Shown piece after piece: positions 1 to 64,000 of a DNA stretch of 64,000 bases; the first letter of the stretch is position 1; each line of letters begins with the position of its first letter. The stretch is taken from NCBI GenBank assembly GCA_020847095.1, contig JADLCR010000055.1, forward strand, positions 1 to 64,000. The letters are read 5' to 3'. A model generated the notes under the pieces. The model worked only from the letters and a program-made list of their open reading frames with translations. It had not been told where the DNA came from and did no database searches. The DNA is from Oligoflexia bacterium (GTDB taxonomy: Bacteria > Bdellovibrionota > Bdellovibrionia > JABDDW01). The position numbers were made by a program, and so were the translations under genes.

Positions 1-152
1 CTTGAGCCTTATGATGTTGAGCGTCAAGGACAAGGTAGTACGGTTAAAAAGAACATGAAACTATGTGTCAGCACGAGGAAAGTATTAATAAATTGCGTTC
101 CAAAAGCCGATATGATGAAAGCGAATCAGACAACTAATGAAAAGGTGTAACT

Positions 153-1301
153 ATGGGTCAAGAAGTTCAGATTTACGATAAAGCAATAGATAAGGGATTA
201 GAAGGTGTGGTGGCTTGTTCGACGGCTATCTCCTCTATCGTAGACGCAACGCTGACTTATTGCGGTTACACCATCGAAGACTTGGCGGCGAATTCAACTT
301 TCGAAGAGACGGCATTTCTTCTTTGGAACAAACGTCTTCCAACCCAAGTAGAACTTGAAAAGTTTAAGAAGGAGCTTTCGAGCCATTTCAAATTGGACTC
401 CGAGTTCGTCACATTTTTAAAAGGTCTCCCAAATAAGAATATTCATCCCATGGAATGGCTAAGAACCGCCGTTTCGGGACTCGCCCTTTGGGATAAAGAC
501 GCTCAAGATATTTCAGCAGAAGCCAATCAACGAAAGGCGCTGCGATTGACCGCCAAAATGGGCGTGCTTGTGGCAGCTCTCGAAAGACTTCGAACGGGCA
601 AGCCACTGCTTGAGGCCCGACCTGATAAATCTGTTGCTTGGAATTTTTTGTACCTTTTGAAGGGGACTGAGCCTGATCCCTTTCATGTAAAGGTTTTTGA
701 TACTGCGCTTATCTTGCACGCTGATCATGAGCTTAACTGTTCGGCGTTTAGTGTGCGTGTGACAACGAGCTCATTGAGCGATCTCCACGCGGCCATCACG
801 AGCGGAATTGGCACCCTTCGAGGACCCTTGCATGGCGGCGCTAATGAACAAGTCATGAAAATGCTTTTGAAAATTGGAAACATGGAAGAGTGCGAGAAAT
901 TTATCAAAGGCGCTCTCGAGAACAAAGAAAAGGTCATGGGCTTTGGACATCGTGTTTATAAAAACGGTGATCCGCGAGCTAAGATTTTGAGGTCCATGTC
1001 TCAAGAACTAGGTAAGCGCCGTGGTGAACCTCAATGGTATGACATGAGCGTGCGCATTGATGAAATCATGCAAGATAAAAAAGGACTTCTTCCTAATGTG
1101 GATTTTTACAGCGCCAGTGTTTATTACTGCTTAGATATTCCCATTGATTTATATACTCCCATTTTTGCGGTTAGCCGTATTTCTGGCTGGATCGCACATG
1201 CCTTAGAGCAATATGCAGGTAATCGCATTTACCGACCTCGCGGAAACTATATTGGTCATCACGATCTCAAATGGGTTGCTCCAGACAAGAGAAAATCCTA
1301 A
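153..1301 (+). CDS. gltA: Citrate synthase
   Basis: Condenses acetyl-CoA with oxaloacetate to citrate at the entry to the TCA cycle; cytosolic. At 382 residues it has the length of the compact citrate/methylcitrate synthases. The three catalytic positions are visible: His227 in GPLHGG, His266 in GFGHRVY and Asp316 in NVDFYS. The C-terminal CoA/substrate loop contains YRPRG. The start ATG follows a weak AAAGG-type ribosome site. It stands alone, followed by a 111-base gap. A 2-methylcitrate synthase role cannot be excluded by sequence alone, but no prp genes are nearby, so citrate synthase is preferred. Confidence 0.95.
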   Translation: MGQEVQIYDKAIDKGLEGVVACSTAISSIVDATLTYCGYTIEDLAANSTFEETAFLLWNKRLPTQVELEKFKKELSSHFKLDSEFVTFLKGLPNKNIHPMEWLRTAVSGLALWDKDAQDISAEANQRKALRLTAKMGVLVAALERLRTGKPLLEARPDKSVAWNFLYLLKGTEPDPFHVKVFDTALILHADHELNCSAFSVRVTTSSLSDLHAAITSGIGTLRGPLHGGANEQVMKMLLKIGNMEECEKFIKGALENKEKVMGFGHRVYKNGDPRAKILRSMSQELGKRRGEPQWYDMSVRIDEIMQDKKGLLPNVDFYSASVYYCLDIPIDLYTPIFAVSRISGWIAHALEQYAGNRIYRPRGNYIGHHDLKWVAPDKRKS

Positions 1302-1354
1302 ATTTTGATCAATTCTTGATCAGAAAATTCAAAGATTTCTAATCTCAAAACCGT

Positions 1355-1382
1355 TTGAGTCTTAAGCCTGGGGCGCCGATAG
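1355..1382 (+). promoter_or_regulatory. Possible sigma-28 (FliA) promoter before the PilZ genes
   Basis: GCCGATAG at 1375-1382 matches the sigma-28 -10 consensus GCCGATAA at 7 of 8 positions. Twelve bases upstream, TTGAGTCT matches TAAAGTTT at 5 of 8 positions. The expected start of transcription falls about 20 bases before the start codon at 1413. The -35 match is modest, so this rests mainly on the -10. Confidence 0.35.
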
Positions 1383-1412
1383 GAAGAGTGGGCTTTAATA
1401 TTGGAGTTCACT

Positions 1413-2105
1413 ATGAATTATCCGGTTCGCTTTCTCTTGGTCAGTCGTAAAACAGACGATGCCTTTCGAATAAAAACAGAAGTTGAAAGAAATAAGCTTT
1501 ATAAAGTTGAGCTCGAAGAGTCGGCTTCTGGAGCTATCGAAAAAATCAAAGAAGGTGACGTCCATTGTTTAGTTTTCAACTTTGAAAGTTTCAAGACCAC
1601 AAAAATGCCCCTAGTTAAAAGTTTGCGCGAAGCCGGGTATACATTTCCAATTATTGTTTTTGCTGAGTACGTTCAAAAAGAATCCTTGCTTGAAATGGCA
1701 AAGCTCACAAAGGCTGTTGTCATTGAACGGCCCTTTGAACCAAAGGATGTCTGGGGAATATGCGAAAAGCTGGTTCAAGGATATGACGTTCCGCAAAGGG
1801 TTCATCGTCGATTTTACACGAATCAGACTGCCGTGTTTGAAAAGGTCGTGAGCGGAGAACTTGTTCAGGGCCGTATTTACAACCTGTCAAAAGGCGGAGC
1901 TTACATAGAAGTGACAGAAGGTAAAGTGGGCCTCGGTGATCTTGTTAAGGTGGAAATTCATCTCGATAAAGTTTCAAGATCCTACAATGTGGATGCTCAA
2001 GTTGTTTGGACTTCACAAAAAGGCGGTTGGCTCGGTAAGCCGGCTGCTGGAGTCCGTTTTATTACTGCGGGCGATGTTTACAGAAATCTTCTCGAGAAAC
2101 TATGA
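1413..2105 (+). CDS. Receiver-like/PilZ two-domain protein 1
   Basis: About 230 residues: an N-terminal response-regulator-receiver-like fold (roughly 1-120) followed by a PilZ domain (roughly 125-230). The PilZ part has both c-di-GMP-binding motifs, RxxxR at residues 129-133 (RVHRR) and NxSxxG at 157-162 (NLSKGG), so binding is expected. In the receiver part the phospho-acceptor position after the third strand reads Asn (LVFN) rather than Asp, so ordinary phosphorylation is unlikely. The start is ATG 1413 with GGAG six bases upstream; a TTG 12 bases earlier is less likely. First of three tandem paralogs, overlapping the next by four bases. The output partner is unknown. Confidence 0.85.
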   Translation: MNYPVRFLLVSRKTDDAFRIKTEVERNKLYKVELEESASGAIEKIKEGDVHCLVFNFESFKTTKMPLVKSLREAGYTFPIIVFAEYVQKESLLEMAKLTKAVVIERPFEPKDVWGICEKLVQGYDVPQRVHRRFYTNQTAVFEKVVSGELVQGRIYNLSKGGAYIEVTEGKVGLGDLVKVEIHLDKVSRSYNVDAQVVWTSQKGGWLGKPAAGVRFITAGDVYRNLLEKL

Positions 2106-2806
2106 ACGACAAAAGGGATTTAAAAGACAAATTCACTGTTCTTTTGATGTCAAAAGAGCGGCAGGATCAAGAAATGATCCAAAAGGAGATCTCTCAGTCG
2201 GGTGGGGTTTATGAGCTCACGGAGAACTGGGAAGCTGCTTTTAATCGGATTCAGAGCGGCGGCATTGATTCCGTCGTTGCCAATTTATTTATTTTCGATG
2301 GAGATGCCTTTAATCGAATTAATCATTTGAAGGTGGTCGCGCCCACTCTCACACCCACTATTGTCTCAGCGACAAACATGTCGATCACCCGTGACCAATT
2401 GAAAAAAGCTGGAAAGATTGTCGTTTTGGATAAGCCACTGAAAGTGGGTGCGATTGAATCGATCGTGAGTCGTCTTAAATCAGGAGAGCAAGTATCGCTG
2501 AGAGATGAAGCGCGATTTGTTGCTAGACAGTTCTTGGTTATGGAAAAACTTCCGGCGGGCCAAACTCAAAAGGCCTTGATATTAAACATTTCTAAACAAG
2601 GTGCCTGCGTTGAATTTAAAGGGGCGGCTTTAAAGGCGGGGGAAGTCTTAAGAATGACCATTCCTCTGGATGTGGTTGGCCGTACGCACACCGTCTATGG
2701 AAAAGTTGTTTGGACAAAAGATGGATCAGGAATCCAATCCATTGGACTTATTTTCGTATCAGAGGAAATAGCATTCAATCTGATTTTAGAAAAGGCAACC
2801 GCTTAA
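2102..2806 (+). CDS. Receiver-like/PilZ two-domain protein 2
   Basis: Same architecture as its upstream neighbour and translationally coupled to it through an ATGA overlap. The PilZ RxxxR motif is RDEAR and the second motif is NISKQG, so c-di-GMP binding is expected. The receiver-like half has Asn (VVAN) at the normal Asp phosphorylation site, suggesting a phosphorylation-independent interaction domain. It is the most diverged of the three copies, although the 234-residue length is conserved. Probably cytosolic, since there is no signal peptide or membrane segment. The three genes probably arose by tandem duplication. Confidence 0.82.
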   Translation: MNDKRDLKDKFTVLLMSKERQDQEMIQKEISQSGGVYELTENWEAAFNRIQSGGIDSVVANLFIFDGDAFNRINHLKVVAPTLTPTIVSATNMSITRDQLKKAGKIVVLDKPLKVGAIESIVSRLKSGEQVSLRDEARFVARQFLVMEKLPAGQTQKALILNISKQGACVEFKGAALKAGEVLRMTIPLDVVGRTHTVYGKVVWTKDGSGIQSIGLIFVSEEIAFNLILEKATA

Positions 2807-2817
2807 AGTGAGTTTTT

Positions 2818-3519
2818 ATGACTAAGAGAATGAAGCCGCAATTTTTACTGGTGAGCAAAGACAAAGAAAGCACGACAGAGATTCTCAACACGCTTTCTTT
2901 TTCGAAATCTTACGAAATCCTAATTGCGGGAAGCCTCAATGAGGCGATGCATCTCTTAGCAACCAATTCCATAAAGTGTGTTATTTTTGATATTCCAACC
3001 TTCACACTAAAAAGTATCAAATTCATAAATAAGCTAAGAGAAATGTATCAAGAGCCGCCATTCATGATCATTTCATACAAAATTCAAAAAGAGGCTTTTG
3101 ATAGTGCTTGTAAAATTGATCGGGTTGTCATGCTCGAGAGAACTTTCTTGCATGAAGAGCTGCCCGGAATTTGCGAGAAAATTGTCACTGGCCGAGAAAT
3201 CATGCAAAGAAAATTTAAACGTTTTGCTACGGATCAAATCGTAGAGATTGAGCGCATGGTCACCGGTGAGGTTTTTCGGGGATTTGCTTTTAATTTGAGT
3301 CAGGGTGGCGCTTATATCACAATCGAAAACGGCTCGGTCGCGCCCGGTGACATATTGCGAGTCGGTGTTCGGCTCGACAAAGTAGGAAAACTTCATGTCT
3401 TGTTCGGTAAGGTCATTTGGGTGATGCAAAATCCAATTAACAAACTAAACCCAAGGGCTGGCGTGCGGTTTGTCCCTGCGGAATTTGTGTACTCTTCTTT
3501 GTTAGAGACGGTTAAATAA
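2818..3519 (+). CDS. Receiver-like/PilZ two-domain protein 3
   Basis: Third paralog in the array, 233 residues, separated from the second by 11 bases. The PilZ motifs RKFKR and NLSQGG are intact. Unlike the other two copies, the receiver-like half keeps an Asp at the phospho-acceptor position (VIFD). A conserved-position Lys near the end of the receiver is not obvious, so phosphorylation remains uncertain. Its last eight bases overlap the convergent CDF transporter gene, leaving no room for a terminator. Likely a c-di-GMP effector. Confidence 0.83.
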   Translation: MTKRMKPQFLLVSKDKESTTEILNTLSFSKSYEILIAGSLNEAMHLLATNSIKCVIFDIPTFTLKSIKFINKLREMYQEPPFMIISYKIQKEAFDSACKIDRVVMLERTFLHEELPGICEKIVTGREIMQRKFKRFATDQIVEIERMVTGEVFRGFAFNLSQGGAYITIENGSVAPGDILRVGVRLDKVGKLHVLFGKVIWVMQNPINKLNPRAGVRFVPAEFVYSSLLETVK

Positions 3520-4444
3520 GCGGCTCTAGCTTCTTAAGGCTTTCATCTTCAATTTGAATGGTGACGTGATCGATTCCAAACTGATCCCGAATCAGATCTC
3601 TTAAAGCAAGCAAAAGATCATGCTTGGATCCTTCTTGGGCTACAACGTGAACGCTCAAACAAACCACACCTGAGGTGATCGTCCACACATGAAGATCATG
3701 GACTTCTTTGACACATTTTACCGCCTCCAAGGATTCTTGAATTTTCTGAATATCGAGATGCCGTGGAGTTCCCTCTAGTATCACGTGAGTTGTATCCAAT
3801 ATGAGGCGATAGGATGATGCTAGAATGATAAGGGCGATAATAATTGAAACTATCGCGTCGGCTTGGGTCAGGCCAAAAAAGTAAATTAATACCGCGGCAA
3901 TAATTGCTCCTAAAGACCCCAAAGCGTCACCCATCACATGAAACAAAGCTCCCCGCACATTGAGATGGGTATGGTCACCATGGGTCAAAATCCAAGCGCC
4001 GGCTAAATTGAAGGCAAGCCCCGCAAGCGAGATCCAAAACATTTCCACCGACTTGATTTCGCCAGGGTCTTGAAGCCTACCGATGGCTCCCCAAACAATG
4101 CTTACGGCAATCACGGCCAGAAGGAGCCCGTTCAAAAAGGCCGCTAAGATTTCCATGCGCAGGTAGCCAAAGGTTCGTTTGGCGGTCGCCGGGCGATTTG
4201 AAATAATAAATGCAAATAGACTCAGAGAAAGGGCAGCGGCGTCGGTCAACATATGGGCCGCATCGGACATTAACGCTAAAGACCCGGTGTAGAGTCCGCC
4301 GAGCACCTCGGCCACCATGAACAAGAGGGTGAGCGCAATCACCCATTTCAGCTGACTGGCATTTTCTTTGTTTCGATTAGACCATGAATGATGATGATGG
4401 TTGTGATGATGTTCATGATCACCGCAATGGTCTTTGTGCGTCAT
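3512..4444 (-). CDS. Cation diffusion facilitator (zinc-type efflux)
   Basis: A CDF antiporter of the CzcD/ZitB type that exports Zn2+ or a related divalent metal across the inner membrane. The N-terminus is a histidine-rich metal-binding stretch. Six membrane segments follow, with the intramembrane site residues in SDAAHMLTD (segment 2) and HVMGD (segment 5), and then a cytosolic ferredoxin-like domain. An ATG six bases further upstream exists, but the AAAGAG ribosome site lies only one base from it and seven bases from the ATG at 4444, so the latter is chosen (310 residues). Divergent from selD. Confidence 0.92.
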   Translation of the reverse strand: MTHKDHCGDHEHHHNHHHHSWSNRNKENASQLKWVIALTLLFMVAEVLGGLYTGSLALMSDAAHMLTDAAALSLSLFAFIISNRPATAKRTFGYLRMEILAAFLNGLLLAVIAVSIVWGAIGRLQDPGEIKSVEMFWISLAGLAFNLAGAWILTHGDHTHLNVRGALFHVMGDALGSLGAIIAAVLIYFFGLTQADAIVSIIIALIILASSYRLILDTTHVILEGTPRHLDIQKIQESLEAVKCVKEVHDLHVWTITSGVVCLSVHVVAQEGSKHDLLLALRDLIRDQFGIDHVTIQIEDESLKKLEPLI

Positions 4445-4505
4445 ATGCATACTCTTTAGCTAAACGAAATTTAATCCCTTGTCACTAAGACTTTGATCTA
4501 CGAAA

Positions 4506-5570
4506 ATGAACGCCATGGTCTGGAAAAGATTAAAGAAAAAAGACCGGCTTACCCAAAGCGTTTCTTGCGCTGGTTGAGCCGCAAAACTTAGCCCGGCGGT
4601 GCTGAGGCAAGCAGTCAAAAATATTCCTAAGTCGACGGATCCGAATCTTCTTGTGGGATTCGAGAATGCTGACGATGCAGGGGTCTATCGATTATCCAAA
4701 AATCAGGCTTTGGTTCAAACCGTAGATTTTTTCACCCCCATTGTTGATGATCCGACTTGGTTTGGGCGAATTGCCGCCGCAAATAGTTTGAGCGACATTT
4801 ACGCCATGGGGGCCCAACCATTGACGGCGCTTAATATCTTTTGCGCTCCAGAAGATTTGCCACCGGCCACGATATCTAAAATTCTAAGTGGTGGAGCGGA
4901 AAAGCTTCGAGAGGCGGGCTGTGTCTTGGTCGGGGGGCACTCGGTAAAAGACCGTGAACTTAAATTTGGAATGTCGATTACCGGAATGGTTCACCCGAAA
5001 AAATATTTAAGCAATGACATGGTCAAAGTAGGAGATGTGCTCGTACTCACTAAACCCTTAGGAACAGGGGTCATCACCACGGCGGCAAAAAACGATAGCT
5101 GTCCCCCAGAGGTTCTGAAAAAGGCGGTGCTGAGTATGGCAAGGCTTAATCGCAAGGCCGGTGAGTTGATGATTAAACACGGGGCCCATGCTTGCACAGA
5201 TATTACGGGCTTCGGACTCATGGGTCATTTGTCTGAGTTGGCAAGAGCGAGTCACGTCAAAATTCGAATTCAAACGGGGCAAATTCCACGCTTTGCCGGT
5301 GTCGAAAAGCTTATAGAGCAGGAGTTTTATACGCGCGGGGATCAGTTAAACCGTGACTACGCGAAACCTTTTCATATTGCAGAACGAGTATCCCAAACCG
5401 ACCAGCACCTTATTTTTGATCCGCAAACGAGTGGAGGACTGTTGATTTGCATCCCGCCAAAAAAATGTTTGGGGTTTATTCGAGCTATGACTAAGGCGGG
5501 CGAACTCGCTACGCCCATAGGAACAGTCTTGAAGAAGCAAAAACATGGGTTAATCGAGGTTGTCCCATGA
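4506..5570 (+). CDS. selD: Selenide, water dikinase containing selenocysteine (UGA at 4575-4577)
   Basis: Makes selenophosphate from selenide and ATP, the selenium donor for selenocysteine and selenouridine synthesis. Reading from ATG 4506 (or 4515) through the in-frame TGA at 4575 gives RLTQ...CAGU-AAKLSP, which aligns with the family N-terminus LTQ...GAGCGCK. The U falls on catalytic Cys17 of E. coli SelD. The second Cys of that motif is Ala here. Downstream are DPNLLVG, DDAGVY, DFFTPIVDDP, GGHSV, TGFGLMGHL and DPQTSGG. The full length is 354 residues, close to E. coli SelD (347). A caller that stops at TGA would start at GTG 4599 and lose the active site. No good ribosome site precedes either ATG. 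Confidence 0.88.
4587..4606 (+). promoter_or_regulatory. Candidate bacterial SECIS hairpin in selD
   Basis: Ten bases after the TGA, CTTAGC (4587-4592) pairs with GCTGAG (4601-4606) to form a six-pair stem with one G-U. The loop CCGGCGGT can close one further C-G pair to leave a GG-starting apical loop about 18 bases from the TGA. This fits the general description of bacterial SECIS elements, which are recognised by SelB. No energy calculation was made. Confidence 0.55.
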
Positions 5571-6259
5571 AAATTAAGTCTTTCTTGTTGGATAATGCTG
5601 CGACAAAAAACGCTTTTGGTCTGCACGAAGCGCGCGAGCTTAAGCAGTTTGTTCAAAAGGCGGTTAGTGAAAAGGCCTTGGGAATTATTATTGAGTCGGC
5701 ACTTCCGAGGGTTTTCTGTTCGGGAGGAAATTTGAATGAATATCGAAAACTCAAGACAAAGGCCCAAGGAGTAAAAGTAAACGCCGAGATCCGTCACATA
5801 TTGAAGTGGATAAATCAACAGCCCATTTTTTTAACAGCCGCCGTTGAAGGTGCATGTGTGGGTGGGGGATGTGAGGTCATCAGCTACTGTGATTTTATCG
5901 CCGTCGGGACTGGGGGGCGGATTGCCTACAAACAAGTTTCCCTAGGACTTATTCAAGGCTGGGGTGGGTTGTCGCGACTCGTTCAGCGCGTTGGAGCTGC
6001 AAAGGCTTTGGATTGGACGACGTCAGGCCAGTGGATTTCACCTCAAGTGGCTGTGGATTCAGGATTATGCGACCAGCTGGTTTCGAAAGGTCAGGCGGCC
6101 AAAGCCTGTGCGCAATGGTTAGGGGAGCGATCGCCTCATGTGGCCAAGTTTTTACCCAAGCTTCGAGATTGTTTAAAAGGGCCAATTCAGAAAGAAGAAA
6201 AACTCTTTGATTCGCTTTGGTTTGGCGACGTCCATAAAACCATGTTAAACAATCGCTGA
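5567..6259 (+). CDS. Enoyl-CoA hydratase/isomerase (crotonase) family protein
   Basis: Crotonase-fold protein of 230 residues, slightly short for the family (about 260). The oxyanion-hole elements are present: FCSGGN near residue 49 and GACVGGG near residue 95. The position of the first catalytic Glu of true hydratases appears to be Gln (YKQVSLG), so the reaction may not be classical hydration; isomerase, hydrolase or a dead enzyme are alternatives. It starts by an ATGA overlap with selD, suggesting co-expression, although no functional link to selenium is evident. Confidence 0.8.
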   Translation: MKIKSFLLDNAATKNAFGLHEARELKQFVQKAVSEKALGIIIESALPRVFCSGGNLNEYRKLKTKAQGVKVNAEIRHILKWINQQPIFLTAAVEGACVGGGCEVISYCDFIAVGTGGRIAYKQVSLGLIQGWGGLSRLVQRVGAAKALDWTTSGQWISPQVAVDSGLCDQLVSKGQAAKACAQWLGERSPHVAKFLPKLRDCLKGPIQKEEKLFDSLWFGDVHKTMLNNR

Positions 6260-6882
6260 TGTTAAAATTTCAAGCCTTTGTTGTGAATCATTTTTTTGAA
6301 AATACTTATTTGGTCTATGATGAATCGTCCAAAGAGGCTCTCATTATCGACCCCGGTCTACCCGAAAAAAAACTCGATCAATTTATTCAAACCCATGATC
6401 TAAAAGTAATGGGCCTAGTCTGCACCCATTGTCATCCCGATCATATTGCGGGAGTTAATTACTACAAGAGCCGCCTTAAAGCGCCATTTTGGATCCATCG
6501 CGGAGAAACTCAAATTTTAGATGCTTATGAACAATGGGCTCCGGCACTTGGTTTTGAGCCCGTGGCTCCGGTTCCTACCGATTACTACCGAGGCGGGGAT
6601 GAGTTTTATTTGGGTGATTCAAAGCTCAAAATAATCGAGACCCCAGGGCATTCTCCCGGTGGGGTTTGTTTTCATTGCGCCGCTCAGAAAATACTGTTTT
6701 CTGGAGATTCCTTGTTTCAGCGGTCTATTGGGCGAACGGATTTTCCGGGTGGCAATCACGATCAACTGCTTCAATCTATTCGTAGCCAGCTGTTTACCTT
6801 AGAGGGCACAACCCAGGTATTTCCCGGCCATGGTGAGGCCACTTCCATTAAAGAAGAAATCGAGGAAAACCCCTTTCTTTAA
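6259..6882 (+). CDS. Metallo-beta-lactamase-fold hydrolase (GloB-like)
   Basis: A 207-residue zinc hydrolase with the signature THCHPDH at about residues 54-60, GHSPGG (His), SGDSLF (bridging Asp) and PGHG near the C-terminus. This set is typical of the glyoxalase II/YcbL-like branch, which hydrolyses thioesters such as S-lactoylglutathione. It lacks the extra C-terminal domain of full glyoxalase II, so YcbL-like is the closer fit and the substrate is uncertain. No signal peptide. The start overlaps the previous stop (TGATG). Confidence 0.9.
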   Translation: MLKFQAFVVNHFFENTYLVYDESSKEALIIDPGLPEKKLDQFIQTHDLKVMGLVCTHCHPDHIAGVNYYKSRLKAPFWIHRGETQILDAYEQWAPALGFEPVAPVPTDYYRGGDEFYLGDSKLKIIETPGHSPGGVCFHCAAQKILFSGDSLFQRSIGRTDFPGGNHDQLLQSIRSQLFTLEGTTQVFPGHGEATSIKEEIEENPFL

Positions 6883-6895
6883 TCGGGGTTGACCG

Positions 6896-6924
6896 TTGAC
6901 ACAAAATCGACCCTGGGGCAATAT
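6896..6924 (+). promoter_or_regulatory. Possible sigma-70 promoter before ferredoxin
   Basis: TTGACA at 6896-6901 is a perfect -35. Seventeen bases later CAATAT (6919-6924) is a mediocre -10. It lies in the 68-base gap before the ferredoxin gene, whose ribosome site AAGGAG follows at about 6936. Confidence 0.4.
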
Positions 6925-6950
6925 ATCCGACCAGTTAAGGAGTTGATTAA

Positions 6951-7184
6951 ATGGCAGACCAAGCCAACAAATATGATCAAAATGTTCCCGGCAAGTTTTA
7001 CGTGGACAAGCAATGTATTGCTTGTGATGCCTGCTGCACCTCAGCTCCTAATAACTTCAAAATGAACGAATCTGAAGGACATGCCTATTTGGCCATCCAA
7101 CCTCAAACTCCTGAAGAAGAAATTCAGTGTAAAGAGGCAATGGAAGGCTGCCCAGTCGAGGCCATCGGAAACGACGGCAAGTAA
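6951..7184 (+). CDS. Ferredoxin, single [4Fe-4S] cluster type
   Basis: A small acidic electron carrier of 77 residues. The cluster ligands are CIACDAC (CxxCxxC) near residues 23-29 and a distal CP in GCPVEAIG. A further Cys next to the first group and one at about residue 63 are present. This is the pattern of Bacillus-type ferredoxins with one [4Fe-4S] cluster. A strong AAGGAG site lies eight bases before the ATG. One base separates it from the DNA polymerase X gene, so the two are probably co-transcribed. The redox partner is unknown; a ferredoxin-NADP reductase-like gene lies at 33877-34584. Confidence 0.93.
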   Translation: MADQANKYDQNVPGKFYVDKQCIACDACCTSAPNNFKMNESEGHAYLAIQPQTPEEEIQCKEAMEGCPVEAIGNDGK

Positions 7185-7185
7185 A

Positions 7186-8898
7186 ATGAATCGGGATCTA
7201 CTGTCCCAACAACTCAATGAAATTGCCGACTTCTTAGACCTTCTTGGAGAAAATCCTTTTAAAGTGCGCGCTCATCAAGCGGCCGCACGCATCATAGACA
7301 CTTTTTCAGGTGATTTAGAAAAAGCCATTGTTACAAGCGCGATTGGAGAAGTTAAGGGAATCGGCCCTGCGCTTTTAGAGAAGCTTAAGGAATTCCAAAG
7401 TACCGGCGCAATCAAAGAACATGCCCTTCTCAAAAAGAAGATCCCCGAAGGGGTTGTGGCCATGCTTCAAATTCCGGGATTGGGTCCAAAAAAAGTGCGC
7501 GCCCTGCACGAAAAGCTTCAGTTGAAATCCATAGGTGAACTTGAATATGCCTGCAAAGAAAACCGATTGATCAAGCTTGACGGCTTCGGTGAAAAAACAC
7601 AGGCCAAGATTCTTAAGAACATAGAATTTCTCAAAAAAAACCAGGATCGTTTTTTGTTCTCAGAAGCGCTTCTTGAAGCCGATTTGATTTCGTCAACGCT
7701 CAAGAAAGCCAAGGGGGTTAGTGAAGTAGCCGTTGCAGGATCCATTCGTCGTCGAAAAGAAATTATCAAAGACATTGATATTCTAGTGGCCAGCAAAAAT
7801 CCCAAAACGGCCACCCAAGTTTTTGTCAAACACCCAAGTGTTGAAGCGGTGATGGCCTCGGGCGAAACCAAATCTCAGGTTAAATTGAAAAACGGGATGA
7901 TTTGCGACCTGAGAGTCGTGAGCGCTGAAGAATTTCCATTTGCGCTACTTTATTTTACTGGGAGCAAAGAACACAATACGGAGCTTCGTACTATCGCTAA
8001 GGCAAAGGGTTTGAAGCTCAATGAGTATGGGTTGTTTAAAGGTGAAAAGCTCATTAAGTGCCGCGACGAGAAAGAGATCTATGAGCAATTGGGGTTGAGT
8101 TTTATTCCTCCTGAACTCCGAGAGAATTCTGGAGAATTTGATTTCACCCTTGGGAAGGAACCGCCGGCACTTATAGAGGTTTCGCAAATTCGAGGAGTCT
8201 TTCATTGTCATACAACCGATAGTGATGGCTCTGGTTCACTTGAAGAGATGGTGAGGGCGGCCGAAGCCTTGGGATATGAATACATTGGAATTAGTGACCA
8301 CAGCGGGTCTGCCGGTTATGCCCATGGTCTTAAAAAAGACCGGGTGCTCGAGCAATTCAAACGCATTGAAGCACTTCAGAAAAAGGTAAAGATTAGAATT
8401 CTCAAAGGCGTTGAGTCTGACATCTTGTCGGATGGTAAGCTTGATTATGACGAAGCCCTGTTGAAAAAGTTTGATTTCGTCATCGGCAGCATTCATTCGG
8501 GATTTTCTCAAAGCGAAATGGATATGACCAAGAGAGTTGTTAAGGCCTTGCGCAATCCGTATATGGACATGTTAGGCCATCCCACGGGCCGCCTGCTTTT
8601 GTCACGGGAAGCTTATGCCATCAACATGTCTGAGGTGATTGAAGAAGCAGCCAAACAAGGAGTCATAATCGAAGTGAATGCTCACCCGCAGCGACTCGAT
8701 TTGGATTGGCGGCTATGCCGTCAGCTCAAGCACCTCGGTGGCTATGTGAGCATAAATCCAGATGCTCATAGTGTGGCGGGTCTTGAAGACATTGAATATG
8801 GAGTCGGCATTGCTAGAAAAGGTTGGCTTGAGCCTAACCAAGTAGTGAATAGCTGGGGAGTTAAGAAGATTCTTGAAACATTGAGACGTAACCGGTGA
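7186..8898 (+). CDS. polX: DNA polymerase X with PHP domain
   Basis: A family X repair polymerase of 570 residues. Helix-hairpin-helix segments come first (IPGLGPKK near residue 97), then the nucleotidyltransferase core with GSIRRR and the DID metal pair near residue 200. The C-terminal PHP phosphoesterase domain begins with FHCHTTDSDG at about residue 343 and continues with SDHSGS and NAHPQR. The PHP part usually supplies 3'-5' exonuclease or AP-endonuclease activity for gap filling in base-excision repair. The start ATG 7186 fits the family N-terminus; longer readings overlap the ferredoxin in another frame. The following gene encodes endonuclease III, another base-excision repair enzyme, overlapping by four bases. 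Confidence 0.95.
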   Translation: MNRDLLSQQLNEIADFLDLLGENPFKVRAHQAAARIIDTFSGDLEKAIVTSAIGEVKGIGPALLEKLKEFQSTGAIKEHALLKKKIPEGVVAMLQIPGLGPKKVRALHEKLQLKSIGELEYACKENRLIKLDGFGEKTQAKILKNIEFLKKNQDRFLFSEALLEADLISSTLKKAKGVSEVAVAGSIRRRKEIIKDIDILVASKNPKTATQVFVKHPSVEAVMASGETKSQVKLKNGMICDLRVVSAEEFPFALLYFTGSKEHNTELRTIAKAKGLKLNEYGLFKGEKLIKCRDEKEIYEQLGLSFIPPELRENSGEFDFTLGKEPPALIEVSQIRGVFHCHTTDSDGSGSLEEMVRAAEALGYEYIGISDHSGSAGYAHGLKKDRVLEQFKRIEALQKKVKIRILKGVESDILSDGKLDYDEALLKKFDFVIGSIHSGFSQSEMDMTKRVVKALRNPYMDMLGHPTGRLLLSREAYAINMSEVIEEAAKQGVIIEVNAHPQRLDLDWRLCRQLKHLGGYVSINPDAHSVAGLEDIEYGVGIARKGWLEPNQVVNSWGVKKILETLRRNR

Positions 8899-9560
8899 AG
8901 CCCAAATCGACAAAAGAAAACCAGAGTCAAAAGTTGAATAGATCAAAGAGGATTATCTCTAACCTCGAAAAGACTTACCCCGACGCTCACTGTGAACTGG
9001 TGCACAAAAATCCGTTTGAATTATTGATCGCCACCATGCTCAGCGCTCAATGTACCGATGCGAGGGTTAATAAAGTTACACCAGAGTTGTTTTCGGCGTA
9101 TCCCAATGCCGGCGCCATGGCTAATGCACAATCCCAAGAGTTGGAAGAGATAATACGCTCTACAGGTTTCTTTAGAAATAAAGCTAAAAACATTCTTGCT
9201 TGCAGTCAAAAACTGGTCTCGCAGTACGACGGAAAGGTACCCGAAACGATGGAGGACCTTTCATCGCTTCCTGGAGTGGGGCGTAAGACAGCCAATGTTG
9301 TCTTGGGCAATGCTTTTGGGGTGCCGGGTTTAGTGGTGGATACCCATGTCACGCGCTTATCAAATCGCCTGGGGCTGGCTCGAGGCGAGGATGCGGTGAA
9401 GCTCGAACGTGAATTAGAAAAAGTAGTTCCGAAAAACAAATGGACCTTGTTTTCGCACCTTATGATATTTCACGGACGGCGAACCTGTAAGGCTCGGCGC
9501 CCAGATTGTGAAGCGTGTACGGTATTTAAACTTTGCCCACGCAAGGGAGTTAAACATTAA
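8895..9560 (+). CDS. nth: Endonuclease III
   Basis: A DNA glycosylase/AP lyase that removes oxidised pyrimidines. The helix-hairpin-helix LPGVGRKTA carries the catalytic Lys and is followed by the catalytic Asp in VDTHV. The C-terminal [4Fe-4S] loop has the spacing Cys-x6-Cys-x2-Cys-x5-Cys (CKARRPDCEACTVFKLC). It starts at GTG 8895, overlapping the polX stop (GTGA), which suggests the two repair enzymes are coupled. The first 15-20 residues are a polar extension relative to E. coli Nth. Length 221 residues. Confidence 0.96.
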   Translation: MKPKSTKENQSQKLNRSKRIISNLEKTYPDAHCELVHKNPFELLIATMLSAQCTDARVNKVTPELFSAYPNAGAMANAQSQELEEIIRSTGFFRNKAKNILACSQKLVSQYDGKVPETMEDLSSLPGVGRKTANVVLGNAFGVPGLVVDTHVTRLSNRLGLARGEDAVKLERELEKVVPKNKWTLFSHLMIFHGRRTCKARRPDCEACTVFKLCPRKGVKH

Positions 9561-10115
9561 ATGTCAATTTTGAAAGTGGCCCAGCTTGGGCATCCTATTT
9601 TACGAAAGATTGCGGCAAAAGTTCCGGTTGACGATATTCAGTCACCCGAATATCAACGGCTCATCGACGATATGATCGAAACAATGCGAGAATATGACGG
9701 CGTTGGATTGGCCGCTCCCCAAATTCATGTGAGTCTTCAAATTGCGGTCATGGAGATTCATGAAAATCCTCGCTATCCTGGGCAACCTGAAATTCCGGTG
9801 ACCGTTTTTATCAATCCCGTAATCACCCCAATGACAGAAGAAGAAATGGAAGTTTGGGAGGGGTGTTTGAGTGTTCGAGGGTTAAGAGGCGCTGTCCGGA
9901 GGCCAAAGAAAATCCATCTTTTAGCCTTTGATCGAGATGGCAACACTATTGATCGTGTGTATGAAGGATTTCCGGCTATTGCTATACAGCACGAAACAGA
10001 TCACCTTTTCGGAAAGGTTTTTCTCGATCGCATGAAAGATCTTTCAAAGTTGGCATTTATCGAAGAGTTTCAAAAGTACCACCTAAAACATGACGATGTA
10101 ATCGCAGATGAATAG
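9561..10115 (+). CDS. def: Peptide deformylase
   Basis: Removes the formyl group from nascent N-terminal methionine. All three metal-site motifs are present: GVGLAAPQ near residue 47, EGCLSV near residue 95 and QHETDH near residue 139, the last providing the two His and the catalytic Glu. Length 184 residues, normal for the family. It begins immediately after the nth stop codon and has no obvious ribosome site, so it is probably read by coupling. It is not adjacent to fmt, its usual partner in many genomes. Confidence 0.96.
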   Translation: MSILKVAQLGHPILRKIAAKVPVDDIQSPEYQRLIDDMIETMREYDGVGLAAPQIHVSLQIAVMEIHENPRYPGQPEIPVTVFINPVITPMTEEEMEVWEGCLSVRGLRGAVRRPKKIHLLAFDRDGNTIDRVYEGFPAIAIQHETDHLFGKVFLDRMKDLSKLAFIEEFQKYHLKHDDVIADE

Positions 10116-10126
10116 AAGGAGTCCAA

Positions 10127-10579
10127 GTGCTAAAAATCGGTGACAAGGCGCCAGCATTTTCATTGCCCGATCAAAACGGTGTCGAGCGTTCTTTAAAAGA
10201 ATTTAAAGGGAAAAAGGTTGTTCTGTACTTTTACCCGAAGGACATGACTCCCGGTTGCACCATTCAAGCATGCGACTTTCGAGATCACGCTAAAGAGATC
10301 AAAAAACATGGAGCTGTCGTTATCGGGATAAGTAAGGACTCCATTGAGAGACATGTTAAGTTTCAAGAAAAGTATGATCTTAACTTCACGCTGTTGGCTG
10401 ATGAGAATGCCGAGGTCTGCAAGGCCTATGGTGTTTATAAAATGAAAAGCTTGTATGGGCGAAAGTTTTTGGGAATTGAACGAACGACATTTGTTATTTC
10501 AGAATCTGGCCGAATCGAAAAGATCTTTGGAAAAGTAAAGGTCAAAGGACATGTTCAGTCAGTTCTGACTGACCTCTGA
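10127..10579 (+). CDS. bcp: Thiol peroxidase, PrxQ/BCP type peroxiredoxin
   Basis: Reduces peroxides with a reactive Cys and thioredoxin as electron donor; cytosolic. The peroxidatic motif is PGCTIQAC, with the resolving Cys five residues after the peroxidatic one, as in the atypical two-Cys PrxQ class. Length 150 residues. The start is GTG 10127 with AAGGAG five bases upstream. The last 21 bases overlap the convergent carboxypeptidase gene. Last gene of the same-strand run that starts at selD. Confidence 0.94.
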   Translation: MLKIGDKAPAFSLPDQNGVERSLKEFKGKKVVLYFYPKDMTPGCTIQACDFRDHAKEIKKHGAVVIGISKDSIERHVKFQEKYDLNFTLLADENAEVCKAYGVYKMKSLYGRKFLGIERTTFVISESGRIEKIFGKVKVKGHVQSVLTDL

Positions 10580-11530
10580 TTTTGCCTCAGGTTTTTTGTT
10601 TCCCTTAATAAGATAAGTGATAAGAACACGGGTTCCCGTTTTTAGTCTTTCAAAATAAGATTTAGCTTTGGTGTGATCTGTTGTCGGAAGTTCAAGCGTT
10701 AATGTTGGAATGCCGCGCTCTTTGCCTGCAAAATTTCCGAGGCTCCCAGGGAAGAAGCCGTATCTCAAAAAGTTGTAATCAACAGAAGCTTTTTTAACCG
10801 ACGTACGAAGTTCTTCGCAGCTTTTAATATAGTCTTTTGCAAACGTCTTGAATTTGTCATCTTCCGGACCGTCGTAGTCGAAAAAATTGAGAGGCGAATG
10901 AATGGTCAGGATTTTGCCAGGCTCGAAGTTTTCGATGAGCCACGACTGAAACTGTGTTTCAGGTTCACTTCCTCCCTTGGGTCCGGGATTTCGTCGAGGA
11001 TGGCTTTTGTGACTCTCCTTCCAGAGTTTATGAGCCATGGCTTCAAAATCACTCGTAGGAAAGTTTCGATTCAAATCAACCCCATTGGCATTTGTCCGCT
11101 CAGGCTTCTTTTTTAAAAAGCCGTCTGGGTTGACGATGGGTGCCACTATAATACGGTGGTCACGGCACAAATCCGGCTCACCTTTGAGCCATGAAACCAA
11201 TCTCAGTCCAAAATAAACCGGCGTAATTTCATCGCCATGGACTGTCGATAACATCAAAGTGGTATTGGATTTATTAGTTCCGCATTCCCAGTAAATCAGC
11301 GGGCGCCCCATGACCGATTGTCCACCCACCTTCCATGACTTTTCTTCAAACAGAGTGGGATTCCATTTGTATCGCTTATTGGCCTCTCGCAATTCGCTCA
11401 TGAGTTTTTCGACGAGCGCGTTTTTTTCGTATTCAGAAAGATGGCTTTGGTCATAACCCCAGAGTTGGGGTGAAACGATGGGTAGGGATATTAAAAACGT
11501 AATGGCGCAAAGCGTGATTTGTCGCTTCAT
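10559..11530 (-). CDS. Exported M14 zinc carboxypeptidase (MpaA-like)
   Basis: A metallocarboxypeptidase of the M14 fold with a signal peptide (MKRQITLCAITFL then a hydrophobic core). The zinc motif HGDE is near residue 92. The substrate-binding DLNRNF follows, then the second zinc His in TIHSP and the catalytic Glu in TLELP. Closest by motif to murein-peptide amidases and deacylase-like M14 enzymes, so cell-wall peptides are a plausible substrate. ATG 11530 is chosen because it opens a normal signal peptide; an upstream TTG adds seven residues. Its 3' end overlaps bcp. Confidence 0.85.
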   Translation of the reverse strand: MKRQITLCAITFLISLPIVSPQLWGYDQSHLSEYEKNALVEKLMSELREANKRYKWNPTLFEEKSWKVGGQSVMGRPLIYWECGTNKSNTTLMLSTVHGDEITPVYFGLRLVSWLKGEPDLCRDHRIIVAPIVNPDGFLKKKPERTNANGVDLNRNFPTSDFEAMAHKLWKESHKSHPRRNPGPKGGSEPETQFQSWLIENFEPGKILTIHSPLNFFDYDGPEDDKFKTFAKDYIKSCEELRTSVKKASVDYNFLRYGFFPGSLGNFAGKERGIPTLTLELPTTDHTKAKSYFERLKTGTRVLITYLIKGNKKPEAKSEVSQN

Positions 11531-11582
11531 AACTTTAAAATACCCTATCAATAATCATTGGCAAGAGCACCTTCTTTTTGAC

Positions 11583-12080
11583 ATGATGGGTCCTAAGATG
11601 ATGATCTCGCTTATTGAAAGCGTAAAATACATGGGGCACTTGTGGCCCGTCGCTATATTCCGGGTTGTCCTGGGGTTTTGGATTCTCGACTCTACACGAC
11701 GCCACTGGAATCAGGGTTTTTTGGATCAACCCCTCATTGAAAAGATTCTCGAACACCTTTGGAATCGGGGGGTGGACCCTGAGTTCGTTCATTGGGTCCA
11801 GAATTGGCTCACACCCCACTGGCTCGTTATCAATTATTTGGTCATGGGTACGCTATTCTTGATTTCAATTGCCTATATTGTTGGATTTTTGGTCCGACCG
11901 GCAGCCGTGCTGGCTGTCGTCAGCGTACTTATTCATAATCTCATTTTTGGTGAACCCCAAGTTCCTGAGCTGCATCGCCTATCAGTCGCGGTCCACTTGT
12001 TATTGATGCTCCTAGGTGCTGGTCGCTGTTTAGGTTTTGACTATTACTTTTATAAGAGATCCAGAAAGATCTGGTGGTAG
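11583..12080 (+). CDS. DoxX-like integral membrane protein
   Basis: About 166 residues with four predicted membrane segments: around FRVVLGFWI, YLVMGTLFLISIAYIVGF, AVLAVVSVLIHNLIF and LHRLSVAVHLLLML. The layout and the fourth-segment GAGR(C)LGFD ending resemble the DoxX/SURF4 group. The function of most such proteins is not known; some act with thiol or redox systems. Upstream in-frame codons exist back to 11478, but the ATGs at 11583/11586 or 11598/11601 are likelier starts; no clear ribosome site decides between them. The LON-domain gene follows directly. Confidence 0.7.
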   Translation: MMGPKMMISLIESVKYMGHLWPVAIFRVVLGFWILDSTRRHWNQGFLDQPLIEKILEHLWNRGVDPEFVHWVQNWLTPHWLVINYLVMGTLFLISIAYIVGFLVRPAAVLAVVSVLIHNLIFGEPQVPELHRLSVAVHLLLMLLGAGRCLGFDYYFYKRSRKIWW

Positions 12081-12746
12081 TTGTCAAAGATAATTCAAAT
12101 TCCAATATTCCCACTGCCGAACGCCATTTTATTTCCCGGGGTGTACGTTCCGTTTCATATTTTTGAGGAACGCTACAAAACGATGCTTCAAAAAATCGAA
12201 GCCGAAAAGCTGGAGCTTGCCGTCAGTTATGCGCCTGAGCTTCAACCTGGAAAATTTTACCCCTCAATGATTTGTGGTGCTGGCGTGGTCCGTGTTTTAC
12301 AGAAAAATCAAAAAGGCGAAAGCGACATCGTGGTTTTCGGAAAAAAGCGGGTCAAGTTTCACCGTTATATCCAAGAATTGCCCTATCTCGTCGGCGAGGG
12401 TGAGATCTTGGAAATGAATTTAGAAATGCCAGAGAAAACTTATTCTGAACTGCTCGGTGACATTCGTGAAATGATCATTAACTGGGTATTTTCAAATGTT
12501 GAAGACTCTGAAAAAGCCATTCGATTTTTTCAAGGGGTAAAAGACTTAGAGGCTCTTTGCAATTTTGTAGGCTACTACTTTGTTAAAGACATTGAAGAAA
12601 AGCAAAAGCTGCTCGAAGAGAATCACTTAGAAGCAAAATCACAAAAGATTTGGCAAATTCTAAAAGATCTTGGTCCAAGCGATGGGCCAAAGCTCAAGGA
12701 TAATTTAGTTCCGTTTCCTACAGGCAAGAAACCCGAAACCCATTAG
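12081..12746 (+). CDS. LON N-terminal domain protein (stand-alone substrate-binding domain)
   Basis: A 221-residue protein with the PUA-like LON substrate-binding fold. IPIFPLPN near the start and VYVPFHIFEERY are characteristic. The ATPase and protease parts of Lon are absent, so it cannot degrade proteins itself; adaptor or substrate-recognition roles are guesses. The start is TTG 12081, directly after the previous stop, with GGTGG three bases upstream. The C-terminal third is alpha-helical and charged. No membrane segments. Confidence 0.88.
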   Translation: MSKIIQIPIFPLPNAILFPGVYVPFHIFEERYKTMLQKIEAEKLELAVSYAPELQPGKFYPSMICGAGVVRVLQKNQKGESDIVVFGKKRVKFHRYIQELPYLVGEGEILEMNLEMPEKTYSELLGDIREMIINWVFSNVEDSEKAIRFFQGVKDLEALCNFVGYYFVKDIEEKQKLLEENHLEAKSQKIWQILKDLGPSDGPKLKDNLVPFPTGKKPETH

Positions 12747-12754
12747 GCCCCGTT

Positions 12755-13522
12755 CTAATTCTTTTTTTGGCAAGACTTCACGTAGCGCAGAATTACTTTT
12801 GTCGAGGTCGGACCCTTTCGTGGAGCATAATTCCATTTAGCTGCGATAACTCCTTCTTCAGTGTCAGATTTGAACTGATAAAATCTCCATGCATCGCCTT
12901 TAGCTTTTTTCCCAATTAGCAATGTTCCCAAATAGGTGACTTTTACTGACAGCGGACTTCTTGGTTTGAATACCAAATAACACTTTCCAAAGTGATCGAT
13001 GAAGCCCGCGGCCGAAAAGTCTGCGGTCCTACCTATGAAGAGCTTCATTGAGTCGTGAGCGGAGTCAAACAATTCAAAAGAATGAACCGGCTTGCCTTCT
13101 AGAACGCATTTGGGAAGTTGCCGCAATTCAACGGGCCGACTCGGCGCCCACTTTAAGACCTCTTTGGCGTTCTTGCCCATGGCCATTATCAATCCTTGAG
13201 CCTCCGTGGAATTCTCAAGAACAGCACCGCTCATGGAAGGAGCCATTTCTTGATCCTCACAATGCCAAGGCAGAGTTTGATCTTGGGTTAGGGAAATTAA
13301 CCCCGTTAGAGCATGCAAGTTTCCGTCGTGCCCGAGAATGAACCGTGGGGTTTCGTCAAACTTCTTTTCCAAAGGGAGAGTGACGACGTCGGTTCCGCGA
13401 TTGACAATATAAAAAAGTCGGACGTCTTTGGATTTTAATTCTTTTGACTCGAGATCAATTTCGTTTGCATAAGAGATACTTCCCAAAATCATAAACAAGA
13501 CAATCAAAATTTGTTTTTTCAA
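12755..13522 (-). CDS. Exported protein of unknown function, coupled to copA
   Basis: Not recognised. 255 residues with a clear signal peptide (KKQ, then ILIVLFMILGSISYA, cleavage before NE). The mature part has four cysteines, two of them near WHCEDQE and PKCVLEG, and looks beta-rich. The start is TTG 13522, overlapping the copA stop as TTGA with GGGGGG five bases upstream, so its translation is coupled to copA. A role in copper handling is suggested only by this position; no HMA, cupredoxin or Met-rich motif is seen. A longer in-frame reading into copA is less likely. Confidence 0.72.
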   Translation of the reverse strand: MKKQILIVLFMILGSISYANEIDLESKELKSKDVRLFYIVNRGTDVVTLPLEKKFDETPRFILGHDGNLHALTGLISLTQDQTLPWHCEDQEMAPSMSGAVLENSTEAQGLIMAMGKNAKEVLKWAPSRPVELRQLPKCVLEGKPVHSFELFDSAHDSMKLFIGRTADFSAAGFIDHFGKCYLVFKPRSPLSVKVTYLGTLLIGKKAKGDAWRFYQFKSDTEEGVIAAKWNYAPRKGPTSTKVILRYVKSCQKKN

Positions 13523-15645
13523 TTTATCCCCCCAAGTTGTCTTAAGCGCCATCCAAGAAAAACGCTTCCAAGCACCACCGAAACTGAACTTGCCGCCATG
13601 GCGGCGCTGGCCCAAATAGGACTGAGAAGGCCATTAAAGGCCATCGGCAGCATGATCAAATTATAACCGAAGGCCCAGGCGAGATTCATCTTCAGTGTTG
13701 TCAAAGTCATTTTCGCCATTCGAATGGCAAGAGGAAGATCTTTTATTCCTCCTGTGAGGCTGACATGACCGGCGGCCAATGCCGAACTTGTTCCCGAAAC
13801 CATCGCAAAACCAACATCGCTTTCTTGCAGAGCCAACACGTCATTAATTCCGTCCCCGATATAGCCAACAGGAGGGTTGAGGGATTTAGCCTTTTTTATA
13901 TATTCCACCTTCTGGTGAGGATGCAGTTCGCTATGACTTTCATCTAAGAGTTTTGAAATATCCCCGAGTGTTCTCAATGACGAAGAGTTATCCCCAGTGA
14001 GAAGCCCTGTTTTAATTCCTTCGGATTTCAAAAATTCGAGAACCGATTTTGCTTCAACTCGAGGCGCATCAATGAAGGTCAGGACCGCGGCCTTTTTATT
14101 ATCAATAAATATCGTGCTGCTGGTGCCAAAGGAATCCATTTCCAATTCACCGATAAGCTCCACTTCGGTTTTTTTAATCAAAACTTGGTGATTATCCACA
14201 ATTCCCTGAACGCCTTCTCCGGGAATAACCGTAGAGCTCTGAGGGGATCGCAAGCGATAAATGCCTTTCTTAAATGCAGCATCCCGAATCGCTCTTGCCA
14301 ATGGGTGAAGGGAATCGGTTTCAAGGCAAGCGGCCAGGCGCAAGATTTCTTTTTCGTCAAATCCCTCTTCGGCTTTGATGGTGATCAATTGGGGGCGTCC
14401 TTCAGTGAGCGTGCCCGTTTTATCAAAATACAGGACCTTAAGACGCCCAGCGGCCTCAAGGGTTGTGGGATCACGAAATAAGATCCCAGATTTTGCTGCT
14501 GCGCCTAATGCAGAAACCAGCGCCGTAGGTACGGCCAGTCCTAAGGCGCAAGGGCAAGCAACGAGTAACACTGAAAGCATGGTGTTGAGAGCAAATTCTG
14601 GAGCCCCGGTCTGAGAGAACTGGTAAATGGCGGCGCCCGCAGCCAACAAGAAAACCGCGGGCACAAAAAAACTCGTTACTTGATCGGCAAACCTCTGCAA
14701 CGGAACTCTTTTTGACTGGGCGGTTTCAAGTTCCTTGATGAGCCTCCCGAGAAAGCTTTCTTGGGGGCTTTTGGTTGCGATTAAAGTAATGGCGCTGTCT
14801 ATGATGATTGCGCCAGCTAAGAGTCTTGTTCCGATCACGGCTTTGATTGGTTTGGATTCGCCAGTCAAACTTGAAAGGTCTACGCTGGTGGCGCCTTCGA
14901 TGACCTCGGCGTCAACGGGCAGCCGATCACCGGGAAGGAGGTGGAGTCGATCTTGTGGCAGCAAGTCCGTCCCGGGCAAAAGTCGTTCTTCGCCATTTCG
15001 AAAAACCCGAATGGGTGACTCAATCAGTTTAAAAAGCTCTTCACTGGCGCTGTAGGTTGCCCGACGAGAGTATGCTTCAAGGAATTTTCCAAAAGAAATA
15101 AAAAGGATGATCGTGGACGCTGACTCAAAGCCGTGAGTATGTGAGCCTCTAACCCAAAACAAAATACTCTGAATATAGGCCGCAAGCGATCCCACGGAGA
15201 CAAGTGTGTCCATTGAAAGCGTCCGATTGAGCAAATGATTCCAGGCCCGTCGGTGAATGCCAAACCCTGGAATAAAAACCACAAAACCCGCCATCAAGGC
15301 TTGAACCGGTGTGCCGAGAGTGATTCCGAGCGGGAACATCGTAAAGACCAGAAGCGGAATCCCGGCGGCGGCCGCCATGAGAAACTCTTTTTGTGCCTGG
15401 GCCTTTTCTTTAATGTTCAATTCTCTAACGGAAGCAATTTGAAACTGGCTTAGATTTTGGTTTAGTACATCGTAACCGATCGAGCGAAGTTTCTCGGTGA
15501 CGACTTCTTTATTCAGGCCCTCAACATTAAGTTGTTTTAAGGCGAAATTCACGCTGACATTTTTAGCGCCAGGCAAAGTACGAATTGCGGTTTCGATTTT
15601 TTCTGCGCAAGACTGGCAAGACATGCCGACCACAGGGAATTGCAT
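13519..15645 (-). CDS. copA: Copper-exporting P1B-type ATPase
   Basis: An inner-membrane ATPase that moves Cu+ out of the cytoplasm. One N-terminal heavy-metal-associated domain carries GMSCQSC. The transmembrane metal site is CPCALG. The phosphorylation motif is DKTGTLT, TGES is present in the actuator domain, HP is in the nucleotide domain and GDGINDV is in the hinge. At 708 residues it is normal for a single-HMA CopA. It begins two bases after the EamA transporter stop on the same strand and is followed by a coupled exported protein. No copper regulator gene is nearby. Confidence 0.93.
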   Translation of the reverse strand: MQFPVVGMSCQSCAEKIETAIRTLPGAKNVSVNFALKQLNVEGLNKEVVTEKLRSIGYDVLNQNLSQFQIASVRELNIKEKAQAQKEFLMAAAAGIPLLVFTMFPLGITLGTPVQALMAGFVVFIPGFGIHRRAWNHLLNRTLSMDTLVSVGSLAAYIQSILFWVRGSHTHGFESASTIILFISFGKFLEAYSRRATYSASEELFKLIESPIRVFRNGEERLLPGTDLLPQDRLHLLPGDRLPVDAEVIEGATSVDLSSLTGESKPIKAVIGTRLLAGAIIIDSAITLIATKSPQESFLGRLIKELETAQSKRVPLQRFADQVTSFFVPAVFLLAAGAAIYQFSQTGAPEFALNTMLSVLLVACPCALGLAVPTALVSALGAAAKSGILFRDPTTLEAAGRLKVLYFDKTGTLTEGRPQLITIKAEEGFDEKEILRLAACLETDSLHPLARAIRDAAFKKGIYRLRSPQSSTVIPGEGVQGIVDNHQVLIKKTEVELIGELEMDSFGTSSTIFIDNKKAAVLTFIDAPRVEAKSVLEFLKSEGIKTGLLTGDNSSSLRTLGDISKLLDESHSELHPHQKVEYIKKAKSLNPPVGYIGDGINDVLALQESDVGFAMVSGTSSALAAGHVSLTGGIKDLPLAIRMAKMTLTTLKMNLAWAFGYNLIMLPMAFNGLLSPIWASAAMAASSVSVVLGSVFLGWRLRQLGGIN

Positions 15646-15647
15646 CT

Positions 15648-16574
15648 TTAACTCTTTTTATTTGCTTTGGCAAAATCCAGATTAATTTTGTAAACGGCCC
15701 ATAGCAATACCAAACCGCCCAAGAGCTGAAGGGGCATCAAGGGTTGACCGAGGGCAACCCAGCTTACGAGTACCGCAACGAATGTTTGAGTCATTTCGCA
15801 AAATCCGCCTACGGTCGCCGATGTATGCGCGAGCCCTTTTAAATATAGAAATGTCGGCAACACTCCAGCGATGGTGACCAGCCCTAGGTAATTCCAAAAG
15901 ATCTCTCCTTCAAGAAGTCTGTTTGGATTTAATGCGGCTAAATCAAGTTCTCCCTTAGCGCCAGCCATTAACAAAAGTGTGAAAAAGCCCACAATAAATC
16001 GCACGGGAACTGCCACTGAAGCGGGAATGTGAATCATGGCGCCTCGTCCGGCGACCGTACTAAATCCCCAGGTCATGGCTGTAATGGAAATAAAGATTAG
16101 GCCTAAATCGAGCGAAAAATTTTGAAGATCAACTTCGTTACCTGAAAGCGCGATGGCGACGCCCGATGCGAGCGCCACGAGGGCCCATTTGACAAAATCC
16201 TTTCCCCATTTTTCTTTTAAAATCAGTCGAGCAAAAAGCACACAAAAGACAGGCTGTAGTTTTAAAAGCAAGTTAGCCACACTGGCGTTCATTTCTTTCA
16301 GAGCCATGGTGAAAAACGTTGTTCCGACAGCGCTTCCGAGAGAACCGCTTAAAATGATAAAAAACCAAGCTTTGGGAGGGATTTTTTTAAGCTTGTGCCG
16401 AGAGGCAATTAAAAATGGAACAGTGAGAAAGATTCCGAGTACATGTTCGATCAGCACAAGAATCGTAGGGCTGAAGAACTCATTGAGATGCACTCTAAAA
16501 AAGGACTCAAGTCCCCAAAGTCCCGCACCAAAAACGACAAAAACCGGACCTAGCCAAAGCCAATTGTTTTTCAT
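15648..16574 (-). CDS. EamA-family (DMT superfamily) transporter
   Basis: A 308-residue inner-membrane protein with ten predicted membrane helices in two repeated EamA halves; the second half starts near residue 150. Family members export or import metabolites such as amino acids or nucleosides, but the substrate cannot be read from sequence. The Pro-Thr in the ninth segment and the GLAHTSAT stretch are typical of the family. It lies directly upstream of copA on the same strand and is probably co-transcribed, but a metal link is not established. Confidence 0.88.
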   Translation of the reverse strand: MKNNWLWLGPVFVVFGAGLWGLESFFRVHLNEFFSPTILVLIEHVLGIFLTVPFLIASRHKLKKIPPKAWFFIILSGSLGSAVGTTFFTMALKEMNASVANLLLKLQPVFCVLFARLILKEKWGKDFVKWALVALASGVAIALSGNEVDLQNFSLDLGLIFISITAMTWGFSTVAGRGAMIHIPASVAVPVRFIVGFFTLLLMAGAKGELDLAALNPNRLLEGEIFWNYLGLVTIAGVLPTFLYLKGLAHTSATVGGFCEMTQTFVAVLVSWVALGQPLMPLQLLGGLVLLWAVYKINLDFAKANKKS

Positions 16575-16606
16575 TTGTTAATGGTTTCTCGGATTCCTTA
16601 TAGGAG

Positions 16607-17290
16607 TCAAGAACAACGGTCTTTGATCTGCGGTAAGAATGAGACTGGATTTGTCGGGTAGAGAAGCTCGCTGATTTGGCCTTTTTTCTTTACTAAATCT
16701 TCTTCAATGACGACCGCGGGTACTTCGGGTTTCAAGACTCTCACTTCAAAGTGCAAATGAGGAGCGGTAATGCAACCACGTCTCGAATTTTTTTGTCCCC
16801 GCAGAAGTCTCGTTCCGCTTGCTCCAGAAAGTGCAATTAATTGACCGGATTCTACAGTCTGTCCCTTTTTTGCTCTGTAGTCTTTGAGATGACGGTAAAT
16901 TGAATAAGCGGTAGCCGAACCGCCCACGCTATGCTTCACAATCAGACTACGACCTGCGCAACCAGCATTTCCCGCCCAGACAACCCGTCCTGGGGCCGTT
17001 GCCCTGACCGGCGTGTTGACGGGAACTCCAAAATCAACACCGTGGTGAAAATCATGGAACTTGCCCAAGAGTTTGCGGGGTCCGTAGCAGGATGTAACGG
17101 AGCCTTTTTTCACCGGGACTTCCCAAAGGCCCAAAGGAATAGCGCCTTGCTGCAGCGCCTCAGCAAACCACTGGCTTTCAACCATCTGTTTAAGATGGCT
17201 GTCAAACCGGTATCCTTCTGATGTAGGCCCAAGCAGCGTTAATATCGCAAGTAAAGCCCAACGTGATCGTGTATTCCCCATATGAGGCAC
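16607..17290 (-). CDS. Exported M23 (LytM-type) peptidase
   Basis: A zinc endopeptidase that cuts peptidoglycan cross-links. A signal peptide at the N-terminus (WALLAILTLLG) is followed by the catalytic elements HGVDFG (His and Asp ligands) near residue 88, YRHL, and PHLHFEV near residue 178. All required zinc and catalytic positions appear intact, so it should be active. GTG 17290 or ATG 17281 may be the start. No LysM or SPOR domain is attached. Probably periplasmic, acting in wall remodelling or predation-related lysis; that context is inference. Confidence 0.88.
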   Translation of the reverse strand: MPHMGNTRSRWALLAILTLLGPTSEGYRFDSHLKQMVESQWFAEALQQGAIPLGLWEVPVKKGSVTSCYGPRKLLGKFHDFHHGVDFGVPVNTPVRATAPGRVVWAGNAGCAGRSLIVKHSVGGSATAYSIYRHLKDYRAKKGQTVESGQLIALSGASGTRLLRGQKNSRRGCITAPHLHFEVRVLKPEVPAVVIEEDLVKKKGQISELLYPTNPVSFLPQIKDRCS

Positions 17291-17382
17291 TGTTCAATCA
17301 AGGTTACCTCCGAGTTGCAAGCATTCTCATTGACGTAGGGCAGTAAATCCGAGTAAAAAATTCACCACTTAAGGGGGTTTGT

Positions 17383-18828
17383 GTGATTAAGGCAACAGTT
17401 CTTGCAGTTACCGCGGTGTTTTTAACAGGATCCTTAGGTTTTGGCCAAGTGCTTCAGCCGCCAATTCCCCAGGCAACTTTTCGATTTCGGATTCAAGCCA
17501 CCTCCGGAAATCCATCAGAAGTCTTTGCGATTGCTCGGTACTTGAATAAGCAGGGCTTCGATGTGTCTGGATATGACGTCACGGTGGGTCAAGTAGAGGT
17601 TGTGACCGGAGCCTCGGGCCTTTCAAAGATTCAAGAATTGGGTTTGGTGGGATTTTTGGTGACCCAGGAATTGAGACCGGACTCCCGATATTTAAACCCT
17701 GATCGCCTGGCTGAAAAGCTTCAAGGCATTCAATTAACTTATCCTCAGATCACCCGAATTGAACGAATCGGAACCTCAAATCAGGGCCGTCCGATTTTGG
17801 CCCTACTGGTTTCTGGGAAGGCTGGGCACGGACGATTGATGAGTAAGGGGCGGCCGTCAATGATTATTGATGGGCTTCATCACGCAAGAGAAGTGATGAC
17901 TCCTGAAGTGGTCATTGGAATGGCTGAGACTTTGCTTCAAGGAGCACAATATTCTGAAGGGCTACAAGACGTTTTGAATCGTTGGGATTTTTGGTTTATC
18001 CCCATGCTCAATCCTGATGGGTCACAGATAGTCTTTACTTCAAATAGTATGTGGCGCAAGAATGCTCGATCTGATGAACGAAACTCCATTCACGGAGTTG
18101 ACGTCAATCGCAACTACACTTTTAAGTGGAGGGCGTGCAACGGATCATCCACCAGCAAATGGAGCGAAACTTATTCTGGTGCCGCAGCGGCCAGCGAACC
18201 CGAAACTCAGGCGCTTGTTCAATTGGCCGAAAAAGAGCGCCCATCAGTTTATTTGTCTTACCATTCTTTCAGTGAGCTTGTTTTGTATCCCTATGGGTGT
18301 TCGGGGAGCTTTCCGGCTGAACGCCTAATGGTTGAAAGTTTGGCAAAAGAAGTTGCAGCCAAACTTCCTCGGGACTCCGGAGGGGGCAGTTATATTCCGG
18401 GAACCCCGTGGCAACTCTTGTACGATGTTGATGGAGATTCCATGGGTCATATGTCAGGTACCCACGGTGCACTGGCCTTTACTTTTGAGGTGAACACGGA
18501 GTTCCAGCCCCCTTATGAACTTAAGGCCCCCACAATTGCAAAACATCGCGGAGCCTTTCTTCACATCTTGCATCGGGCCGACAACAATATGCTGACGATT
18601 CGAGTATTTGATGGAGCAACCCAAGCCCCATTAAGCGCTCGAATTCAATTCGATTCGATTGTTCCGCGAAATGGAGAGTTGCCATTTAGAACGGATGTCG
18701 ATGGCTATTTTCATAAAATTCTAATGCCTGGTAGATATGGAGTTCTCATTCAAACCTCCGATGGCCGACGCGCTGAAAAAGTCATCGAAATGAGAGGGGA
18801 GCGACAACTCCTAGAGATCAGTCTTTGA
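17383..18828 (+). CDS. Exported M14 zinc carboxypeptidase with C-terminal beta domain
   Basis: A secreted metallocarboxypeptidase of 481 residues, of the carboxypeptidase A/T type. After a signal peptide (ending near GFGQ) comes a prodomain-like segment, then the zinc motif HHAREVMTPE near residue 166. Next are NPDG, GVDVNRNY, the third zinc ligand in YHSFSE, and the catalytic Glu in FTFEVN near residue 368. The last 90 residues form a regulatory-like beta-sandwich. The start is GTG 17383 with AAGGGGG five bases upstream. Likely degrades external or prey proteins. Divergent from the M23 gene. Confidence 0.9.
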   Translation: MIKATVLAVTAVFLTGSLGFGQVLQPPIPQATFRFRIQATSGNPSEVFAIARYLNKQGFDVSGYDVTVGQVEVVTGASGLSKIQELGLVGFLVTQELRPDSRYLNPDRLAEKLQGIQLTYPQITRIERIGTSNQGRPILALLVSGKAGHGRLMSKGRPSMIIDGLHHAREVMTPEVVIGMAETLLQGAQYSEGLQDVLNRWDFWFIPMLNPDGSQIVFTSNSMWRKNARSDERNSIHGVDVNRNYTFKWRACNGSSTSKWSETYSGAAAASEPETQALVQLAEKERPSVYLSYHSFSELVLYPYGCSGSFPAERLMVESLAKEVAAKLPRDSGGGSYIPGTPWQLLYDVDGDSMGHMSGTHGALAFTFEVNTEFQPPYELKAPTIAKHRGAFLHILHRADNNMLTIRVFDGATQAPLSARIQFDSIVPRNGELPFRTDVDGYFHKILMPGRYGVLIQTSDGRRAEKVIEMRGERQLLEISL

Positions 18829-18847
18829 TAATGCCCCACGTCACAAT

Positions 18848-18880
18848 GAGATGTAGGGGTTTATTGACCCCCTGCATCTC
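18848..18880. repeat. Perfect-to-near-perfect hairpin between M14 and CNNM genes
   Basis: GAGATGTAGGGG (18848-18859) faces CCCCCTGCATCTC (18868-18880), giving a stem of about 12 pairs with one G-U and an eight-base loop. There is no T-run on either side, so it is not a standard intrinsic terminator. It may still end or stabilise the carboxypeptidase transcript. Confidence 0.4.
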
Positions 18881-18902
18881 GAGCGCATAAGATACGAACT
18901 CC

Positions 18903-20225
18903 ATGGCAACTAGAATGTTAGATACAGATATCCGCCTTTTTCTTGGTCTTTGCTGCGTTTTCTTCAACGCCTTTTTCGTTTTGGCGGAATTTGCCTTAGT
19001 GCGAGTTCGCGCTTCGAGAATGCAAGAGCTTTCTGATCGGGGAGTTCATCGAGCAAGCTTAGTTCTAAGAATGCTTTCAAGCATTGATGAGTATCTGGCC
19101 CTCTGCCAAATCGGAATTACCTTAATGAGCCTTGGTTTGGGCTGGCTCGTAGAACCGGTCATCATGTCATTCATTCATAAGCTCATGCCGGAACTCGACG
19201 CCTCGGGCACGTACTCAATTTCGCAAAAATTGGGTGTGGGACTTGCGTTTATCGGCCTCTCTTATATTCATATAGTGGTGGGCGAACTCGTGCCCCGAGC
19301 TGTGGGTCTACGCGCATCGGAATTTGTCATCCTGCGCGCGGCCGGTACGCTCTATTTTTTAAGGCGACTGTTTACTCCATTTTTGTGGCTGCTCAATAAC
19401 GGCGCTCGACTCTTGCTGCGTCTGTTTGGAATTAAACTTGGACCTCGATTAGAAGACACCATTTCTGAAGACGAACTGAGACTCATGCTTGTCGAAAGTA
19501 TCGGTAAGGGTGGGCTTACAGACGCCAAAGTCGATTTGATCGACAATGTTTTTGATTTTTCCAAAAAAACGGCAAAGCATGTTTTGATTTCGAGAGACAG
19601 CATCGTGAGTCTCGACATCAATGCTCCCGTTGAAGAAAGCCTCGCTAAAGCAAAGGCCAACAATCACACGCGATACCCGCTTTGTGAAGGCTCTATTGAT
19701 CAGGTCATTGGTCTCATTAATTTCAAAGACGTTCTTTGGGAAAGTGAGAAAAGCCGAGAAAACATGGATCTGATGAAAATCCGTCGGGATATTCTTTTTG
19801 TACCTGAAAACAAACCGCTCACGAAACTTCTTAAAGACTTTCAGCGAAATAAAATTCACATGGCCATTGTTATTGACGAGTTTGGCACGACCACTGGATT
19901 GGTAACACTTGAAGACGTTTTGGAGGAGCTCGTCGGTGACATTCAAGACGAGTATGATCAAGAGGCCGCTTCTATTCAGCTGCTGAGAGACGGCTCTTAT
20001 CTGATTGAAGGATCCACCATCATTGACGACGTTGAAGATAAATTGAATATAAAGATTGAGAAAGCTGACAACACAACGATCGGCGGAGCGGTGTTATCTA
20101 AACTCGGTCGATTGCCCAAAATCGGGGACTCAGCGGATTTCGAGAGTTTCAAGTTTATGGTTAAGGCCTTAAAGGGACGTAGAATCTCTGCACTTCAGGC
20201 CATCAAGAAAGCTCGCGAGAAGTAA
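18903..20225 (+). CDS. CNNM/CBS-domain membrane protein (HlyC/CorC family)
   Basis: A 440-residue membrane protein: an N-terminal DUF21/CNNM domain with about three or four helices (residues 1-190), two CBS domains (about 210-335) and a C-terminal CorC/HlyC domain. The family is associated with Mg2+/Co2+ transport and homeostasis; the old haemolysin label is a misnomer. DEFGTTTGLVTLED in the second CBS region is characteristic. The stop is one base from the next gene, a ThiB-like protein, suggesting one transcript, although the functions are not obviously related. Confidence 0.9.
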   Translation: MATRMLDTDIRLFLGLCCVFFNAFFVLAEFALVRVRASRMQELSDRGVHRASLVLRMLSSIDEYLALCQIGITLMSLGLGWLVEPVIMSFIHKLMPELDASGTYSISQKLGVGLAFIGLSYIHIVVGELVPRAVGLRASEFVILRAAGTLYFLRRLFTPFLWLLNNGARLLLRLFGIKLGPRLEDTISEDELRLMLVESIGKGGLTDAKVDLIDNVFDFSKKTAKHVLISRDSIVSLDINAPVEESLAKAKANNHTRYPLCEGSIDQVIGLINFKDVLWESEKSRENMDLMKIRRDILFVPENKPLTKLLKDFQRNKIHMAIVIDEFGTTTGLVTLEDVLEELVGDIQDEYDQEAASIQLLRDGSYLIEGSTIIDDVEDKLNIKIEKADNTTIGGAVLSKLGRLPKIGDSADFESFKFMVKALKGRRISALQAIKKAREK

Positions 20226-20226
20226 A

Positions 20227-21120
20227 ATGAATCTGGCAGGGCTTGTCACGCTTGTCGTCTACTCGTATTCCTCGTTTGTGACGAGCTGGGGACCGGGTCC
20301 TGAAATTGCCAAAAAATTCGAAGCCACTTGCAATTGCAAGGTCAAATTGGTGGACGCCGGTGACGGGGGTTCAATGCTTGGCCGTGTTAAGTTAGAAGGC
20401 TCTCGCAGTCCGGCCGACATGGTTATAGGAGTCGAAGAAGCTTTCGTTTCTCGTTTGGAAAAAGACTTAGGTTGGGACCAACGCCCGGCACTTTTGGATT
20501 CGGGGCCGCTGGCGTTTGTTTACAAACGATCGCGAGTCAGTCAACCCCCTAAGAGTCTCGACGATTTGTTAGATCGACGTTGGAAAAATCAAATCGTGAT
20601 TCAAGATCCGAGATTTTCATCGGTGGGTCTGGGGTTTTTACTTTGGGTTTTAGAACTCAAAGGACAGGGAGCTTGGGATTACTTGAAAAAGCTAAAGCCT
20701 CAACTCAAAATGATCACGCCCAATTGGGATTTGGCTTATGGCATGTTCAAAAAAGACCAAACACTCTTGGTTTTGAGCTATTGGACGAGTCCCGCCTATC
20801 ACATACAAGAAGAAAAAAATTTTGATATTGCAGCAGCTGAATTTTCGCAGGGGCATTATGTTCAAAAGGAATATTTGGCCATCAATCCACGGTCGCAAAA
20901 ACTTCAGCTGGCGCAGCGCTTCGCGCAGTTTCTCGTATCCCAAGAGGCTCAGCAAGAAGTTAATCGTCGAAATTTTATGTATCCGGCCAATGATCTCACT
21001 CCGCTAACAGAAGCTTTTTTAAAAATCGGCAAACCATCGAAACTCATCGAATTAAAAACTAAGGTTTCGAAAGAGCAACTCGATGAAATTCTCAAAAAAT
21101 GGAGAGCCATCTTTTCTTGA
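20227..21120 (+). CDS. ThiB-like ABC substrate-binding protein without evident signal peptide
   Basis: Resembles the thiamine-binding protein ThiB: VVYSYSSF, SWGPGPEI, CNCKVKLVDAGDGG and the later AEFSQGHYVQKEY segment. Such proteins deliver thiamine (or in relatives iron) to a membrane permease. It lies at the head of a permease and ATPase pair. Only about seven residues precede the first beta-strand of the mature fold, with no basic n-region, and the reading frame is closed at 20170 without another start codon. Export by Sec is therefore doubtful. Length 297 residues. Confidence 0.8.
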   Translation: MNLAGLVTLVVYSYSSFVTSWGPGPEIAKKFEATCNCKVKLVDAGDGGSMLGRVKLEGSRSPADMVIGVEEAFVSRLEKDLGWDQRPALLDSGPLAFVYKRSRVSQPPKSLDDLLDRRWKNQIVIQDPRFSSVGLGFLLWVLELKGQGAWDYLKKLKPQLKMITPNWDLAYGMFKKDQTLLVLSYWTSPAYHIQEEKNFDIAAAEFSQGHYVQKEYLAINPRSQKLQLAQRFAQFLVSQEAQQEVNRRNFMYPANDLTPLTEAFLKIGKPSKLIELKTKVSKEQLDEILKKWRAIFS

Positions 21121-22538
21121 TGTGGTTTTTAGTTTTTCTAATTTTAGTTGTTCCTTATGGATTTTATTTTACCCATGGTGGAATTTCGCACTGGGGAAGC
21201 GTCATTCAAGAGCCGGCAACATGGAATGCCTTGGGTTTTACAATATGCCAGGCGGCATTAAGTAGTCTTTTAGCATGTGTCATTGGGCTTGCACTCGCGC
21301 CCGGCTATGCGCACTTTGGTTCTAAGCGGCGCTTACTGGCTGCCATTTGGTTTTTGCCTAGCTTGCTGTCACCGATACTCATTTGCCTTGGGCTTTTACT
21401 GAGCTTTCGTACATTTCCATTTGGCTGGACTGGAATCTTATTAGGGCACATCTTAATGAATGCCACTTGGTGCGGCGTTGTTTTGGGGGAAGCATGGCAT
21501 CGTCAGGAGTCGCGCTTTGCAATGGTTGAAAATCAAATTGGATTAAAGGGAATCGGGTTGCTTTGGCGTGTGCGATTACCGTTGATGGGCAAAGACTTGA
21601 TTGGCTGTGCGGTGACCGTATTTGCCCTTTGTCTGACCTCGTTTGCGGTACCGCTGACGTTAGGCGGAGGCCCACAGTTCTCGACTCTTGAAGTTTTGAT
21701 TTATGAGTGGATTCGGGTCTACGGTGATTGGGAGGCTGCTGCCGCGCTGGGTGCTCTCAACTCTATGTTTCAAGTTTTGGTTTTCATAATGGTCCTGAAG
21801 CCCTTTCTTCAAAAGGATGACTATCGAAAAGAGCTCCATCAGGATTTTCAATGGGATATCTGGAGCGCGATTGCCCTCGTCGGGACTTTGCTAATGCTTT
21901 ACCCTTTGGCGGAAATTGGAGCGACCGGCGTTGGAGGTCTTAAGCTTCTCACGCGTGCCGAATGGTTCGAATTTTTGAAATCGGGAGGCATTAGCTTGGC
22001 TCTGGCCATTTCAGTTGGAGTTCTGATTGGAGGGTTAGTGCTTTTGGCTCATTTGATTTCAGCTCCTTGGTGGCTCAGGTATTGGCCGCTTCAAAGCGGT
22101 GTTTCAATGGGCGTGTCCTTGTTCTTACTCTTGCAAGAATGGCCTGGGCTTCAATGGTTCGCTTTGGGACTAGGTCAAATGGCTTTGTTTTTTCCACTTT
22201 TGTGGAGGCAACTAGAACCCCAGGTCCGGTATTTGAGGGGGCAATGGGCTGATGTCATTAAGGTCAACGGCCTTTCAAGACTCAAGCAAATTAAAATTTG
22301 GCTGGGAGTTTCTCGCGGCCCACTCATGACGGCCTCAACTTTGGCGACATGTTGGTCGTTGGGTGAATTTTCCTTGGCTAAAACATTTTCAGTAGAAAAT
22401 CCCACTGTAACTTTGCTTATCCATCAGCACTTGGGTAGTTATCGACTCGAGCAGGCTTCGGCTTTAGCTCTCATGATGATGGTGGTCGTATTTGTGCTTG
22501 TTGGTACAAGCTGGAGAGTGCCTCGTGGCGAAAATTAG
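21120..22538 (+). CDS. ThiP-like ABC permease (two fused membrane domains)
   Basis: A large inner-membrane permease of about 472 residues with roughly twelve helices in two homologous halves, as in ThiP and ferric-iron FbpB proteins. An EAA-like loop with G near the end of each half contacts the ATPase; the first half has ENQIGLKGIGLL. The start at ATG 21120 overlaps the substrate-binding protein stop (TGATG). An ATG 21 bases upstream is possible. Substrate assignment to thiamine follows the neighbouring ThiB-like protein and is not certain. Confidence 0.82.
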   Translation: MWFLVFLILVVPYGFYFTHGGISHWGSVIQEPATWNALGFTICQAALSSLLACVIGLALAPGYAHFGSKRRLLAAIWFLPSLLSPILICLGLLLSFRTFPFGWTGILLGHILMNATWCGVVLGEAWHRQESRFAMVENQIGLKGIGLLWRVRLPLMGKDLIGCAVTVFALCLTSFAVPLTLGGGPQFSTLEVLIYEWIRVYGDWEAAAALGALNSMFQVLVFIMVLKPFLQKDDYRKELHQDFQWDIWSAIALVGTLLMLYPLAEIGATGVGGLKLLTRAEWFEFLKSGGISLALAISVGVLIGGLVLLAHLISAPWWLRYWPLQSGVSMGVSLFLLLQEWPGLQWFALGLGQMALFFPLLWRQLEPQVRYLRGQWADVIKVNGLSRLKQIKIWLGVSRGPLMTASTLATCWSLGEFSLAKTFSVENPTVTLLIHQHLGSYRLEQASALALMMMVVVFVLVGTSWRVPRGEN

Positions 22539-23517
22539 TAATCTCAATTATGCCTATGGTGATTTTCACCTTCAAATTCCCGAATGGCGGTTTTCTGATA
22601 GAGAGATTACTTGTGTTTGGGGGCCGAGTGGTTCAGGGAAATCAACCCTTCTTCAAATAATGGCCGGGTTACTAAATACTAAAGAAGATTATTTTTTTGA
22701 ACTAGGTGGCCAAACTCTTTCAGGCCGAGCCGCTGAAGCGCGTGAAATTGGCTTTGTCTTTCAGGATTTTCGACTTTTTCCCCACATGACAAGTCTTGAG
22801 AATTTGCAGATCGCCCAAAAATCCGGAGCGCTGAACATTCAAACAGTCAGCGAGGCATTATCAATAGGAAGAATATTAAACCAAAAAGCCTCGACCTTAT
22901 CGGGTGGGGAGGCTCAACGAGTTGCTTTGGCCAGAGCGCTAATCAGAAACCCAACGCTCGTCTTGCTAGATGAACCCTTTAGTTCGCTTGATGAAGGATT
23001 GAAATCAGAAGCTCGCAATTTGGTCCTTAAGATTCAGCGTCAATTTTCAGTGCCATTTGTTATCGTGACCCACGACTTGAGAGATGTGCGGGCGATGGCC
23101 GCTGATTTATTGGTTCTTAAAGACGGGAAAGTGATTTGTTCTGGCACCGCGCAGACTTGTTTGGATTTTCCAAAGGGTCTTGAGGCCGCTCGTATTAATT
23201 CTGAAAATCAGGTGATTCCGGCGAAATGGGAGAGCGGCAAGATTCAGGTTCTTGGTGGCCAGTTTGAATTGAAATCGACTAACCAACGAAGTGGATCGGG
23301 ATGGGTGGTGATTAAAAAATGGAAATTTCAATTAACACCCATGAACCAAGGGCTACAAGGTCTTATCGTGTCTTGCTTTCAAAATGGGCCTCACTGGGAG
23401 TGCTTGGTCGACATTCACTCTCAAATGGTAACCCTATTACTGCCAAAGCCATTTAATGTAGGTGATACCATCTTTGTCGCACCGGAGTTTGATTCCTGTT
23501 GCTTGATTTTTGATTGA
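22525..23517 (+). CDS. ABC transporter ATP-binding protein (ThiQ/FbpC-like)
   Basis: The ATPase that powers the preceding permease. Walker A is GPSGSGKST near residue 35, followed by the Q-loop FQDFRLF, the signature LSGGEAQR, Walker B LVLLDEP and the switch His in VTHD. At about 330 residues it is longer than ThiQ (about 230) because of a C-terminal regulatory extension like the TOBE region of iron and polyamine importers. The start is GTG 22525 with GGAG eight bases upstream, overlapping the permease gene by 14 bases. Confidence 0.88.
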   Translation: MAKISNLNYAYGDFHLQIPEWRFSDREITCVWGPSGSGKSTLLQIMAGLLNTKEDYFFELGGQTLSGRAAEAREIGFVFQDFRLFPHMTSLENLQIAQKSGALNIQTVSEALSIGRILNQKASTLSGGEAQRVALARALIRNPTLVLLDEPFSSLDEGLKSEARNLVLKIQRQFSVPFVIVTHDLRDVRAMAADLLVLKDGKVICSGTAQTCLDFPKGLEAARINSENQVIPAKWESGKIQVLGGQFELKSTNQRSGSGWVVIKKWKFQLTPMNQGLQGLIVSCFQNGPHWECLVDIHSQMVTLLLPKPFNVGDTIFVAPEFDSCCLIFD

Positions 23518-23537
23518 GCCGTTAAATTGACACGTCT

Positions 23538-24137
23538 ATGAAGATGATTCTTTGCACATTTTTTCTGATCGTATCAATGAAGGCCCATGCCGAACCTACA
23601 GGGCTTTTCTTAAGCGAAAGCTTAATTGGCTTTTCTGGGGCGCTGAGTTCGACAGCGTCCAACGTATCGCAGCAAACAGTATTTTCGTCGGAAACCGGGT
23701 TGGGGTATGTGCTTTGGGGTGCGGTCTATCTTGGAGGAGCCTTTTCTTACCAAGCCCACAGCGAATCAGTCACAGACTCTACGGGACGAGCCACCCAGCA
23801 TATGCGCACAAACCAATACTACGGGCCCTCTTTAGGTTGGATCAATGACGCATTTGTTATCGCGGGAACGTATTATGCGTTTGCCGAAGAGAAAGACAAC
23901 GTAACTCCTATTTCAGGAGCGGGTTACGCGGATAGTCGCACGGGTAGCGGCTTTGGGGTTTTAGCCTCTTACCGCTTTAGCTTGGGCTGGTTTCAATTGG
24001 GTCCGACTGTTATTTACCGATCCATAGGATTCACCAATTGTCGTAATCCCATCACCGGGGCAACTTCTAGCTGTTCGCCACAAATCGACCGGTCGGAGCT
24101 CCTTCCTTACTTGACACTATTTCTGAACCTTCAGTAA
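23538..24137 (+). CDS. Predicted outer-membrane beta-barrel protein
   Basis: Not assigned to a named family. 199 residues with a signal peptide (KMILCTFFLIVSMKAHA) and a mature part of alternating hydrophobic/polar strands rich in Gly, Tyr and Trp, ending in the aromatic/hydrophobic TLFLNLQ. This is typical of small outer-membrane barrels. There are two Cys near the last strands (NCRN and SCSP). Twenty bases after the ABC ATPase gene, so possibly the last gene of that operon. Specific function unknown. Confidence 0.65.
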   Translation: MKMILCTFFLIVSMKAHAEPTGLFLSESLIGFSGALSSTASNVSQQTVFSSETGLGYVLWGAVYLGGAFSYQAHSESVTDSTGRATQHMRTNQYYGPSLGWINDAFVIAGTYYAFAEEKDNVTPISGAGYADSRTGSGFGVLASYRFSLGWFQLGPTVIYRSIGFTNCRNPITGATSSCSPQIDRSELLPYLTLFLNLQ

Positions 24138-24140
24138 CGT

Positions 24141-24166
24141 TTACCCCTACAACGCGTAGGGGGTAA
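24141..24166 (+). promoter_or_regulatory. Hairpin that pairs the ribosome-binding site
   Basis: TTACCCCTAC (24141-24150) pairs with GTAGGGGGTAA (24156-24166) with one bulged G and a five-base loop. The right arm contains the AGGGGG ribosome site for the gene starting at 24168, so the site is hidden when the hairpin forms. It may act as a translation switch or follow from a terminator-like stem for the upstream gene. Confidence 0.45.
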
Positions 24167-24167
24167 T

Positions 24168-26348
24168 ATGAAGAAGTTCTTGTCGGCGGCGGGCTTGTGT
24201 TTGGTTTTGTGTTCGAACGGTCAAGCGGCCAGCTATGATCCGGTTCCTGATCTTATTTCCGCATTTGGAAATAGTTGTTCGATGGGGCCGTTTACCCAGC
24301 GCACGCTGAATCAATCAACGGCACTGCAACAAATTCTGCAAAATTTGAGAGACGATCCAGCATGTACGGCGCTCACTGGTGCGGTTGCGGGCTTTCAAAG
24401 CGCTGTCAATACGGTGAATCAGCTTTTGCAGCATCCCATTGTGCGTGACCGTGAGGGGAGAACGGAAGCCATACTCAACGAGTTACTCATCATCTACAAC
24501 GATCTTCGCGATGACGACCCGATGAAAGCCACATTGGGCGATCAAATCGTCAGAATCCGATTAGAAAAGCTCGAACTCAACCAAGATATCAAATACGAGC
24601 AAAACGCATCGTTTTATCGAGGGCTGCAGGATCTGGCGTTTTATGTGCAAACGGTTTTCAGAAACCTCAACGGCGCCGGTGAGTGTTTGAGCAAACGGCC
24701 CAACTTAATTATTCAATTGGCCGCTCAAATTTTAGGGGTGACCTCGGTATTTTTAGATTACCCTTTGGCTCCCGGAACTTTTTTGGTCGGTCAAGCTATC
24801 GAATCAATTTTAAATTTCATTCATAAAAATAGTTACAACTCAGGAATCAAAGAGCTTCAACAAGCCCGACTTGTTACGGCCCTTTCTTGTGTAATTGAAG
24901 GTTTGGCCGTGAATTATTGTGAGGCCCGTGACGCAGAGGTGCTCATTAAAGCCCAGTCACAGCCTGAAAAACTTCTCAAATTGGAAGACTCCAACTGGCC
25001 GGGACTTCGTCTGGTCGAGCGTGATATTTATCGCTTCAACCACTGGATTCAACGAATCATCGCCGGTGCAAGGCCCTCTTCATATTCTTCGGCTGAACCA
25101 AAAAACCGTGCGCGCATGAAACTTGCGGATTTAGAGTCTGCTGACCTGGATATGAATGGAATTTTAGCGGATACCGCTCGCGAACTTACAAACCTCAGTT
25201 CAAACGATCCTGATCGAGAAAAAAAGATTATTGGGAAAGCCATTCGAGGAATGGTGACTGTCATGCAGAAATTCTCGATGAGAGTTTACGGGATGAGCAA
25301 TTATCATGGTGGTGGAGGTTTACCTGAAGAGAGTCCGTTTTTTACGACTTTTATTCATGACCTTCAGTGCGGTCCGCAGGCTTACTTTGTAACAGGTAAT
25401 GATTCGGCTCCGGCTCAAACAGTAGTCAACGGAGTTGCTCAATGCCCAGTTTATTCTCTCAATGATTTACCCAATCTTTCGACTTTGATTCAACGCAAAG
25501 AGATGATTTTTGCTAAAACAGAACGGGCTATCCGAGAAGAGACGAAGTTTATTCGTGACACGGATCCGGCTTCGGTGTTGGCGTCATTTGAGCATGGCAC
25601 TCAAGTTCTTGTTTCCCCCGACGAGGTCGTGAGCCGCATAGCTGATTACCTAAAATATGTGAAGCAGGTTCATCGACAGGTTCCTCAAGAAACACTTTAT
25701 TTAATCGATGAGACTTTGAGTCTTTTGAGTAATGCCAGGGCCGTTTTGTCATCCAATTTAAAACCGGCACTCAAGGCCAGTGAACTTCAAAAAATACTGG
25801 CCCCTCTTGACGACTCCGCCTTTATTTCGAAGCGTCTTGAGAGCCTGGCGAATTGGGATTTGAATAAGCAAATTCAAAATGGAAACATCTCTCAGGATGT
25901 TTCTCTCATTTTGCAGCTTTCGCTTTCTGATACTGTCGGCACTCTTATTCGCGTGGGAATTGTTGAGCCCGACCGAATGCTAAAAAAAGATATTCCAGAG
26001 GCGCAAACGTTGACCATTCGAAACCTCGAAGTTTTACAAAAAATGTTCAAGAAGCCGATCGAGAAGCAGCTTGAATATTTATCCAAGCAAGCTTTGTCCG
26101 GAGCTTCGGCTGATCCATCAAAAACAAAGGCGCTCAATAGTCTTTGCTTTTCGGCCCTGGCGTTGCCAGACCAAAAGAATGTTTCAAAATATTGCCAAGG
26201 GCAAAAAATGGCCAGCGTTTATGAAAAAAGTAAATTGAACTTGAGCTATTCAACGCTATCTAGCGACTCACTGGATAAGCGACTTTGCAGCTCTTATGAT
26301 TTTTTCAGAAAATCTAGGCTCTATCGTTTAACTCAATCGCGACGATAA
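24168..26348 (+). CDS. Large exported protein of unknown function
   Basis: Not recognised. 726 residues with a signal peptide (KKFLSAAGLCLVLCSNGQA) and an otherwise mostly helical sequence with few cysteines (NSCSM, DPACTA, GECLS, SCVIEG, NYCEAR, QCGP and others), some of which may form disulfides in the periplasm. No membrane segments or enzyme motifs stand out. The ribosome site is inside a hairpin. Its 3' end overlaps the convergent guanine deaminase gene by 16 bases. Probably a lineage-specific periplasmic or surface protein. Confidence 0.7.
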   Translation: MKKFLSAAGLCLVLCSNGQAASYDPVPDLISAFGNSCSMGPFTQRTLNQSTALQQILQNLRDDPACTALTGAVAGFQSAVNTVNQLLQHPIVRDREGRTEAILNELLIIYNDLRDDDPMKATLGDQIVRIRLEKLELNQDIKYEQNASFYRGLQDLAFYVQTVFRNLNGAGECLSKRPNLIIQLAAQILGVTSVFLDYPLAPGTFLVGQAIESILNFIHKNSYNSGIKELQQARLVTALSCVIEGLAVNYCEARDAEVLIKAQSQPEKLLKLEDSNWPGLRLVERDIYRFNHWIQRIIAGARPSSYSSAEPKNRARMKLADLESADLDMNGILADTARELTNLSSNDPDREKKIIGKAIRGMVTVMQKFSMRVYGMSNYHGGGGLPEESPFFTTFIHDLQCGPQAYFVTGNDSAPAQTVVNGVAQCPVYSLNDLPNLSTLIQRKEMIFAKTERAIREETKFIRDTDPASVLASFEHGTQVLVSPDEVVSRIADYLKYVKQVHRQVPQETLYLIDETLSLLSNARAVLSSNLKPALKASELQKILAPLDDSAFISKRLESLANWDLNKQIQNGNISQDVSLILQLSLSDTVGTLIRVGIVEPDRMLKKDIPEAQTLTIRNLEVLQKMFKKPIEKQLEYLSKQALSGASADPSKTKALNSLCFSALALPDQKNVSKYCQGQKMASVYEKSKLNLSYSTLSSDSLDKRLCSSYDFFRKSRLYRLTQSRR

Positions 26349-27610
26349 ACAGATTTGCCGTCAACGCAGGTCAGTTTGACGTGGGATTGATGACTGAGCA
26401 TGAGGATCGCCGCCAAGCGATCCTCGTGTTTTTTTGCGTTGGCCATTCGGTCGCTTAGCACTGGGTCATAGGCTCCGTCGAGTACTACAAAATCCGCAGC
26501 CATTCCGCGAGCGAGAGTGCCCGAATCTTTTTGTCCAAGAGCTTTGGAACCTGCGCCTGTGATGAGCCACAGTAATTCGGCCGATGATAAAAAGTGACCT
26601 TGAAGGGCCTGTACTTCATAGGCACTTCGAGCAACTGAAGGCATGAACAATGATGTGCCGGCGCCGACATCGCTGCCAAGGGCTACGGCAACTCCGCTTT
26701 CGCGAACTTTCTTTAAAGAAAACAGCCCGCTTCCTAAAAAGAGGTTGCTGCTCGGGCAATGAATGACCGATGAGCGAAATTTTTTAAGGAGTTTGAGCTC
26801 GTCTCTTTCTAAATAAATCCCATGACCTAAAAGTGAGCGGTCGTTTAGTAACTCATGGTCGCTGTACACGGCCGTATAATTTCTGTGTTTAGGGTAAAGT
26901 TTTTTTACCCATTTGATTTCTTCTTGAGTTTCAGCAAGGTGGGATTGAAAAATCAAATCCGAATACTTTTGTCGAATTTTTGAAGTCAATTCAAGTAGGG
27001 TCTTCGTCGAAGTGGGGACAAATCGTAAGACTATTGAGGGTTTAATTCTCGGATGTTGCTTCCACTTTTTAATGAGCTGTTGAAGTCCGGAAATTTGTCG
27101 TGAAGCCGGGCCGATCAACGGTCGCGGTGCGTGACGATCCATCAGAACTGGCCCCACATGGGCGCGAAGGCCCCAGCGATCAAGCTCCGCCATTAGCGAT
27201 TCGGTGGCTTCTAAAGAACTCGTTGAGTAAACCGCGGCATGAGTGGTGCCGCTTGAAGCTAGGGCGCAGGCGAACTTTTTCCATCCCTTGTTTGCATGGG
27301 CAGCGTTTTGATATTTAAGTTCTGCAGGATAGGCAAATTCTTTAAGCCATCGCAAGAGCGTTTGGCCAGCCGAACCGACCATGTCGATTTGAGGACCATG
27401 CACATGACAATCGACAAACCCTGGCATTAAGACTGAAGACTTGCCGTGGTCAGTCCATTGGGCTTTCGGATACTTCTTGTGACCTTGGCTTGTTGGGCCT
27501 ACAAAAGCAATGCGGCTGTCTTTTCCGATCACAAGGCAGCCGTCTTCCCAAACATCTAGTTTTGTGGCGCTTTGGCAACTAAAGATCCAACGCGCGCGGT
27601 GAGCAATCAT
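26333..27610 (-). CDS. guaD: Guanine deaminase (amidohydrolase family)
   Basis: Converts guanine to xanthine in purine salvage or catabolism; cytosolic. The order of motifs fits GuaD: PGFVDCHVHGPQIDM (two zinc His and the substrate segment), SHLAET (third His), HCPSSN, and GSDVGAG (Asp ligand). Length 425 residues, normal. It starts by an ATGA overlap with a small exported protein gene. An adenosine deaminase gene lies just upstream on the same strand, so purine deamination enzymes are grouped. Related chlorohydrolases or atrazine-type enzymes are less likely given PQIDM and FLGSGLF. Confidence 0.88.
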   Translation of the reverse strand: MIAHRARWIFSCQSATKLDVWEDGCLVIGKDSRIAFVGPTSQGHKKYPKAQWTDHGKSSVLMPGFVDCHVHGPQIDMVGSAGQTLLRWLKEFAYPAELKYQNAAHANKGWKKFACALASSGTTHAAVYSTSSLEATESLMAELDRWGLRAHVGPVLMDRHAPRPLIGPASRQISGLQQLIKKWKQHPRIKPSIVLRFVPTSTKTLLELTSKIRQKYSDLIFQSHLAETQEEIKWVKKLYPKHRNYTAVYSDHELLNDRSLLGHGIYLERDELKLLKKFRSSVIHCPSSNLFLGSGLFSLKKVRESGVAVALGSDVGAGTSLFMPSVARSAYEVQALQGHFLSSAELLWLITGAGSKALGQKDSGTLARGMAADFVVLDGAYDPVLSDRMANAKKHEDRLAAILMLSHQSHVKLTCVDGKSVYRRD

Positions 27611-27945
27611 CGGATTCCGGATCGGCGGTCAATTGTAGACTGGGTGACGTGAGTTTCAAAGCCGTTGTCAATTCCAGCAAATCGTACGGAAGCAAGTTGA
27701 TCGCCGCCTTTGCATAAAACACTGACTTCAAAGCCGCACACTTCGCCATTGAGGCACATCCATCGAACAAGTTTGGCAGAATCAAGTTTTTCACATCCTA
27801 GGCCGTACTTGCTTTGCACAGCATTTAAAGTCCCAACAATCACAGCGTCGGATAAAACGCGCATGGTTGCCGGATCCGGCTTCGGGCCCGCATGTGATTG
27901 AAGTGAAATAAACGTAGAAAATAGCACTAGAAGAATTTGGCGCAT
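27607..27945 (-). CDS. Small exported cysteine-containing protein
   Basis: Not recognised. 112 residues: a signal peptide (RQILLVLFSTFISLQSHA) and a mature domain with four Cys (LGCEK, WMCLN, EVCGF, VLCKG), the last three in a compact beta-rich stretch, probably forming two disulfides. AGGGGG lies five bases before the ATG. Coupled by four-base overlap to guaD, although a secreted protein and a cytosolic deaminase have no obvious joint role. Confidence 0.7.
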   Translation of the reverse strand: MRQILLVLFSTFISLQSHAGPKPDPATMRVLSDAVIVGTLNAVQSKYGLGCEKLDSAKLVRWMCLNGEVCGFEVSVLCKGGDQLASVRFAGIDNGFETHVTQSTIDRRSGIR

Positions 27946-27981
27946 ATTGTCCCCCTGAGTCGCTAGATTTTCAGCGCCCGT

Positions 27982-28968
27982 TCATTTTGTCAACTTCATA
28001 AAACTGGCGCTGCGGGCATGATCGTTGAGAAGTTTAAAGTCAGCTTCGGTTGCTCCCCATTTTTTGGCTAACTCGTATTCATGGGTGAGATCAATTCCAA
28101 ACTGATGGGGATCATCAGAGTTCAGCGTGACTCTTAATCCTGATCGCAAAAAAGCAATTAACGGATGGTCTTGCTCCGAGTCAACGGCTCGAGTGATCAA
28201 GTTACTCGTTGGGCAAAACTCCAAAGTGACATTCTTTTCTCGAACGTAATTCATCACTTCTTTGGAGTGGCGAATCTGAACGCCGTGACCTATGCGCGTG
28301 GCTCCCAGCCGATCAATGGCCTCTTTAACAATCAGAGGAGCTTCCGGTCGGGGAGCTTCGCCGGCGTGAACAGTAATTCCTAGATCCAGTGAGCGTACTT
28401 GATTGAACAACGGCTCAAAAGTTTTGAGTTCATATCCGACTTCTGGTCCCGCGAGGTCAAAGCCGACAAAGTCAGAGCGGTAGGTTTCGACAAGTTCAGC
28501 GGTTGATTTTGCCTCGGCAAATGGCTGGTCCCGAGAAATGATGGCAATGAGACCCACTTGAATTTTATTTTCTAGCTGATCTTTGGCCTTTTTGATTCCT
28601 TTGACGATGGCTTCATGAATTTTAACAAAGTTGAGTTTGGGGTGCCCGGCCACCATGTAGCCCGGCGAGTAGCGTAACTCGAGGATTCTGATTCCGTCAT
28701 GAAAAGCATCCAAGACATTTTCCATGGCGATACGTTCGACAATTTGAGGGGTGGCAATAAATTTTTGAACAAACCAGAATTTCGTCAGCACCTCATGAAG
28801 GTCATTCATGGGTCTATCAATAACCGCCTCTGAGCGAATGCTTTGAGCGGAAGCGCCCTTTAAATCAATCCCTGCCTCCTGGGCGACATCGACCAGGGTT
28901 TGTAGCCGCACCGCGCCTTCCATGTGCCGATGGAGCTCAATTTTAGGATAGTCTCTCAATGCGCTCAT
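27982..28968 (-). CDS. add: Adenosine deaminase
   Basis: Deaminates adenosine (or a related purine such as adenine) in salvage. The metal-dependent deaminase motifs are HRHMEG near residue 13, VHAGEA (zinc His and catalytic Glu) near residue 201, GHGVQ, CPTSN, and SDDP (two Asp) near residue 282. Length 328 residues. Members of the adenine deaminase subgroup look similar, so the base versus nucleoside preference is not certain. It begins 58 bases from the divergent transketolase gene. Together with guaD it suggests scavenging of purines. Confidence 0.9.
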   Translation of the reverse strand: MSALRDYPKIELHRHMEGAVRLQTLVDVAQEAGIDLKGASAQSIRSEAVIDRPMNDLHEVLTKFWFVQKFIATPQIVERIAMENVLDAFHDGIRILELRYSPGYMVAGHPKLNFVKIHEAIVKGIKKAKDQLENKIQVGLIAIISRDQPFAEAKSTAELVETYRSDFVGFDLAGPEVGYELKTFEPLFNQVRSLDLGITVHAGEAPRPEAPLIVKEAIDRLGATRIGHGVQIRHSKEVMNYVREKNVTLEFCPTSNLITRAVDSEQDHPLIAFLRSGLRVTLNSDDPHQFGIDLTHEYELAKKWGATEADFKLLNDHARSASFMKLTK

Positions 28969-28992
28969 ACCTTAAAGCATGGGGGAAAATCG

Positions 28993-29020
28993 TTGACCTG
29001 GCAAGAGTGCTGACTAATAT
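28993..29020 (+). promoter_or_regulatory. Candidate promoter giving a leaderless transketolase mRNA
   Basis: TTGACC (28993-28998), a 16-base spacer and TAATAT (29015-29020) end only six bases before the ATG at 29027. If used, transcription would begin at or next to the start codon. No ribosome site is visible before the ATG, which agrees with a leaderless message. Confidence 0.35.
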
Positions 29021-29026
29021 AGGGCC

Positions 29027-29854
29027 ATGCAAAAACTATCTATCGATGATCTCACTAAAAAAGCTCTAGAAAGTCGAAGGCTCATCCTCAAAATGCTTGC
29101 GGAAGCAGGCTCTGGGCACCCAGGCGGGAGCTTGTCGGCGATTGATATCGTCACGGCGCTCTATTTCAATGAAATGAAGCATGACCCAAAGAATCCCACT
29201 TGGCCCGACCGCGATGTGTTTGTACTCGGAAAAGGGCATGGAGTTCCTGCGGTTTATGCGACACTTGCAGCCTGCGGTTATTTCAGCGCCGATGAATGCA
29301 TGAGTCTTCGCAAACTTGGAAGCCGTCTTCAGGGGCATCCGGATCGCATACGGCTTCCGGGAATTGAAGCAAGTACGGGATCATTGGGGCAGGGTTTGTC
29401 GATTGCTCAAGGCTACGCTATGGCCGCAAGGTTAGATGGGCGAAGCTCGAGGGTTTATTGCCTGATTGGTGACGGAGAGTCTCAAGAGGGTCAAGTTTGG
29501 GAAGCTGCTTTGTCCATTGCTCATCATAAACTCACAAATGTGGTGACCATTCTTGATCAAAATAAATTTCAGATTGATGGAGCCGTCAAAGACGTGATGA
29601 GCCTCGAACCCGTAGCGGATAAGTGGAAAGCCTTTGGATTTGATGTGATCGACATCAACGGCCACGACATGGGACAAATTGTAGACGCCCTTGGGAAAGC
29701 TAGAAAAAATACTTCACGACCAACTTTTATCATCGCAAACACCGTCAAAGGAAAAGGTGTGAGCTTTATGGAAAACAACAATCACTGGCACGGAGTGAGC
29801 CCCAATCCGGACGAACTCCGACGGGCACTGGCTGAGCTTGGAGGTTCGTCATGA
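29027..29854 (+). CDS. Transketolase, N-terminal (TPP-binding) subunit
   Basis: First half of a split transketolase of the pentose phosphate pathway; the usual single chain is about 650 residues. Motifs: GHPGGSLS near residue 29, GKGHG, QGHPD, GSLGQG, and the thiamine-diphosphate motif GDGESQEG through the following QNKFQIDG near residue 183. Length 275 residues. It forms a heterodimeric enzyme with the next gene, which it overlaps by four bases (ATGA). Split transketolases are common in archaea and several bacterial phyla. No ribosome site precedes the ATG. Confidence 0.94.
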   Translation: MQKLSIDDLTKKALESRRLILKMLAEAGSGHPGGSLSAIDIVTALYFNEMKHDPKNPTWPDRDVFVLGKGHGVPAVYATLAACGYFSADECMSLRKLGSRLQGHPDRIRLPGIEASTGSLGQGLSIAQGYAMAARLDGRSSRVYCLIGDGESQEGQVWEAALSIAHHKLTNVVTILDQNKFQIDGAVKDVMSLEPVADKWKAFGFDVIDINGHDMGQIVDALGKARKNTSRPTFIIANTVKGKGVSFMENNNHWHGVSPNPDELRRALAELGGSS

Positions 29855-30786
29855 GTTCTGCAAAGGCAACGCGCGCCAGCTTTGGCGAAGCCCTTGTTGA
29901 GTTGGGCAATGAATTTAAGAATCTAGTCGTCCTTGATGCCGATTTGAGCAAGAGCACGAAGTCCGAAGGCTTTGCCAAAAAATATCCCGACCGATTTTTT
30001 CAAATGGGAATTTCAGAAATGAATATGATCGGAGTAGCGGCGGGATTGTCTTTCACCGGGAAAGTTCCGTTTCTATGTTCCTTTGGTTGTTTTCTAACGG
30101 GCCGATTCGACACGATTCGAGTTTCGGTCGGTTACAGTCAAGCCAACGTGAGGCTCGTGGGAACTCATGCGGGAATTGGAATCGGTGAAGATGGTTACAG
30201 TCAAATGGCGCTAGAAGATATTGCCTGTCTGCGCACTTTGCCGGGGATGGCCGTTTTGCAGCCGGCCGATGATGTAGAAACTAAGCAAATGATGCGCTAT
30301 TTGATGACTCATCAAGGCCCCGTATATTTAAGGCTCACACGCCAAAACTTAGACGCGGTTTCTCCAAAAAATTATAAGTTTCAGTTTGGAAAAGGTGTTG
30401 AGCTAAAATCCGGAACGGACTCGGTTATTTTTGCAACCGGTGGACTGGTGGGTAACAGTCTCAAAGCGGCCGAAGCGCTCGCAAAAGAAGGCCTTTCAGT
30501 AGGAGTGGTCAATATTCATTCTATAAAACCACTTGATGAAGACTTAGTTTTGAACTGGGCTAAACGAGTAAAACATGTGTTTACGGCAGAAGATCATAAT
30601 GTCGTCGGTGGATTGGGCGGAGCTGTAGCTGAAGCCATCGCTACTCGAGGGCTTGCAACAAGGCTTACCAGAATTGGGGTTCAAGACACTTATGGTGAGA
30701 GTGGAAGCCCAGAGGCTCTTTACGAAAAGCACGGCCTCGACACTTTTGGTGTCGCTAGAACTGTTAAATCCGTACTTAAAAATTAA
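29851..30786 (+). CDS. Transketolase, C-terminal (pyrimidine-binding) subunit
   Basis: Second half of the split transketolase, 311 residues. It has the pyrimidine-binding domain with the catalytic Glu in GISEMNM near residue 58, the substrate loop HAGIGIGEDG, and the C-terminal transketolase domain starting near residue 185 (VIFATGG). Coupled to the preceding subunit by ATGA. A DXP synthase-like enzyme is less likely given the gene pair layout. Its stop overlaps the tail of the convergent tatA gene by four bases. Confidence 0.94.
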   Translation: MSSAKATRASFGEALVELGNEFKNLVVLDADLSKSTKSEGFAKKYPDRFFQMGISEMNMIGVAAGLSFTGKVPFLCSFGCFLTGRFDTIRVSVGYSQANVRLVGTHAGIGIGEDGYSQMALEDIACLRTLPGMAVLQPADDVETKQMMRYLMTHQGPVYLRLTRQNLDAVSPKNYKFQFGKGVELKSGTDSVIFATGGLVGNSLKAAEALAKEGLSVGVVNIHSIKPLDEDLVLNWAKRVKHVFTAEDHNVVGGLGGAVAEAIATRGLATRLTRIGVQDTYGESGSPEALYEKHGLDTFGVARTVKSVLKN

Positions 30787-31013
30787 ACTTTATTAGAAGT
30801 TTCAGTGCCTTGATTCAAAGCCTGTGTGGTTGGTTTTGCATCCAACGACTCTTTGGGTTGTTGAGCAACGTCGTCGTCACCATTTAGGCCTTGTTTGAAT
30901 CCGCGAATGGCCTTTCCTAATGAATGGCCTAGATTCGGCAAGCGATTTGGTCCAAAGAAAAGTAGTACAACAATCAAAAGTAATATCAGGTGCCAAAAAC
31001 TAAATGCGCCCAT
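30783..31013 (-). CDS. tatA: Twin-arginine translocase subunit TatA/TatE
   Basis: Pore-forming subunit of the Tat pathway for folded protein export. 76 residues: a single N-terminal membrane helix (FWHLILLLIVVLLFF), the hinge FGPNRLP, and an amphipathic helix with LGKAIRGFKQG, all canonical for TatA/E, followed by an acidic tail. ATG 31013 is chosen because AAGGAG lies upstream at normal distance and the helix then sits at the N-terminus; upstream in-frame codons are not needed. tatB and tatC are not in the window. Confidence 0.95.
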   Translation of the reverse strand: MGAFSFWHLILLLIVVLLFFGPNRLPNLGHSLGKAIRGFKQGLNGDDDVAQQPKESLDAKPTTQALNQGTETSNKV

Positions 31014-31073
31014 GGTCGCTCCTTTGCCAATGTTGGCCTCTTTACACCATAGGAATTGGGACGGCGCAAGAGG

Positions 31074-31104
31074 CAAAACGAAAGCCCCGCTTTCGGCGGG
31101 GCTT
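31074..31104 (-). terminator. Intrinsic terminator after the exported protein gene at 31131
   Basis: Read on the minus strand, AAGCCCCGC and GCGGGGCTT (31082-31090 with 31096-31104) form a nine-pair GC-rich stem with a five-base loop. It is followed by TTTCGTTTTG. It lies just past the stop of the minus-strand gene at 31131-31658 and upstream of tatA. Confidence 0.85.
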
Positions 31105-31130
31105 CGGGCATTTAAACAATGGCTACGGGC

Positions 31131-31658
31131 TTAATAGTTGCTGATTCTTCGGTAGCCGTAGCAGCTGCTATAACGATCATAAAAGACCTCGTATCGACGA
31201 CCTTGATGACCTTCTCTTTGCCTCAAACCTTTTCGAGCACGTTCTTCGGTTTTCCATTGGACACGTGGACAACCGCGGTCTCCCTCGTTGGGGACTTGGT
31301 ACCCGCCGCCATCGCCTGGCCCGTAGTCATCACAATAAGTTTCTTTGTCCATTCCGTTTTGAGCTAGCCATGGTTGCCAACGTCTCCAAGAACTGTCACA
31401 GGCTTGGGCGCCAAGAGAACAGAGGCGAGCTTGTTCATTGTCGCTGGTGTAATACGGATCGACTTGTCTTAAGAAGCTAACGGCCGATGCGATATCTTTG
31501 CGCACGACTTCACGCTCGTAACTTCCGATATTGGCCCTTCGCAACACACTTTCTAGGCCGCCTACGCGTCTCTCGAGCTCAACGCAATTGCAGTGTTTAA
31601 CTCCTCCAAAGGCGTTGGATGACGCCAGTAGCGCAGCAACGAATAGAAACTTAAACAT
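31131..31658 (-). CDS. Exported cysteine-rich protein of unknown function
   Basis: Not recognised. 175 residues with a signal peptide (FKFLFVAALLASSNAFGG) and a mature region that starts with HCNC, then a helical charged segment, then Cys-containing stretches (ARLCSLGAQAC, TYCDD, RGCPR, SSCYGYR). The C-terminus is rich in Arg, Gly and Tyr. AGGGGG lies seven bases before ATG 31658. A strong terminator follows, so it is probably its own transcription unit. Confidence 0.7.
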   Translation of the reverse strand: MFKFLFVAALLASSNAFGGVKHCNCVELERRVGGLESVLRRANIGSYEREVVRKDIASAVSFLRQVDPYYTSDNEQARLCSLGAQACDSSWRRWQPWLAQNGMDKETYCDDYGPGDGGGYQVPNEGDRGCPRVQWKTEERARKGLRQREGHQGRRYEVFYDRYSSCYGYRRISNY

Positions 31659-31814
31659 AATTTGACCCCCTGTTATTAGTTCTCCATTTTCAACTTCTGC
31701 ATTTGAGTAGAGCAATGGCGGTACCAAGCAAGGCTTAGGTTCTATTTGATTTGAGAGATTCTCAGACGCTCTTTGACACTCAATTCGGGGTCGTTGGTGT
31801 TAGTTTGCACCAGG

Positions 31815-33032
31815 TTAATGACTCCGCCGACGCCGTCGTCTTCCGCGAGGGTCTCTGGTGCGCGGCGCGTTAATGTGCGAAGGTTCTGGTGCGAGACTGA
31901 CTTGTTCATCCCAGAATTCCAAGACCGTTGGATCCAAAATCCCATCAATATGCGCCAAGTCCAAAGCCAACGGAAAGGCTTCTGAAAAAATAAGCGCGTG
32001 TCGGCGGCGGGCCCCTTTTCTTTTAAAATCAGCGACGTTACTCAGAACCTTTTGCAGAGCTAAGGCTTTTTGAACCCGAGAGATTTCCCAGGCGTGCATT
32101 CCAAGTTGTTCTTTCGTCAATCGGTTAAAGGTCTCGGTGTGAAATGACTGCGGGGGAAGTAAACTTTCAGAGTGCGATGCGTTTCGAGCGCGAAGCCATC
32201 CCAACACAAGGGTTCCCCACAGAAGGGGTGTGTCGTTGGAATCCATGAGTTGTGATTCAAGTCGAATTAGTCGATCTTCTAAAAGATCGACATTTTCTTC
32301 TCCCTCATAGACCGAATGAATTTCGCTTAACACAGTTTTCCACAAATTCAGGTCATAGCCCTCGCGAAAAGCTCTTGAGGGTGAGTGGAGTCTTAATAGC
32401 TTCAGATATTCCTCTCGTCTTCGTGGCAAAACGCTATTGGCAAGTAACGACGAGTGTTGATGCATTTGGGCCCTAAGCGCTGATTCAACGCGAAAATGCA
32501 GTTTATGTGAAAATCTCAGTGCCCTTAGAATCCGTATGGGATCTTCGGCAAGGCGGATTTGGGGATCCCCGATCATGCGGATGACGTGGTTTTCCACATC
32601 AGCTTTGCCGCCAACATAGTCAATAACCTTGTCTTCAATTGGATCAAAAAACAAAGCGTTGCAGGTGAAGTCTCTTCGAAATGCATCTTGCTCGGGAGTT
32701 CCGAAGATATTATCCCCAAAGGGAGCTCCTTCGGGAAACTCTCCCTCTTGTGGCTCTCTCCTGAAGGTGGCGACTTCATATTGTTTGTCTTCGCGTTTGA
32801 CGAGTACCAAGCGAAATCTTTTTCCAATAATAAAGGAGAAGCTCAAAATCTTTCTTACTTCTTGTGGAAGAGCTGATGTGCCGATATCGAAATCCTTTGG
32901 AATGTGTCCCGCCAAAAGGTCGCGCACACATCCGCCAACAAGGTAAGCGGTGTGTCCTGCTTTTTGGAGCGCACGCACCATTCCGATAGCGTGATAATCA
33001 ATGAAATCGTTTGAAAGTCTGGGTTTGTTCAT
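31815..33032 (-). CDS. pcnB: Poly(A) polymerase / tRNA nucleotidyltransferase family protein
   Basis: A class II nucleotidyltransferase of about 405 residues. GGCVRDLL (RNA/nucleotide site) near residue 31 is followed by DFDIGTS, with the catalytic Asp pair, and by RDFTCNALFFDP. An RNA-binding helical region and an Arg-rich tail (RGRRRRRR) follow, a tail type seen in PcnB rather than CCA-adding enzymes. In E. coli PcnB adds 3' tails that promote RNA decay. ATG 33032 is chosen; upstream codons to 33101 run into the divergent gene. The tail region is also open in another frame. Confidence 0.88.
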   Translation of the reverse strand: MNKPRLSNDFIDYHAIGMVRALQKAGHTAYLVGGCVRDLLAGHIPKDFDIGTSALPQEVRKILSFSFIIGKRFRLVLVKREDKQYEVATFRREPQEGEFPEGAPFGDNIFGTPEQDAFRRDFTCNALFFDPIEDKVIDYVGGKADVENHVIRMIGDPQIRLAEDPIRILRALRFSHKLHFRVESALRAQMHQHSSLLANSVLPRRREEYLKLLRLHSPSRAFREGYDLNLWKTVLSEIHSVYEGEENVDLLEDRLIRLESQLMDSNDTPLLWGTLVLGWLRARNASHSESLLPPQSFHTETFNRLTKEQLGMHAWEISRVQKALALQKVLSNVADFKRKGARRRHALIFSEAFPLALDLAHIDGILDPTVLEFWDEQVSLAPEPSHINAPRTRDPRGRRRRRRSH

Positions 33033-33083
33033 AAACAAGGGCCATTTTTGCTCACAATTGATAAATGTGTCAAAATACAACTG

Positions 33084-33875
33084 ATGAATCCAATTCTTCA
33101 TTTTTCAAAATCAGGTTCTGAGGCCGCCCAAGCGCCGTGGCTTGTCTTTTTACATGGTTTGATGGGTTCATTGGCCAATTGGCGCAAGATCACGCCTGCG
33201 TTTGAGTCGAATTTTAAGATTTTGACCGTTGATCAGCGCGGTCACGGTAAGAGTTTCAAGCCCAAAACCGGATTTGCTCCCGAAGACTTCGCGGATGATC
33301 TCAGGGCGCTTTTTGATCATTTGGGTATAAAACAGGCCAATTTGGTTGGCCATTCAATGGGCGGTCGCAATGCTTTATGTTTTTCGAGCCTATATCCCGA
33401 TCGTGTGGTGCGACTGGTAATCGAGGATATTAGTCCTGAAGGGATTAACAAATTGGGCGGCGGCCTGGCTCGCTTGCTGCGAGCGGTTCCAACTCCTTTT
33501 GAAACTAAAGCGAAAGCAAAATCCTATTTTATGAATGAACTGGGAGACCCTAAGCTTGGGATGTTCCTTTACACGAGCATCACGGAAACCCCTGACGGTA
33601 AAGCCGATTGGGTGGTGCCCATGAATGGCATTCTCGAAGCCCTAGAATCAGCGGCTCACCACTCCCGATGGGAGGAGTTGAAAAGTCTTAAATGCCCAAC
33701 GCTAGTGATTCGAGGTGAAAGCAGTCGAGAGCTGAGCCGTGAAGATTTCGGAAGAATGATGAAAGAGAATTCAAAAGTACAAGGTATTGAAATTCAAGGA
33801 GCCGGGCACTGGGTACACTTCGATCGCCCACTCGAATTTATCGAAGCGCTCAGAAAATTTTTAAGCTCACTCTGA
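33084..33875 (+). CDS. Alpha/beta-hydrolase (YbfF-like esterase)
   Basis: A cytosolic alpha/beta-fold hydrolase of 264 residues. HGLMGSLANW holds the oxyanion hole, GHSMGG near residue 93 the nucleophile Ser, and GAGHWVHF the catalytic His; the acid is probably in the VIRGESS region. The pattern fits the YbfF acyl-CoA/ester esterases or a related 2-hydroxymuconate-type hydrolase. ATG 33084 gives the family N-terminus. It is divergent from pcnB with only 51 bases between, and convergent with the flavin reductase one base away. Confidence 0.87.
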   Translation: MNPILHFSKSGSEAAQAPWLVFLHGLMGSLANWRKITPAFESNFKILTVDQRGHGKSFKPKTGFAPEDFADDLRALFDHLGIKQANLVGHSMGGRNALCFSSLYPDRVVRLVIEDISPEGINKLGGGLARLLRAVPTPFETKAKAKSYFMNELGDPKLGMFLYTSITETPDGKADWVVPMNGILEALESAAHHSRWEELKSLKCPTLVIRGESSRELSREDFGRMMKENSKVQGIEIQGAGHWVHFDRPLEFIEALRKFLSSL

Positions 33876-33876
33876 T

Positions 33877-34584
33877 TTACCCGTAAGACTCGGTGTAGAT
33901 CTTGTCCGCAGGAAAATTCTTGCTCAAAAGCATTTCCTTGACGGCCTTAATCATGGCGGGATTGCCACAAATATAAAACTCGGTGGGTCTCTTGAGATCG
34001 AGCTTTTCGATGTGTTCGGTCACACGACCCGACATTCCCTTCCAGCCCGCTGGAGCTGAATCGAGAACAAAATTGATCTCAAGTTTGGGAAGATTCTTTT
34101 TAAGCGCATTGAGCTCTTTTTCGTAGAAGATCTCTTTTTCGTTCCAAATGCCCATGAAAACTTTAAAGTCAGTTTCTTTATAAAGATGACCTTGGCTGGC
34201 TAACATGCTGTAGAGCGGAGCAAGTCCCGTACTGGTGCAAACGAAGACCACTTGCCCTTGCGGGGGAGTTTTAAGCAAAAACTTTCCGAACGGACCCGTA
34301 TAAGAAATCTCTTCTCCGCCTTTTAAAGTTCGTACCCAGTTGGAGGCCACGCCTAGCTCGTAATGTTTTATGACCAATCGAAAGTGATCTTTGACTGTGT
34401 CCGCAGAAGCAACCGAATAGGCTCGCTGAACCATTTTTCCTTGGTGTGGAATGCTGAGCATGATGAATTGACCAGCTTTGAATGTTAAGCCCTCGCCATC
34501 GTGAGGCTTGAAGACCATTTCCTTTACAGTGGGTGTGATGTCTTTGATCTCAGTTAAAGTGCTCTTCTTCTCTTGCCGGGCCAT
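33877..34584 (-). CDS. Ferredoxin-NADP+ reductase-like flavoprotein
   Basis: A 235-residue FAD/NAD(P)H oxidoreductase of the FNR superfamily. The flavin motif is RAYSVAS near residue 53, then GPFGKF, and the nucleotide-binding domain begins with VCTSTGLAPLYSM. The C-terminal part has YICGNPAM. It could pass electrons from NADPH to ferredoxin or flavodoxin, or be the reductase part of an oxygenase or phenol hydroxylase; no partner is adjacent. A possible sigma-28 promoter overlaps the start of the divergent nadA gene about 50 bases upstream. Confidence 0.85.
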   Translation of the reverse strand: MARQEKKSTLTEIKDITPTVKEMVFKPHDGEGLTFKAGQFIMLSIPHQGKMVQRAYSVASADTVKDHFRLVIKHYELGVASNWVRTLKGGEEISYTGPFGKFLLKTPPQGQVVFVCTSTGLAPLYSMLASQGHLYKETDFKVFMGIWNEKEIFYEKELNALKKNLPKLEINFVLDSAPAGWKGMSGRVTEHIEKLDLKRPTEFYICGNPAMIKAVKEMLLSKNFPADKIYTESYG

Positions 34585-34638
34585 GTGAGAAAATCCTCTG
34601 CCTTTCTTATGATTTAACGGATCGGGCCATGATGCTAG

Positions 34639-34666
34639 TTATCGGCAATCAGTGTCAATACTTTTA
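34639..34666 (-). promoter_or_regulatory. Possible sigma-28 (FliA) promoter of the flavin reductase gene
   Basis: On the minus strand an exact GCCGATAA (34646 to 34639) is preceded after 11 bases by AAAAGTAT, 6 of 8 matches to TAAAGTTT; TAAA also occurs one base further upstream. The predicted transcription start is about 45 bases before the ATG at 34584. It overlaps the first codons of nadA on the other strand. Confidence 0.55.
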
Positions 34667-35782
34667 GGCTTTGCGGCGAGGCATCAAAATGCTAAAGATC
34701 CCGATGTGAAGAACTTTAATCGGCTTGCAAGACTAGACGAATATCTAAAGCTTCCTGAAAACGAGGTCGTTGAACGGATTTTGTCAAAAAAGGCAGAGTT
34801 GGGAAAACGACTCATCATCTTAGGTCACCATTATCAACGGCCTCGCATCGCGAGACTAAGCGATTTTGTTGGCGACTCATTTGGGTTGTCTGAAAAAGCT
34901 GCTAAGGCCGGTGGGGATTTTATTGTTTTTTGCGGAGTCCGTTTTATGGCCGAAAGTGCGGCCATACTTTGTCAACCACACCAAAAAGTTTTGCATCCAG
35001 ATCCAGATGCTGGTTGCCCTATGGCGGACATGGCCAATATGGATCAAGTTAATGCCGCGTGGAAGGCTCTTGAAAATTGGACTGGGTCAAAAAAAATTCC
35101 GGTGACTTATATGAACTCCACCGCTGAGCTTAAAGCGTTTTGCGGCCAGAGAGATGGAATTGTTTGCACAAGCTCGAATGCCGCGAAAGCCTTTGATTGG
35201 GCATTTTCTCGAGGGGAAAAGATATTTTTCTTTCCCGATGAACATTTAGGGCGCAATACGGCAAAGAAAATGGGAATTACGGGCGCTGATGTGGTGGTGT
35301 GGGATCCCGCGAAAACTAATGGCGGGCTCAGCCAAGATGAGGTCAAGCGGGCCCGTGTGATTCTGTGGGCAGGTTTTTGTCCGGTGCACATGGAGTTTAA
35401 GCTCAAAGATATTCAGCACGTCCGACATTTTTATCCCGGATGCAAAGTCGTCGTTCATCCCGAGTGCGAAAAAGAGGTGGTTGATGCGGCAGATGCTTCA
35501 GGGAGCACCGAATTTATCGTTAAGTATGTGGCCGAACTTCCTGATGGAGAAACGGTCTTTGTTGGAACCGAAGTTAATCTCATCACGAGACTCGCCCAAG
35601 ATAACCCTAGGAAAAAGGTGTTCAAGCTTCAAAGAAGCCTTTGCCTCACGATGTATCAGATCAATTTGGCCAACCTGGCCTACACCCTGGACCATTTAGA
35701 TGAACTTGAGCCCGTAGAATTGAGCCCCTCGGTCAAGGCCGGAGCCAAAACTGCCCTTGATCGGATGCTTCAATTGGTCTAA
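34652..35782 (+). CDS. nadA: Quinolinate synthase
   Basis: Condenses iminoaspartate with dihydroxyacetone phosphate to quinolinate in NAD synthesis; a [4Fe-4S] enzyme. The three cluster cysteines are in AGCPMAD near residue 124, GFCPVH near residue 247 and RSLCLTM near residue 330. GHHYQRP near residue 58 and HPECEKEV are also family features. Length 376 residues from GTG 34652. No ribosome site is seen before this GTG, so the precise start is uncertain; a downstream start near residue 20 is possible. nadB and nadC are not in the window. Confidence 0.94.
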   Translation: MSILLGFAARHQNAKDPDVKNFNRLARLDEYLKLPENEVVERILSKKAELGKRLIILGHHYQRPRIARLSDFVGDSFGLSEKAAKAGGDFIVFCGVRFMAESAAILCQPHQKVLHPDPDAGCPMADMANMDQVNAAWKALENWTGSKKIPVTYMNSTAELKAFCGQRDGIVCTSSNAAKAFDWAFSRGEKIFFFPDEHLGRNTAKKMGITGADVVVWDPAKTNGGLSQDEVKRARVILWAGFCPVHMEFKLKDIQHVRHFYPGCKVVVHPECEKEVVDAADASGSTEFIVKYVAELPDGETVFVGTEVNLITRLAQDNPRKKVFKLQRSLCLTMYQINLANLAYTLDHLDELEPVELSPSVKAGAKTALDRMLQLV

Positions 35783-35809
35783 TATTTAATGCAGGGCAGT
35801 AAAATTTTC

Positions 35810-35872
35810 AAAATTGCTTCAAGCACTCGAAAATGCGATAGAAATGAGTATTCTACTGAGTGTTTGAATTTT
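35810..35872 (+). promoter_or_regulatory. Long inverted repeat in the DEAD-box helicase leader
   Basis: TTCAAGCACTC (35818-35828) is mirrored by GAGTGTTTGAA (35858-35868) with a single G-U, and AAAATT/AATTTT flank it, around a 29-base centre. It lies in the 114-base gap before the helicase TTG start. It may be an RNA structure in the leader or a protein-binding dyad. Confidence 0.4.
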
Positions 35873-35896
35873 AACTATGTTCGTTAGGATGATTTT

Positions 35897-37540
35897 TTGA
35901 AATTCACAGAGTTGGATCTCAGCCCGCCCTTACTGCAGGCGTTAGAGCAAGTTGGTTTTGCCGAAACAACACCCATACAGGAATTAGTCATTCCTCAGGT
36001 CCTCATTGGTAAGGATGTATCGGGTCTTGCTCAAACGGGTACGGGCAAAACTGGTGCCTTTGTTATTCCGCTCATCGACAGAATCATTAGGTGCCGAAAC
36101 GGCGAGCAAGGACCTCGCGTTCCGGGTAATTGGCGCAAAAACTCTTATGTGCTTGTTTTGGTTCCGACTCGCGAACTCGCGCAACAAGTCGAAGAGTGTA
36201 TTTCCAAAATGGGTTCGACAAGCCAAATGCGTTCGGTGGTTATCGTGGGTGGAAGCTCTTACGACGATCAACGACGAGCTCTTAGAGAGGGCGTTGAGTT
36301 TGTGGTTGGAACTCCTGGACGGGTTTTGGATCTCTATAAGACCCACGATCTCGATCTCAATGGGGTGGCCTGCATTGTCTTTGACGAAGCCGATCGCATG
36401 TTCGATATGGGCTTTAGAGACGATATGAAATTTATCTTAAGACGCGTGCCTCGCGATCGTCAGTTTTTGCTCTTTAGTGCCACTCTGAATTTCGATGTGC
36501 TCAATACCGCTTACCAATTTGGTTCAGAGCCAGTGGAATTTAACGTCAGCCGCGACAAGGCCACAGCAGAAGGTGTTGAACACGAAATTCTACATATTGG
36601 CCAATTGGATAAGCCGAAATTTTTGCTTTCGATTTTGAAAAAGCAAAATCCGAAGCAGTGCATGGTGTTCAGTAATTTTAAACATCAAGTTTCGCGTATC
36701 GCTAAGTTCTTAAGACTTAACGGACTTGAAGCCATAGAAATGAGCTCGCTTCTCACTCAAGCCCAAAGAAATAAAGTGTTTGACGCTTTTAGAACGGGTG
36801 AAAAATCCATTCTCGTTGCGACAGATGTAGCGGCTCGAGGATTAGACATTAAAGGTGTTGATCTTGTAATCAATTTTGATTTGCCTGACGATCCCGAAGG
36901 TTACGTGCATCGAATTGGCCGAACGGGACGTGCGGGTACTACGGGTAAGGCCATTGGACTTGTCAGCGATCGCGATGTGGAAGCTCTTCAGCGAATCGAA
37001 ACGTATTTAAAAGACAAAGTGAAAACAGGTTGGATGGAAGACACCGATCTGATTCAAGAGTTTAAACCATTTCCAACTCATGACGATCGACCAGCGGATG
37101 GCAACGGCCCGAAGCGTTTTCAATCAGGCGGAAACGGACCAAGGAGAGGCCCACAGCAACATGCGCCGCGTCCTCCGCGCCAAGGAAAACCCCATCCGCC
37201 AAGACGAGAGACTCCTTCGGTTCCGAGTGGTCACGGTCAAGTGGCTGACGGTACTTCGCGAGTTGGGCCTCATGAACATCGTGATCGCCGCCTTGGTCGC
37301 CATGGAAGTCGCAGCGGAACAGCAAAAGCGCATAGTCAAGATCAGACACAGGGTCAAAAGCCCCACGGTCAAAAACATCATCGGCCTCACCGCCAACACA
37401 AGCCCCATCAACAAAACGGAAGCGGCCATCAGGCGGCTCCACTCAAGCGTCGCCCCTTAACAGGTAGCAAAGATGCTCCAAAATCGAGTTCTGAAATTGT
37501 GAAGAAAGTTAAAGGGTTTTTCTCAAGGCTTTTCAGATAA
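35897..37540 (+). CDS. DEAD-box RNA helicase (RhlE-like)
   Basis: An ATP-dependent RNA helicase of 547 residues. Motifs in order: Q-motif (TTPIQ), Walker A AQTGTGKT, PTRELAQQ, GTPGR, DEAD at about residue 168, SAT, ATDVAARGLD and HRIGRTGRAG. From about residue 400 the protein continues as a low-complexity basic tail rich in His, Gly, Pro, Gln and Arg, which would bind RNA. Such helicases act in ribosome assembly, mRNA decay and cold adaptation. The start is TTG 35897 after AGGATG. The last 18 bases overlap the convergent exported-protein gene. Confidence 0.93.
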   Translation: MKFTELDLSPPLLQALEQVGFAETTPIQELVIPQVLIGKDVSGLAQTGTGKTGAFVIPLIDRIIRCRNGEQGPRVPGNWRKNSYVLVLVPTRELAQQVEECISKMGSTSQMRSVVIVGGSSYDDQRRALREGVEFVVGTPGRVLDLYKTHDLDLNGVACIVFDEADRMFDMGFRDDMKFILRRVPRDRQFLLFSATLNFDVLNTAYQFGSEPVEFNVSRDKATAEGVEHEILHIGQLDKPKFLLSILKKQNPKQCMVFSNFKHQVSRIAKFLRLNGLEAIEMSSLLTQAQRNKVFDAFRTGEKSILVATDVAARGLDIKGVDLVINFDLPDDPEGYVHRIGRTGRAGTTGKAIGLVSDRDVEALQRIETYLKDKVKTGWMEDTDLIQEFKPFPTHDDRPADGNGPKRFQSGGNGPRRGPQQHAPRPPRQGKPHPPRRETPSVPSGHGQVADGTSRVGPHEHRDRRLGRHGSRSGTAKAHSQDQTQGQKPHGQKHHRPHRQHKPHQQNGSGHQAAPLKRRPLTGSKDAPKSSSEIVKKVKGFFSRLFR

Positions 37541-38065
37541 TCTTGACGAAGACAAAATCTGCTGACAAGCCTCCCAAGCTTTTTGAAATTGTGAGCGGGT
37601 GGCTGAGCAAGTAAAAATCCACATTTCTTTATTTTTGGCCACGAGAAATTGTCTCAACCGTCGATCCGAAACGGTGCTGGTGAGCTCAAGATCATAGCCC
37701 GAGAGCGACCCATAGGTGGCAGCTTTAGATTGTTTGACCTCGTATCCAAATTTTGGAAATTCCTTAATCCACTTTTCGGCATAAGCTTGGGCGCTTGATG
37801 AGTCTTGGCGATCGATTCGCCAGCTTAAAGTGCTTTGCGCTCCATCGACGACTTGCGGAGCGCGCGCCACCACAAGCAATTCGGTTTCACGATTTTCCGA
37901 GGCAGCAATATCATCACCGCTAAAGAACTCCCACTTAGTCGCCTCTGTTCTTAGGTCTAGCTTTCTTTTTGGGTCTGAAAACGAGTTGGGTGAGGTCGCG
38001 GCAAACGCAATGCATTGACCCATAGTCAATAGGCTGAAAAACAATAATGGCAATCCGGTTTTCAT
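37523..38065 (-). CDS. Exported PsbP/DUF1795-like protein
   Basis: A 180-residue protein with a signal peptide (TGLPLLFFSLLTMGQCIAFA). The mature part has the pattern of small PsbP/DUF1795-type periplasmic proteins: a short strand region, then AEKWIKEFPKFG, GYDLELT, RQFLVAKNKEMWIFTCSA and a final helix ending QILSSSRL. This assignment is by resemblance only. Two Cys in the last part (TCSA and EACQQ) could pair. The function of such proteins in this context is unknown. It overlaps the helicase gene tail by 18 bases. Confidence 0.65.
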   Translation of the reverse strand: MKTGLPLLFFSLLTMGQCIAFAATSPNSFSDPKRKLDLRTEATKWEFFSGDDIAASENRETELLVVARAPQVVDGAQSTLSWRIDRQDSSSAQAYAEKWIKEFPKFGYEVKQSKAATYGSLSGYDLELTSTVSDRRLRQFLVAKNKEMWIFTCSATRSQFQKAWEACQQILSSSRLSEKP

Positions 38066-38124
38066 AGACTATCGCTCCTTGAAGGGTCCATTCGTCCAGT
38101 CCATTTATATTATTGACCTCACCG

Positions 38125-38152
38125 TATAGTTGCAACCCCGGACTGCCGATAA
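38125..38152 (+). promoter_or_regulatory. Possible sigma-28 (FliA) promoter of the large secreted protein
   Basis: An exact sigma-28 -10, GCCGATAA (38145-38152), is preceded after 12 bases by TATAGTTG (38125-38132), 6 of 8 matches to TAAAGTTT. The -10 ends nine bases before the ATG at 38162, so the message would be nearly leaderless. Confidence 0.5.
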
Positions 38153-38161
38153 TTTCTAAGC

Positions 38162-40165
38162 ATGAGACATCTCTTTGTTTTTATCATCTTGGCCCTCATT
38201 TACTTACCCGTCCACGGTGCCAAAAAAGGCGTTACCCTTCAAAGGGGTAGTTACGTTTTGGTTCGATTTGAGTCTTTTACGCTGGGAACGAGGCCCGCGG
38301 TGCCCAATTTTATGGGAACCGGAGACTATGCGTTTCGCGTGCCGCCTGATGAGCGCACGTGCAAAGCAAGCATGCTGAGTATTTGCTACGATGCGATTGC
38401 AAAGGGCTACGATGAGCATGGCGCCGTTCGAGCTTGGATTCCCAGAAACTCGCAGATAATTGACTGTGGTCCAAAGTCATCAGGGTCGGAGTGCGACAAT
38501 CGGGCTGATATTGAACGTCCCGGATGGCGCTATGTGAGAGTTCATTATATTGCCGTGGATCCCGAGTATGAAAGCGGTCGCTACTTTGAAGTGGTCAAAT
38601 ACCTTTGGGTGAGAGAAAGTCCCGATCTCAAAACTGGAGATCCAGGGATAGTTGGAATTCGTCGTTCGGTAGGGCCGGGATCAGATCCCAATAATGCAAA
38701 AATTTCGGCTTGTACTAGCGGCTGTGGGCCAAAGGATGAAGCTAAGTCTCTTGTGACATCAGTTTGGGACATTTTTGGAAAGCTTTTGCCCAGACAAAAT
38801 CCAACACTTCCTCCTGTAGGGTTGCCAAGTCCCGAGCCGGGCCCCCAAAGAACAAGGACACCACTTGATGAGCGGGTCGGGGAAGTAAAAGGGGGCTTAC
38901 CAAGCCCATTGAAGAGCATCGGGTTGGCTGTTCCAAAAGTTGATTTGTCTGGCGATTTCACTTCTGGGCTTGAGGGCCCTTTGCCACCGGTTTGTCGCAG
39001 CTTAGCGTTAAAATCTGAAAAGGCGCTTATGCAAAATTGGAGACTCAAAGAGCCCAGTCAAAAAACTGATCTCGTGAATTTATATGAAACCGATGTGACC
39101 TTTCGTTATACTCAGCGCACAGTTAGCTCTAAGACGAAGAAAAGTGATGTTTGTGAATTAAAGCTTGAAAGCTGTGGCGATGAACAAGCTCCCCACGGAT
39201 TAAGGCTGGCTCAATTGGCTATCCAGGGGCGAGCGATGAGTAGTGATGCCTGCGGCACGCTTGTCACCCAATGGTATGAACGATGCTCTCCAAAAATTGA
39301 AACCGAAAATGGAGAGGTTCCACTTGCACTGATCCCTCCAAGGGAACGGGCGCGTTCGGTTTTACATTCGCTTCCGGAAATTCAAGCGTCACTCAAAGGC
39401 CATTTGTCGAATACAAAAATGGCCTTGGGAGCCATCAATGCAAAGTTGGAACCGGCGGATTTAGCGGTTTGCATTATCGCCTGGGAAATGCCTTTTTGGG
39501 ATCATACTAGAATGAAAACCGGAGTGTGTAGTTCAAGAGGAGCACCGTGGGATTTGCCTTCAGATTATGGATTACCCCAAATTATAGGCCCCGTTCCTTT
39601 CGATACCTTGAACAAATTTGCTGGAGCAAGAGCATCGGACCCTGCTTCATTTAAAGACATAAATGAATTTTTCAGTGAGTCCCGAATAGAGGCGGTTCGT
39701 GATAGCTATGCTGATCCGAGATGGAGCGGTCACGGGTCGTATATAGCATTAGGGCAGCAGGCCAAGACCAAGGCGGAGCGAGAGCTTATTGCACAAGGTC
39801 GGAGGCAAATGTTCTATATGAGAAATGACGCGGGAAAACGGCATAGCACCGCTGAACATTACATGATCGGAGACGATCGAGACATTCAGCTTAAAATGAT
39901 GTTGATGTTGATAGAATGGAAAATGGACACAGCGAGAAATGTATTTAGCGGAAATGACGGTAAATCGCGACTGTCTGCCCTTAAGCTTGGAATAAAAAAC
40001 TATGATGGACATGCTAAAATTGAAAAATACGTGGCGGATAAATTGGCATGTATGAACAACATTCTAAAAATCCGGCAATCAAGCTTGTCAGCAAGGGAAA
40101 AGGAAGAGCGAATTTTAGATATTCTAACGAAGCGTTCTCCTAGGGAGGGTCCATGGAAAAAGTAA
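38162..40165 (+). CDS. Large exported protein with lytic-transglycosylase-like C-terminal region
   Basis: 667 residues with a signal peptide (RHLFVFIILALIYLPVHG). Residues about 25-160 form a beta-rich, Cys-containing domain. A Pro-rich linker (about 215-250) follows, then a C-terminal domain. Within the last third three elements echo SLT-type transglycosylases: a Glu in CIIAWEMPFW, YGLPQI (compare GLMQI) and NYDGHAKIEKYV (compare YNxG...YV). The resemblance is weak and read by eye. If right, it would cut peptidoglycan glycan strands outside the cytoplasm. A possible sigma-28 promoter suggests expression in the motile phase. Overlaps the next gene by 13 bases. Confidence 0.6.
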   Translation: MRHLFVFIILALIYLPVHGAKKGVTLQRGSYVLVRFESFTLGTRPAVPNFMGTGDYAFRVPPDERTCKASMLSICYDAIAKGYDEHGAVRAWIPRNSQIIDCGPKSSGSECDNRADIERPGWRYVRVHYIAVDPEYESGRYFEVVKYLWVRESPDLKTGDPGIVGIRRSVGPGSDPNNAKISACTSGCGPKDEAKSLVTSVWDIFGKLLPRQNPTLPPVGLPSPEPGPQRTRTPLDERVGEVKGGLPSPLKSIGLAVPKVDLSGDFTSGLEGPLPPVCRSLALKSEKALMQNWRLKEPSQKTDLVNLYETDVTFRYTQRTVSSKTKKSDVCELKLESCGDEQAPHGLRLAQLAIQGRAMSSDACGTLVTQWYERCSPKIETENGEVPLALIPPRERARSVLHSLPEIQASLKGHLSNTKMALGAINAKLEPADLAVCIIAWEMPFWDHTRMKTGVCSSRGAPWDLPSDYGLPQIIGPVPFDTLNKFAGARASDPASFKDINEFFSESRIEAVRDSYADPRWSGHGSYIALGQQAKTKAERELIAQGRRQMFYMRNDAGKRHSTAEHYMIGDDRDIQLKMMLMLIEWKMDTARNVFSGNDGKSRLSALKLGIKNYDGHAKIEKYVADKLACMNNILKIRQSSLSAREKEERILDILTKRSPREGPWKK

Positions 40166-40722
40166 TCGCCTTGTTCTTGTTTTCATTGTTTATGCATTGC
40201 CATTGGGCGATGGCACAAACCGCCGTCGAATCAGATCCTATTTCAATTAAAGGGTCGGGGTATGAGGCAAGAGTTGTTGAGGGGCAGTATGGTATTCCGG
40301 GACGACAATTTGATGCGGTCGACTTTTACGTTAAGGCTTCAGGAAAAAAGTTTTTAACATTCAAGGCTCAAGATGGTGCGAGCTTTCTTTCGGTTCGCTA
40401 CTATCAACCAAAAGATTCTTCTAAAGAGTACTTTTTAACCTTGTGGCTTCATGGTGCCAATCACGTCGTTCTTAAGATTATTGAAGCAAAAGAAAACGGG
40501 GGGCAAGTTTTTGAGCTGTTTTCTCGGTCTGATATGAAGGTGAAGGTTAAAAACGGCTTGGTATTCATTGACTATGAAGAAGATCTCACTTCTGAAGAAG
40601 TGCCAGAAACAGCTGAACGATTTAAGAGTCGATCGGCCACTTGGGACCCCGTGAATGGCCTTGTTGAATTGCCTAGGGGGCGGGAGCCTCAGGCTCGCAA
40701 GAAGAAGGCTCTGAAAAAATAG
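40153..40722 (+). CDS. Exported protein of unknown function
   Basis: Not recognised. 189 residues: a signal peptide (EKVIALFLFSLFMHCHWAMA) and a mature beta-rich part without cysteine, ending in a basic tail (RKKKALKK). GGGAGGG lies four bases before ATG 40153. Its start lies inside the end of the large secreted protein gene, suggesting the two are made together. Its last 50 bases overlap the convergent TolB-like gene in the antiparallel direction, the longest such overlap in the window. Confidence 0.68.
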   Translation: MEKVIALFLFSLFMHCHWAMAQTAVESDPISIKGSGYEARVVEGQYGIPGRQFDAVDFYVKASGKKFLTFKAQDGASFLSVRYYQPKDSSKEYFLTLWLHGANHVVLKIIEAKENGGQVFELFSRSDMKVKVKNGLVFIDYEEDLTSEEVPETAERFKSRSATWDPVNGLVELPRGREPQARKKKALKK

Positions 40723-41695
40723 TCATATAGACATGGCTGACACCGGTGCGAAAACTCACAAAGAGCATCTGTTTGCCATCTTTTGAAAGACTCGGCATCC
40801 AATCAACACCTTCCATATACGTCAAGCGCTTAAGGCAAGTTCCGTCGGCGTTGATCGAATAAATTTCAAAATTGTCATCTTCGAGCCGATTGCTTGCAAA
40901 CACGATCCTCTTGGAGTCAGCGGTCCAGGTGGGAAATAAGTTATGGCCCCGGGTCGTAATAATTGATTGCTTCTTACCATTTTGATCGGCGACGACAATT
41001 TGAGGTGTTTTTGATCGCAGTGTTACCCAGGCAAGTTTTTTGCCGTTGGGTGATGGCGATGCGAAGCCATCAAAACCGGATGTTTGTGAAATATTTATTT
41101 CGTGAGAACCGTCTTTTAAAAAAACATCAAAATCGTCCTTTGCATATCGAGTAAAGTAGATTTGGCCCGCCCTACCGTTAGAAGGTTCGCCGTCGTAGCC
41201 GGGCTTTTTTGTTAACCGTTGAATTTTGCTTCCATCGGGTTCACAAACATAGAGTTCGGCACCTAAAGCGGCAAGTTCAAACTGCCCTTTGTAAAAGAGC
41301 GGATAGGTCGGTGGTTGAGAAGTTTCACGCTCTTTTGATTCGTCGGTTGTTGATGAGTAAAGAATGCGCTGCTTGTCGAGCGCAAAGCTGACGCGATGAG
41401 ATTCACCATCATTATAAGTCAAGCGACGCTCTCGCTTGGTTGAAAGATGGGTTACGTAAATTTGTGATTTTTCATGCGACGGTCTATGGGAGCTTTCAAA
41501 ATAAACGGATTTCCCATCTAGAGAAAACGTGGGAAATCGATTTTGACCTATCATTGTTAATTGAGTCACGACCGGGACGGAGTAATCCGGTGGAGTGGGC
41601 AAGGGGTCTTCAATGAGAGTTGTGCCTTTTAGCGAAGGCGCACAGGCAATTAGAATAAAAGTCGCGCAAACAATTAGAAAAAATGGCGGTCTCAC
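40673..41695 (-). CDS. TolB-like beta-propeller lipoprotein
   Basis: A 340-residue lipoprotein with lipobox LIAC near residue 18. The mature part consists of repeated PD40/WD40-like blades with the pattern (F)SLDGKSVYF, FALDKQRILY, PSPNGKKLAWV, WTADSKRIVFAS and LSKDGKQMLFVS, as in the C-terminal domain of TolB. The N-terminal TolB domain is missing, so it is not TolB itself. Such lipoproteins may bind other envelope proteins. The start is GTG 41695. Its upstream neighbour on the same strand is mutY, 12 bases away. Confidence 0.82.
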   Translation of the reverse strand: MRPPFFLIVCATFILIACAPSLKGTTLIEDPLPTPPDYSVPVVTQLTMIGQNRFPTFSLDGKSVYFESSHRPSHEKSQIYVTHLSTKRERRLTYNDGESHRVSFALDKQRILYSSTTDESKERETSQPPTYPLFYKGQFELAALGAELYVCEPDGSKIQRLTKKPGYDGEPSNGRAGQIYFTRYAKDDFDVFLKDGSHEINISQTSGFDGFASPSPNGKKLAWVTLRSKTPQIVVADQNGKKQSIITTRGHNLFPTWTADSKRIVFASNRLEDDNFEIYSINADGTCLKRLTYMEGVDWMPSLSKDGKQMLFVSFRTGVSHVYMTIFSEPSSCEPEAPAP

Positions 41696-41707
41696 TTTTT
41701 TAGTGTC

Positions 41708-42682
41708 TCAAAGATCTTGGGTGAAGTTCAACACCTTGTGGACAACCGAACTAACGCCTAGTTTGTGGACTTGAGACGGGTCGATCCAGGTCCAGTGCTT
41801 GGAAGCTTTTTGAGGCGACTTCTTCTTAATGAAAACAAAAATCCTGTGATGGGTAATGGAGTGGGTGAAGTGAAATTTTTTAGGCTGTTTTGTTTTAAGC
41901 TTTACGGCCGTTCCAGGCAGTACCCAAGAGTTTTTAAGCCAGGGCGTGCCGTTAGAGTTTTTAACAAGGGCTAGCTTCTTATTTTTCGAACACAAAATAA
42001 TTTGCCACAGCCAGGGTTCTTGTTTTTTCTTCTTTGATTTGACCGGTAACAGGTGCTGATTTTGATTCTTAAAACTTAGACAATTTTGGCGAATCGGGCA
42101 AAGCAGACACGATGGATTTTTGGGGGTGCATATGGTGGCACCTAACTCCATAACGGCCTGATTAAATGTCCCAGGGGAGTTCTTGGTCAAAAGGGATTGA
42201 GCCAATTTTCTTATGTCGGCCACCGTTGAGGGTTTTGAAATATCTTGGTTAATACTCTTTAATCGCGTGATCACCCTTAGTACGTTGCCATCTACACAGG
42301 CGACGGGTTCATTAAAGGCAATGCTTGCAACTGCCGCTGCCGTGTAAGGGCCAACTCCTGGCAGTTCAAGCAATTGGTCATAGGTTTGGGGTAGCTGGTG
42401 GCGAACCAAGCGTGCGAGTTTGATCAGATTTCGCGGGCGGGTGTAATATCCCAGCCCAGACCAAAGGCTTAAGACTTCGTCATCTTGAGCGCGCGCGAGA
42501 CTTGTCAGGGTTGGGAAGCGTTTTAGAAACCGTTCAAAGTAGGGAATGACAACCCGCACCGTGGTTTGCTGTAGCATAAGCTCAGAAATCAAGATGGCGT
42601 ATGGGTCCCTGAGAGCTCTCCATGGGAGTGGGCGTTTATTTTGCTGATACCACAAAATGAGTTTTTCACCAATTGAAGGCAT
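41708..42682 (-). CDS. mutY: A/G-specific adenine DNA glycosylase
   Basis: Removes adenine mispaired with 8-oxoguanine. Near the N-terminus LMLQQTTV carries the catalytic Glu-preceding segment, GLGYYTRPRN follows, and the helix-hairpin-helix LPGVGPYTAAAV with the catalytic Asp in CVDGNV lies near residues 105-131. The [4Fe-4S] ligands are in CTPKNPSCLLCPIRQNC. The C-terminal 110 residues correspond to the NUDIX-like 8-oxoG recognition domain but look shortened. Length 324 residues. Start ATG 42682. Divergent from the agmatinase-like pseudogene 37 bases away. Confidence 0.95.
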   Translation of the reverse strand: MPSIGEKLILWYQQNKRPLPWRALRDPYAILISELMLQQTTVRVVIPYFERFLKRFPTLTSLARAQDDEVLSLWSGLGYYTRPRNLIKLARLVRHQLPQTYDQLLELPGVGPYTAAAVASIAFNEPVACVDGNVLRVITRLKSINQDISKPSTVADIRKLAQSLLTKNSPGTFNQAVMELGATICTPKNPSCLLCPIRQNCLSFKNQNQHLLPVKSKKKKQEPWLWQIILCSKNKKLALVKNSNGTPWLKNSWVLPGTAVKLKTKQPKKFHFTHSITHHRIFVFIKKKSPQKASKHWTWIDPSQVHKLGVSSVVHKVLNFTQDL

Positions 42683-42719
42683 TGACCTTAGGGTTTAATC
42701 AAAAGGAAAATAGAAAGCT

Positions 42720-43649
42720 ATGGAATTTAAACCGTTAGATGGAAGAGTTTTTCCGAGATTTTCTGGCCTTAAAACGTTTTTTAGACTTCCGGTCGCTGAA
42801 ATTTCCGATGACTTTGATGTCGCTATTTTTGGAGTGCCGTTTGATGGCGGAGCCAGCTATCGTGTTGGTCAAAGGTTTTCGCCCAGTAAAATTCGAGAGG
42901 TCAGTAGCCTTGGGCGAGGGTATCACTGGAGTCGCGACGCTCATTTTTCAAAATCGTTAAAAGTTGCTGATGTTGGAGACTCACCGACTGTTCCGATTGA
43001 TATTCAACAAACCTACTAAAATGTTTAAAAATTTGTTTCAAGTATTGTGAAAACAAAAAAAAGATTTATTGGTGTGGGTGTTGATCATTCCGTTACTCTT
43101 CCGTCGCTTCGAGCGCTGAAGAAGCAACTTAAAACGCCTCTGGCTTTAATACACTTCGATGCCCATTTTGATTCTTATCCACCGGCCTGGGATTGTGACT
43201 TTCATCATGGAACATTTGTCAGACACGCGGTTCAAGAGGGTCTCATTGACCCGAAACTTTCCCTACAAATCGGAATTCGAGGACCATTTTCTGTAAAAGA
43301 AGATGCAGCATTTTCAGAAAAACACGGAATAACGGTATGGGCCATGGAGGAGATCAGAAAGGCCGGCGTAGAAGGACTCGTTAAAAAATGGCCCAGCTTC
43401 GGAAATACTCCGGTGTTTTTAAGCTTTGATGTCGATTGCGTTGACCCCTCGCAAGCCCCGGGCACTGGTACTCCGGTTATTGGAGGGATGACTACTTATG
43501 AAGTGCAGCAGTTTTTAAGAAGTCTTCCTAAAATCAATCTTGTGGGAGCCGATGTTGTTGAGGTTATCCCGGCGTATGACCCGTCCGAGATTACAAGTTT
43601 ATTAGCAGTGGATGTGATGTTCGAGATTCTGAGTCATATGTCATTGTAG
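42720..43649 (+). pseudogene. Agmatinase/arginase-family gene with two in-frame TAA codons
   Basis: Reading one frame from ATG 42720 to 43649 gives a protein of agmatinase length (about 309 residues) interrupted by TAA at 43017-43019 and TAA at 43026-43028. The N-terminal part has FGVPFDGG and ADVGD. The part after the stops has the metal-site motifs DHS, DAHFD and SFDVDCVDP, all intact. Spacing across the stops matches the family, so nothing is inserted or deleted; both stops could derive from single-base changes, for example GAA to TAA. The second half could start at GTG 43047 but lacks a ribosome site. The enzyme would hydrolyse agmatine or a related guanidino compound. Confidence 0.8.
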
Positions 43650-43658
43650 GAGGAGATC

Positions 43659-44924
43659 ATGAACGAGAATCCTTTTGATGTTTTCGTGGCGCTCGACGGC
43701 CCGGTGTTAAACGGGTTCGAAGGGCCTGCTGGGGTATTAAGACTTAGATATTTTCCAAACCATTCGTATGAAGTGAAGGTCAAATTTTTTGATGGAGCTG
43801 CGGGTGGGCATGCTGTGCAAATCAATAAAGAAGGCACAATCGGGTACCTCGGAGGGCTCGCGCGTTGTGGCATTTTCTTCGACACAAAAACGCTCGAGGT
43901 TATTAAGCGCTTTTCGACCACCAATTACGGTTCCATTACGGTTCCTTATGAGAGCCAAACTCACGTTGTCTTTTTAACCGAGCGAACCTTTATAACCTCA
44001 ATCCGGGGGCGCTTTTATAAGGTGAATATTGATGACACTGATAACGGTGAAGATCTGGGGCCACACAATTGCGCATTACCTCATGCGGTTAAACTCTCAC
44101 CCTCGGGGCGTTATCTTTTTTACGGAGTCATGGATCACGATCTAAAAGGGTATGTGCGACAATTTGGAATTTTTGATCTTCAAGAGCCAGATCCACAAAA
44201 GCGAGCTCGCGTGATCGGGTTGGACGATACCGCTTGGCACTTTGCGATGCATCCAAAAGAAGACATCATTTATGCAGTTTCCGAATGTTACGACCCTCAA
44301 CCAGGAATCGGGGTTCCGTATGATTTTAACAATTTCGTTATTAGTTATCGGAAAAATTATGCTTGGAAAATCGATGGCCGAACGGGAAAAGAATTGGCCA
44401 AAGTTGTCATTCCTGCGTTTTTACCAAGTCATCTCACCAGTGACGTTGTCGTGATGGCTGACGAAAACGATACGATATATTACAACAGCTGCGCATCGAG
44501 TACGATTACCGGAGTGCAGTTTAAAACTTCTAAAGTCTGGCACATTGATGAGAAAGTGACGTTTTGGTATGTTCTTTTTCACCCCGGTGTTTGGCGGGCG
44601 GCTCTTGAAAATCTTCTTGAGGCGGCGACTCGTGCGCATTTATTTGGAAGTACCCATGTGCTTTTAAAGGCCCTTCGAACCTCGCGCGGAAGTCTCGTCG
44701 ACGGAAGTTACGGCCTGCAGTTAAGCCCCGACGGTAAACTCATGTTTTCTGCTCACCGAGGACTCAATCAAATTTGGGTTTATGATTTTCCTAGCTTTAA
44801 ATTGCGAAAAAAAATCAAACTTCCGCCGGCGCGGAAGTTTTTCAAACCCTATTTGGGAATTTTTGCCGACTATCGATTGGGCATGCATCACGCCTACCTT
44901 TCAAAAGCATCGGCTAATAGGTAG
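43659..44924 (+). CDS. Beta-propeller protein of unknown function
   Basis: Not recognised as a named family. 421 residues without a signal peptide, built from repeated strand patterns such as HAVQINKEGTIGYLGG, HAVKLSPSGRYLFYG, FAMHPKEDIIYAVS and GLQLSPDGKLMFSAHRG, which suggest a YVTN/WD40-type propeller. About 60 residues around 305-360 are more helical. A strong GGAGGAG site precedes ATG 43659. It lies nine bases after the agmatinase-like pseudogene and was probably transcribed with it, so it may be a partner of that lost enzyme. Confidence 0.65.
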   Translation: MNENPFDVFVALDGPVLNGFEGPAGVLRLRYFPNHSYEVKVKFFDGAAGGHAVQINKEGTIGYLGGLARCGIFFDTKTLEVIKRFSTTNYGSITVPYESQTHVVFLTERTFITSIRGRFYKVNIDDTDNGEDLGPHNCALPHAVKLSPSGRYLFYGVMDHDLKGYVRQFGIFDLQEPDPQKRARVIGLDDTAWHFAMHPKEDIIYAVSECYDPQPGIGVPYDFNNFVISYRKNYAWKIDGRTGKELAKVVIPAFLPSHLTSDVVVMADENDTIYYNSCASSTITGVQFKTSKVWHIDEKVTFWYVLFHPGVWRAALENLLEAATRAHLFGSTHVLLKALRTSRGSLVDGSYGLQLSPDGKLMFSAHRGLNQIWVYDFPSFKLRKKIKLPPARKFFKPYLGIFADYRLGMHHAYLSKASANR

Positions 44925-45067
44925 ATCAAAAATTTGAAGTGAAATGAATCCCCGTATTCTTTTGTGAACAATGAAAACTCTGTAGTGTTTTTTCGTTATT
45001 GCCTCTCATGGCATGGTTTGCAGTTAAGGCGAGCAGATTCATTCCGTATTTTTGAGAGAGGTCGCCG

Positions 45068-45412
45068 ATGAGGTTATTACATAAATCTATTTTAGGGGCC
45101 GCACTGAGCTTGGCGCTCATGTTAGATGCGTCGGATGCATTGGCGCAATCAACGCATAGTTATGCCAAGAATCCAATAGATATTCAGAAGTATTGCGTTG
45201 AAAAATTTAGTCCGTCCGCCCAAGCCGTACTATTCAAGAATGTTCATTCCTTAGAGGTTTGGGCGTGTCAGCGTGATCTTGGTGGGCTTATTAGGTATGT
45301 AACCCTTAATCTTGATCAAGTATGTGAGAGGCAGTATGGAGAGCTTTCCATTGGGGCGGGCTGTGATTCAGATCAAAATCCGAGGTCCTGTTCCTGCATC
45401 GTCAGGCGCTAG
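45068..45412 (+). CDS. Small exported six-cysteine protein
   Basis: 114 residues with a signal peptide (HKSILGAALSLALMLDASDALA) and a compact domain with six Cys. The pattern DIQKYC, then WACQR, then QVCERQYG, then a Cys-rich end (CSCIVRR) resembles a small extracellular domain seen in many bacterial secreted proteins, here recalled without a family name. Disulfide-stabilised; binding to sugars or wall material is a guess. First gene of a string of small exported proteins on the plus strand, preceded by 143 bases without a gene. Confidence 0.68.
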   Translation: MRLLHKSILGAALSLALMLDASDALAQSTHSYAKNPIDIQKYCVEKFSPSAQAVLFKNVHSLEVWACQRDLGGLIRYVTLNLDQVCERQYGELSIGAGCDSDQNPRSCSCIVRR

Positions 45413-45438
45413 GGATTAATTTTGGAAGAGAGGTGACT

Positions 45439-45846
45439 ATGATCAATAAAATGTTTTTTCTAACGTTAGTGTTATTCGCAAGTCATGCAAATGCTTGGCT
45501 TAACAAATGTACAGGAGAGCTCAGTTTTCCTGATTTGGGTCTCAGTATACCCATTGAAGCTCTGATTGAGGCACCAGGTTCGGTTTTCTCAGAGCAAAAA
45601 GAGGTAAGTGCCAGGATGACATTGGGCTATGGCGATCCGATTGTCTTTGAATCAGTGACTCAAAATGGTTCAGAGCTCCAATTTGAATTGAGAATTCTTG
45701 AGCAAGATCTTCTCGGCCCCAACCCCGTGGTTTTGACTTTGAGCTTTGACATTGAAACGGAAAAGGCCCGAGTCAATCTTGATAAAAACGGTGCGGAAGG
45801 TCTTGAGTCTGACCTTGAATGTCGTCCCTTACCAAAGGTTCTTTGA
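45439..45846 (+). CDS. Small exported two-cysteine protein 1
   Basis: Not recognised. About 135 residues: a signal peptide (INKMFFLTLVLFASHANA) and a beta-rich mature part with exactly two Cys, one at the start (LNKCTGEL) and one nine residues from the end (LECRPL). These are positioned to close the fold by a disulfide. ATG 45439 with AGAGG upstream is preferred to a GTG six bases earlier. First of five neighbouring genes sharing this layout; sequence identity between them is low by eye. Confidence 0.66.
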   Translation: MINKMFFLTLVLFASHANAWLNKCTGELSFPDLGLSIPIEALIEAPGSVFSEQKEVSARMTLGYGDPIVFESVTQNGSELQFELRILEQDLLGPNPVVLTLSFDIETEKARVNLDKNGAEGLESDLECRPLPKVL

Positions 45847-45852
45847 GGTCAA

Positions 45853-46281
45853 ATGAGGACCATTATAAAATCTTTCGCTCTTTTGACTTTTTATTCATCG
45901 GTTGTTTTTGGTGATGCTCAGTCAGCTTCTTATTTATGTCAAACCCGTCATATCCGGTCGTGGTTGATTATTAATCTTAATGTCAATGGGAGTCACGAAG
46001 CTGACCTCGATTTTACTCAATTAGTTAAAGACACGGGCCAAAGTCAACTTCCCTTTAAATATTGCCTTAGCTGCACCGATGAATCCGCGGGCGATTCAAT
46101 TGTTTTTGAGAGCTCATCCGGTGGCGATAACCCGTTAAGGACTTACCGTGTTATGTTTGTGACTGGACGAGCCCACGCTTATCTCACCATTTCGGAGCCC
46201 GACAAGCCAAATCTTGACTTTGAATTTATATGTGTCAAGCGAAAGCCCGGGGAGTTTATCACCTTTCATTTTAAAAATTAA
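45853..46281 (+). CDS. Small exported two-cysteine protein 2
   Basis: Not recognised. 142 residues with a signal peptide (RTIIKSFALLTFYSSVVFG). Mature part: SYLCQTR at the N-terminus and FEFICVKR near the C-terminus, with an additional CLSC pair in the middle. The pattern of alternating strands (WLIINLNV, YRVMFVTG, AYLTIS) suggests a beta-barrel or sandwich. It starts seven bases after the previous gene, so probably the same transcript. Confidence 0.66.
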   Translation: MRTIIKSFALLTFYSSVVFGDAQSASYLCQTRHIRSWLIINLNVNGSHEADLDFTQLVKDTGQSQLPFKYCLSCTDESAGDSIVFESSSGGDNPLRTYRVMFVTGRAHAYLTISEPDKPNLDFEFICVKRKPGEFITFHFKN

Positions 46282-46295
46282 TATTGGAGGATTTA

Positions 46296-46703
46296 ATGGA
46301 TCGCTTTGGTTTAAATTTCTTGGTGTTCTTAGGCATGAGTCTTTCGCTTGGTTTCAGTGCTCACGCAGGGGAGCTAATTTGCGAGTCTAGTAAGTTTCCA
46401 GGAAAGTTAACAGTTAGGTTGGATCGCCATGATGACCGTCGTTCAGAAGCACTTTTAGAGTTGTCAACTGGTCCAGCAGGAACGATCGGGATCAAACTGT
46501 TTCAAGTTTTTTCAAGTGACCAAGACAATGGCGAAATCGGCCCCTACGATGTTTTTCAAAATACCCTTGATAACGGTGATCAATCGACTCTCATTCAAGT
46601 TGTTTATGAACGACAACGCCTTTTGGCTGTTTTGACTATTGAAAAAGGTGGGGGCAAGAAGCCCCAAGGCCTAATTTTAAGCTGCATACGAGTTGAAAAC
46701 TGA
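46296..46703 (+). CDS. Small exported two-cysteine protein 3
   Basis: Not recognised. 135 residues with a signal peptide (RFGLNFLVFLGMSLSLGFSAHA) and mature part beginning GELICESS and ending LILSCIRVEN, so the two Cys sit at the first and last strands. ATG 46296 is set by GGAGG six bases upstream; an earlier in-frame TTG at 46284 is rejected. The strand pattern is GKLTVRLD, EALLELST, LIQVVYE and LLAVLTIE. The layout of the Cys pair recalls small beta-barrel inhibitors such as MliC, but no decisive motif is present. Confidence 0.66.
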   Translation: MDRFGLNFLVFLGMSLSLGFSAHAGELICESSKFPGKLTVRLDRHDDRRSEALLELSTGPAGTIGIKLFQVFSSDQDNGEIGPYDVFQNTLDNGDQSTLIQVVYERQRLLAVLTIEKGGGKKPQGLILSCIRVEN

Positions 46704-46765
46704 TTTGGTGTCAGAAATTAATGTAGGTTCTTAACTTAAACGCAAAATAAACGAAGGGGAGTAAT

Positions 46766-47152
46766 ATGCAAAAGACTTTGGTGAGTTTAATTTTATTAAT
46801 AGGGGTCGGAATTTCCCTGGCGGGTTCCGTTGGAAACGCCATGAGCGGTGTTTTCTGTGTCGGATTGCAGCGCGACGGCTCTCCAACCTTCTTTTTAGTG
46901 AAATCGCTGCTGCCCGAATTGAACAACGACATCGTGATCCCCGATAGCCCTGAGGCGCAAATTAAAATCGGCGATGCTCCGTTTGTTAAAATGAACTTTG
47001 TCTTATTAGATGGAGAAACATGGGTCTTTGAATCAGCGAGGACTGATGTGATCATTACTTTGCGAATTAGACCAGACTATTCAGAGGGTGTCGTAATATT
47101 ATCTGACGCTGTAAGAAAAACTGAAGTGAGCCTGGTATGTTTGGTAGAATAG
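46766..47152 (+). CDS. Small exported two-cysteine protein 4
   Basis: Not recognised. 128 residues with a signal peptide (QKTLVSLILLIGVGISLAG...). The mature part begins GVFCVGLQ and ends VSLVCLVE, again one Cys at each end. The middle is rich in Val, Ile and Phe in strand-like spacing. A 62-base gap separates it from the previous gene, long enough for its own promoter. AAGGGGAG lies before the ATG. Its last 16 bases overlap the next gene. Confidence 0.65.
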   Translation: MQKTLVSLILLIGVGISLAGSVGNAMSGVFCVGLQRDGSPTFFLVKSLLPELNNDIVIPDSPEAQIKIGDAPFVKMNFVLLDGETWVFESARTDVIITLRIRPDYSEGVVILSDAVRKTEVSLVCLVE

Positions 47153-47505
47153 TCGCTGGCCTGATTACACTATTATTAGCTCCTAAATTAAGCGCTGAGA
47201 ACTTTGCTTGCGGTTCGGGGCGGACTCACTGGTTTTTTAAAGTCATTGTTGAAGTTGATTTTCTTAATGTCTCGAGGTCAAAGGCGACGGCCATTAAGTG
47301 GAATAGAGTTGATCAGGATTTTTATTATCAGCACCATCTTTATGCTTCTGATACTGATAATGAAAAAACTCTGACGATCAGTTTCAAGCCTTCCCAAGAG
47401 GCGGCCCGACTTCTTTTTGTGCCCTCTCGGGGCTTACTCTACTACATTGCCAATGACTGGGACCAAGTTTATTACGAAGATCCATTCGACTGTGTGCCTA
47501 TTTAA
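47137..47505 (+). CDS. Small exported two-cysteine protein 5
   Basis: Not recognised. 122 residues with a signal peptide (FGRIVAGLITLLLAPKLSA). The mature part begins NFACGSG and ends FDCVPI, so the Cys pair of the series is kept. Aromatic residues are frequent (HWFFKV, DFYYQHHLY, LLYYI). It starts within the end of the previous gene, which implies coupled translation. It ends 17 bases from the convergent SDR gene. Confidence 0.65.
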   Translation: MFGRIVAGLITLLLAPKLSAENFACGSGRTHWFFKVIVEVDFLNVSRSKATAIKWNRVDQDFYYQHHLYASDTDNEKTLTISFKPSQEAARLLFVPSRGLLYYIANDWDQVYYEDPFDCVPI

Positions 47506-47522
47506 TTTTGGGCTTATTTTCT

Positions 47523-48305
47523 TTAGAAATTTCGTACAATCCGTGAAATGAGATTGGGAAACGCCAAGTATAGAGAGTACATCCAGCGTAATAACAAAGG
47601 ACGAATGATAAGAAGTTTTTCTTTTTCAATTCCTCGAGCAATTATTTCTCCTGCTTCGTCTTCAGATAGAGTTTTTAGAATTCTTGAAATTCCCGGAATC
47701 CGCTCTTCGCTACCTGGATTTGCTGTCCAATAGGTGCTTGCGACCTTTCCTGGCATGGCCAACAGGACCTTGATTTTACTCTTATTGAGATCCGAACGAA
47801 GGGCTTCGGTAAGTCCGCGCATTGCCCAGCGCGCTACGGAATAACTCGTTGAGTGTGGAAAGGGCACTAATGATGCTGGTGACGTGAGGTTAACAATTAT
47901 TCCGGAATTTCGCTTTCGCATTGAAGTAATAAAACTCTGAGTCACATTGAAGGCTGCAAAATAAGGAAGCGCAGTCATCTCATGAAGGTCTTTGACGGTT
48001 GTCTCGGAAATATCAATAAATCGGCCGCTACCAGCGTTATTCACTATTAAATCAGGGCAACCTTGATTTAATAGAATTTGAGCACATGCCTGCCGAGTTT
48101 TTTCGCCGTCAGAGAGATCCGCTGAAACCACGACACAAAATTCTGCTCCCACGCCACGGCACTGTCTTTGTACTTCATCGAGTTCTTGGCGTGAGCGAGC
48201 GATGAGAATGAGATTTGCCCCTCTTCGGGCGCAAGCTCGTGCAACGGCCGCTCCAATGCCTCGCGAGGCGCCTGTGACCAATACTGTTTTTCCGCTCAGC
48301 TTCAT
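47523..48305 (-). CDS. Short-chain dehydrogenase/reductase
   Basis: An NAD(P)-dependent oxidoreductase of the SDR family, 260 residues. The nucleotide motif is TGASRGIG near residue 11, followed by NNAG near residue 90, the catalytic Ser region NLTSPAS, and YSVARWAMRG with the YxxxR/K position. The motif reads YSVAR, so the usual catalytic Lys is Arg, which may weaken activity. The C-terminal 30 residues are hydrophobic and basic (LLLRWMYSLYLAF), suggesting membrane contact. The substrate is unknown. It lies 14 bases after alaS on the same strand. Confidence 0.88.
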   Translation of the reverse strand: MKLSGKTVLVTGASRGIGAAVARACARRGANLILIARSRQELDEVQRQCRGVGAEFCVVVSADLSDGEKTRQACAQILLNQGCPDLIVNNAGSGRFIDISETTVKDLHEMTALPYFAAFNVTQSFITSMRKRNSGIIVNLTSPASLVPFPHSTSYSVARWAMRGLTEALRSDLNKSKIKVLLAMPGKVASTYWTANPGSEERIPGISRILKTLSEDEAGEIIARGIEKEKLLIIRPLLLRWMYSLYLAFPNLISRIVRNF

Positions 48306-48319
48306 CTCAATCTCCGCGA

Positions 48320-50974
48320 TTAAAGCAATTCAAATACTTTTGATGCGGCCTTTTCCGCCTTCGCGCTCTCAGGGCCTGCGCCTTGAGCAAAATCAGGACG
48401 CCCTCCCCCTTTTCCGCCCATGACGGCCGCAACTTCTTTAAGAATATTTCCCGCGTGATATTTTTGAACCAAATCTCTTGTCACAGTCACGACAATGGGG
48501 CTTGGGCCACCCTCCTCATTTTTGCCAATAAGGACGATGATCCCTGATCGCACTTTATCTTTAATTTTGTCAGTCAGTGAGCTCAAAACCTCGCGGTCTG
48601 ATACTTCGACAACCGCACTGACGACGTTTGCTCCACCGATTTGACGACTCAATTTAATAATGTCATCGAGATTCGTACTTTGGCCTTGAGTAACGGCACT
48701 TTTAAAATCTTTTTCCAACTTCTTAATTTGTTCGGTTAGTTTTTTGACTCGTTCAGGTGCCTTTCCTGGCTCAACCCTTAAGTGTTCTTCCAGCTCGCCC
48801 AACTGGTCGTGTCGCTCCATTAAAAAGTGGACAGCTCGCTGACCCGTTATAGCTTCTATCCGTCTTACCCCACTTGAAACTCCACCTTCACTCATGATCT
48901 TGAAAATCCGAATGTCGGCCGTATTGCGAACGTGTGTTCCGCCGCAAAGTTCTTGAGAAAATTCCCCCATCTTGATGACGCGCACATCGTTGCCATACTT
49001 CTCGCCAAAAAGGGCCATGGCTCCGTCCTTGATGGCATTGTCATAACTAACAACCCGAGAATCGACTTCACGAGCGGACGCGATTTCATCATTGACCAGA
49101 GTTTCAATTTGATGGAGCTCGGCACGCGAAAGTGGTTTGGGATGTGTAAAATCAAATCGAAGTCTGGGGGCTTCCACAAGACTTCCTGCTTGAGTGACGT
49201 GATCGCCTAAAACTTTTCTGAGCGCTGCGTGCAGAAGATGGGTGGCGCTGTGATTCTGCATGGTTGAAAGTCGCGATTGATCAACGCGACAAGTTACAGT
49301 TGCCCCAGTTTTTAAGCTTCCGGACTTTACTTTGACGATGTGAAAGAAAACGTCATTGATTTTCTTTGTATCCATCACTTGAGCTTCGAAGCCCTTGCCC
49401 GAAATAAGCCCTGTATCGCCCACTTGACCGCCGCTCTCGGCATAAAAAGTAGTTTGATCCAAAACAATGGCGCCTTTATCAACAATTTGCTGCACCTTGC
49501 CCGTTGAATCAACAAGGTCCAAAATTTTACTTTCACACTGAAGGCCGTCGTAACCGAGAAAGTGCGTTTTTGAAAGGGTTGAGGCAGCCTTGATCATCTG
49601 AGGCTGAAGCGAGTCCCCCTCAGATCCGCCCCTCCAGCTGGCCTTGGCCACTTGGCGACTTTCATTCATCAATTGTTCAAAGCCTTCGGCATCGATAGAA
49701 AATCCCTTTTCTTTTGCCATGAGGCTCGTGAGATCTACCGGAAATCCATAGGTATCGTAGAGCTTGAAAACGACATCTCCAGGCACGGTCTTTTTACCTT
49801 TGATTTCAGTTAGGGCTGCGTTTAGAAGTTCAGTCCCTTTGCCTAAGGTTTGGTTAAAGCGTTCTTCTTCAGCACTTATTGTAGAAACAATGAAACTCTC
49901 TCGCGATCTCAACTCCGGGTAGGCATCGCTCATGGTTCGAATGAGTTCTTGTGCTACTGGGACAAAAAGAGACTTGTTTGTAAGTTTGTGGCCATAACGA
50001 ATTCCCCGTCGCATGATTCGCCTCAATACATATCCTTGCCCTTCGTTACTTGGCAAAATGCCGTCAGCGATCAGAAAAGTTGTTGATCGAATATGGTCGG
50101 CAACCACGCGCATTGCTGTGTTGAGTTCTTCAGTTTTGGCGTTCTTTGGATCGGCTTTTTGAGTATCACTCAGTGTCACGTATTTGTGTTGGCTGTGGCG
50201 CTCCATGATCGTAAAAAGGTCAGTGAAGAGGTCGGTTTGGTAGTTACTTGGAACCTTTTGCATAACGGCGCTCAATCGCTCAAGGCCCGATCCCGTATCG
50301 ATGGAAGGTTTTGGAAGTGGAGTTAGCTTTCCTTTTTCGTCGCGGTTGAACTGCATAAAAACCAAGTTCCAAATTTCAACAAAACGATCGCAGCTGCATC
50401 CCACCTTGCAGTCTTTTTTGCCACAGCCGTTCTCAGGTCCGTGATCGTAAAAGATTTCGCTACAAGGACCGCAGGGGCCAGTGTCACCCATTTGCCAAAA
50501 GTTATCTTTCTCATCAAACCGGCTGATTTTTTTGGCATCCACTTTCTCTTGCTTGTTCCAAATTTCAAAGGCCTCATCATCGTCGCGAAAAACGGTGACA
50601 TAGAGTTTTTCTTTGGGAATCTTAAGATCAGAAGTTAAAAACTCCCAGGCAAAGCGAATGGCGTCTTTTTTGAAATAATCTCCAAAAGAAAAGTTACCCA
50701 ACATTTCAAAAAACGTATGGTGACGGCTTGTGTACCCAACGTTTTCAAGGTCGTTGTGCTTTCCTCCGGCGCGCAAACATTTTTGGCTCGTGGTTGCCCG
50801 TGAGTAGTTGCGTTTTTCTAGTCCCAAAAAAACATTTTTAAATTGAACCATTCCGGAGTTGGTGAACAAAAGGGTCGGGTCATTGTCTGGAACAAGCCTG
50901 GAGCTTGCGACGTGAGCATGGTTGTGCTTTTTGAAATACTCGATAAATCGGTTTCTAACTTCTGAGCCCTTCAT
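48320..50974 (-). CDS. alaS: Alanyl-tRNA synthetase
   Basis: Charges tRNA-Ala; essential and cytosolic. 884 residues with the usual domain order. The class II catalytic core begins MKGSEVRNRF and contains PTLLFTNSGMVQFK and RHHTFFEMLGNF. A tRNA-recognition helical region follows, then the editing domain with HSATHLLHAAL and the zinc-type CGGTHV near residue 675, and a C-terminal C-Ala domain with GGGRPDFAQG. It starts by a four-base overlap with recX. Confidence 0.98.
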   Translation of the reverse strand: MKGSEVRNRFIEYFKKHNHAHVASSRLVPDNDPTLLFTNSGMVQFKNVFLGLEKRNYSRATTSQKCLRAGGKHNDLENVGYTSRHHTFFEMLGNFSFGDYFKKDAIRFAWEFLTSDLKIPKEKLYVTVFRDDDEAFEIWNKQEKVDAKKISRFDEKDNFWQMGDTGPCGPCSEIFYDHGPENGCGKKDCKVGCSCDRFVEIWNLVFMQFNRDEKGKLTPLPKPSIDTGSGLERLSAVMQKVPSNYQTDLFTDLFTIMERHSQHKYVTLSDTQKADPKNAKTEELNTAMRVVADHIRSTTFLIADGILPSNEGQGYVLRRIMRRGIRYGHKLTNKSLFVPVAQELIRTMSDAYPELRSRESFIVSTISAEEERFNQTLGKGTELLNAALTEIKGKKTVPGDVVFKLYDTYGFPVDLTSLMAKEKGFSIDAEGFEQLMNESRQVAKASWRGGSEGDSLQPQMIKAASTLSKTHFLGYDGLQCESKILDLVDSTGKVQQIVDKGAIVLDQTTFYAESGGQVGDTGLISGKGFEAQVMDTKKINDVFFHIVKVKSGSLKTGATVTCRVDQSRLSTMQNHSATHLLHAALRKVLGDHVTQAGSLVEAPRLRFDFTHPKPLSRAELHQIETLVNDEIASAREVDSRVVSYDNAIKDGAMALFGEKYGNDVRVIKMGEFSQELCGGTHVRNTADIRIFKIMSEGGVSSGVRRIEAITGQRAVHFLMERHDQLGELEEHLRVEPGKAPERVKKLTEQIKKLEKDFKSAVTQGQSTNLDDIIKLSRQIGGANVVSAVVEVSDREVLSSLTDKIKDKVRSGIIVLIGKNEEGGPSPIVVTVTRDLVQKYHAGNILKEVAAVMGGKGGGRPDFAQGAGPESAKAEKAASKVFELL

Positions 50975-51438
50975 TGATTTCTCCGTGCTTGATTAAGAAC
51001 AGTTGCCACAACCGTAGTTGAAAATCCACGAGAAGCCAGTGATCGGGCGACTTTGGCGCGTTCCGTTTGGGTTTTTGGTGTGATTCCCCTGAATTTCTTT
51101 TCCAAAAACCGTTTAGCTGCTTCTAATTGGGCCTCATGAGAGACAACCTGGGCCTGCGGAAGCCCGCGCTTTTTCAATTGAAGTTGAATATATCGTTGCC
51201 CCTTACCTTGAAACTGCCAACCGGATGCTAGACGATCGGCAAGCACCTGTTCGTCAATGAGATACCGTAAACTCCTAAGTTCTTCGATCAGCGCTTTAAA
51301 TAGGTCATGGGAAAAAAATGGCTTTCTCGAAAGTTTGGCTTTGAGTTCGGCGGTCGAGTGATCGCGACGAACCAGGAGTCGTAGCGCCGACGCCTTGAGT
51401 TTAAAATAGATTTCCTTTTCACTAAGTTCAGTTGTCAT
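50971..51438 (-). CDS. recX: RecX-family regulator of RecA
   Basis: A small helical protein of about 156 residues that in other bacteria binds RecA filaments and limits their activity. The repeated three-helix pattern is visible: ALRLLVRRDHSTAELKAKL, then RYLIDEQVLADRLASGW and QLQLKKRGL, and finally KVARSLASRGFS. The gene lies between pilT and alaS rather than directly after recA. ATG 51438 gives the family N-terminus; a reading starting at 51633 runs inside pilT and is not credible. It overlaps pilT by 11 bases and alaS by four. Confidence 0.85.
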   Translation of the reverse strand: MTTELSEKEIYFKLKASALRLLVRRDHSTAELKAKLSRKPFFSHDLFKALIEELRSLRYLIDEQVLADRLASGWQFQGKGQRYIQLQLKKRGLPQAQVVSHEAQLEAAKRFLEKKFRGITPKTQTERAKVARSLASRGFSTTVVATVLNQARRNQ

Positions 51439-52639
51439 CGTCAGGATCCTCATCGGGTGGTGTGTTTTCACCTTTGATTCGAGGCATCGTTTGAAGTTCA
51501 ACTCCCGGAATCGTTGGAATCGGAATGCTGGTCTTATCAAACTTATCCCACTTCTTGCCTTCCATGGTTTGAACGCCACGCCATTGAAGTTCAAATTCTT
51601 CAGGATTAGTTGAGGTGGCTTTTGCTTCGTCAAAGCTAATGAGTTTTCGATACAACAAACTCAGTAAGCTTTGATCAAAAGTTTGAGACTCCAAAGTATG
51701 AACGCCGTCTTGAATCGCCAACGGAATTTCGCGTGTTTTGGCCGGCGTGACAATCATGTCTTTGATTCGAGCATTGACGATCATCACCTCAACGGCGGGT
51801 ATTTGGCCCTTTTTTTCTGCTTTTGGAACGAGTCGTTGGCTGATAACCGCTTTGAGGTTTGCGGCCAGTTGATATCGAATTTGCATTTGCTCGTGCGGGT
51901 CAAACACACTGACGATGCGATTGACGGTTTCAGTAGCGTCGGTGGTGTGTAAGGTCGAAAATACTAAGTGTCCCGTTTCTGCGGCCAACAAAGCAGTACG
52001 AATGGTTTCAACATCACGCATTTCGCCCACAAAAATAATATCTGGATCTTGACGTAACGATTGGCGAAGGGCCAATGAGAAATTTGGAGTGTCGAGCCCG
52101 AGTTCTCTTTGGTTAATGATGCTCTTGCGGTCTTTGATGAGGTACTCGATGGGATCTTCGATAGTCAAAATATGGCAGTTGCGATGGCTATTTATGAAAT
52201 CGAGCATGGAAGCCAAGGTGGTGGATTTTCCGCTACCGGTCATGCCTGTAACGAGCACGAGTCCACGCTCATAAGCCGTTATTTTTTTGATGACCGGCGG
52301 AAGTTCGAGATCTTCAATGGTTCGAATTTGAAATGGTATGGAGCGAATAACCATTCCCACTGAGCCGCGTTGTTGAAAAATATTGATTCGAAATCGACCA
52401 AGTCCCGGCACTCCATAACCCATGTCGACTTCGTGGGTTTCATTAAATTTATTTTGGTGTGTCGGGCTCATGATGGACCGGGACATGCGCTCGATTTGTT
52501 CGCCGGTCAAGCGGGGGGCTTGTTTGTCCATGGGGACCAAGCGACCATGAACGCGAAATACAGGCATGACGCCATGTTTCAAGTGGATATCACTAGCGCC
52601 AACATGCACCGCTTTTGAGAGAATTTCATTTAGTTCCAT
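51428..52639 (-). CDS. pilT: Type IV pilus retraction ATPase PilT
   Basis: A hexameric ATPase that powers pilus retraction and twitching. The N-terminal PAS-like part has GASDIHLK near residue 20. Walker A is GMTGSGKST near residue 136, followed by the Asp box, Walker B DPDIIFVGEMRD, the His box HLVFSTLHTTDA, and QRLVPK. About 404 residues from ATG 52639, longer than typical PilT (about 345) by an acidic C-terminal extension rich in Pro, Asp and Glu. It begins about 35 bases past the recA terminator, so it probably has its own promoter. Confidence 0.94.
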   Translation of the reverse strand: MELNEILSKAVHVGASDIHLKHGVMPVFRVHGRLVPMDKQAPRLTGEQIERMSRSIMSPTHQNKFNETHEVDMGYGVPGLGRFRINIFQQRGSVGMVIRSIPFQIRTIEDLELPPVIKKITAYERGLVLVTGMTGSGKSTTLASMLDFINSHRNCHILTIEDPIEYLIKDRKSIINQRELGLDTPNFSLALRQSLRQDPDIIFVGEMRDVETIRTALLAAETGHLVFSTLHTTDATETVNRIVSVFDPHEQMQIRYQLAANLKAVISQRLVPKAEKKGQIPAVEVMIVNARIKDMIVTPAKTREIPLAIQDGVHTLESQTFDQSLLSLLYRKLISFDEAKATSTNPEEFELQWRGVQTMEGKKWDKFDKTSIPIPTIPGVELQTMPRIKGENTPPDEDPDDDN

Positions 52640-52673
52640 GGTGACAACACGATACCCCAAAAGCCGATTTTAG

Positions 52674-52714
52674 ACAAAAAAATACCCCCTGGGGTTTTGC
52701 GATCTCCAGGGGGT
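52674..52714 (-). terminator. Intrinsic terminator after recA
   Basis: On the minus strand ACCCCCTGG and CCAGGGGGT (52714 to 52706 with 52692 to 52684) form a nine-pair stem with a 13-base loop, followed by ATTTTTTTG. It starts about 24 bases after the recA stop and separates the recA operon from pilT. Confidence 0.88.
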
Positions 52715-52737
52715 TTAGGGTCGTTAGGCTTGAGAGC

Positions 52738-53844
52738 TTACTTCTTTGTTGGAGCCTTCTTTATATCTTGGGTGGCTTCAGCCTTTCGCTCGGACTTTGC
52801 CGTTGCCGGATCAAGTGAAGAAGGTCCCGCTGGTTTGATTCCCGCAATATTATGCTTTACCAAAATGGCTTCTCTCAACTCAGCCGTTAGTTTTGGGTTT
52901 TCTTTGAGCATTTGCTTTACGGAATCGCGGCCCTGCCCGAGGCGTTCGCCTTTGTAGCTAAACCAGGCGCCAGACTTATCCACAATGTTATCGTTAGAGG
53001 CTAAGTCGAGAATATCGCCTTCGCGGCTAATGCCTTCTCCATAGATCACATCAAATTCGACGTTGCGAAACGGAGGAGCCATTTTGTTTTTTACAACCTT
53101 TACAGCCGTTCGATTGCCGATGGCTTGATCTCCGTTTTTAATAGCTCCAATTCGTCGTACATCAAGGCGGACCGAGGAGTAAAATTTTAGTGCGTTTCCA
53201 CCGGTGGTCGTTTCAGGATTTCCGAACATCACGCCAATTTTCATTCTGATTTGGTTAATAAAGACCACCAAAGTCTTACTACGATTAATTGTCGCTGTTA
53301 GCTTTCTCAGGGCTTGAGACATTAAGCGCGCTTGAAGACCCATATGGCTATCACCCATTTCGCCTTCAATTTCAGCTCGAGGCGTGAGGGCCGCCACAGA
53401 GTCAACAACGAGAATATCAATGGCTCCGGATCGAACTAGAGTCTCAACAATTTCGAGAGCCTGCTCGCCTGTATCGGGTTGAGAAATGAGCAAGTCGTCG
53501 GTTCGCACGCCAAGCTTGCGAGCATAGGTGACATCCAGTGCATGCTCAGCATCGACGAATGCGGCGATCCCGCCTTGCTTTTGTGCTTCCGCAATCGCAT
53601 GAAGAGCGAGTGTTGTTTTTCCAGAACTTTCAGGGCCATAAATTTCTACGATTCGTCCGCGGGGCAATCCGCCAATTCCAAGGGCGATGTCTAGGGACAA
53701 AGAGCCCGTGCTGATCACGCCCATTTCTGCATCGGCGAGTTTCTCGTCAATGCCCAGGCGCATGATGGATCCTTTTCCAAACTGCTTCTCGATGCTGCTC
53801 ACTGCGAGCTCGAGAGCTTTTTCTTTTTCGGTTGATTGGGCCAT
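52738..53844 (-). CDS. recA: Recombinase RecA
   Basis: Central protein of homologous recombination and SOS induction. Walker A is GPESSGKTT near residue 67, and [35 protein letters not shown] (Walker B region) and the L2 loop [10 protein letters not shown] are all canonical. Length 368 residues. The C-terminal tail ends in a Lys-rich stretch (DIKKAPTKK) rather than the acidic tail of E. coli RecA. AGGAG lies nine bases before the ATG. No LexA-type palindrome is seen in the 15-base gap upstream, so it probably reads from a promoter further up the operon. Confidence 0.98.
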
Positions 53845-53859
53845 GATCTGTGTCTCCTC

Positions 53860-54342
53860 TTATTTTTGAGTTAACTGCTTTAGCAAAAGTTTTAACGCCA
53901 TGACGACGGTCTTTTGCTGAATTTGATTTCTACTGCCGTTAAATAGGCACTTGTGCGTCTTAACAATTTTCGGGCCAGCGACGGCGAAATGCACAAGGCC
54001 AATGGGCTTAAGTTTTGTTCCGCCAGTCGGACCAGCAATACCTGTGACGGCCACTGCCCAGTCGACTTTAAGATTTTTTCTTGCACCCTTTGCCATGGCG
54101 GAAACTGTTTCTTTGGAGACGGCACCGTGCTGTGTGAGAATCCGCTGGGGCACATTTAATAGATCATGTTTTACGCTGTTGTCATAGCTAACAATGCTTC
54201 CTAAAAAATACCGCGACGCGCCAGATCTTTTGGTTAAGGCGGCCGAAATCATTCCGCCCGTACAACTTTCGGCGATGCCTAAAGTTTTTTTAACAGCCGT
54301 AAGGCGTTGTGCCACTTTTGCGACAAGTTGTTGAGATTTCAA
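53860..54342 (-). CDS. pncC: Nicotinamide-nucleotide amidase (CinA C-terminal domain)
   Basis: A 160-residue stand-alone CinA_C domain that hydrolyses nicotinamide mononucleotide in NAD recycling. Typical segments: ESCTGGMIS near residue 24, GSIVSYDNSVK, and VTGIAGPTGG near residue 98. The larger CinA N-terminal domain is absent. Neighbours pgpA upstream (four-base overlap) and recA downstream form the conserved pgpA-cinA-recA block of many bacteria. Confidence 0.92.
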   Translation of the reverse strand: MKSQQLVAKVAQRLTAVKKTLGIAESCTGGMISAALTKRSGASRYFLGSIVSYDNSVKHDLLNVPQRILTQHGAVSKETVSAMAKGARKNLKVDWAVAVTGIAGPTGGTKLKPIGLVHFAVAGPKIVKTHKCLFNGSRNQIQQKTVVMALKLLLKQLTQK

Positions 54343-54788
54343 ATTAAAATCCTCGAGAGCCCATGGAGGATGACGAAAGTAATAAGCCCAGCGGCTACAT
54401 CATCTATATAAACCCCGAGTCCCCCTTTTATTCTGCGATCCAAATAACCAATGGGTCCCGGTTTTGTCACATCAAAAATTCGAAATAAAATAAATGATGC
54501 AATTAGCCACAAAGGCCGGTCATGAAATCCGAAGCACGCAATGAATTGGCCCATGATTTCGTCCATGACGATGCATGGCGCATCGGCTTTAAAGTGGCGA
54601 TACGCTTGGCCACAACTCCAAGCACCCGCGGCAAACAACACCGCTGTCGCCGCGAGCCAGTGAGGAGACGGTAGGTTCATTATTCCCACGCTGATAAATA
54701 CCCCGGCGATCGAGCCAAACGTGCCCGGTGCCCACGGAATCAGTCCAATGCCCAATCCGGTTGCCAACCAAATCCCAAGCTTTTTCAT
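54339..54788 (-). CDS. pgpA: Phosphatidylglycerophosphatase A
   Basis: Removes phosphate from phosphatidylglycerol phosphate to make phosphatidylglycerol in the inner membrane. 149 residues with about four membrane helices. Family features are IPWAPGTFGS near residue 17, DEIMGQ near residue 76, which holds acidic catalytic positions, and the C-terminal GGLGVYIDDVAAGL. It overlaps lysC upstream and pncC downstream by four bases each, so translation is coupled. Confidence 0.92.
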   Translation of the reverse strand: MKKLGIWLATGLGIGLIPWAPGTFGSIAGVFISVGIMNLPSPHWLAATAVLFAAGAWSCGQAYRHFKADAPCIVMDEIMGQFIACFGFHDRPLWLIASFILFRIFDVTKPGPIGYLDRRIKGGLGVYIDDVAAGLITFVILHGLSRILI

Positions 54789-55981
54789 TTTACGAATTTT
54801 TCGTGAAGGACCTGAGAGGCTTGTCCGGCCAATCCCTTTTGGACCAAAAATGTAATTGATAGGGGTGTGATAATCATATCTTCAGGAACAATGTTCTTTG
54901 CTCGCAAGGCTTTGGGAGCTTCAAACACGAGGGAAGAATTCACAAGCCCGCGGCCCGTTAATGTGACCGTGGCCCATTGAGAATCGATGGACGGCTTTGA
55001 TTTTTTAGTACTTACTGCGTGCTTCACTAATCCTTGCCCAATAGACTCAAACAACTCTTCGGGCCCCGTTAAATAAAAAGTGCGTCCCTCGGAAGTGGGC
55101 TTTTCAAAGATAATTTGTGGGGTCGCAAGCTTAGCTTTTTCCAAAGCTTCACCAAGCTGTTCTAGGGCGTCGGTAAGCGAAGCCACTTCGGGGTAAGTGA
55201 CCGCGAGAATTTGTAGGTTATAATTGACGGCGCGTACTTCGACGTTTTCCATATCACCAATTAAAGTACCCGAGCTCTCATCCGAACTCAAGCTTACGCG
55301 AATAGGTATTCTTGTCCGTTCCGCAAGTTCCACTGATCGATAGTGAAGAACGCGAGCTCCCCAATAAGCCATCTCGAGAGTTGATTCATAATCTAAATGT
55401 TTAAAATGATGGGGTTCGGTTCCTGGGAGTCTGGGATCGCAAGAGTAAATTCCCTTAACGTCGGTGAGAATATCGCAGCGTTTGGCATGAAACTTCGCCG
55501 CCACCGCAACGGCGGTTGTATCGCTACCGCCTCGCCCAAGAGTTGTTACTTCTTTTGTGTCGGGATTGACTCCTTGAAATCCCGCAATAATGACAGTCTT
55601 CTTTTTCTTAACTTCTTCATGAACGCGCACCGGTCGGATCTCCACAATGCGAGCCGACGAGTGGCTACCGTCCGTCATGACCCCGCTTTGTGAACCGGTA
55701 AAACTAATGGCTTCTATTCCTTTTGAGTGCAGAGCCATGGCCATCAAGGCCATTGAGATTCGTTCCCCCGAAGAAAGGAGCATGTCATATTCGCGTTGAT
55801 TGGGATTGTCTGTAATTTCTCGAGAGAGCTTGACGAGATCATCGGTGAAGTCGCCCATGGCTGAAACAATGATGATGAGTTGGTTGCCCTTTTGGACTTC
55901 GTTTTTGAGAAGGTCGGCAATGGCGAGCATTTTTTGAGGAGAGGCCACTGAGCTCCCCCCGTACTTTTTGACGATCATCAT
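54785..55981 (-). CDS. lysC: Aspartate kinase
   Basis: Phosphorylates aspartate in the first step to lysine, threonine, methionine and diaminopimelate for the cell wall. The N-terminal kinase motif is KYGGSSV near residue 5, followed by FTGSQSGV and TLGRGGSDTTAVA near residue 158. Two ACT domains fill the C-terminal third and probably mediate feedback inhibition by end products. About 398 residues, monofunctional. Two adjacent ATGs (55981, 55978) follow GAGAG; a reading from 56020 lacks support. First gene of the lysC-pgpA-pncC-recA unit. Confidence 0.95.
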   Translation of the reverse strand: MMIVKKYGGSSVASPQKMLAIADLLKNEVQKGNQLIIIVSAMGDFTDDLVKLSREITDNPNQREYDMLLSSGERISMALMAMALHSKGIEAISFTGSQSGVMTDGSHSSARIVEIRPVRVHEEVKKKKTVIIAGFQGVNPDTKEVTTLGRGGSDTTAVAVAAKFHAKRCDILTDVKGIYSCDPRLPGTEPHHFKHLDYESTLEMAYWGARVLHYRSVELAERTRIPIRVSLSSDESSGTLIGDMENVEVRAVNYNLQILAVTYPEVASLTDALEQLGEALEKAKLATPQIIFEKPTSEGRTFYLTGPEELFESIGQGLVKHAVSTKKSKPSIDSQWATVTLTGRGLVNSSLVFEAPKALRAKNIVPEDMIITPLSITFLVQKGLAGQASQVLHEKFVK

Positions 55982-56032
55982 ACTCTCGAAAGAATATGAT
56001 GACCGCCCTAAAGAGATCAAATGAATTGAGAA

Positions 56033-56722
56033 TCAATAAAACTGAACTTTTCCCGTTTGAAGGTCATAAAGTGCGGCATTAACTTTGACCAATCCTGACT
56101 GAACTTTATGCTCAATAATTTTAGAGCGCGAAGAAAGCTCCATGGCAATTTGCTTTGCATTGGCCCCTGATTCGCGGGCGACATCAGACGATGCCGTCTC
56201 ACCAGGATCTGATGCGGGCAATCGAGGTTTAATGTCAGAAACTAATTGATCGAGACTGGGGCTCCCGTTGGATTCGCCGGCTTTGGCTGCCATTGCGGCC
56301 TTCACTGCTCCGCAATGAGTGTGTCCCATGACGACAATGTTGCGAGTTCCAAGATGTTCAACAGCATACTCCATGCTGGCAATGACGGCCGAATCCAATG
56401 CCTCGCCGGCAACTCGAATGACAAAAATCTCACCAAGTGCTTGGTCAAAGACGTGTTCCGGTGGAACGCGGGAGTCAGAGCAAGAAAGGACGATGGTGTG
56501 TGGATTCTGACCTTTTACAAGTTTCTTTCGATCCGTGGTGCTTTTTCCGTCGTGACGGTTATGACCAGACACGAAGCGCTTGTTGCCATTGGCGAGCCAC
56601 CTCATCGCGGTTGCTGGATCGACTGATTTTGCCTCATGCGCGTGGTGAGATGCGGCCATTGCAGGTCCAAATACGAATAGGCCGACGAAGATTAAAATCG
56701 CGTTCATACGAGTGCGCTTCAT
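56033..56722 (-). CDS. Exported beta-class carbonic anhydrase
   Basis: Interconverts CO2 and bicarbonate. 229 residues with a signal peptide (MNAILIFVGLFVFGPAMAA), so probably periplasmic. Zinc and catalytic elements are CSDSRVPPE (Cys and Asp-Arg dyad) near residue 84 and GHTHCGAV (His and Cys) near residue 138. A His-rich start to the mature protein (SHHAHEA) is notable. ATG 56722 with AAAGGA upstream is chosen over a longer reading into the upstream lipoprotein gene. Confidence 0.92.
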   Translation of the reverse strand: MKRTRMNAILIFVGLFVFGPAMAASHHAHEAKSVDPATAMRWLANGNKRFVSGHNRHDGKSTTDRKKLVKGQNPHTIVLSCSDSRVPPEHVFDQALGEIFVIRVAGEALDSAVIASMEYAVEHLGTRNIVVMGHTHCGAVKAAMAAKAGESNGSPSLDQLVSDIKPRLPASDPGETASSDVARESGANAKQIAMELSSRSKIIEHKVQSGLVKVNAALYDLQTGKVQFY

Positions 56723-56792
56723 AGTGAGAATTCCTTTCCGTAAGTTGATGGGATGATTAAAGGGTAACTCAAGTGAAGGGGTTCGAGATAGT

Positions 56793-57863
56793 CTAGCCGT
56801 CCGAAACAAGATTGCGACGAACGAATTGAGAAACCGATCGATAGGATCCTTTTGGAATCCGAATCAAATGTCCGTCAATGTCGGGTGGAATATATCCGTG
56901 AAGTAATTCTGGATTTAGGTCTTGTAAGTACTGCTCGGTTACGCCGATGTGTTCGGCGAGTTCATCAAGTCGGGTTCCCCCCGGTACGCGAAAGTGTTCG
57001 AAAGAAAGTGGCTTGTAATACTCAATTGAATTGAAGCCATACATTTGCGGCGATTTTGCAATGAGCATGGCGGCGATCATTTTTGGAACGTAATCGCGAG
57101 TTTCGTCTTCAAGGCCCGATTGCCGAGCAATTTTCCAAAAATTTCGAGTGCCATGTTTTTCAATGAGGCGCTTGATCCTGTTTTCGCCCGTGTTGTAACC
57201 GGCGGCGACGAGATACCAATTGTTAAACATCGAGTACATGCGCTTTAGGTACTTTGCAGCTGCGACTGTGCTTTTTTCAAAGTCTTTTCTTTCGTCAATC
57301 CACCAGTTAATGCGAAGTCCATAGCGTTTTCCAGTTTCGCTGATGAACTGCCAAGGTCCAACGGCGTTGGCGTGACTTCGCGCGTGTGCAGAGAAACCGC
57401 TTTCGATCATCGCCATGTAGGCCAAATCTTGAGGTAACCCGTGCTGACGCAAAGTGCGCTTGATGGACGGCATGTAGCGAGAGCTTCTTTCTAGCCATTT
57501 CATGAACCAATTTCGACCCGATGACTGAAAGAACTCGATCCAGTAGGCAACGCGTGCATTATAAGAAACTGGGATATCAAACAACAACGGGCCTTCAACA
57601 GCCAGCGGATCCGGAATTGATTTTGCTTTTGGAATGGCGATTTTCTTAATCGCAACTGGAGGGGTGAGTTTTTCGAGTAAACGGCTTTCGACTTTTGGTT
57701 CAGCGGGCGCTGTTGATTTCGTCAACGCTGGGCCCGGCTCAGGTTGAAACGGTAGCGCCAGACTTTTATCCAGATGAACGAGCGGCGCAGGCTTCACAGA
57801 ATGAGCACATCCTGCGGCGAGGACCGAAAACATAACGAGAGAGAACATCCTTATTCGTCTCAT
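56793..57863 (-). CDS. MltD-like lytic transglycosylase lipoprotein
   Basis: Cleaves peptidoglycan glycan strands. 356 residues with a lipobox LAAGC near residue 19, so anchored to a membrane. The SLT domain has the catalytic Glu in MAMIESGFS near residue 152, then AVGPWQFI and AAGYNTGENRI, the three SLT motifs. One LysM-like module near residues 290-345 (LDELAEHIGVTEQYLQDLNPEL, shortened here to its core GVTEQYLQDLN) binds the wall. This matches MltD, though with fewer LysM repeats than E. coli MltD. Confidence 0.92.
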   Translation of the reverse strand: MRRIRMFSLVMFSVLAAGCAHSVKPAPLVHLDKSLALPFQPEPGPALTKSTAPAEPKVESRLLEKLTPPVAIKKIAIPKAKSIPDPLAVEGPLLFDIPVSYNARVAYWIEFFQSSGRNWFMKWLERSSRYMPSIKRTLRQHGLPQDLAYMAMIESGFSAHARSHANAVGPWQFISETGKRYGLRINWWIDERKDFEKSTVAAAKYLKRMYSMFNNWYLVAAGYNTGENRIKRLIEKHGTRNFWKIARQSGLEDETRDYVPKMIAAMLIAKSPQMYGFNSIEYYKPLSFEHFRVPGGTRLDELAEHIGVTEQYLQDLNPELLHGYIPPDIDGHLIRIPKGSYRSVSQFVRRNLVSDG

Positions 57864-58118
57864 GAATTACAGGATAGCTAACTTTGAGGTTAAACCCAAT
57901 GAAGACCTGTTAAGCTAGGCTAATGGCTTGAGGGCTTCGATCAATTCTGACATCTCGTCAAAATCCCGAGAGGCGCACGGGGAAAAAAATGCCTCGTTTT
58001 TTCGTCAGATCAATGAGTTATCCATCAACTCCCCGACCAATGTCGCAATGGCATATGTTTGGCTTTAGACCAAGTCTGAGGACCCGTGTGTCCCGATGGA
58101 CCCTAGGAAGGGGGAAGC
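57864..58118 (+). promoter_or_regulatory. Leader region of the flagellar operon with possible sigma-54 site
   Basis: This 255-base gap separates the divergent MltD-like gene from flgF. At 58049-58064 TGGC...GGCT has the GG-N10-GC spacing of a sigma-54 promoter, with a transcription start expected about 45 bases before the flgF start. Further upstream, GAGGC (57970-57974) and GCCTC (57991-57995) can form a short stem followed by GTTTTTT, a weak terminator-like structure. Confidence 0.35.
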
Positions 58119-58955
58119 TTGAGCACAAAAGGAATTTACACAGCTCTGTCTGGTGCGTTGGCGCAAAGCCAGCAGCTAGATACCTTGGCCAATAATATAG
58201 CCAACGTCAACACGCCTGGCTTTAAGGGCGATCGCAATACTTTCAAAGAGTATCTGACGGTTTTAGAAAAAGCTCCCGACGTCAACACTGTGCCTCGCAC
58301 GGTTGCGAGCCTCGACAGCTTTTACGACATGCAAGGAACTGATAAATCATACGTCGACGTGAGCGGAACGTTCACAGATCACACACAAGGCGGATTTAAA
58401 GCCACCGGAAATTCGTTGGATGTCGCCCTAGAGGGGCGCGGTTTTATTGAGGTGCTAACTCCCTCCGGCCCAAGGCTGACGAGGAAGGGCACCATGACAC
58501 TTTCACCTGATGGAATTCTGGTGACGACGGATGGGCACCCCGTTTTGAGTCGTGATGACAGCGGCGCTCCTCCCGGATCTCCGGGCGCCACTCCACCACA
58601 GGATCGCATTATTAATGTCAATGATAGCGGGGCCATTACTTTTACCCAACAAGGTGAGATTTTTCAAAATGGCGAGAATCTCGGTCAACTGAGCATTGTT
58701 GAGTTCGATAGCATGGATCACTTGAAGAAAGTCGGAAATGCACTTTATGCCTCCACGGATCCGACGATTCCATTGAGTGGACGACCGAACACCGGAGTGC
58801 TCCAGGGCTTTTTAGAGACCTCCAACGTGAACATTGTTGAAGAGATGACCAAAATGATTCAAACGTCCCGAAATTTTGAGAGCGCCCAGCGCGTGATCAA
58901 AGCTTACGACGAAATTGACGGAAAGCTGGTTAACGAGGTTCCCAAACTGGGTTAG
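58119..58955 (+). CDS. flgF: Flagellar basal-body rod protein FlgF
   Basis: A proximal rod component of the flagellum, exported by the flagellar type III system. 278 residues with the rod-protein N-terminus ALAQSQQLDTLANNIANVNT (helical heptads) and the C-terminal LETSNVNIVEEMTKMIQTSR motif shared by axial proteins. The central domain has the Pro/Gly-rich loop GAPPGSPGA. The order flgF then flgG supports FlgF rather than another rod protein. The start is TTG 58119 with AAGGGGG four bases upstream. First gene of the operon. Confidence 0.9.
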   Translation: MSTKGIYTALSGALAQSQQLDTLANNIANVNTPGFKGDRNTFKEYLTVLEKAPDVNTVPRTVASLDSFYDMQGTDKSYVDVSGTFTDHTQGGFKATGNSLDVALEGRGFIEVLTPSGPRLTRKGTMTLSPDGILVTTDGHPVLSRDDSGAPPGSPGATPPQDRIINVNDSGAITFTQQGEIFQNGENLGQLSIVEFDSMDHLKKVGNALYASTDPTIPLSGRPNTGVLQGFLETSNVNIVEEMTKMIQTSRNFESAQRVIKAYDEIDGKLVNEVPKLG

Positions 58956-58963
58956 GAGATTAA

Positions 58964-59749
58964 ATGATTAAAGCACTAAATACCGCGGCAACCGGAATGC
59001 AGGCACAGCAAACTCAAATGGAGGTCATCTCTAACAATATGGCCAACATTGGGACTACAGGTTTCAAAAAATCCCGTGCCGAGTTTGAAGATCTCCTTTA
59101 TCAAACCATCAAAGAACCAGGGGCTCCAAACTCCGAAGGAACTCAGCATCCCGTTGGAGTGCAAACCGGGTTGGGAGTAAAAACGGCAGCGACTCAGAAG
59201 AGCTTCGAAATGGGAGCCGCCAAGATCACGCGCAATCCGCTCGATCTTGCCATTGAGGGAAATGGGTTCTTTCCGATTCAGATGACGAATGGGGAAATTG
59301 GGTACACCCGAGATGGAACTTTTCACAAAGATGCAACCGGACGCATCGTCGATAAAAACGGAAACCCTTTAGTGCCTGAGATTGTTGTTCCGCCAAATGC
59401 GTCTGGAGTTTCAATCGAAGACAATGGTGTTGTGTCAATCACGACCGCATTAAATGCGGCGCCTCAACAAATTGGACAAATTCAACTTGTTAATTTCGTT
59501 AATCCGGCCGGACTTAAATCAATTGGTAAGAACTTGTTTATACCCAGCACATCAAGCGGTGCGCCCCTGCAAGGAGTGCCAGGAGAAAATAATTTGGGCT
59601 CCGTCAGCCAAGGGCAGCTTGAGGCGAGCAATGTCAACATGGTGGAAGAAATGACAAATCTCATTTCCACCCAACGGTCGTATGAATCAAGCAGCAAGGT
59701 TATCCAAGCGGCCGACCAGATGCTGCAGAATGCGAATAATTTGAGGTAA
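58964..59749 (+). CDS. flgG: Flagellar distal rod protein FlgG
   Basis: Forms the distal rod that passes through the LP rings. 261 residues, the usual FlgG length. N-terminal ALNTAATGMQAQQ and ISNNMANIGTTGFKK, and C-terminal LEASNVNMVEEMTNLISTQR with the final helix ending NANNLR, are highly typical. GGAG lies upstream of the ATG, eight bases after flgF. The stop overlaps the flgA start. Confidence 0.96.
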   Translation: MIKALNTAATGMQAQQTQMEVISNNMANIGTTGFKKSRAEFEDLLYQTIKEPGAPNSEGTQHPVGVQTGLGVKTAATQKSFEMGAAKITRNPLDLAIEGNGFFPIQMTNGEIGYTRDGTFHKDATGRIVDKNGNPLVPEIVVPPNASGVSIEDNGVVSITTALNAAPQQIGQIQLVNFVNPAGLKSIGKNLFIPSTSSGAPLQGVPGENNLGSVSQGQLEASNVNMVEEMTNLISTQRSYESSSKVIQAADQMLQNANNLR

Positions 59750-60720
59750 TGAAATTGGTTAAGAAGTCAGTTTTAGGAGTTTGCATACTTTTTCTGGGGT
59801 TGGATCTTCAAGCATCCCCAGCCGTAACAGTCCACGTGCGCAGTGAAGCGCAAATTGCGGAAGGCAATGTGGTTCTGGGGGCAGTTGCTCAGATCGATTC
59901 GAACGATCACGAGCAGCGAAGGATGCTTGAAAATCTAATTCTAGGTGAAAGTCCGAAACCTGGGAACGCTGTGGTATGGACCGCGGCTGAACTGGGAAGA
60001 CGTTTGCGACCCTACAACAAGGTGCTTCAAGGTGCGCAACTGAAGATTCCGGATCGAATCACGATTCGGCGCGGGGAGGTAGGTCTCACTCGTGCAAAAC
60101 TAAAGTTGCTCATTGAAGAAGCGTTGCGCGCAAGGACGTTGCCGGATTCATCTTGGGAAGTCCAGGTTGTGGACCTTCAATGGCCGCAACCGGGAGTGGT
60201 CCAGCCACCCAACGGCAACGTCCAAGTTGTTCCTCCGTTAACGAGGCCTCGAGGTTCTGCAAACCTCGAGGTTCAATTTCTCAACGACGGAAAGGTCTCA
60301 AAACGAGTGTGGGTAGGTGCGCAAGTCAAATACAGCGCACAAGTTCCTTACGCTCAACATGCCATCCAACCGGGACAAACCATTCAGCCGAATGATGTCT
60401 TTTGGAAAAAGCAAGACGTCACCTATTCGGCCGACAACGTGGTTACACAAGCAGAAATTGGGACTGTGAGAAGCCGCTACCATATTTTGGCGGGCTCCTC
60501 AATTTCTCGCATTCAAGTAGAACGTGAACCAGCGCTGCGATTTGGTGAAGAGGTGACGGTCATCGCAGGAGACGATGCTTTTTCCGTTTCAACAAAAGGC
60601 ATTTCGCAACAAACAGGATTTATTGGCGATCTTGTGAAGATTCGCCATCAACAAGGTCGTGAAACAAAAATGCTAAGCGCTCGAGTCATAGATAAAGGAG
60701 TTGTTCGTGTCACTTATTAA
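59749..60720 (+). CDS. flgA: Flagellar P-ring assembly chaperone FlgA
   Basis: A periplasmic chaperone needed to assemble the FlgI P-ring. 323 residues with a signal peptide (GVCILFLGLDLQA). The C-terminal SAF/ThiF-like region is recognised by AIQPGQTIQPNDVFWKKQDV near residue 205, VRSRYHILAGSSI, and VSTKGISQQTGFIGDLVKI with the final RVIDKGVVRV. The N-terminal 150 residues are less conserved and longer than in enteric FlgA. Coupled to flgG through a one-base stop/start overlap. Confidence 0.88.
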   Translation: MKLVKKSVLGVCILFLGLDLQASPAVTVHVRSEAQIAEGNVVLGAVAQIDSNDHEQRRMLENLILGESPKPGNAVVWTAAELGRRLRPYNKVLQGAQLKIPDRITIRRGEVGLTRAKLKLLIEEALRARTLPDSSWEVQVVDLQWPQPGVVQPPNGNVQVVPPLTRPRGSANLEVQFLNDGKVSKRVWVGAQVKYSAQVPYAQHAIQPGQTIQPNDVFWKKQDVTYSADNVVTQAEIGTVRSRYHILAGSSISRIQVEREPALRFGEEVTVIAGDDAFSVSTKGISQQTGFIGDLVKIRHQQGRETKMLSARVIDKGVVRVTY

Positions 60721-61522
60721 ATCGCTCGGACTGATCTTGCTTTGTGTGTCGATCTCTTCTTGCTCGACAATCGGAAAGACTTGGAAAAGTCTGGTCGGTG
60801 GTGGCGACTCAAAAGACAAGCCTGCGGCTCAGAGCGCCGATGGACAGCCAAAAGCGGCGGCGAGCTTTTCCCAACAGCCCAACCTCATGACGGGTAAAGA
60901 TCGCCAATATAAGCGGGTGACGAAGGATAACTTCTCTGACGAACAACTGATGGAAGAAAGCAGTGGCTCGCTTTGGAAGAAAGAAGGACAAGGGAGCTAC
61001 CTCTTTTCACAAAATAACTTGCGCGTTTTCGGCGATATTCTCAATGTCGAGATTCAAGGAAAAACCGCTGAAAACCTAACAGCAAAATTGAAGTTACTCA
61101 AACAGGCTTGGGCGAAGCTTGATGCTCCACCAAAGATACAAAGAACTGTGGCCTCCGACGGTCGGCCAAAGCCTAAACGACCGGCACCGGAATCAGAAAA
61201 CCCGACAGCCGCTGGGGCAGATTCAAATCAAATGGGTGAAGGCCCCCCAGCAGCTCCCGTGGCCGTCAAAGACGGTGAGTCCGGAAAACCTGAAGAAAAA
61301 GCAGAGAACTTTGATTTAGTGCCTTGTCGGATTACCGAAAAAAATGCCGACGGGTCTTACCGAATTAAAGGAGTGCAGGCTGTATTTGTGGGTCGTCGCG
61401 AGTACAAGATACTGATCACCGGAATTGTGCGACCCGACGATGTTTCGAGCGATAAAATTGCTTCAACACAAATCTTAGACGGAAAATTTGACCTCATTGC
61501 TGGTAACAAGGACGGAAGATGA
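60707..61522 (+). CDS. flgH: Flagellar L-ring lipoprotein FlgH, with unusual insertion
   Basis: Builds the outer-membrane L-ring. Lipobox ISSC near residue 20 marks a lipoprotein. GSLW, GSYLFSQNNLRVFGDIL and the C-terminal GIVRPDDVSSDKIASTQI match FlgH. Between these lies a region of about 100 residues rich in Pro, Ala, Lys and Glu (residues about 145-205) instead of the usual strand-rich middle, making the protein 271 residues. The start is GTG 60707 with AAAGGAG six bases upstream, overlapping flgA by 14 bases. Confidence 0.85.
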   Translation: MSLIKSLGLILLCVSISSCSTIGKTWKSLVGGGDSKDKPAAQSADGQPKAAASFSQQPNLMTGKDRQYKRVTKDNFSDEQLMEESSGSLWKKEGQGSYLFSQNNLRVFGDILNVEIQGKTAENLTAKLKLLKQAWAKLDAPPKIQRTVASDGRPKPKRPAPESENPTAAGADSNQMGEGPPAAPVAVKDGESGKPEEKAENFDLVPCRITEKNADGSYRIKGVQAVFVGRREYKILITGIVRPDDVSSDKIASTQILDGKFDLIAGNKDGR

Positions 61523-62577
61523 TGAAGATCCTATTGATCTTGACCCTATTGATACTTAGTCATGGCGCCGAAGCCGCGCGTCTCAAGGATATTTCAAACA
61601 TTCGCGGTGTGCGAGAAAATCAGCTCGTCGGATACGGACTAGTGGTGGGGCTCAACGGAACTGGAGACGGAAAAGCTGAGTTTACTTCGAAAAGCTTTGT
61701 TCGCATGCTCGATACAATAGGCATGAAGTTAGATACGAAAGATATCGAAAGCAAAAATGTGGCGGCCGTGATCATAACAGCCACCCTTCCTGCCGAATCA
61801 AGAGCTGGAAATAAGATTGATGTCACTGTCAATTCGATTGGGTCAGCCTCGAGCTTGCAAGGCGGAACCTTGATTCAAACGCCGCTTCGAGCTGCTGATC
61901 AACAAGTGTACGCCGTCGCTCAAGGTACTGTTTTGACAGGCGCCTCAACGGGCGGGCAAGGCGGCGGTGAAAAAGGGCATTTGACGGTAGGTCGCGTTCC
62001 CGGTGGTGCGATGGTTGAAACAGATTTGGCAAGTGATTTTGCAAATCGCAAAATGTTTCGGCTCACGCTCAATCATGCCGACTTCACAACAGCAGCTCGA
62101 ATCGTGAAAACCATAAATCAAGACTTAGGTGGCAAGTTTGCAACGGCAAAGGACTCGGGGACCATCGACGTTATTGTGCCGTTTACCTATGAAGGCAACG
62201 CCGTGGAACTAATGGCGAGCATTGAAAATCTAGACATCAGTCAGGATGCGCGAGCCCGTGTGGTCGTTAATGAAAAGACCGGAACAGTGGTTATTGGCGA
62301 AAAAGTTCAAATTCAAACCGTCGCAGTTAGTCATGGCAACCTCTCAGTGCAAGTTAAGACTCAAAATCCTGAGGGGGGAGAAGAGGTTAGAGCACCTTCA
62401 TCCACAGGCGGCAAAAAAGACAAAGGCGAAAAAGTTGCGTTGTTCAATAAAACCACGAGCGTCGGTGATCTTGTAAAAGCATTAAACGCTTTAGGCGTCA
62501 CGCCGAAAGACCTGATAACTATACTTCAGACCATCAAAGCCGCTGGGGCATTGCAAGGCGAGCTAGAGGTTTTATGA
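61519..62577 (+). CDS. flgI: Flagellar P-ring protein FlgI
   Basis: Forms the periplasmic P-ring around the rod. 352 residues with a signal peptide (ILLILTLLILSHGAEA). Family signatures are RLKDISNIRGVRENQLVGYG, GLNGTGD, the long conserved core KNVAAVIITATLP and GSASSLQGGTLIQTPL, and the C-terminal LVKALNALGVTPKDLI. Two ATGs at the start overlap the flgH stop. It overlaps the next gene by four bases. Confidence 0.96.
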   Translation: MMKILLILTLLILSHGAEAARLKDISNIRGVRENQLVGYGLVVGLNGTGDGKAEFTSKSFVRMLDTIGMKLDTKDIESKNVAAVIITATLPAESRAGNKIDVTVNSIGSASSLQGGTLIQTPLRAADQQVYAVAQGTVLTGASTGGQGGGEKGHLTVGRVPGGAMVETDLASDFANRKMFRLTLNHADFTTAARIVKTINQDLGGKFATAKDSGTIDVIVPFTYEGNAVELMASIENLDISQDARARVVVNEKTGTVVIGEKVQIQTVAVSHGNLSVQVKTQNPEGGEEVRAPSSTGGKKDKGEKVALFNKTTSVGDLVKALNALGVTPKDLITILQTIKAAGALQGELEVL

Positions 62578-62858
62578 AAAAGGACTTCGGAGACAGTGAC
62601 CAATTAGTTTACACTATGGATATAGGTTCGCAGCACATGGACGTGTTGCGAGTGCAGTCGGGGGTTCGGTGGGCCAGAGGTTACGTGCCATGGATAGGCT
62701 CGAAAAACTGGTTCTCGCAGGAAACGGGTGCGGAATGTCGGCTTGTTGCCAAGGATTGGCTCGAGACTCATTTTGCATTTGAGGCGCAGGAAGCGCAGCA
62801 ACTGTATGGTCCATCGCCCCTTTTTTTCTTGCCGCTTCATGCGGAAGCTTTCCCATGA
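62574..62858 (+). CDS. Small protein of unknown function between flgI and flgJ
   Basis: Not recognised. 94 residues, no signal peptide, rich in Trp and aromatic residues (RWARGYVPWIGSKNWF), with one Cys. It is linked to flgI by an ATGA overlap at its start and to flgJ by an ATGA overlap at its end, so it is fully embedded in the flagellar translation chain. This makes a flagellar role likely even without homology. FlgI and FlgJ handle the P-ring and the rod through the wall, so a cytosolic or export-linked helper for one of these is possible. Confidence 0.65.
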   Translation: MKKDFGDSDQLVYTMDIGSQHMDVLRVQSGVRWARGYVPWIGSKNWFSQETGAECRLVAKDWLETHFAFEAQEAQQLYGPSPLFFLPLHAEAFP

Positions 62859-63601
62859 AAATTTCAAAAGGAACTCTCGGGCCGGCGCCCACAGACGCGC
62901 CGGTTAGTGCAAAGGGTTCCAAACCAAAGAATGAGCAACTCATGGAAGCCGCCCGAGGTTTTGAGAGGCAATTTATCGGCATGCTCGTAAAGGAAATGCG
63001 CAATACCGTTAATAAGAGTGATTTTATTCCTACCAATATGGCCGAAAAAATTTTTCAAGACGAACTTGACGGCCATTATGTGGAGAACTGGGTGGGAAAC
63101 GGTGGGATTGGCCTTGCTGAAGTTATCTATGATCAGGTGGAGCAAAAATATTTGGCACCCAAGCCTGGGCCGGCCAAGGCTAAGGGAGAGATGCTCCCGA
63201 TTCGTCCCACCGAAAATAGAGCAGTACCTGCGCAGAGGCGGGAAGTTTCGCCCGCTCCCGCTGAAATACTAAACCTTGAAGACGGCAAAAACTTTTTGGT
63301 CAAAAGAGAAAAGGCGGGCTTTAACTTTTTGGCTCCCAGCGGAATTTCATCTCACGTACCACTGAGATCGCCTTATCAAGGAACGGTAGTCGCCCAGTCG
63401 CGCCTTGAAGATGGGCGCCAGACTCTTGTCGTGCGCCATGACCAAGGTCTACTGAGCCAAGTTATTCATAATGGAGTCAGTCATGTAAAAACTGGGCAAA
63501 CTGTGGCGGCTGGACAGCCTATAGTCGATCTCGTAGGAGCCAGTCCTGGAGCGCCTGTGCGGTTCTTTTTCGGGTTGCGCAAATCCTCAAATCCCGAATA
63601 A
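62855..63601 (+). CDS. flgJ: FlgJ-like rod-binding protein with degenerate LytM-like C-terminus
   Basis: 248 residues. The N-terminal half (about 25-105) is the FlgJ rod-binding domain: AARGFERQFIGMLVKEMR, then MAEKIFQDELDGHY and GGIGLAEVIYDQ. A Pro/Ala linker follows. The C-terminal 90 residues read SPYQGTVVAQSRLEDGRQTLVV and VIHNGVSHVKTGQTVAAGQ, the beta core of an M23/LytM peptidase, but lack the HxxxD and HxH zinc ligands, so it should be inactive. Enteric FlgJ has a muramidase instead. It may bind peptidoglycan or recruit a wall enzyme. Overlaps its upstream neighbour by four bases. Confidence 0.85.
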   Translation: MKISKGTLGPAPTDAPVSAKGSKPKNEQLMEAARGFERQFIGMLVKEMRNTVNKSDFIPTNMAEKIFQDELDGHYVENWVGNGGIGLAEVIYDQVEQKYLAPKPGPAKAKGEMLPIRPTENRAVPAQRREVSPAPAEILNLEDGKNFLVKREKAGFNFLAPSGISSHVPLRSPYQGTVVAQSRLEDGRQTLVVRHDQGLLSQVIHNGVSHVKTGQTVAAGQPIVDLVGASPGAPVRFFFGLRKSSNPE

Positions 63602-63631
63602 AATAGAATAAATAGCCAAGGAGGCTTGTTT

Positions 63632-63979
63632 ATGAAAGTCACGGATAAAAACCTCGCAGAGCCAATGGATGGACTCACTAAGACGCGAGGTACCCAAAAA
63701 AAATCTCAAGCCTCATCCACGGGAAAGTCTCAAAAGCCCGAAATGGTTTCGACTGCTGGTGAGCTCACCTCTGCCAGAGTCAAGCTCTCTGATCGCGCTC
63801 AAGATATGAAAAAGATCCGAGAGCAGGTGGATAAAACGCCTGACGTTGACGACGCAAAGGTCGCTAAATTTAAAAACCTCATTGCTCAAGGAAAATACAA
63901 AGTCGATTCAAACAAGGTGGCCGATAAAATGGTGGATGAACACGTCTATACCGACTTGTTGGCGACAAAAGACGAGTAG
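63632..63979 (+). CDS. flgM: Anti-sigma-28 factor FlgM
   Basis: Holds sigma-28 (FliA) inactive until the hook-basal body is complete, then is exported. About 115 residues: a disordered polar N-terminal half and the C-terminal sigma-binding region with VKLSDRAQDMKKI, VAKFKNLIAQGKYKVDSNKVADKMV, typical of FlgM. AAGGAGG lies seven bases before ATG 63632; an upstream TTG is not needed. Last complete gene of the flagellar run; its presence supports a sigma-28 regulon in the organism. Confidence 0.9.
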   Translation: MKVTDKNLAEPMDGLTKTRGTQKKSQASSTGKSQKPEMVSTAGELTSARVKLSDRAQDMKKIREQVDKTPDVDDAKVAKFKNLIAQGKYKVDSNKVADKMVDEHVYTDLLATKDE

Positions 63980-63987
63980 TTTTAACC

Positions 63988-64000
63988 ATGAACGCAAGGA
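63988..64000 (+). CDS. Possible start of the next flagellar gene (cut by window end)
   Basis: An ATG at 63988 follows the flgM stop by eight bases and runs to the window edge. In many operons flgN follows flgM, but only four codons are visible, so no identification is possible. Confidence 0.2.

Follow-up and report, generated by a model that had tools for sequence, protein, structure and literature searches.

A selenocysteine-form selenophosphate synthetase gene in a lineage of Bdellovibrionota

The selD gene described here is a genuine selenoprotein gene, a new example of a kind known in other bacteria; its active-site TGA is almost certainly read by the cell as selenocysteine (Sec). The gene lies in the window, a stretch of 64,000 nucleotides from the draft genome of an Oligoflexia bacterium (2.7 Mb in 112 contigs, 97% complete). 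The TGA occupies the catalytic position, is conserved in relatives and is followed by a conserved SECIS-like hairpin, and the genome encodes both the Sec machinery and MnmH. We are highly confident in the reading that combines these observations, that is, that selD specifies the Sec form of selenophosphate synthetase (SelD), produced by UGA read-through with the aid of SelB and the hairpin, supplying SelA and MnmH/YbbB and dependent on itself.

Results

The TGA codon is located at the catalytic position of SelD

When the TGA is translated as Sec, the selD frame (Table 1) is uninterrupted from ATG 4506 (or ATG 4515) to 5570 and reads MNAMVWKRLKKKDRLTQSVSCAG-U-AAKLSPAVLRQ at its start. The frame 3' of the TGA is that of selD (NCBIfam TIGR00476, 356.9 bits with a cut-off of 125), and the N- and C-terminal AIRS domains (PF00586 and PF02769) are both found in the protein. 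Using phmmer against solved structures, the Sec position is opposite Cys17 of the SelD from E. coli (PDB 3u0o, IRLTQYSHGAGCGCKISP) and opposite the Cys in the SelD from Aquifex (2yye, RSSGCAAKVGP); GUAAK in our sequence aligns with GCGCK in E. coli, so that in the N-terminal loop a Lys comes after the catalytic Cys/Sec. An earlier note, made from the letters of the window, had placed the TGA on catalytic Cys17, and the alignments with both proteins agree to the residue. It had also recognized the start of SelD in RLTQ...CAG before the TGA and AAKLSP after it; these segments align with E. coli SelD, and the same string is present in G002, a relative in the same family. Its remark that annotation would drop the active site is fair, because the table 11 ORF of selD begins only at GTG 4599; the translation given here corrects an annotation that loses the SelD active site. 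The note's description of Ala at the second Cys position as unusual does not hold: this is a common form, with GGCAAK in most of the uninterrupted Cys-SelDs that were read in the phylum and SGCAAK in Aquifex.

Table 1. Coordinates of selD, its Sec codon, the downstream hairpin and the adjacent genes in the window.
Feature	Position	Strand	Remarks
Cation-efflux gene, CzcD-like by eye	3512..4450	-	Divergent from selD; syntenic in G002 and G001
selD coding sequence, UGA as Sec	4506..5570	+	354 residues; alternative start ATG 4515; stop 5568-5570
In-frame TGA, selenocysteine codon	4575..4577	+	Opposite E. coli SelD Cys17
Ala-Ala-Lys codons directly after Sec	4578..4586	+	Lys 4584-4586 corresponds to E. 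coli Lys20
Stem of the earlier note	4587..4606	+	CUUAGC/GCUGAG; the same stretch in an alternative fold of nearly equal energy
Candidate conserved SECIS core	4591..4608	+	7 pairs kept in this genome, G002 and G005
Enoyl-CoA hydratase/crotonase-like gene	5567..6259	+	4-nt overlap between its ATG and the selD stop
MBL-fold hydrolase gene	6259..6882	+	Next in the run

The genome encodes the Sec machinery and MnmH

From the TGA, the earlier note predicted that the organism has selA, selB and selC, and a search of the genome located all of them: a selA that scores above its profile cut-off, a tRNA-Sec with the anticodon UCA (69.8 bits) and a SelB with fitting domains. The best family for SelB is TIGR00475 (184 bits, below the NCBIfam cut-off of 242), and its domains are an EF-Tu GTPase and the SelB-specific winged helix PF09107 (SelB-wing_3). 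The genes for selA, tRNA-Sec and SelB are on contigs 49, 59 and 19, respectively, that is, outside the window and unclustered. A selenium user other than Sec is represented by mnmH (ybbB; TIGR03167, 321.9 bits with a cut-off of 219.75).

SelB (L001 1468-3009) is short (514 aa), with a single recognized winged helix; SelA (L018, around 8500-9900) aligns with its profile from position 53 onward, and its score is below those of SelAs in other classes of the phylum. The two may constitute a diverged, streamlined pair.

The TGA is conserved and co-occurs with selA across the phylum

The SelD from G002 is 59% identical to ours and contains a single TGA in the same codon; the homology spans the TGA, and the string RLTQSVSCAG-U-AAKLSP is identical in the two. 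Another genome in the family, G001, is without SelD. In a sample of 291 genomes from the phylum, SelD is found in 110, and TGA is located at the Sec position in eight of these (this genome, G002, G005, G048, G022, G030, G122 and G015); the TGA-SelDs extend to other classes. In the 26 SelDs without TGA in which the motif was read directly, the residue is always Cys. We rejected one candidate, G156, as a Sec-SelD: the TGA in its match precedes the start, and its motif is GGCAAK.

The selA gene is found in 12 of the 291 genomes. It is present in seven of the eight genomes with TGA-SelD (the exception, G015, is 78% complete) and in two or three of the ~102 genomes in which SelD is without TGA (G058, G264 and possibly G044, the SelD of which is interrupted by a contig end, hence the range). 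The Fisher p value for the co-occurrence is 9e-9, or 3e-8 when G044 is counted against the hypothesis, with relatedness uncorrected in both. G058 and G264, with selA and without TGA in SelD, should carry some other selenoprotein. The TGA in a relative, the Sec machinery in the genome and the co-occurrence with selA together identify the codon as a Sec codon and not a nonsense mutation.

In a protein tree, our SelD clusters with that of G002, and the TGA-SelDs require three label changes, a number as low as which was obtained in 0 of 500 shuffles; the deep branches are without resolution, so gain and loss are not separable in this tree. A search for related loci in a collection of genome contigs returned distant matches only.

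G005 and G037 (L025 versus L114/L026), closest relatives within one family, have different forms of SelD: G005 has a TGA-SelD and selA, whereas G037 has a Cys-SelD (CAGCASK) and still has a SelB-like gene, with no selA found. The contrast resembles a switch from Sec to Cys that is still under way, or the effect of a genome that is 83% complete.

A SECIS-like hairpin follows the TGA

In the register conserved among this genome, G002 and G005, GCCCGGC (4591-4597) pairs with GCUG-a-GGC (4601-4608), with A4605 as a bulge and GGU (4598-4600) as the apical loop; the spacing from the UGA to the loop is 20 nt (4578-4597). The energies are -9.2 kcal/mol for our sequence in context (-7.7 in isolation), -9.9 for G002 and -7.5 for G005. 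The bSECIS model (PMC13188914, Fig. 2) specifies an apical loop of 3-9 nt with G in its first two positions, an upper stem of 4-16 bp, 16-37 nt between the UGA and the apical loop and an MFE <= -7.5 kcal/mol; the conserved register lies within the limits for the loop (GGU, beginning GG), the stem (four pairs to the bulge and three beyond), the spacing and the MFE, in context as well as in isolation.

The earlier note proposed a different, six-pair stem, CUUAGC (4587-4592) with GCUGAG (4601-4606) and the loop CCGGCGGU. That stem is literally present and, in our sequence, gains CC/GG to give eight pairs, a GGC loop and -8.9 kcal/mol. However, in the nearest SelDs, those of G002 and G005, its pairing is broken (~-1.8 kcal/mol; 79% of cells paired) and the overlapping register, shifted downstream by one codon, is kept instead; in addition, as a six-pair stem it departs from the G rule of the model, because its loop begins CC.

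Among our sequence, G002 and G005, one G-C pair of the conserved register is replaced by A-U through changes in both arms, and one G-U pair becomes A-U; G122, which belongs to another family, has the four inner pairs and the loop GGU at the same codons and differs in both arms at another pair. The covariation set is small because the order sample comprises 3 genomes and the class of G005 comprises 8, and pair shuffles on the three sequences are not significant (173/500); across three or four sequences, the covariation is suggestive in favor of the conserved register. A perfect hairpin is present in G022, G030 and G015, shifted upstream by one codon and with GGC or GGU as its loop, so the earlier register could also serve; our sequence is compatible with both.

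The signal is found across the TGA genes as a group. The earlier note had named folding of this stretch as a check, and a hairpin is indeed predicted there; alone, however, its stability does not exceed chance expectation (z-score +0.25 for the single-sequence fold), and 27 of 400 synonymous recodings equal or beat our SECIS-style hairpin. Against synonymous recoding, the hairpin scores of the eight TGA genes have z values of -1.4 to -4.7 (combined p 9e-8), whereas those of the 26 Cys genes are spread around zero (Mann-Whitney p 4e-5), and the two closest Cys-SelD relatives have no SECIS-like hairpin. No family in Rfam matches the hairpin, and the synonymous codons after the UGA are without significant excess conservation between our sequence and G002 (12 versus 177 codons, p 0.55).

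Alternatives to Sec decoding and the extent of the selenoproteome

Under the standard code the gene is interrupted, and the genome is a 112-contig draft; both speak for selD being a pseudogene or for the TGA being a sequencing or assembly error for TGC or TGT. However, the TGA is in the same codon in an independent relative with 59% identity as well as in other classes of the phylum, the other 330 codons are open and conserved, and the genome has the Sec machinery; conservation counts so strongly against a pseudogene or an error that we assign it a negligible probability and regard it as refuted in practice. Alternatively, a shorter SelD might start at GTG 4599 and work without the active-site residue, with the TGA merely a leader stop, and the table 11 ORF from that codon does score alone as SelD. 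We give this explanation virtually no weight: such a protein loses the catalytic Cys/Sec and the Lys, its start falls inside the SECIS loop, RLTQSVSCAG before the TGA is shared with G002 and can be aligned to E. coli SelD, and TGA-SelD accompanies selA across the phylum.

With the TGA of selD taken as a Sec codon, a further alternative concerns what maintains the Sec machinery: SelD could be one of several selenoproteins, with missed members, and not SelD, as the reason for its retention. The known selenoprotein families of prokaryotes number more than 110 (PMC13188914), of which we queried ~16 plus the molybdopterin oxidoreductases in a genome that is 97% complete. The joined query included thioredoxin, peroxiredoxins, GPx, MsrA, DsbA, glutaredoxin, HesB-like, ArsC-like, OsmC, SelW, AhpD, rhodanese, ResA and FdhF; the ~16 families gave 19 matches in the genome, none of which (0/19) contains an internal TGA. 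FdhA was not found: neither of the two molybdopterin oxidoreductases in the genome contains an internal TGA, and from their sequences one resembles a nitrate-reductase-type enzyme and the other an ActB-type protein, neither FdhA-like. TGA-bridged ORFs were also sought by coding potential, both in the window and in one 18-kb region each at selA, selB and selC; no second case was evident, and apart from selD the matches resemble neighboring genes or noise. These results stand against several selenoproteins, and we place the chance of that explanation at about even. SelD may thus be the only selenoprotein in the genome, a weak suggestion given the ~16 families queried of the >110 known. The gene content found here agrees with the account of Zhang et al. 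(2006), in which Sec decoders without FdhA have a Sec-SelD, mostly together with the selenouridine trait (PMC1794560). A broader proposal extends this to the whole Bdellovibrio-related family: SelD would be its one selenoprotein, with the Sec apparatus kept only for it and tRNA selenouridine as the only other output; we hold it tentatively, at somewhat below an even chance.

The genome neighborhood of selD and its absence in a sister genus

The enoyl-CoA hydratase-like gene and selD are likely co-transcribed. The order efflux gene-selD-hydratase gene is retained in G002. In G001, from a sister genus, the locus contains the efflux gene, a small ferredoxin-like ORF, DNA polymerase X and endonuclease III, and the segment with selD, the hydratase gene and the MBL-fold gene is missing (G001:C44, L111 1379-4348, compared with window 3512-8898); the ferredoxin-like ORF takes the place of that segment, flanked by the cation-efflux gene and DNA polymerase X. 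In the same genome, no selA was found and no SelB besides EF-Tu-like matches. If SelD is the only selenoprotein, G001, without the selD segment, selA and selB, would form a natural gain/loss pair with our genome.

A fragment of mnmH is found at a contig edge in G001 (L112 2-694). On the other side of the efflux gene in our window, 1401-3519 encodes three consecutive paralogues of ~234 aa, in which, by eye, the front is regulator-like and the end PilZ-like; the trio is kept in G002.

Discussion

We infer UGA read-through, SelB binding and the enzyme activity of SelD from these comparisons. In the proposed mechanism, translation would start at ATG 4506 or 4515; SelB would recognize the hairpin that begins ~14 nt downstream of the UGA, with the GGU apical loop 20 nt after it, and would present Sec-tRNA-Sec to the ribosome at UGA 4575. 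The resulting SelD, with Sec at the Cys17 position and the nearby Lys, would convert selenide and ATP to selenophosphate, which would go to SelA (for Sec-tRNA) and to MnmH/YbbB (for tRNA 2-selenouridine). SelD, itself in need of Sec, would thus depend on its own product for its synthesis.

The gene adds a Sec-decoding lineage to Bdellovibrionota, a phylum in which Sec decoding is rare (selA in 12 of 291 genomes) and of which B. bacteriovorus is the best-known member. A genome of the family without selD, selA and selB and the Sec/Cys pair of SelDs in G005 and G037, from another class, together provide a usable system for studying what maintains selenocysteine in a genome where its chief user seems to be SelD.

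Sec-containing SelD, known in many bacteria, is described as ranking second in distribution among the selenoprotein families of prokaryotes (PMC13188914). Our SelD resembles the Sec-SelDs of other bacteria in its N-terminal catalytic Sec, in the hairpin right after the UGA and in the complete set of selA, selB and selC; it differs in its new lineage and in the sequence of its SECIS, and the mechanism is no different. With the SelD from Aquifex aeolicus (PDB 2yye, 2zod) it shares the motif x-G-(Sec/Cys)-A-A-K, in which the second position is Ala. Aquifex belongs to a distant phylum, and its crystallized chain has Cys at the site. The native residue at that site is Sec. B. bacteriovorus is reported to have selD and ybbB and no Sec decoding (PMC1273633); its type of Cys-SelD is the same enzyme, with the GCAAK motif, and likewise supplies MnmH/YbbB, but it has Cys for Sec, selD and ybbB are adjacent and selA is missing, whereas in our genome selD and mnmH are on separate contigs and selD is beside the cation-efflux and enoyl-CoA hydratase genes. 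In gene content, our genome also resembles bacteria with YbbB in which SelD is the only selenoprotein (PMC1794560): these also have the Sec machinery, YbbB and a Sec-SelD, with no FdhA found; the difference is that, in our genome, the status of SelD as the only selenoprotein rests on the ~16 families queried.

Follow-up and report, generated by a model that had tools for sequence, protein, structure and literature searches.

Five adjacent small exported proteins with a cysteine near each end form an apparently lineage-specific cassette in an Oligoflexia bacterium

Lysozyme inhibitors of the MliC/PliC type (PF09864, COG3895) are small exported proteins that fold into eight-stranded antiparallel β-barrels, in which a disulfide joins strands 1 and 8 (PMC5507604, PMC2267010). 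Two sequence motifs are characteristic of MliC, SxSGAxY in loop 4 and YxxxTKG in strand 6 (PMC5507604). Neisseria ACP is a non-lipidated protein with a mature length of 103 residues that also forms an eight-stranded barrel, with a disulfide between Cys38 and Cys121 connecting the first strand to the last (PMC5507604). ACP inhibits lysozyme even though it lacks the MliC motifs, so a barrel of this fold can act as a lysozyme inhibitor without them (PMC5507604).

The locus described here lies in a 64,000-nucleotide stretch of DNA from an Oligoflexia bacterium (contig JADLCR010000055.1), referred to below as the window. An earlier note on this DNA had read five ORFs with signal peptides on the forward strand at 45439-47505, and all five are present at those coordinates (Table 1), in frames that codon use favors. 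A sixth gene, P0006, which the note overlooked, ends 26 nt 5′ of P0001 and opens the cassette. The intergenic gaps from P0001 to P0004 are 6, 14, and 62 nt, P0004 and P0005 overlap by 16 nt, and a Shine-Dalgarno-like purine-rich stretch sits right upstream of four of the five genes. Given these short spacings and Shine-Dalgarno-like stretches, the cassette genes are likely carried on a single transcript. A promoter and terminator scan of the locus returned no signal above chance, and the G+C content of the cassette (42.9%) differs only slightly from that of the window (46.6%).

Table 1. Genes of the cassette and its surroundings in the window, followed by other small exported proteins of the class with a cysteine near each end. 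Cysteines of P0001-P0005 are numbered in the precursors.
Feature	Location	Strand	Description
Arginase-family gene	42720-43652	+	PF00491; two in-frame stops
Left flank	43659-44924	+	conserved gene for 421 aa; resembles lactonase-type beta-propeller below threshold; sister genus has it at 70% identity
P0006	45068-45412	+	opens cassette; 114 aa, exported; six Cys in mature part; without relatives; not of the two-end-Cys type
P0001	45439-45846	+	135 aa; signal peptide to ~A19; Cys24, Cys128; VFES at residues 69-72
P0002	45853-46281	+	142 aa; signal peptide; Cys29, Cys127 plus Cys71/Cys74; VFES; additional C-terminal tail
P0003	46296-46703	+	135 aa; signal peptide to ~A24; Cys29, Cys130; AlphaFold2 model with eight strands
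Antisense ORF	46711-47055	-	114 aa; antisense to P0004
P0004	46766-47152	+	128 aa; signal peptide; Cys31, Cys125; VFES; most divergent of the five; low-confidence model
P0005	47137-47505	+	122 aa; signal peptide; Cys25, Cys119
Right flank	47523-48305	-	short-chain-dehydrogenase-like, convergent; 46% identical in sister genus
Other two-Cys protein	L072:4725-5213	-	small exported, Cys near each end
Other two-Cys protein	L096:1172-1576	+	small exported, Cys near each end
Other two-Cys protein	L039:243-707	-	small exported, Cys near each end
Other two-Cys protein	L040:16815-17207	-	small exported, Cys near each end
Other two-Cys protein	L029:18470-18916	-	small exported, Cys near each end
Other two-Cys protein	L029:19041-19676	+	small exported, Cys near each end

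The annotated frame is the best of six by codon use in all five genes, in P0004 only by a narrow margin because of an ORF on the opposite strand. This antisense ORF has a codon score equal to that of P0004 and is probably a by-product of overlapping frames. The codon score of P0006 is low, yet its frame is still the best of six. A Sec-like signal peptide, judged by eye, begins each of the five proteins, and this pattern suggests that the cassette proteins are exported. None of the five has a lipobox, and the best explanation of their sequences is that they would be soluble proteins and not lipid-anchored.

The feature that drew attention to these genes in the earlier note was a cysteine near each end of the protein, the two about 100 residues apart. 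This layout is found in all five, enclosing a strand-rich domain of ~100 residues, with 94-104 residues between the first and last cysteine and 2-15 residues beyond the last, while P0002 departs from the simple pattern through its extra cysteine pair and C-terminal tail. We compared the cassette with a background sample of stretches totalling ~655 kb of the same genome, where the both-ends layout was present in 4/4 flagged cassette proteins and in 3/45 other small exported-like ORFs; the background script missed P0002 by its own rules, and thus four of the five were flagged. The corresponding Fisher p-values, 1.7e-4 with the four flagged proteins and 2.6e-5 when all five are counted, are approximate because the signal-peptide rule of the script is a crude heuristic. 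One further protein of this genome (L029:18470-18916) has a nearly identical layout that falls outside the script cut-offs. The layout is not unique in the genome, but five instances within 2.1 kb are far from chance.

By sequence, the five are ORFans, without detectable relatives in the collections searched. No relatives of the cassette proteins were found beyond the locus in their own genome, or in 60 related genomes, 144 class genomes, and 369 phylum genomes. Single-protein scans, which detect close relatives only, gave no real match in GTDB species contigs or in viral contigs, and a joined query of all six proteins found nothing real outside the locus in the class, phylum, and collection searches. 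The earlier note had called for an HMM built from the five; over 143 class genomes it recovers these five genes only. Matches to Pfam, NCBIfam, and PHROGs were at chance level, and a PDB sequence search with the five-protein profile, P0002, and P0003 (E up to 10) returned no ACP chain and no genuine relative. Several candidate matches were rejected: a profile match to 7ue2 (E = 6e-7) is the sum of four sub-threshold pieces of a repeat protein, a WD40 match in the PDB sequence search was attributed to chance, and those borderline matches of the genome searches that were inspected proved to lie out of frame or to belong to unrelated proteins, one of them rRNA-methyltransferase-like.

Comparison with a sister genus of the same family (G002) indicates that the cassette is lineage-specific, since both flanking genes are retained there in convergent orientation, 2 bp apart (L007:13594/13597) and with no cassette between them. 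The window has the same pair separated by 2.6 kb, with the cassette in between. This difference reflects either a gain in the lineage of the window or a loss in the sister genus. In a second genome of the family (G001), the left-flank gene was unmatched. The cassette edges carry no mobile-element signature and no convincing insertion-site repeats. Next to the left-flank gene, the arginase-family gene is interrupted at codons 100 and 103, three codons apart, and both halves match PF00491; it is either a pseudogene or the product of an assembly error.

The five had been proposed to be fast-evolving paralogs of low sequence identity. The low identity is borne out, as pairwise BLAST and phmmer searches among the five gave nothing significant; the paralogy is favored by some lines of evidence and not by others. 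Global alignment z-scores, from shuffles that held the cysteines fixed, average 1.08 within the five and 0.11 in comparisons with other small exported proteins (p = 0.007, in a test that takes the pairs as independent, though they are not). P0001, P0002, and P0004 each contain the tetrapeptide VFES at a similar position, and 199,076 background residues contain it twice. Because VFES was chosen after looking, the fair control is the frequency with which any 4-mer is common to at least three of five random segments, which is 0.8% of random sets. At the DNA level, P0001 and P0004 match at 15/16 nt under the VFES codons, a length of match that is not unusual for this region. Leave-one-out profiles ranked the omitted protein, among 113, at 4 for P0001, 2-8 for P0002, 7-8 for P0003, 40-58 for P0004, and 1-3 for P0005, none of them significantly. 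Together with the tandem order of the genes, these data suggest, but do not prove, that the five probably share a common ancestor, with the case weakest for P0004.

We modelled P0003 and P0004 with AlphaFold2, using a shallow input alignment that consisted of the five proteins themselves. The P0003 model (pLDDT 82, pTM 0.75) is an eight-stranded meander, with strands at 2-8, 11-19, 28-34, 40-50, 61-69, 74-82, 87-94, and 101-110 of the modelled chain. In mature numbering, Cys6 is placed in strand 1 and Cys107 in strand 8, and a disulfide between them is plausible because the first and last strands adjoin in a closed meander barrel. Closure of the barrel is itself suggested by how the strands are ordered and by the fold matches. 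Foldseek searches of the PDB with the P0003 model gave a best E of 0.015, with none below 0.001 and TM ≤0.53 among the best 50 matches, which are mostly up-and-down barrels: lipocalins, the FABP-like UnaG, avidins, GID4, and a designed beta-barrel. A MoaF-like barrel is among the matches to viral models. The P0004 model is of low confidence (pLDDT 55), with seven tentative strands, those at both ends in places similar to P0003; its fold-search matches were discarded as meaningless at this pLDDT. The single disulfide-closed fold proposed earlier for all five is predicted for P0003, the one protein that modelled well, and P0004 is compatible with it.

The explanation that best covers these observations, which we judge to have about an even chance of being correct as a whole, is a lineage-specific cassette of diverged tandem duplicates that fold as disulfide-tied barrels and bind and block targets. 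The cassette would comprise one six-cysteine exported protein and five small exported proteins, probably co-transcribed. One domain, copied in tandem and since diverged, most likely gave rise to all five, a duplication to which weak but concordant signals point. This domain would be a closed eight-stranded up-and-down β-barrel, a confident prediction for one of the proteins, with a disulfide made in the periplasm tying the first strand to the last. MliC/PliC, Neisseria ACP, and other bacterial inhibitors with a barrel fold suggest, by analogy, the most likely mode of action: the rigid barrel would display variable loops, which would bind and block macromolecules encountered extracellularly or within the envelope. 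Candidate targets are wall hydrolases or proteases, which could belong to the cell itself, to a rival, or to prey, and the diversified copies would serve several of them. Given the barrel predicted for P0003, of the general type found in bacterial lysozyme inhibitors, the cassette has the look of a young group of secreted binding proteins that changes quickly. It is also possible, although on balance doubtful, that the five constitute a new family of disulfide-closed barrels, restricted to one lineage, whose members arose by tandem expansion at one site and diverged until hardly recognizable under selection for different partners, as a secreted inhibitor or effector arsenal on an MliC/ACP-like scaffold and possibly as part of a class-wide repertoire of unclassified two-cysteine exported barrels.

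The resemblance to MliC raises the question of whether the five are true MliC/PliC-type lysozyme inhibitors, or ACP-like equivalents, that shield the cell from lysozymes, including any that it would itself deploy if it were a predator. The P0003 model and its cysteine placement fit the published barrel description, and the proteins have a similar mature length and are predicted to be exported and soluble. In contrast, a regular-expression search found neither SxSGAxY nor YxxxTKG in any of the five, in agreement with the earlier description of an MliC-like layout without MliC motifs, the layout that published MliC/PliC proteins and ACP share (PMC5507604). PF09864 had no match in P0001-P0006 at E up to 10 and none in 143 class genomes, while three control genomes were positive, and no entry described as MliC, PliC, or ACP is among the best 50 PDB fold matches of P0003. 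The cassette proteins also differ from MliC/PliC in their somewhat longer domain and in occurring as five genes in tandem. ACP is similar in being not lipidated and free of MliC motifs, with a cysteine toward each end, but here too the tandem of five genes differs, as does the lack of detectable sequence similarity to PDB chains. Membership of the five in MliC/PliC is not supported, and a lysozyme-inhibitor role of this kind is improbable. More improbable still is that the five are carriers of small ligands, similar to lipocalins or avidins. While lipocalins, UnaG, and avidins are the top PDB matches of P0003 and calycin-type barrels (lipocalins, avidins, MoaF-like) its best fold matches overall, the scores are weak (TM ~0.3-0.57), and there is neither a sequence signature nor any indication of a ligand site. 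The biotin pocket of avidins makes use of Trp residues, P0003 has no Trp, and a carrier would not normally be expected to occur as five diverged copies in tandem.

A different alternative holds that the five are not homologous at all. They would be unrelated small exported ORFans with one disulfide each, gathered in an operon by a shared regulatory need, the two terminal cysteines being a common periplasmic solution. The pairwise and leave-one-out profile scores, none of them significant, agree with this. Profile comparison of two other two-cysteine families of the class (A6 and A7) also linked them neither to the five nor to each other, which indicates that the layout can arise in proteins without detectable sequence relation. 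However, the similarly placed VFES of three proteins, within-set z-scores above those of the controls, and the similar cysteine spans in five consecutive genes argue against independent origins, and we consider this alternative unlikely, though to be taken seriously. If it were correct, the locus would be an operon for small exported proteins with nothing unusual about it. If instead the five share a barrel, as we favor, an exported inhibitor-type scaffold would have undergone duplication and diversification at a single site in one lineage, retaining its topology and disulfide but almost none of its sequence similarity. The cassette would then offer concrete genes for studying which extracellular molecules these bacteria bind or block, and would point to a wider unclassified stock of two-cysteine exported proteins in the class.

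The same genome, the sister genus, and a further family of the class contain additional small exported proteins with two cysteines (Table 1). They resemble the five in having a signal peptide and a cysteine near both ends of a ~100-residue domain, and differ from them in being single genes, some with relatives. None of those scanned matched a Pfam family. A joined query of four of these proteins found matches in 27/143 class genomes, and in two such families both cysteines are retained in the aligned relatives.
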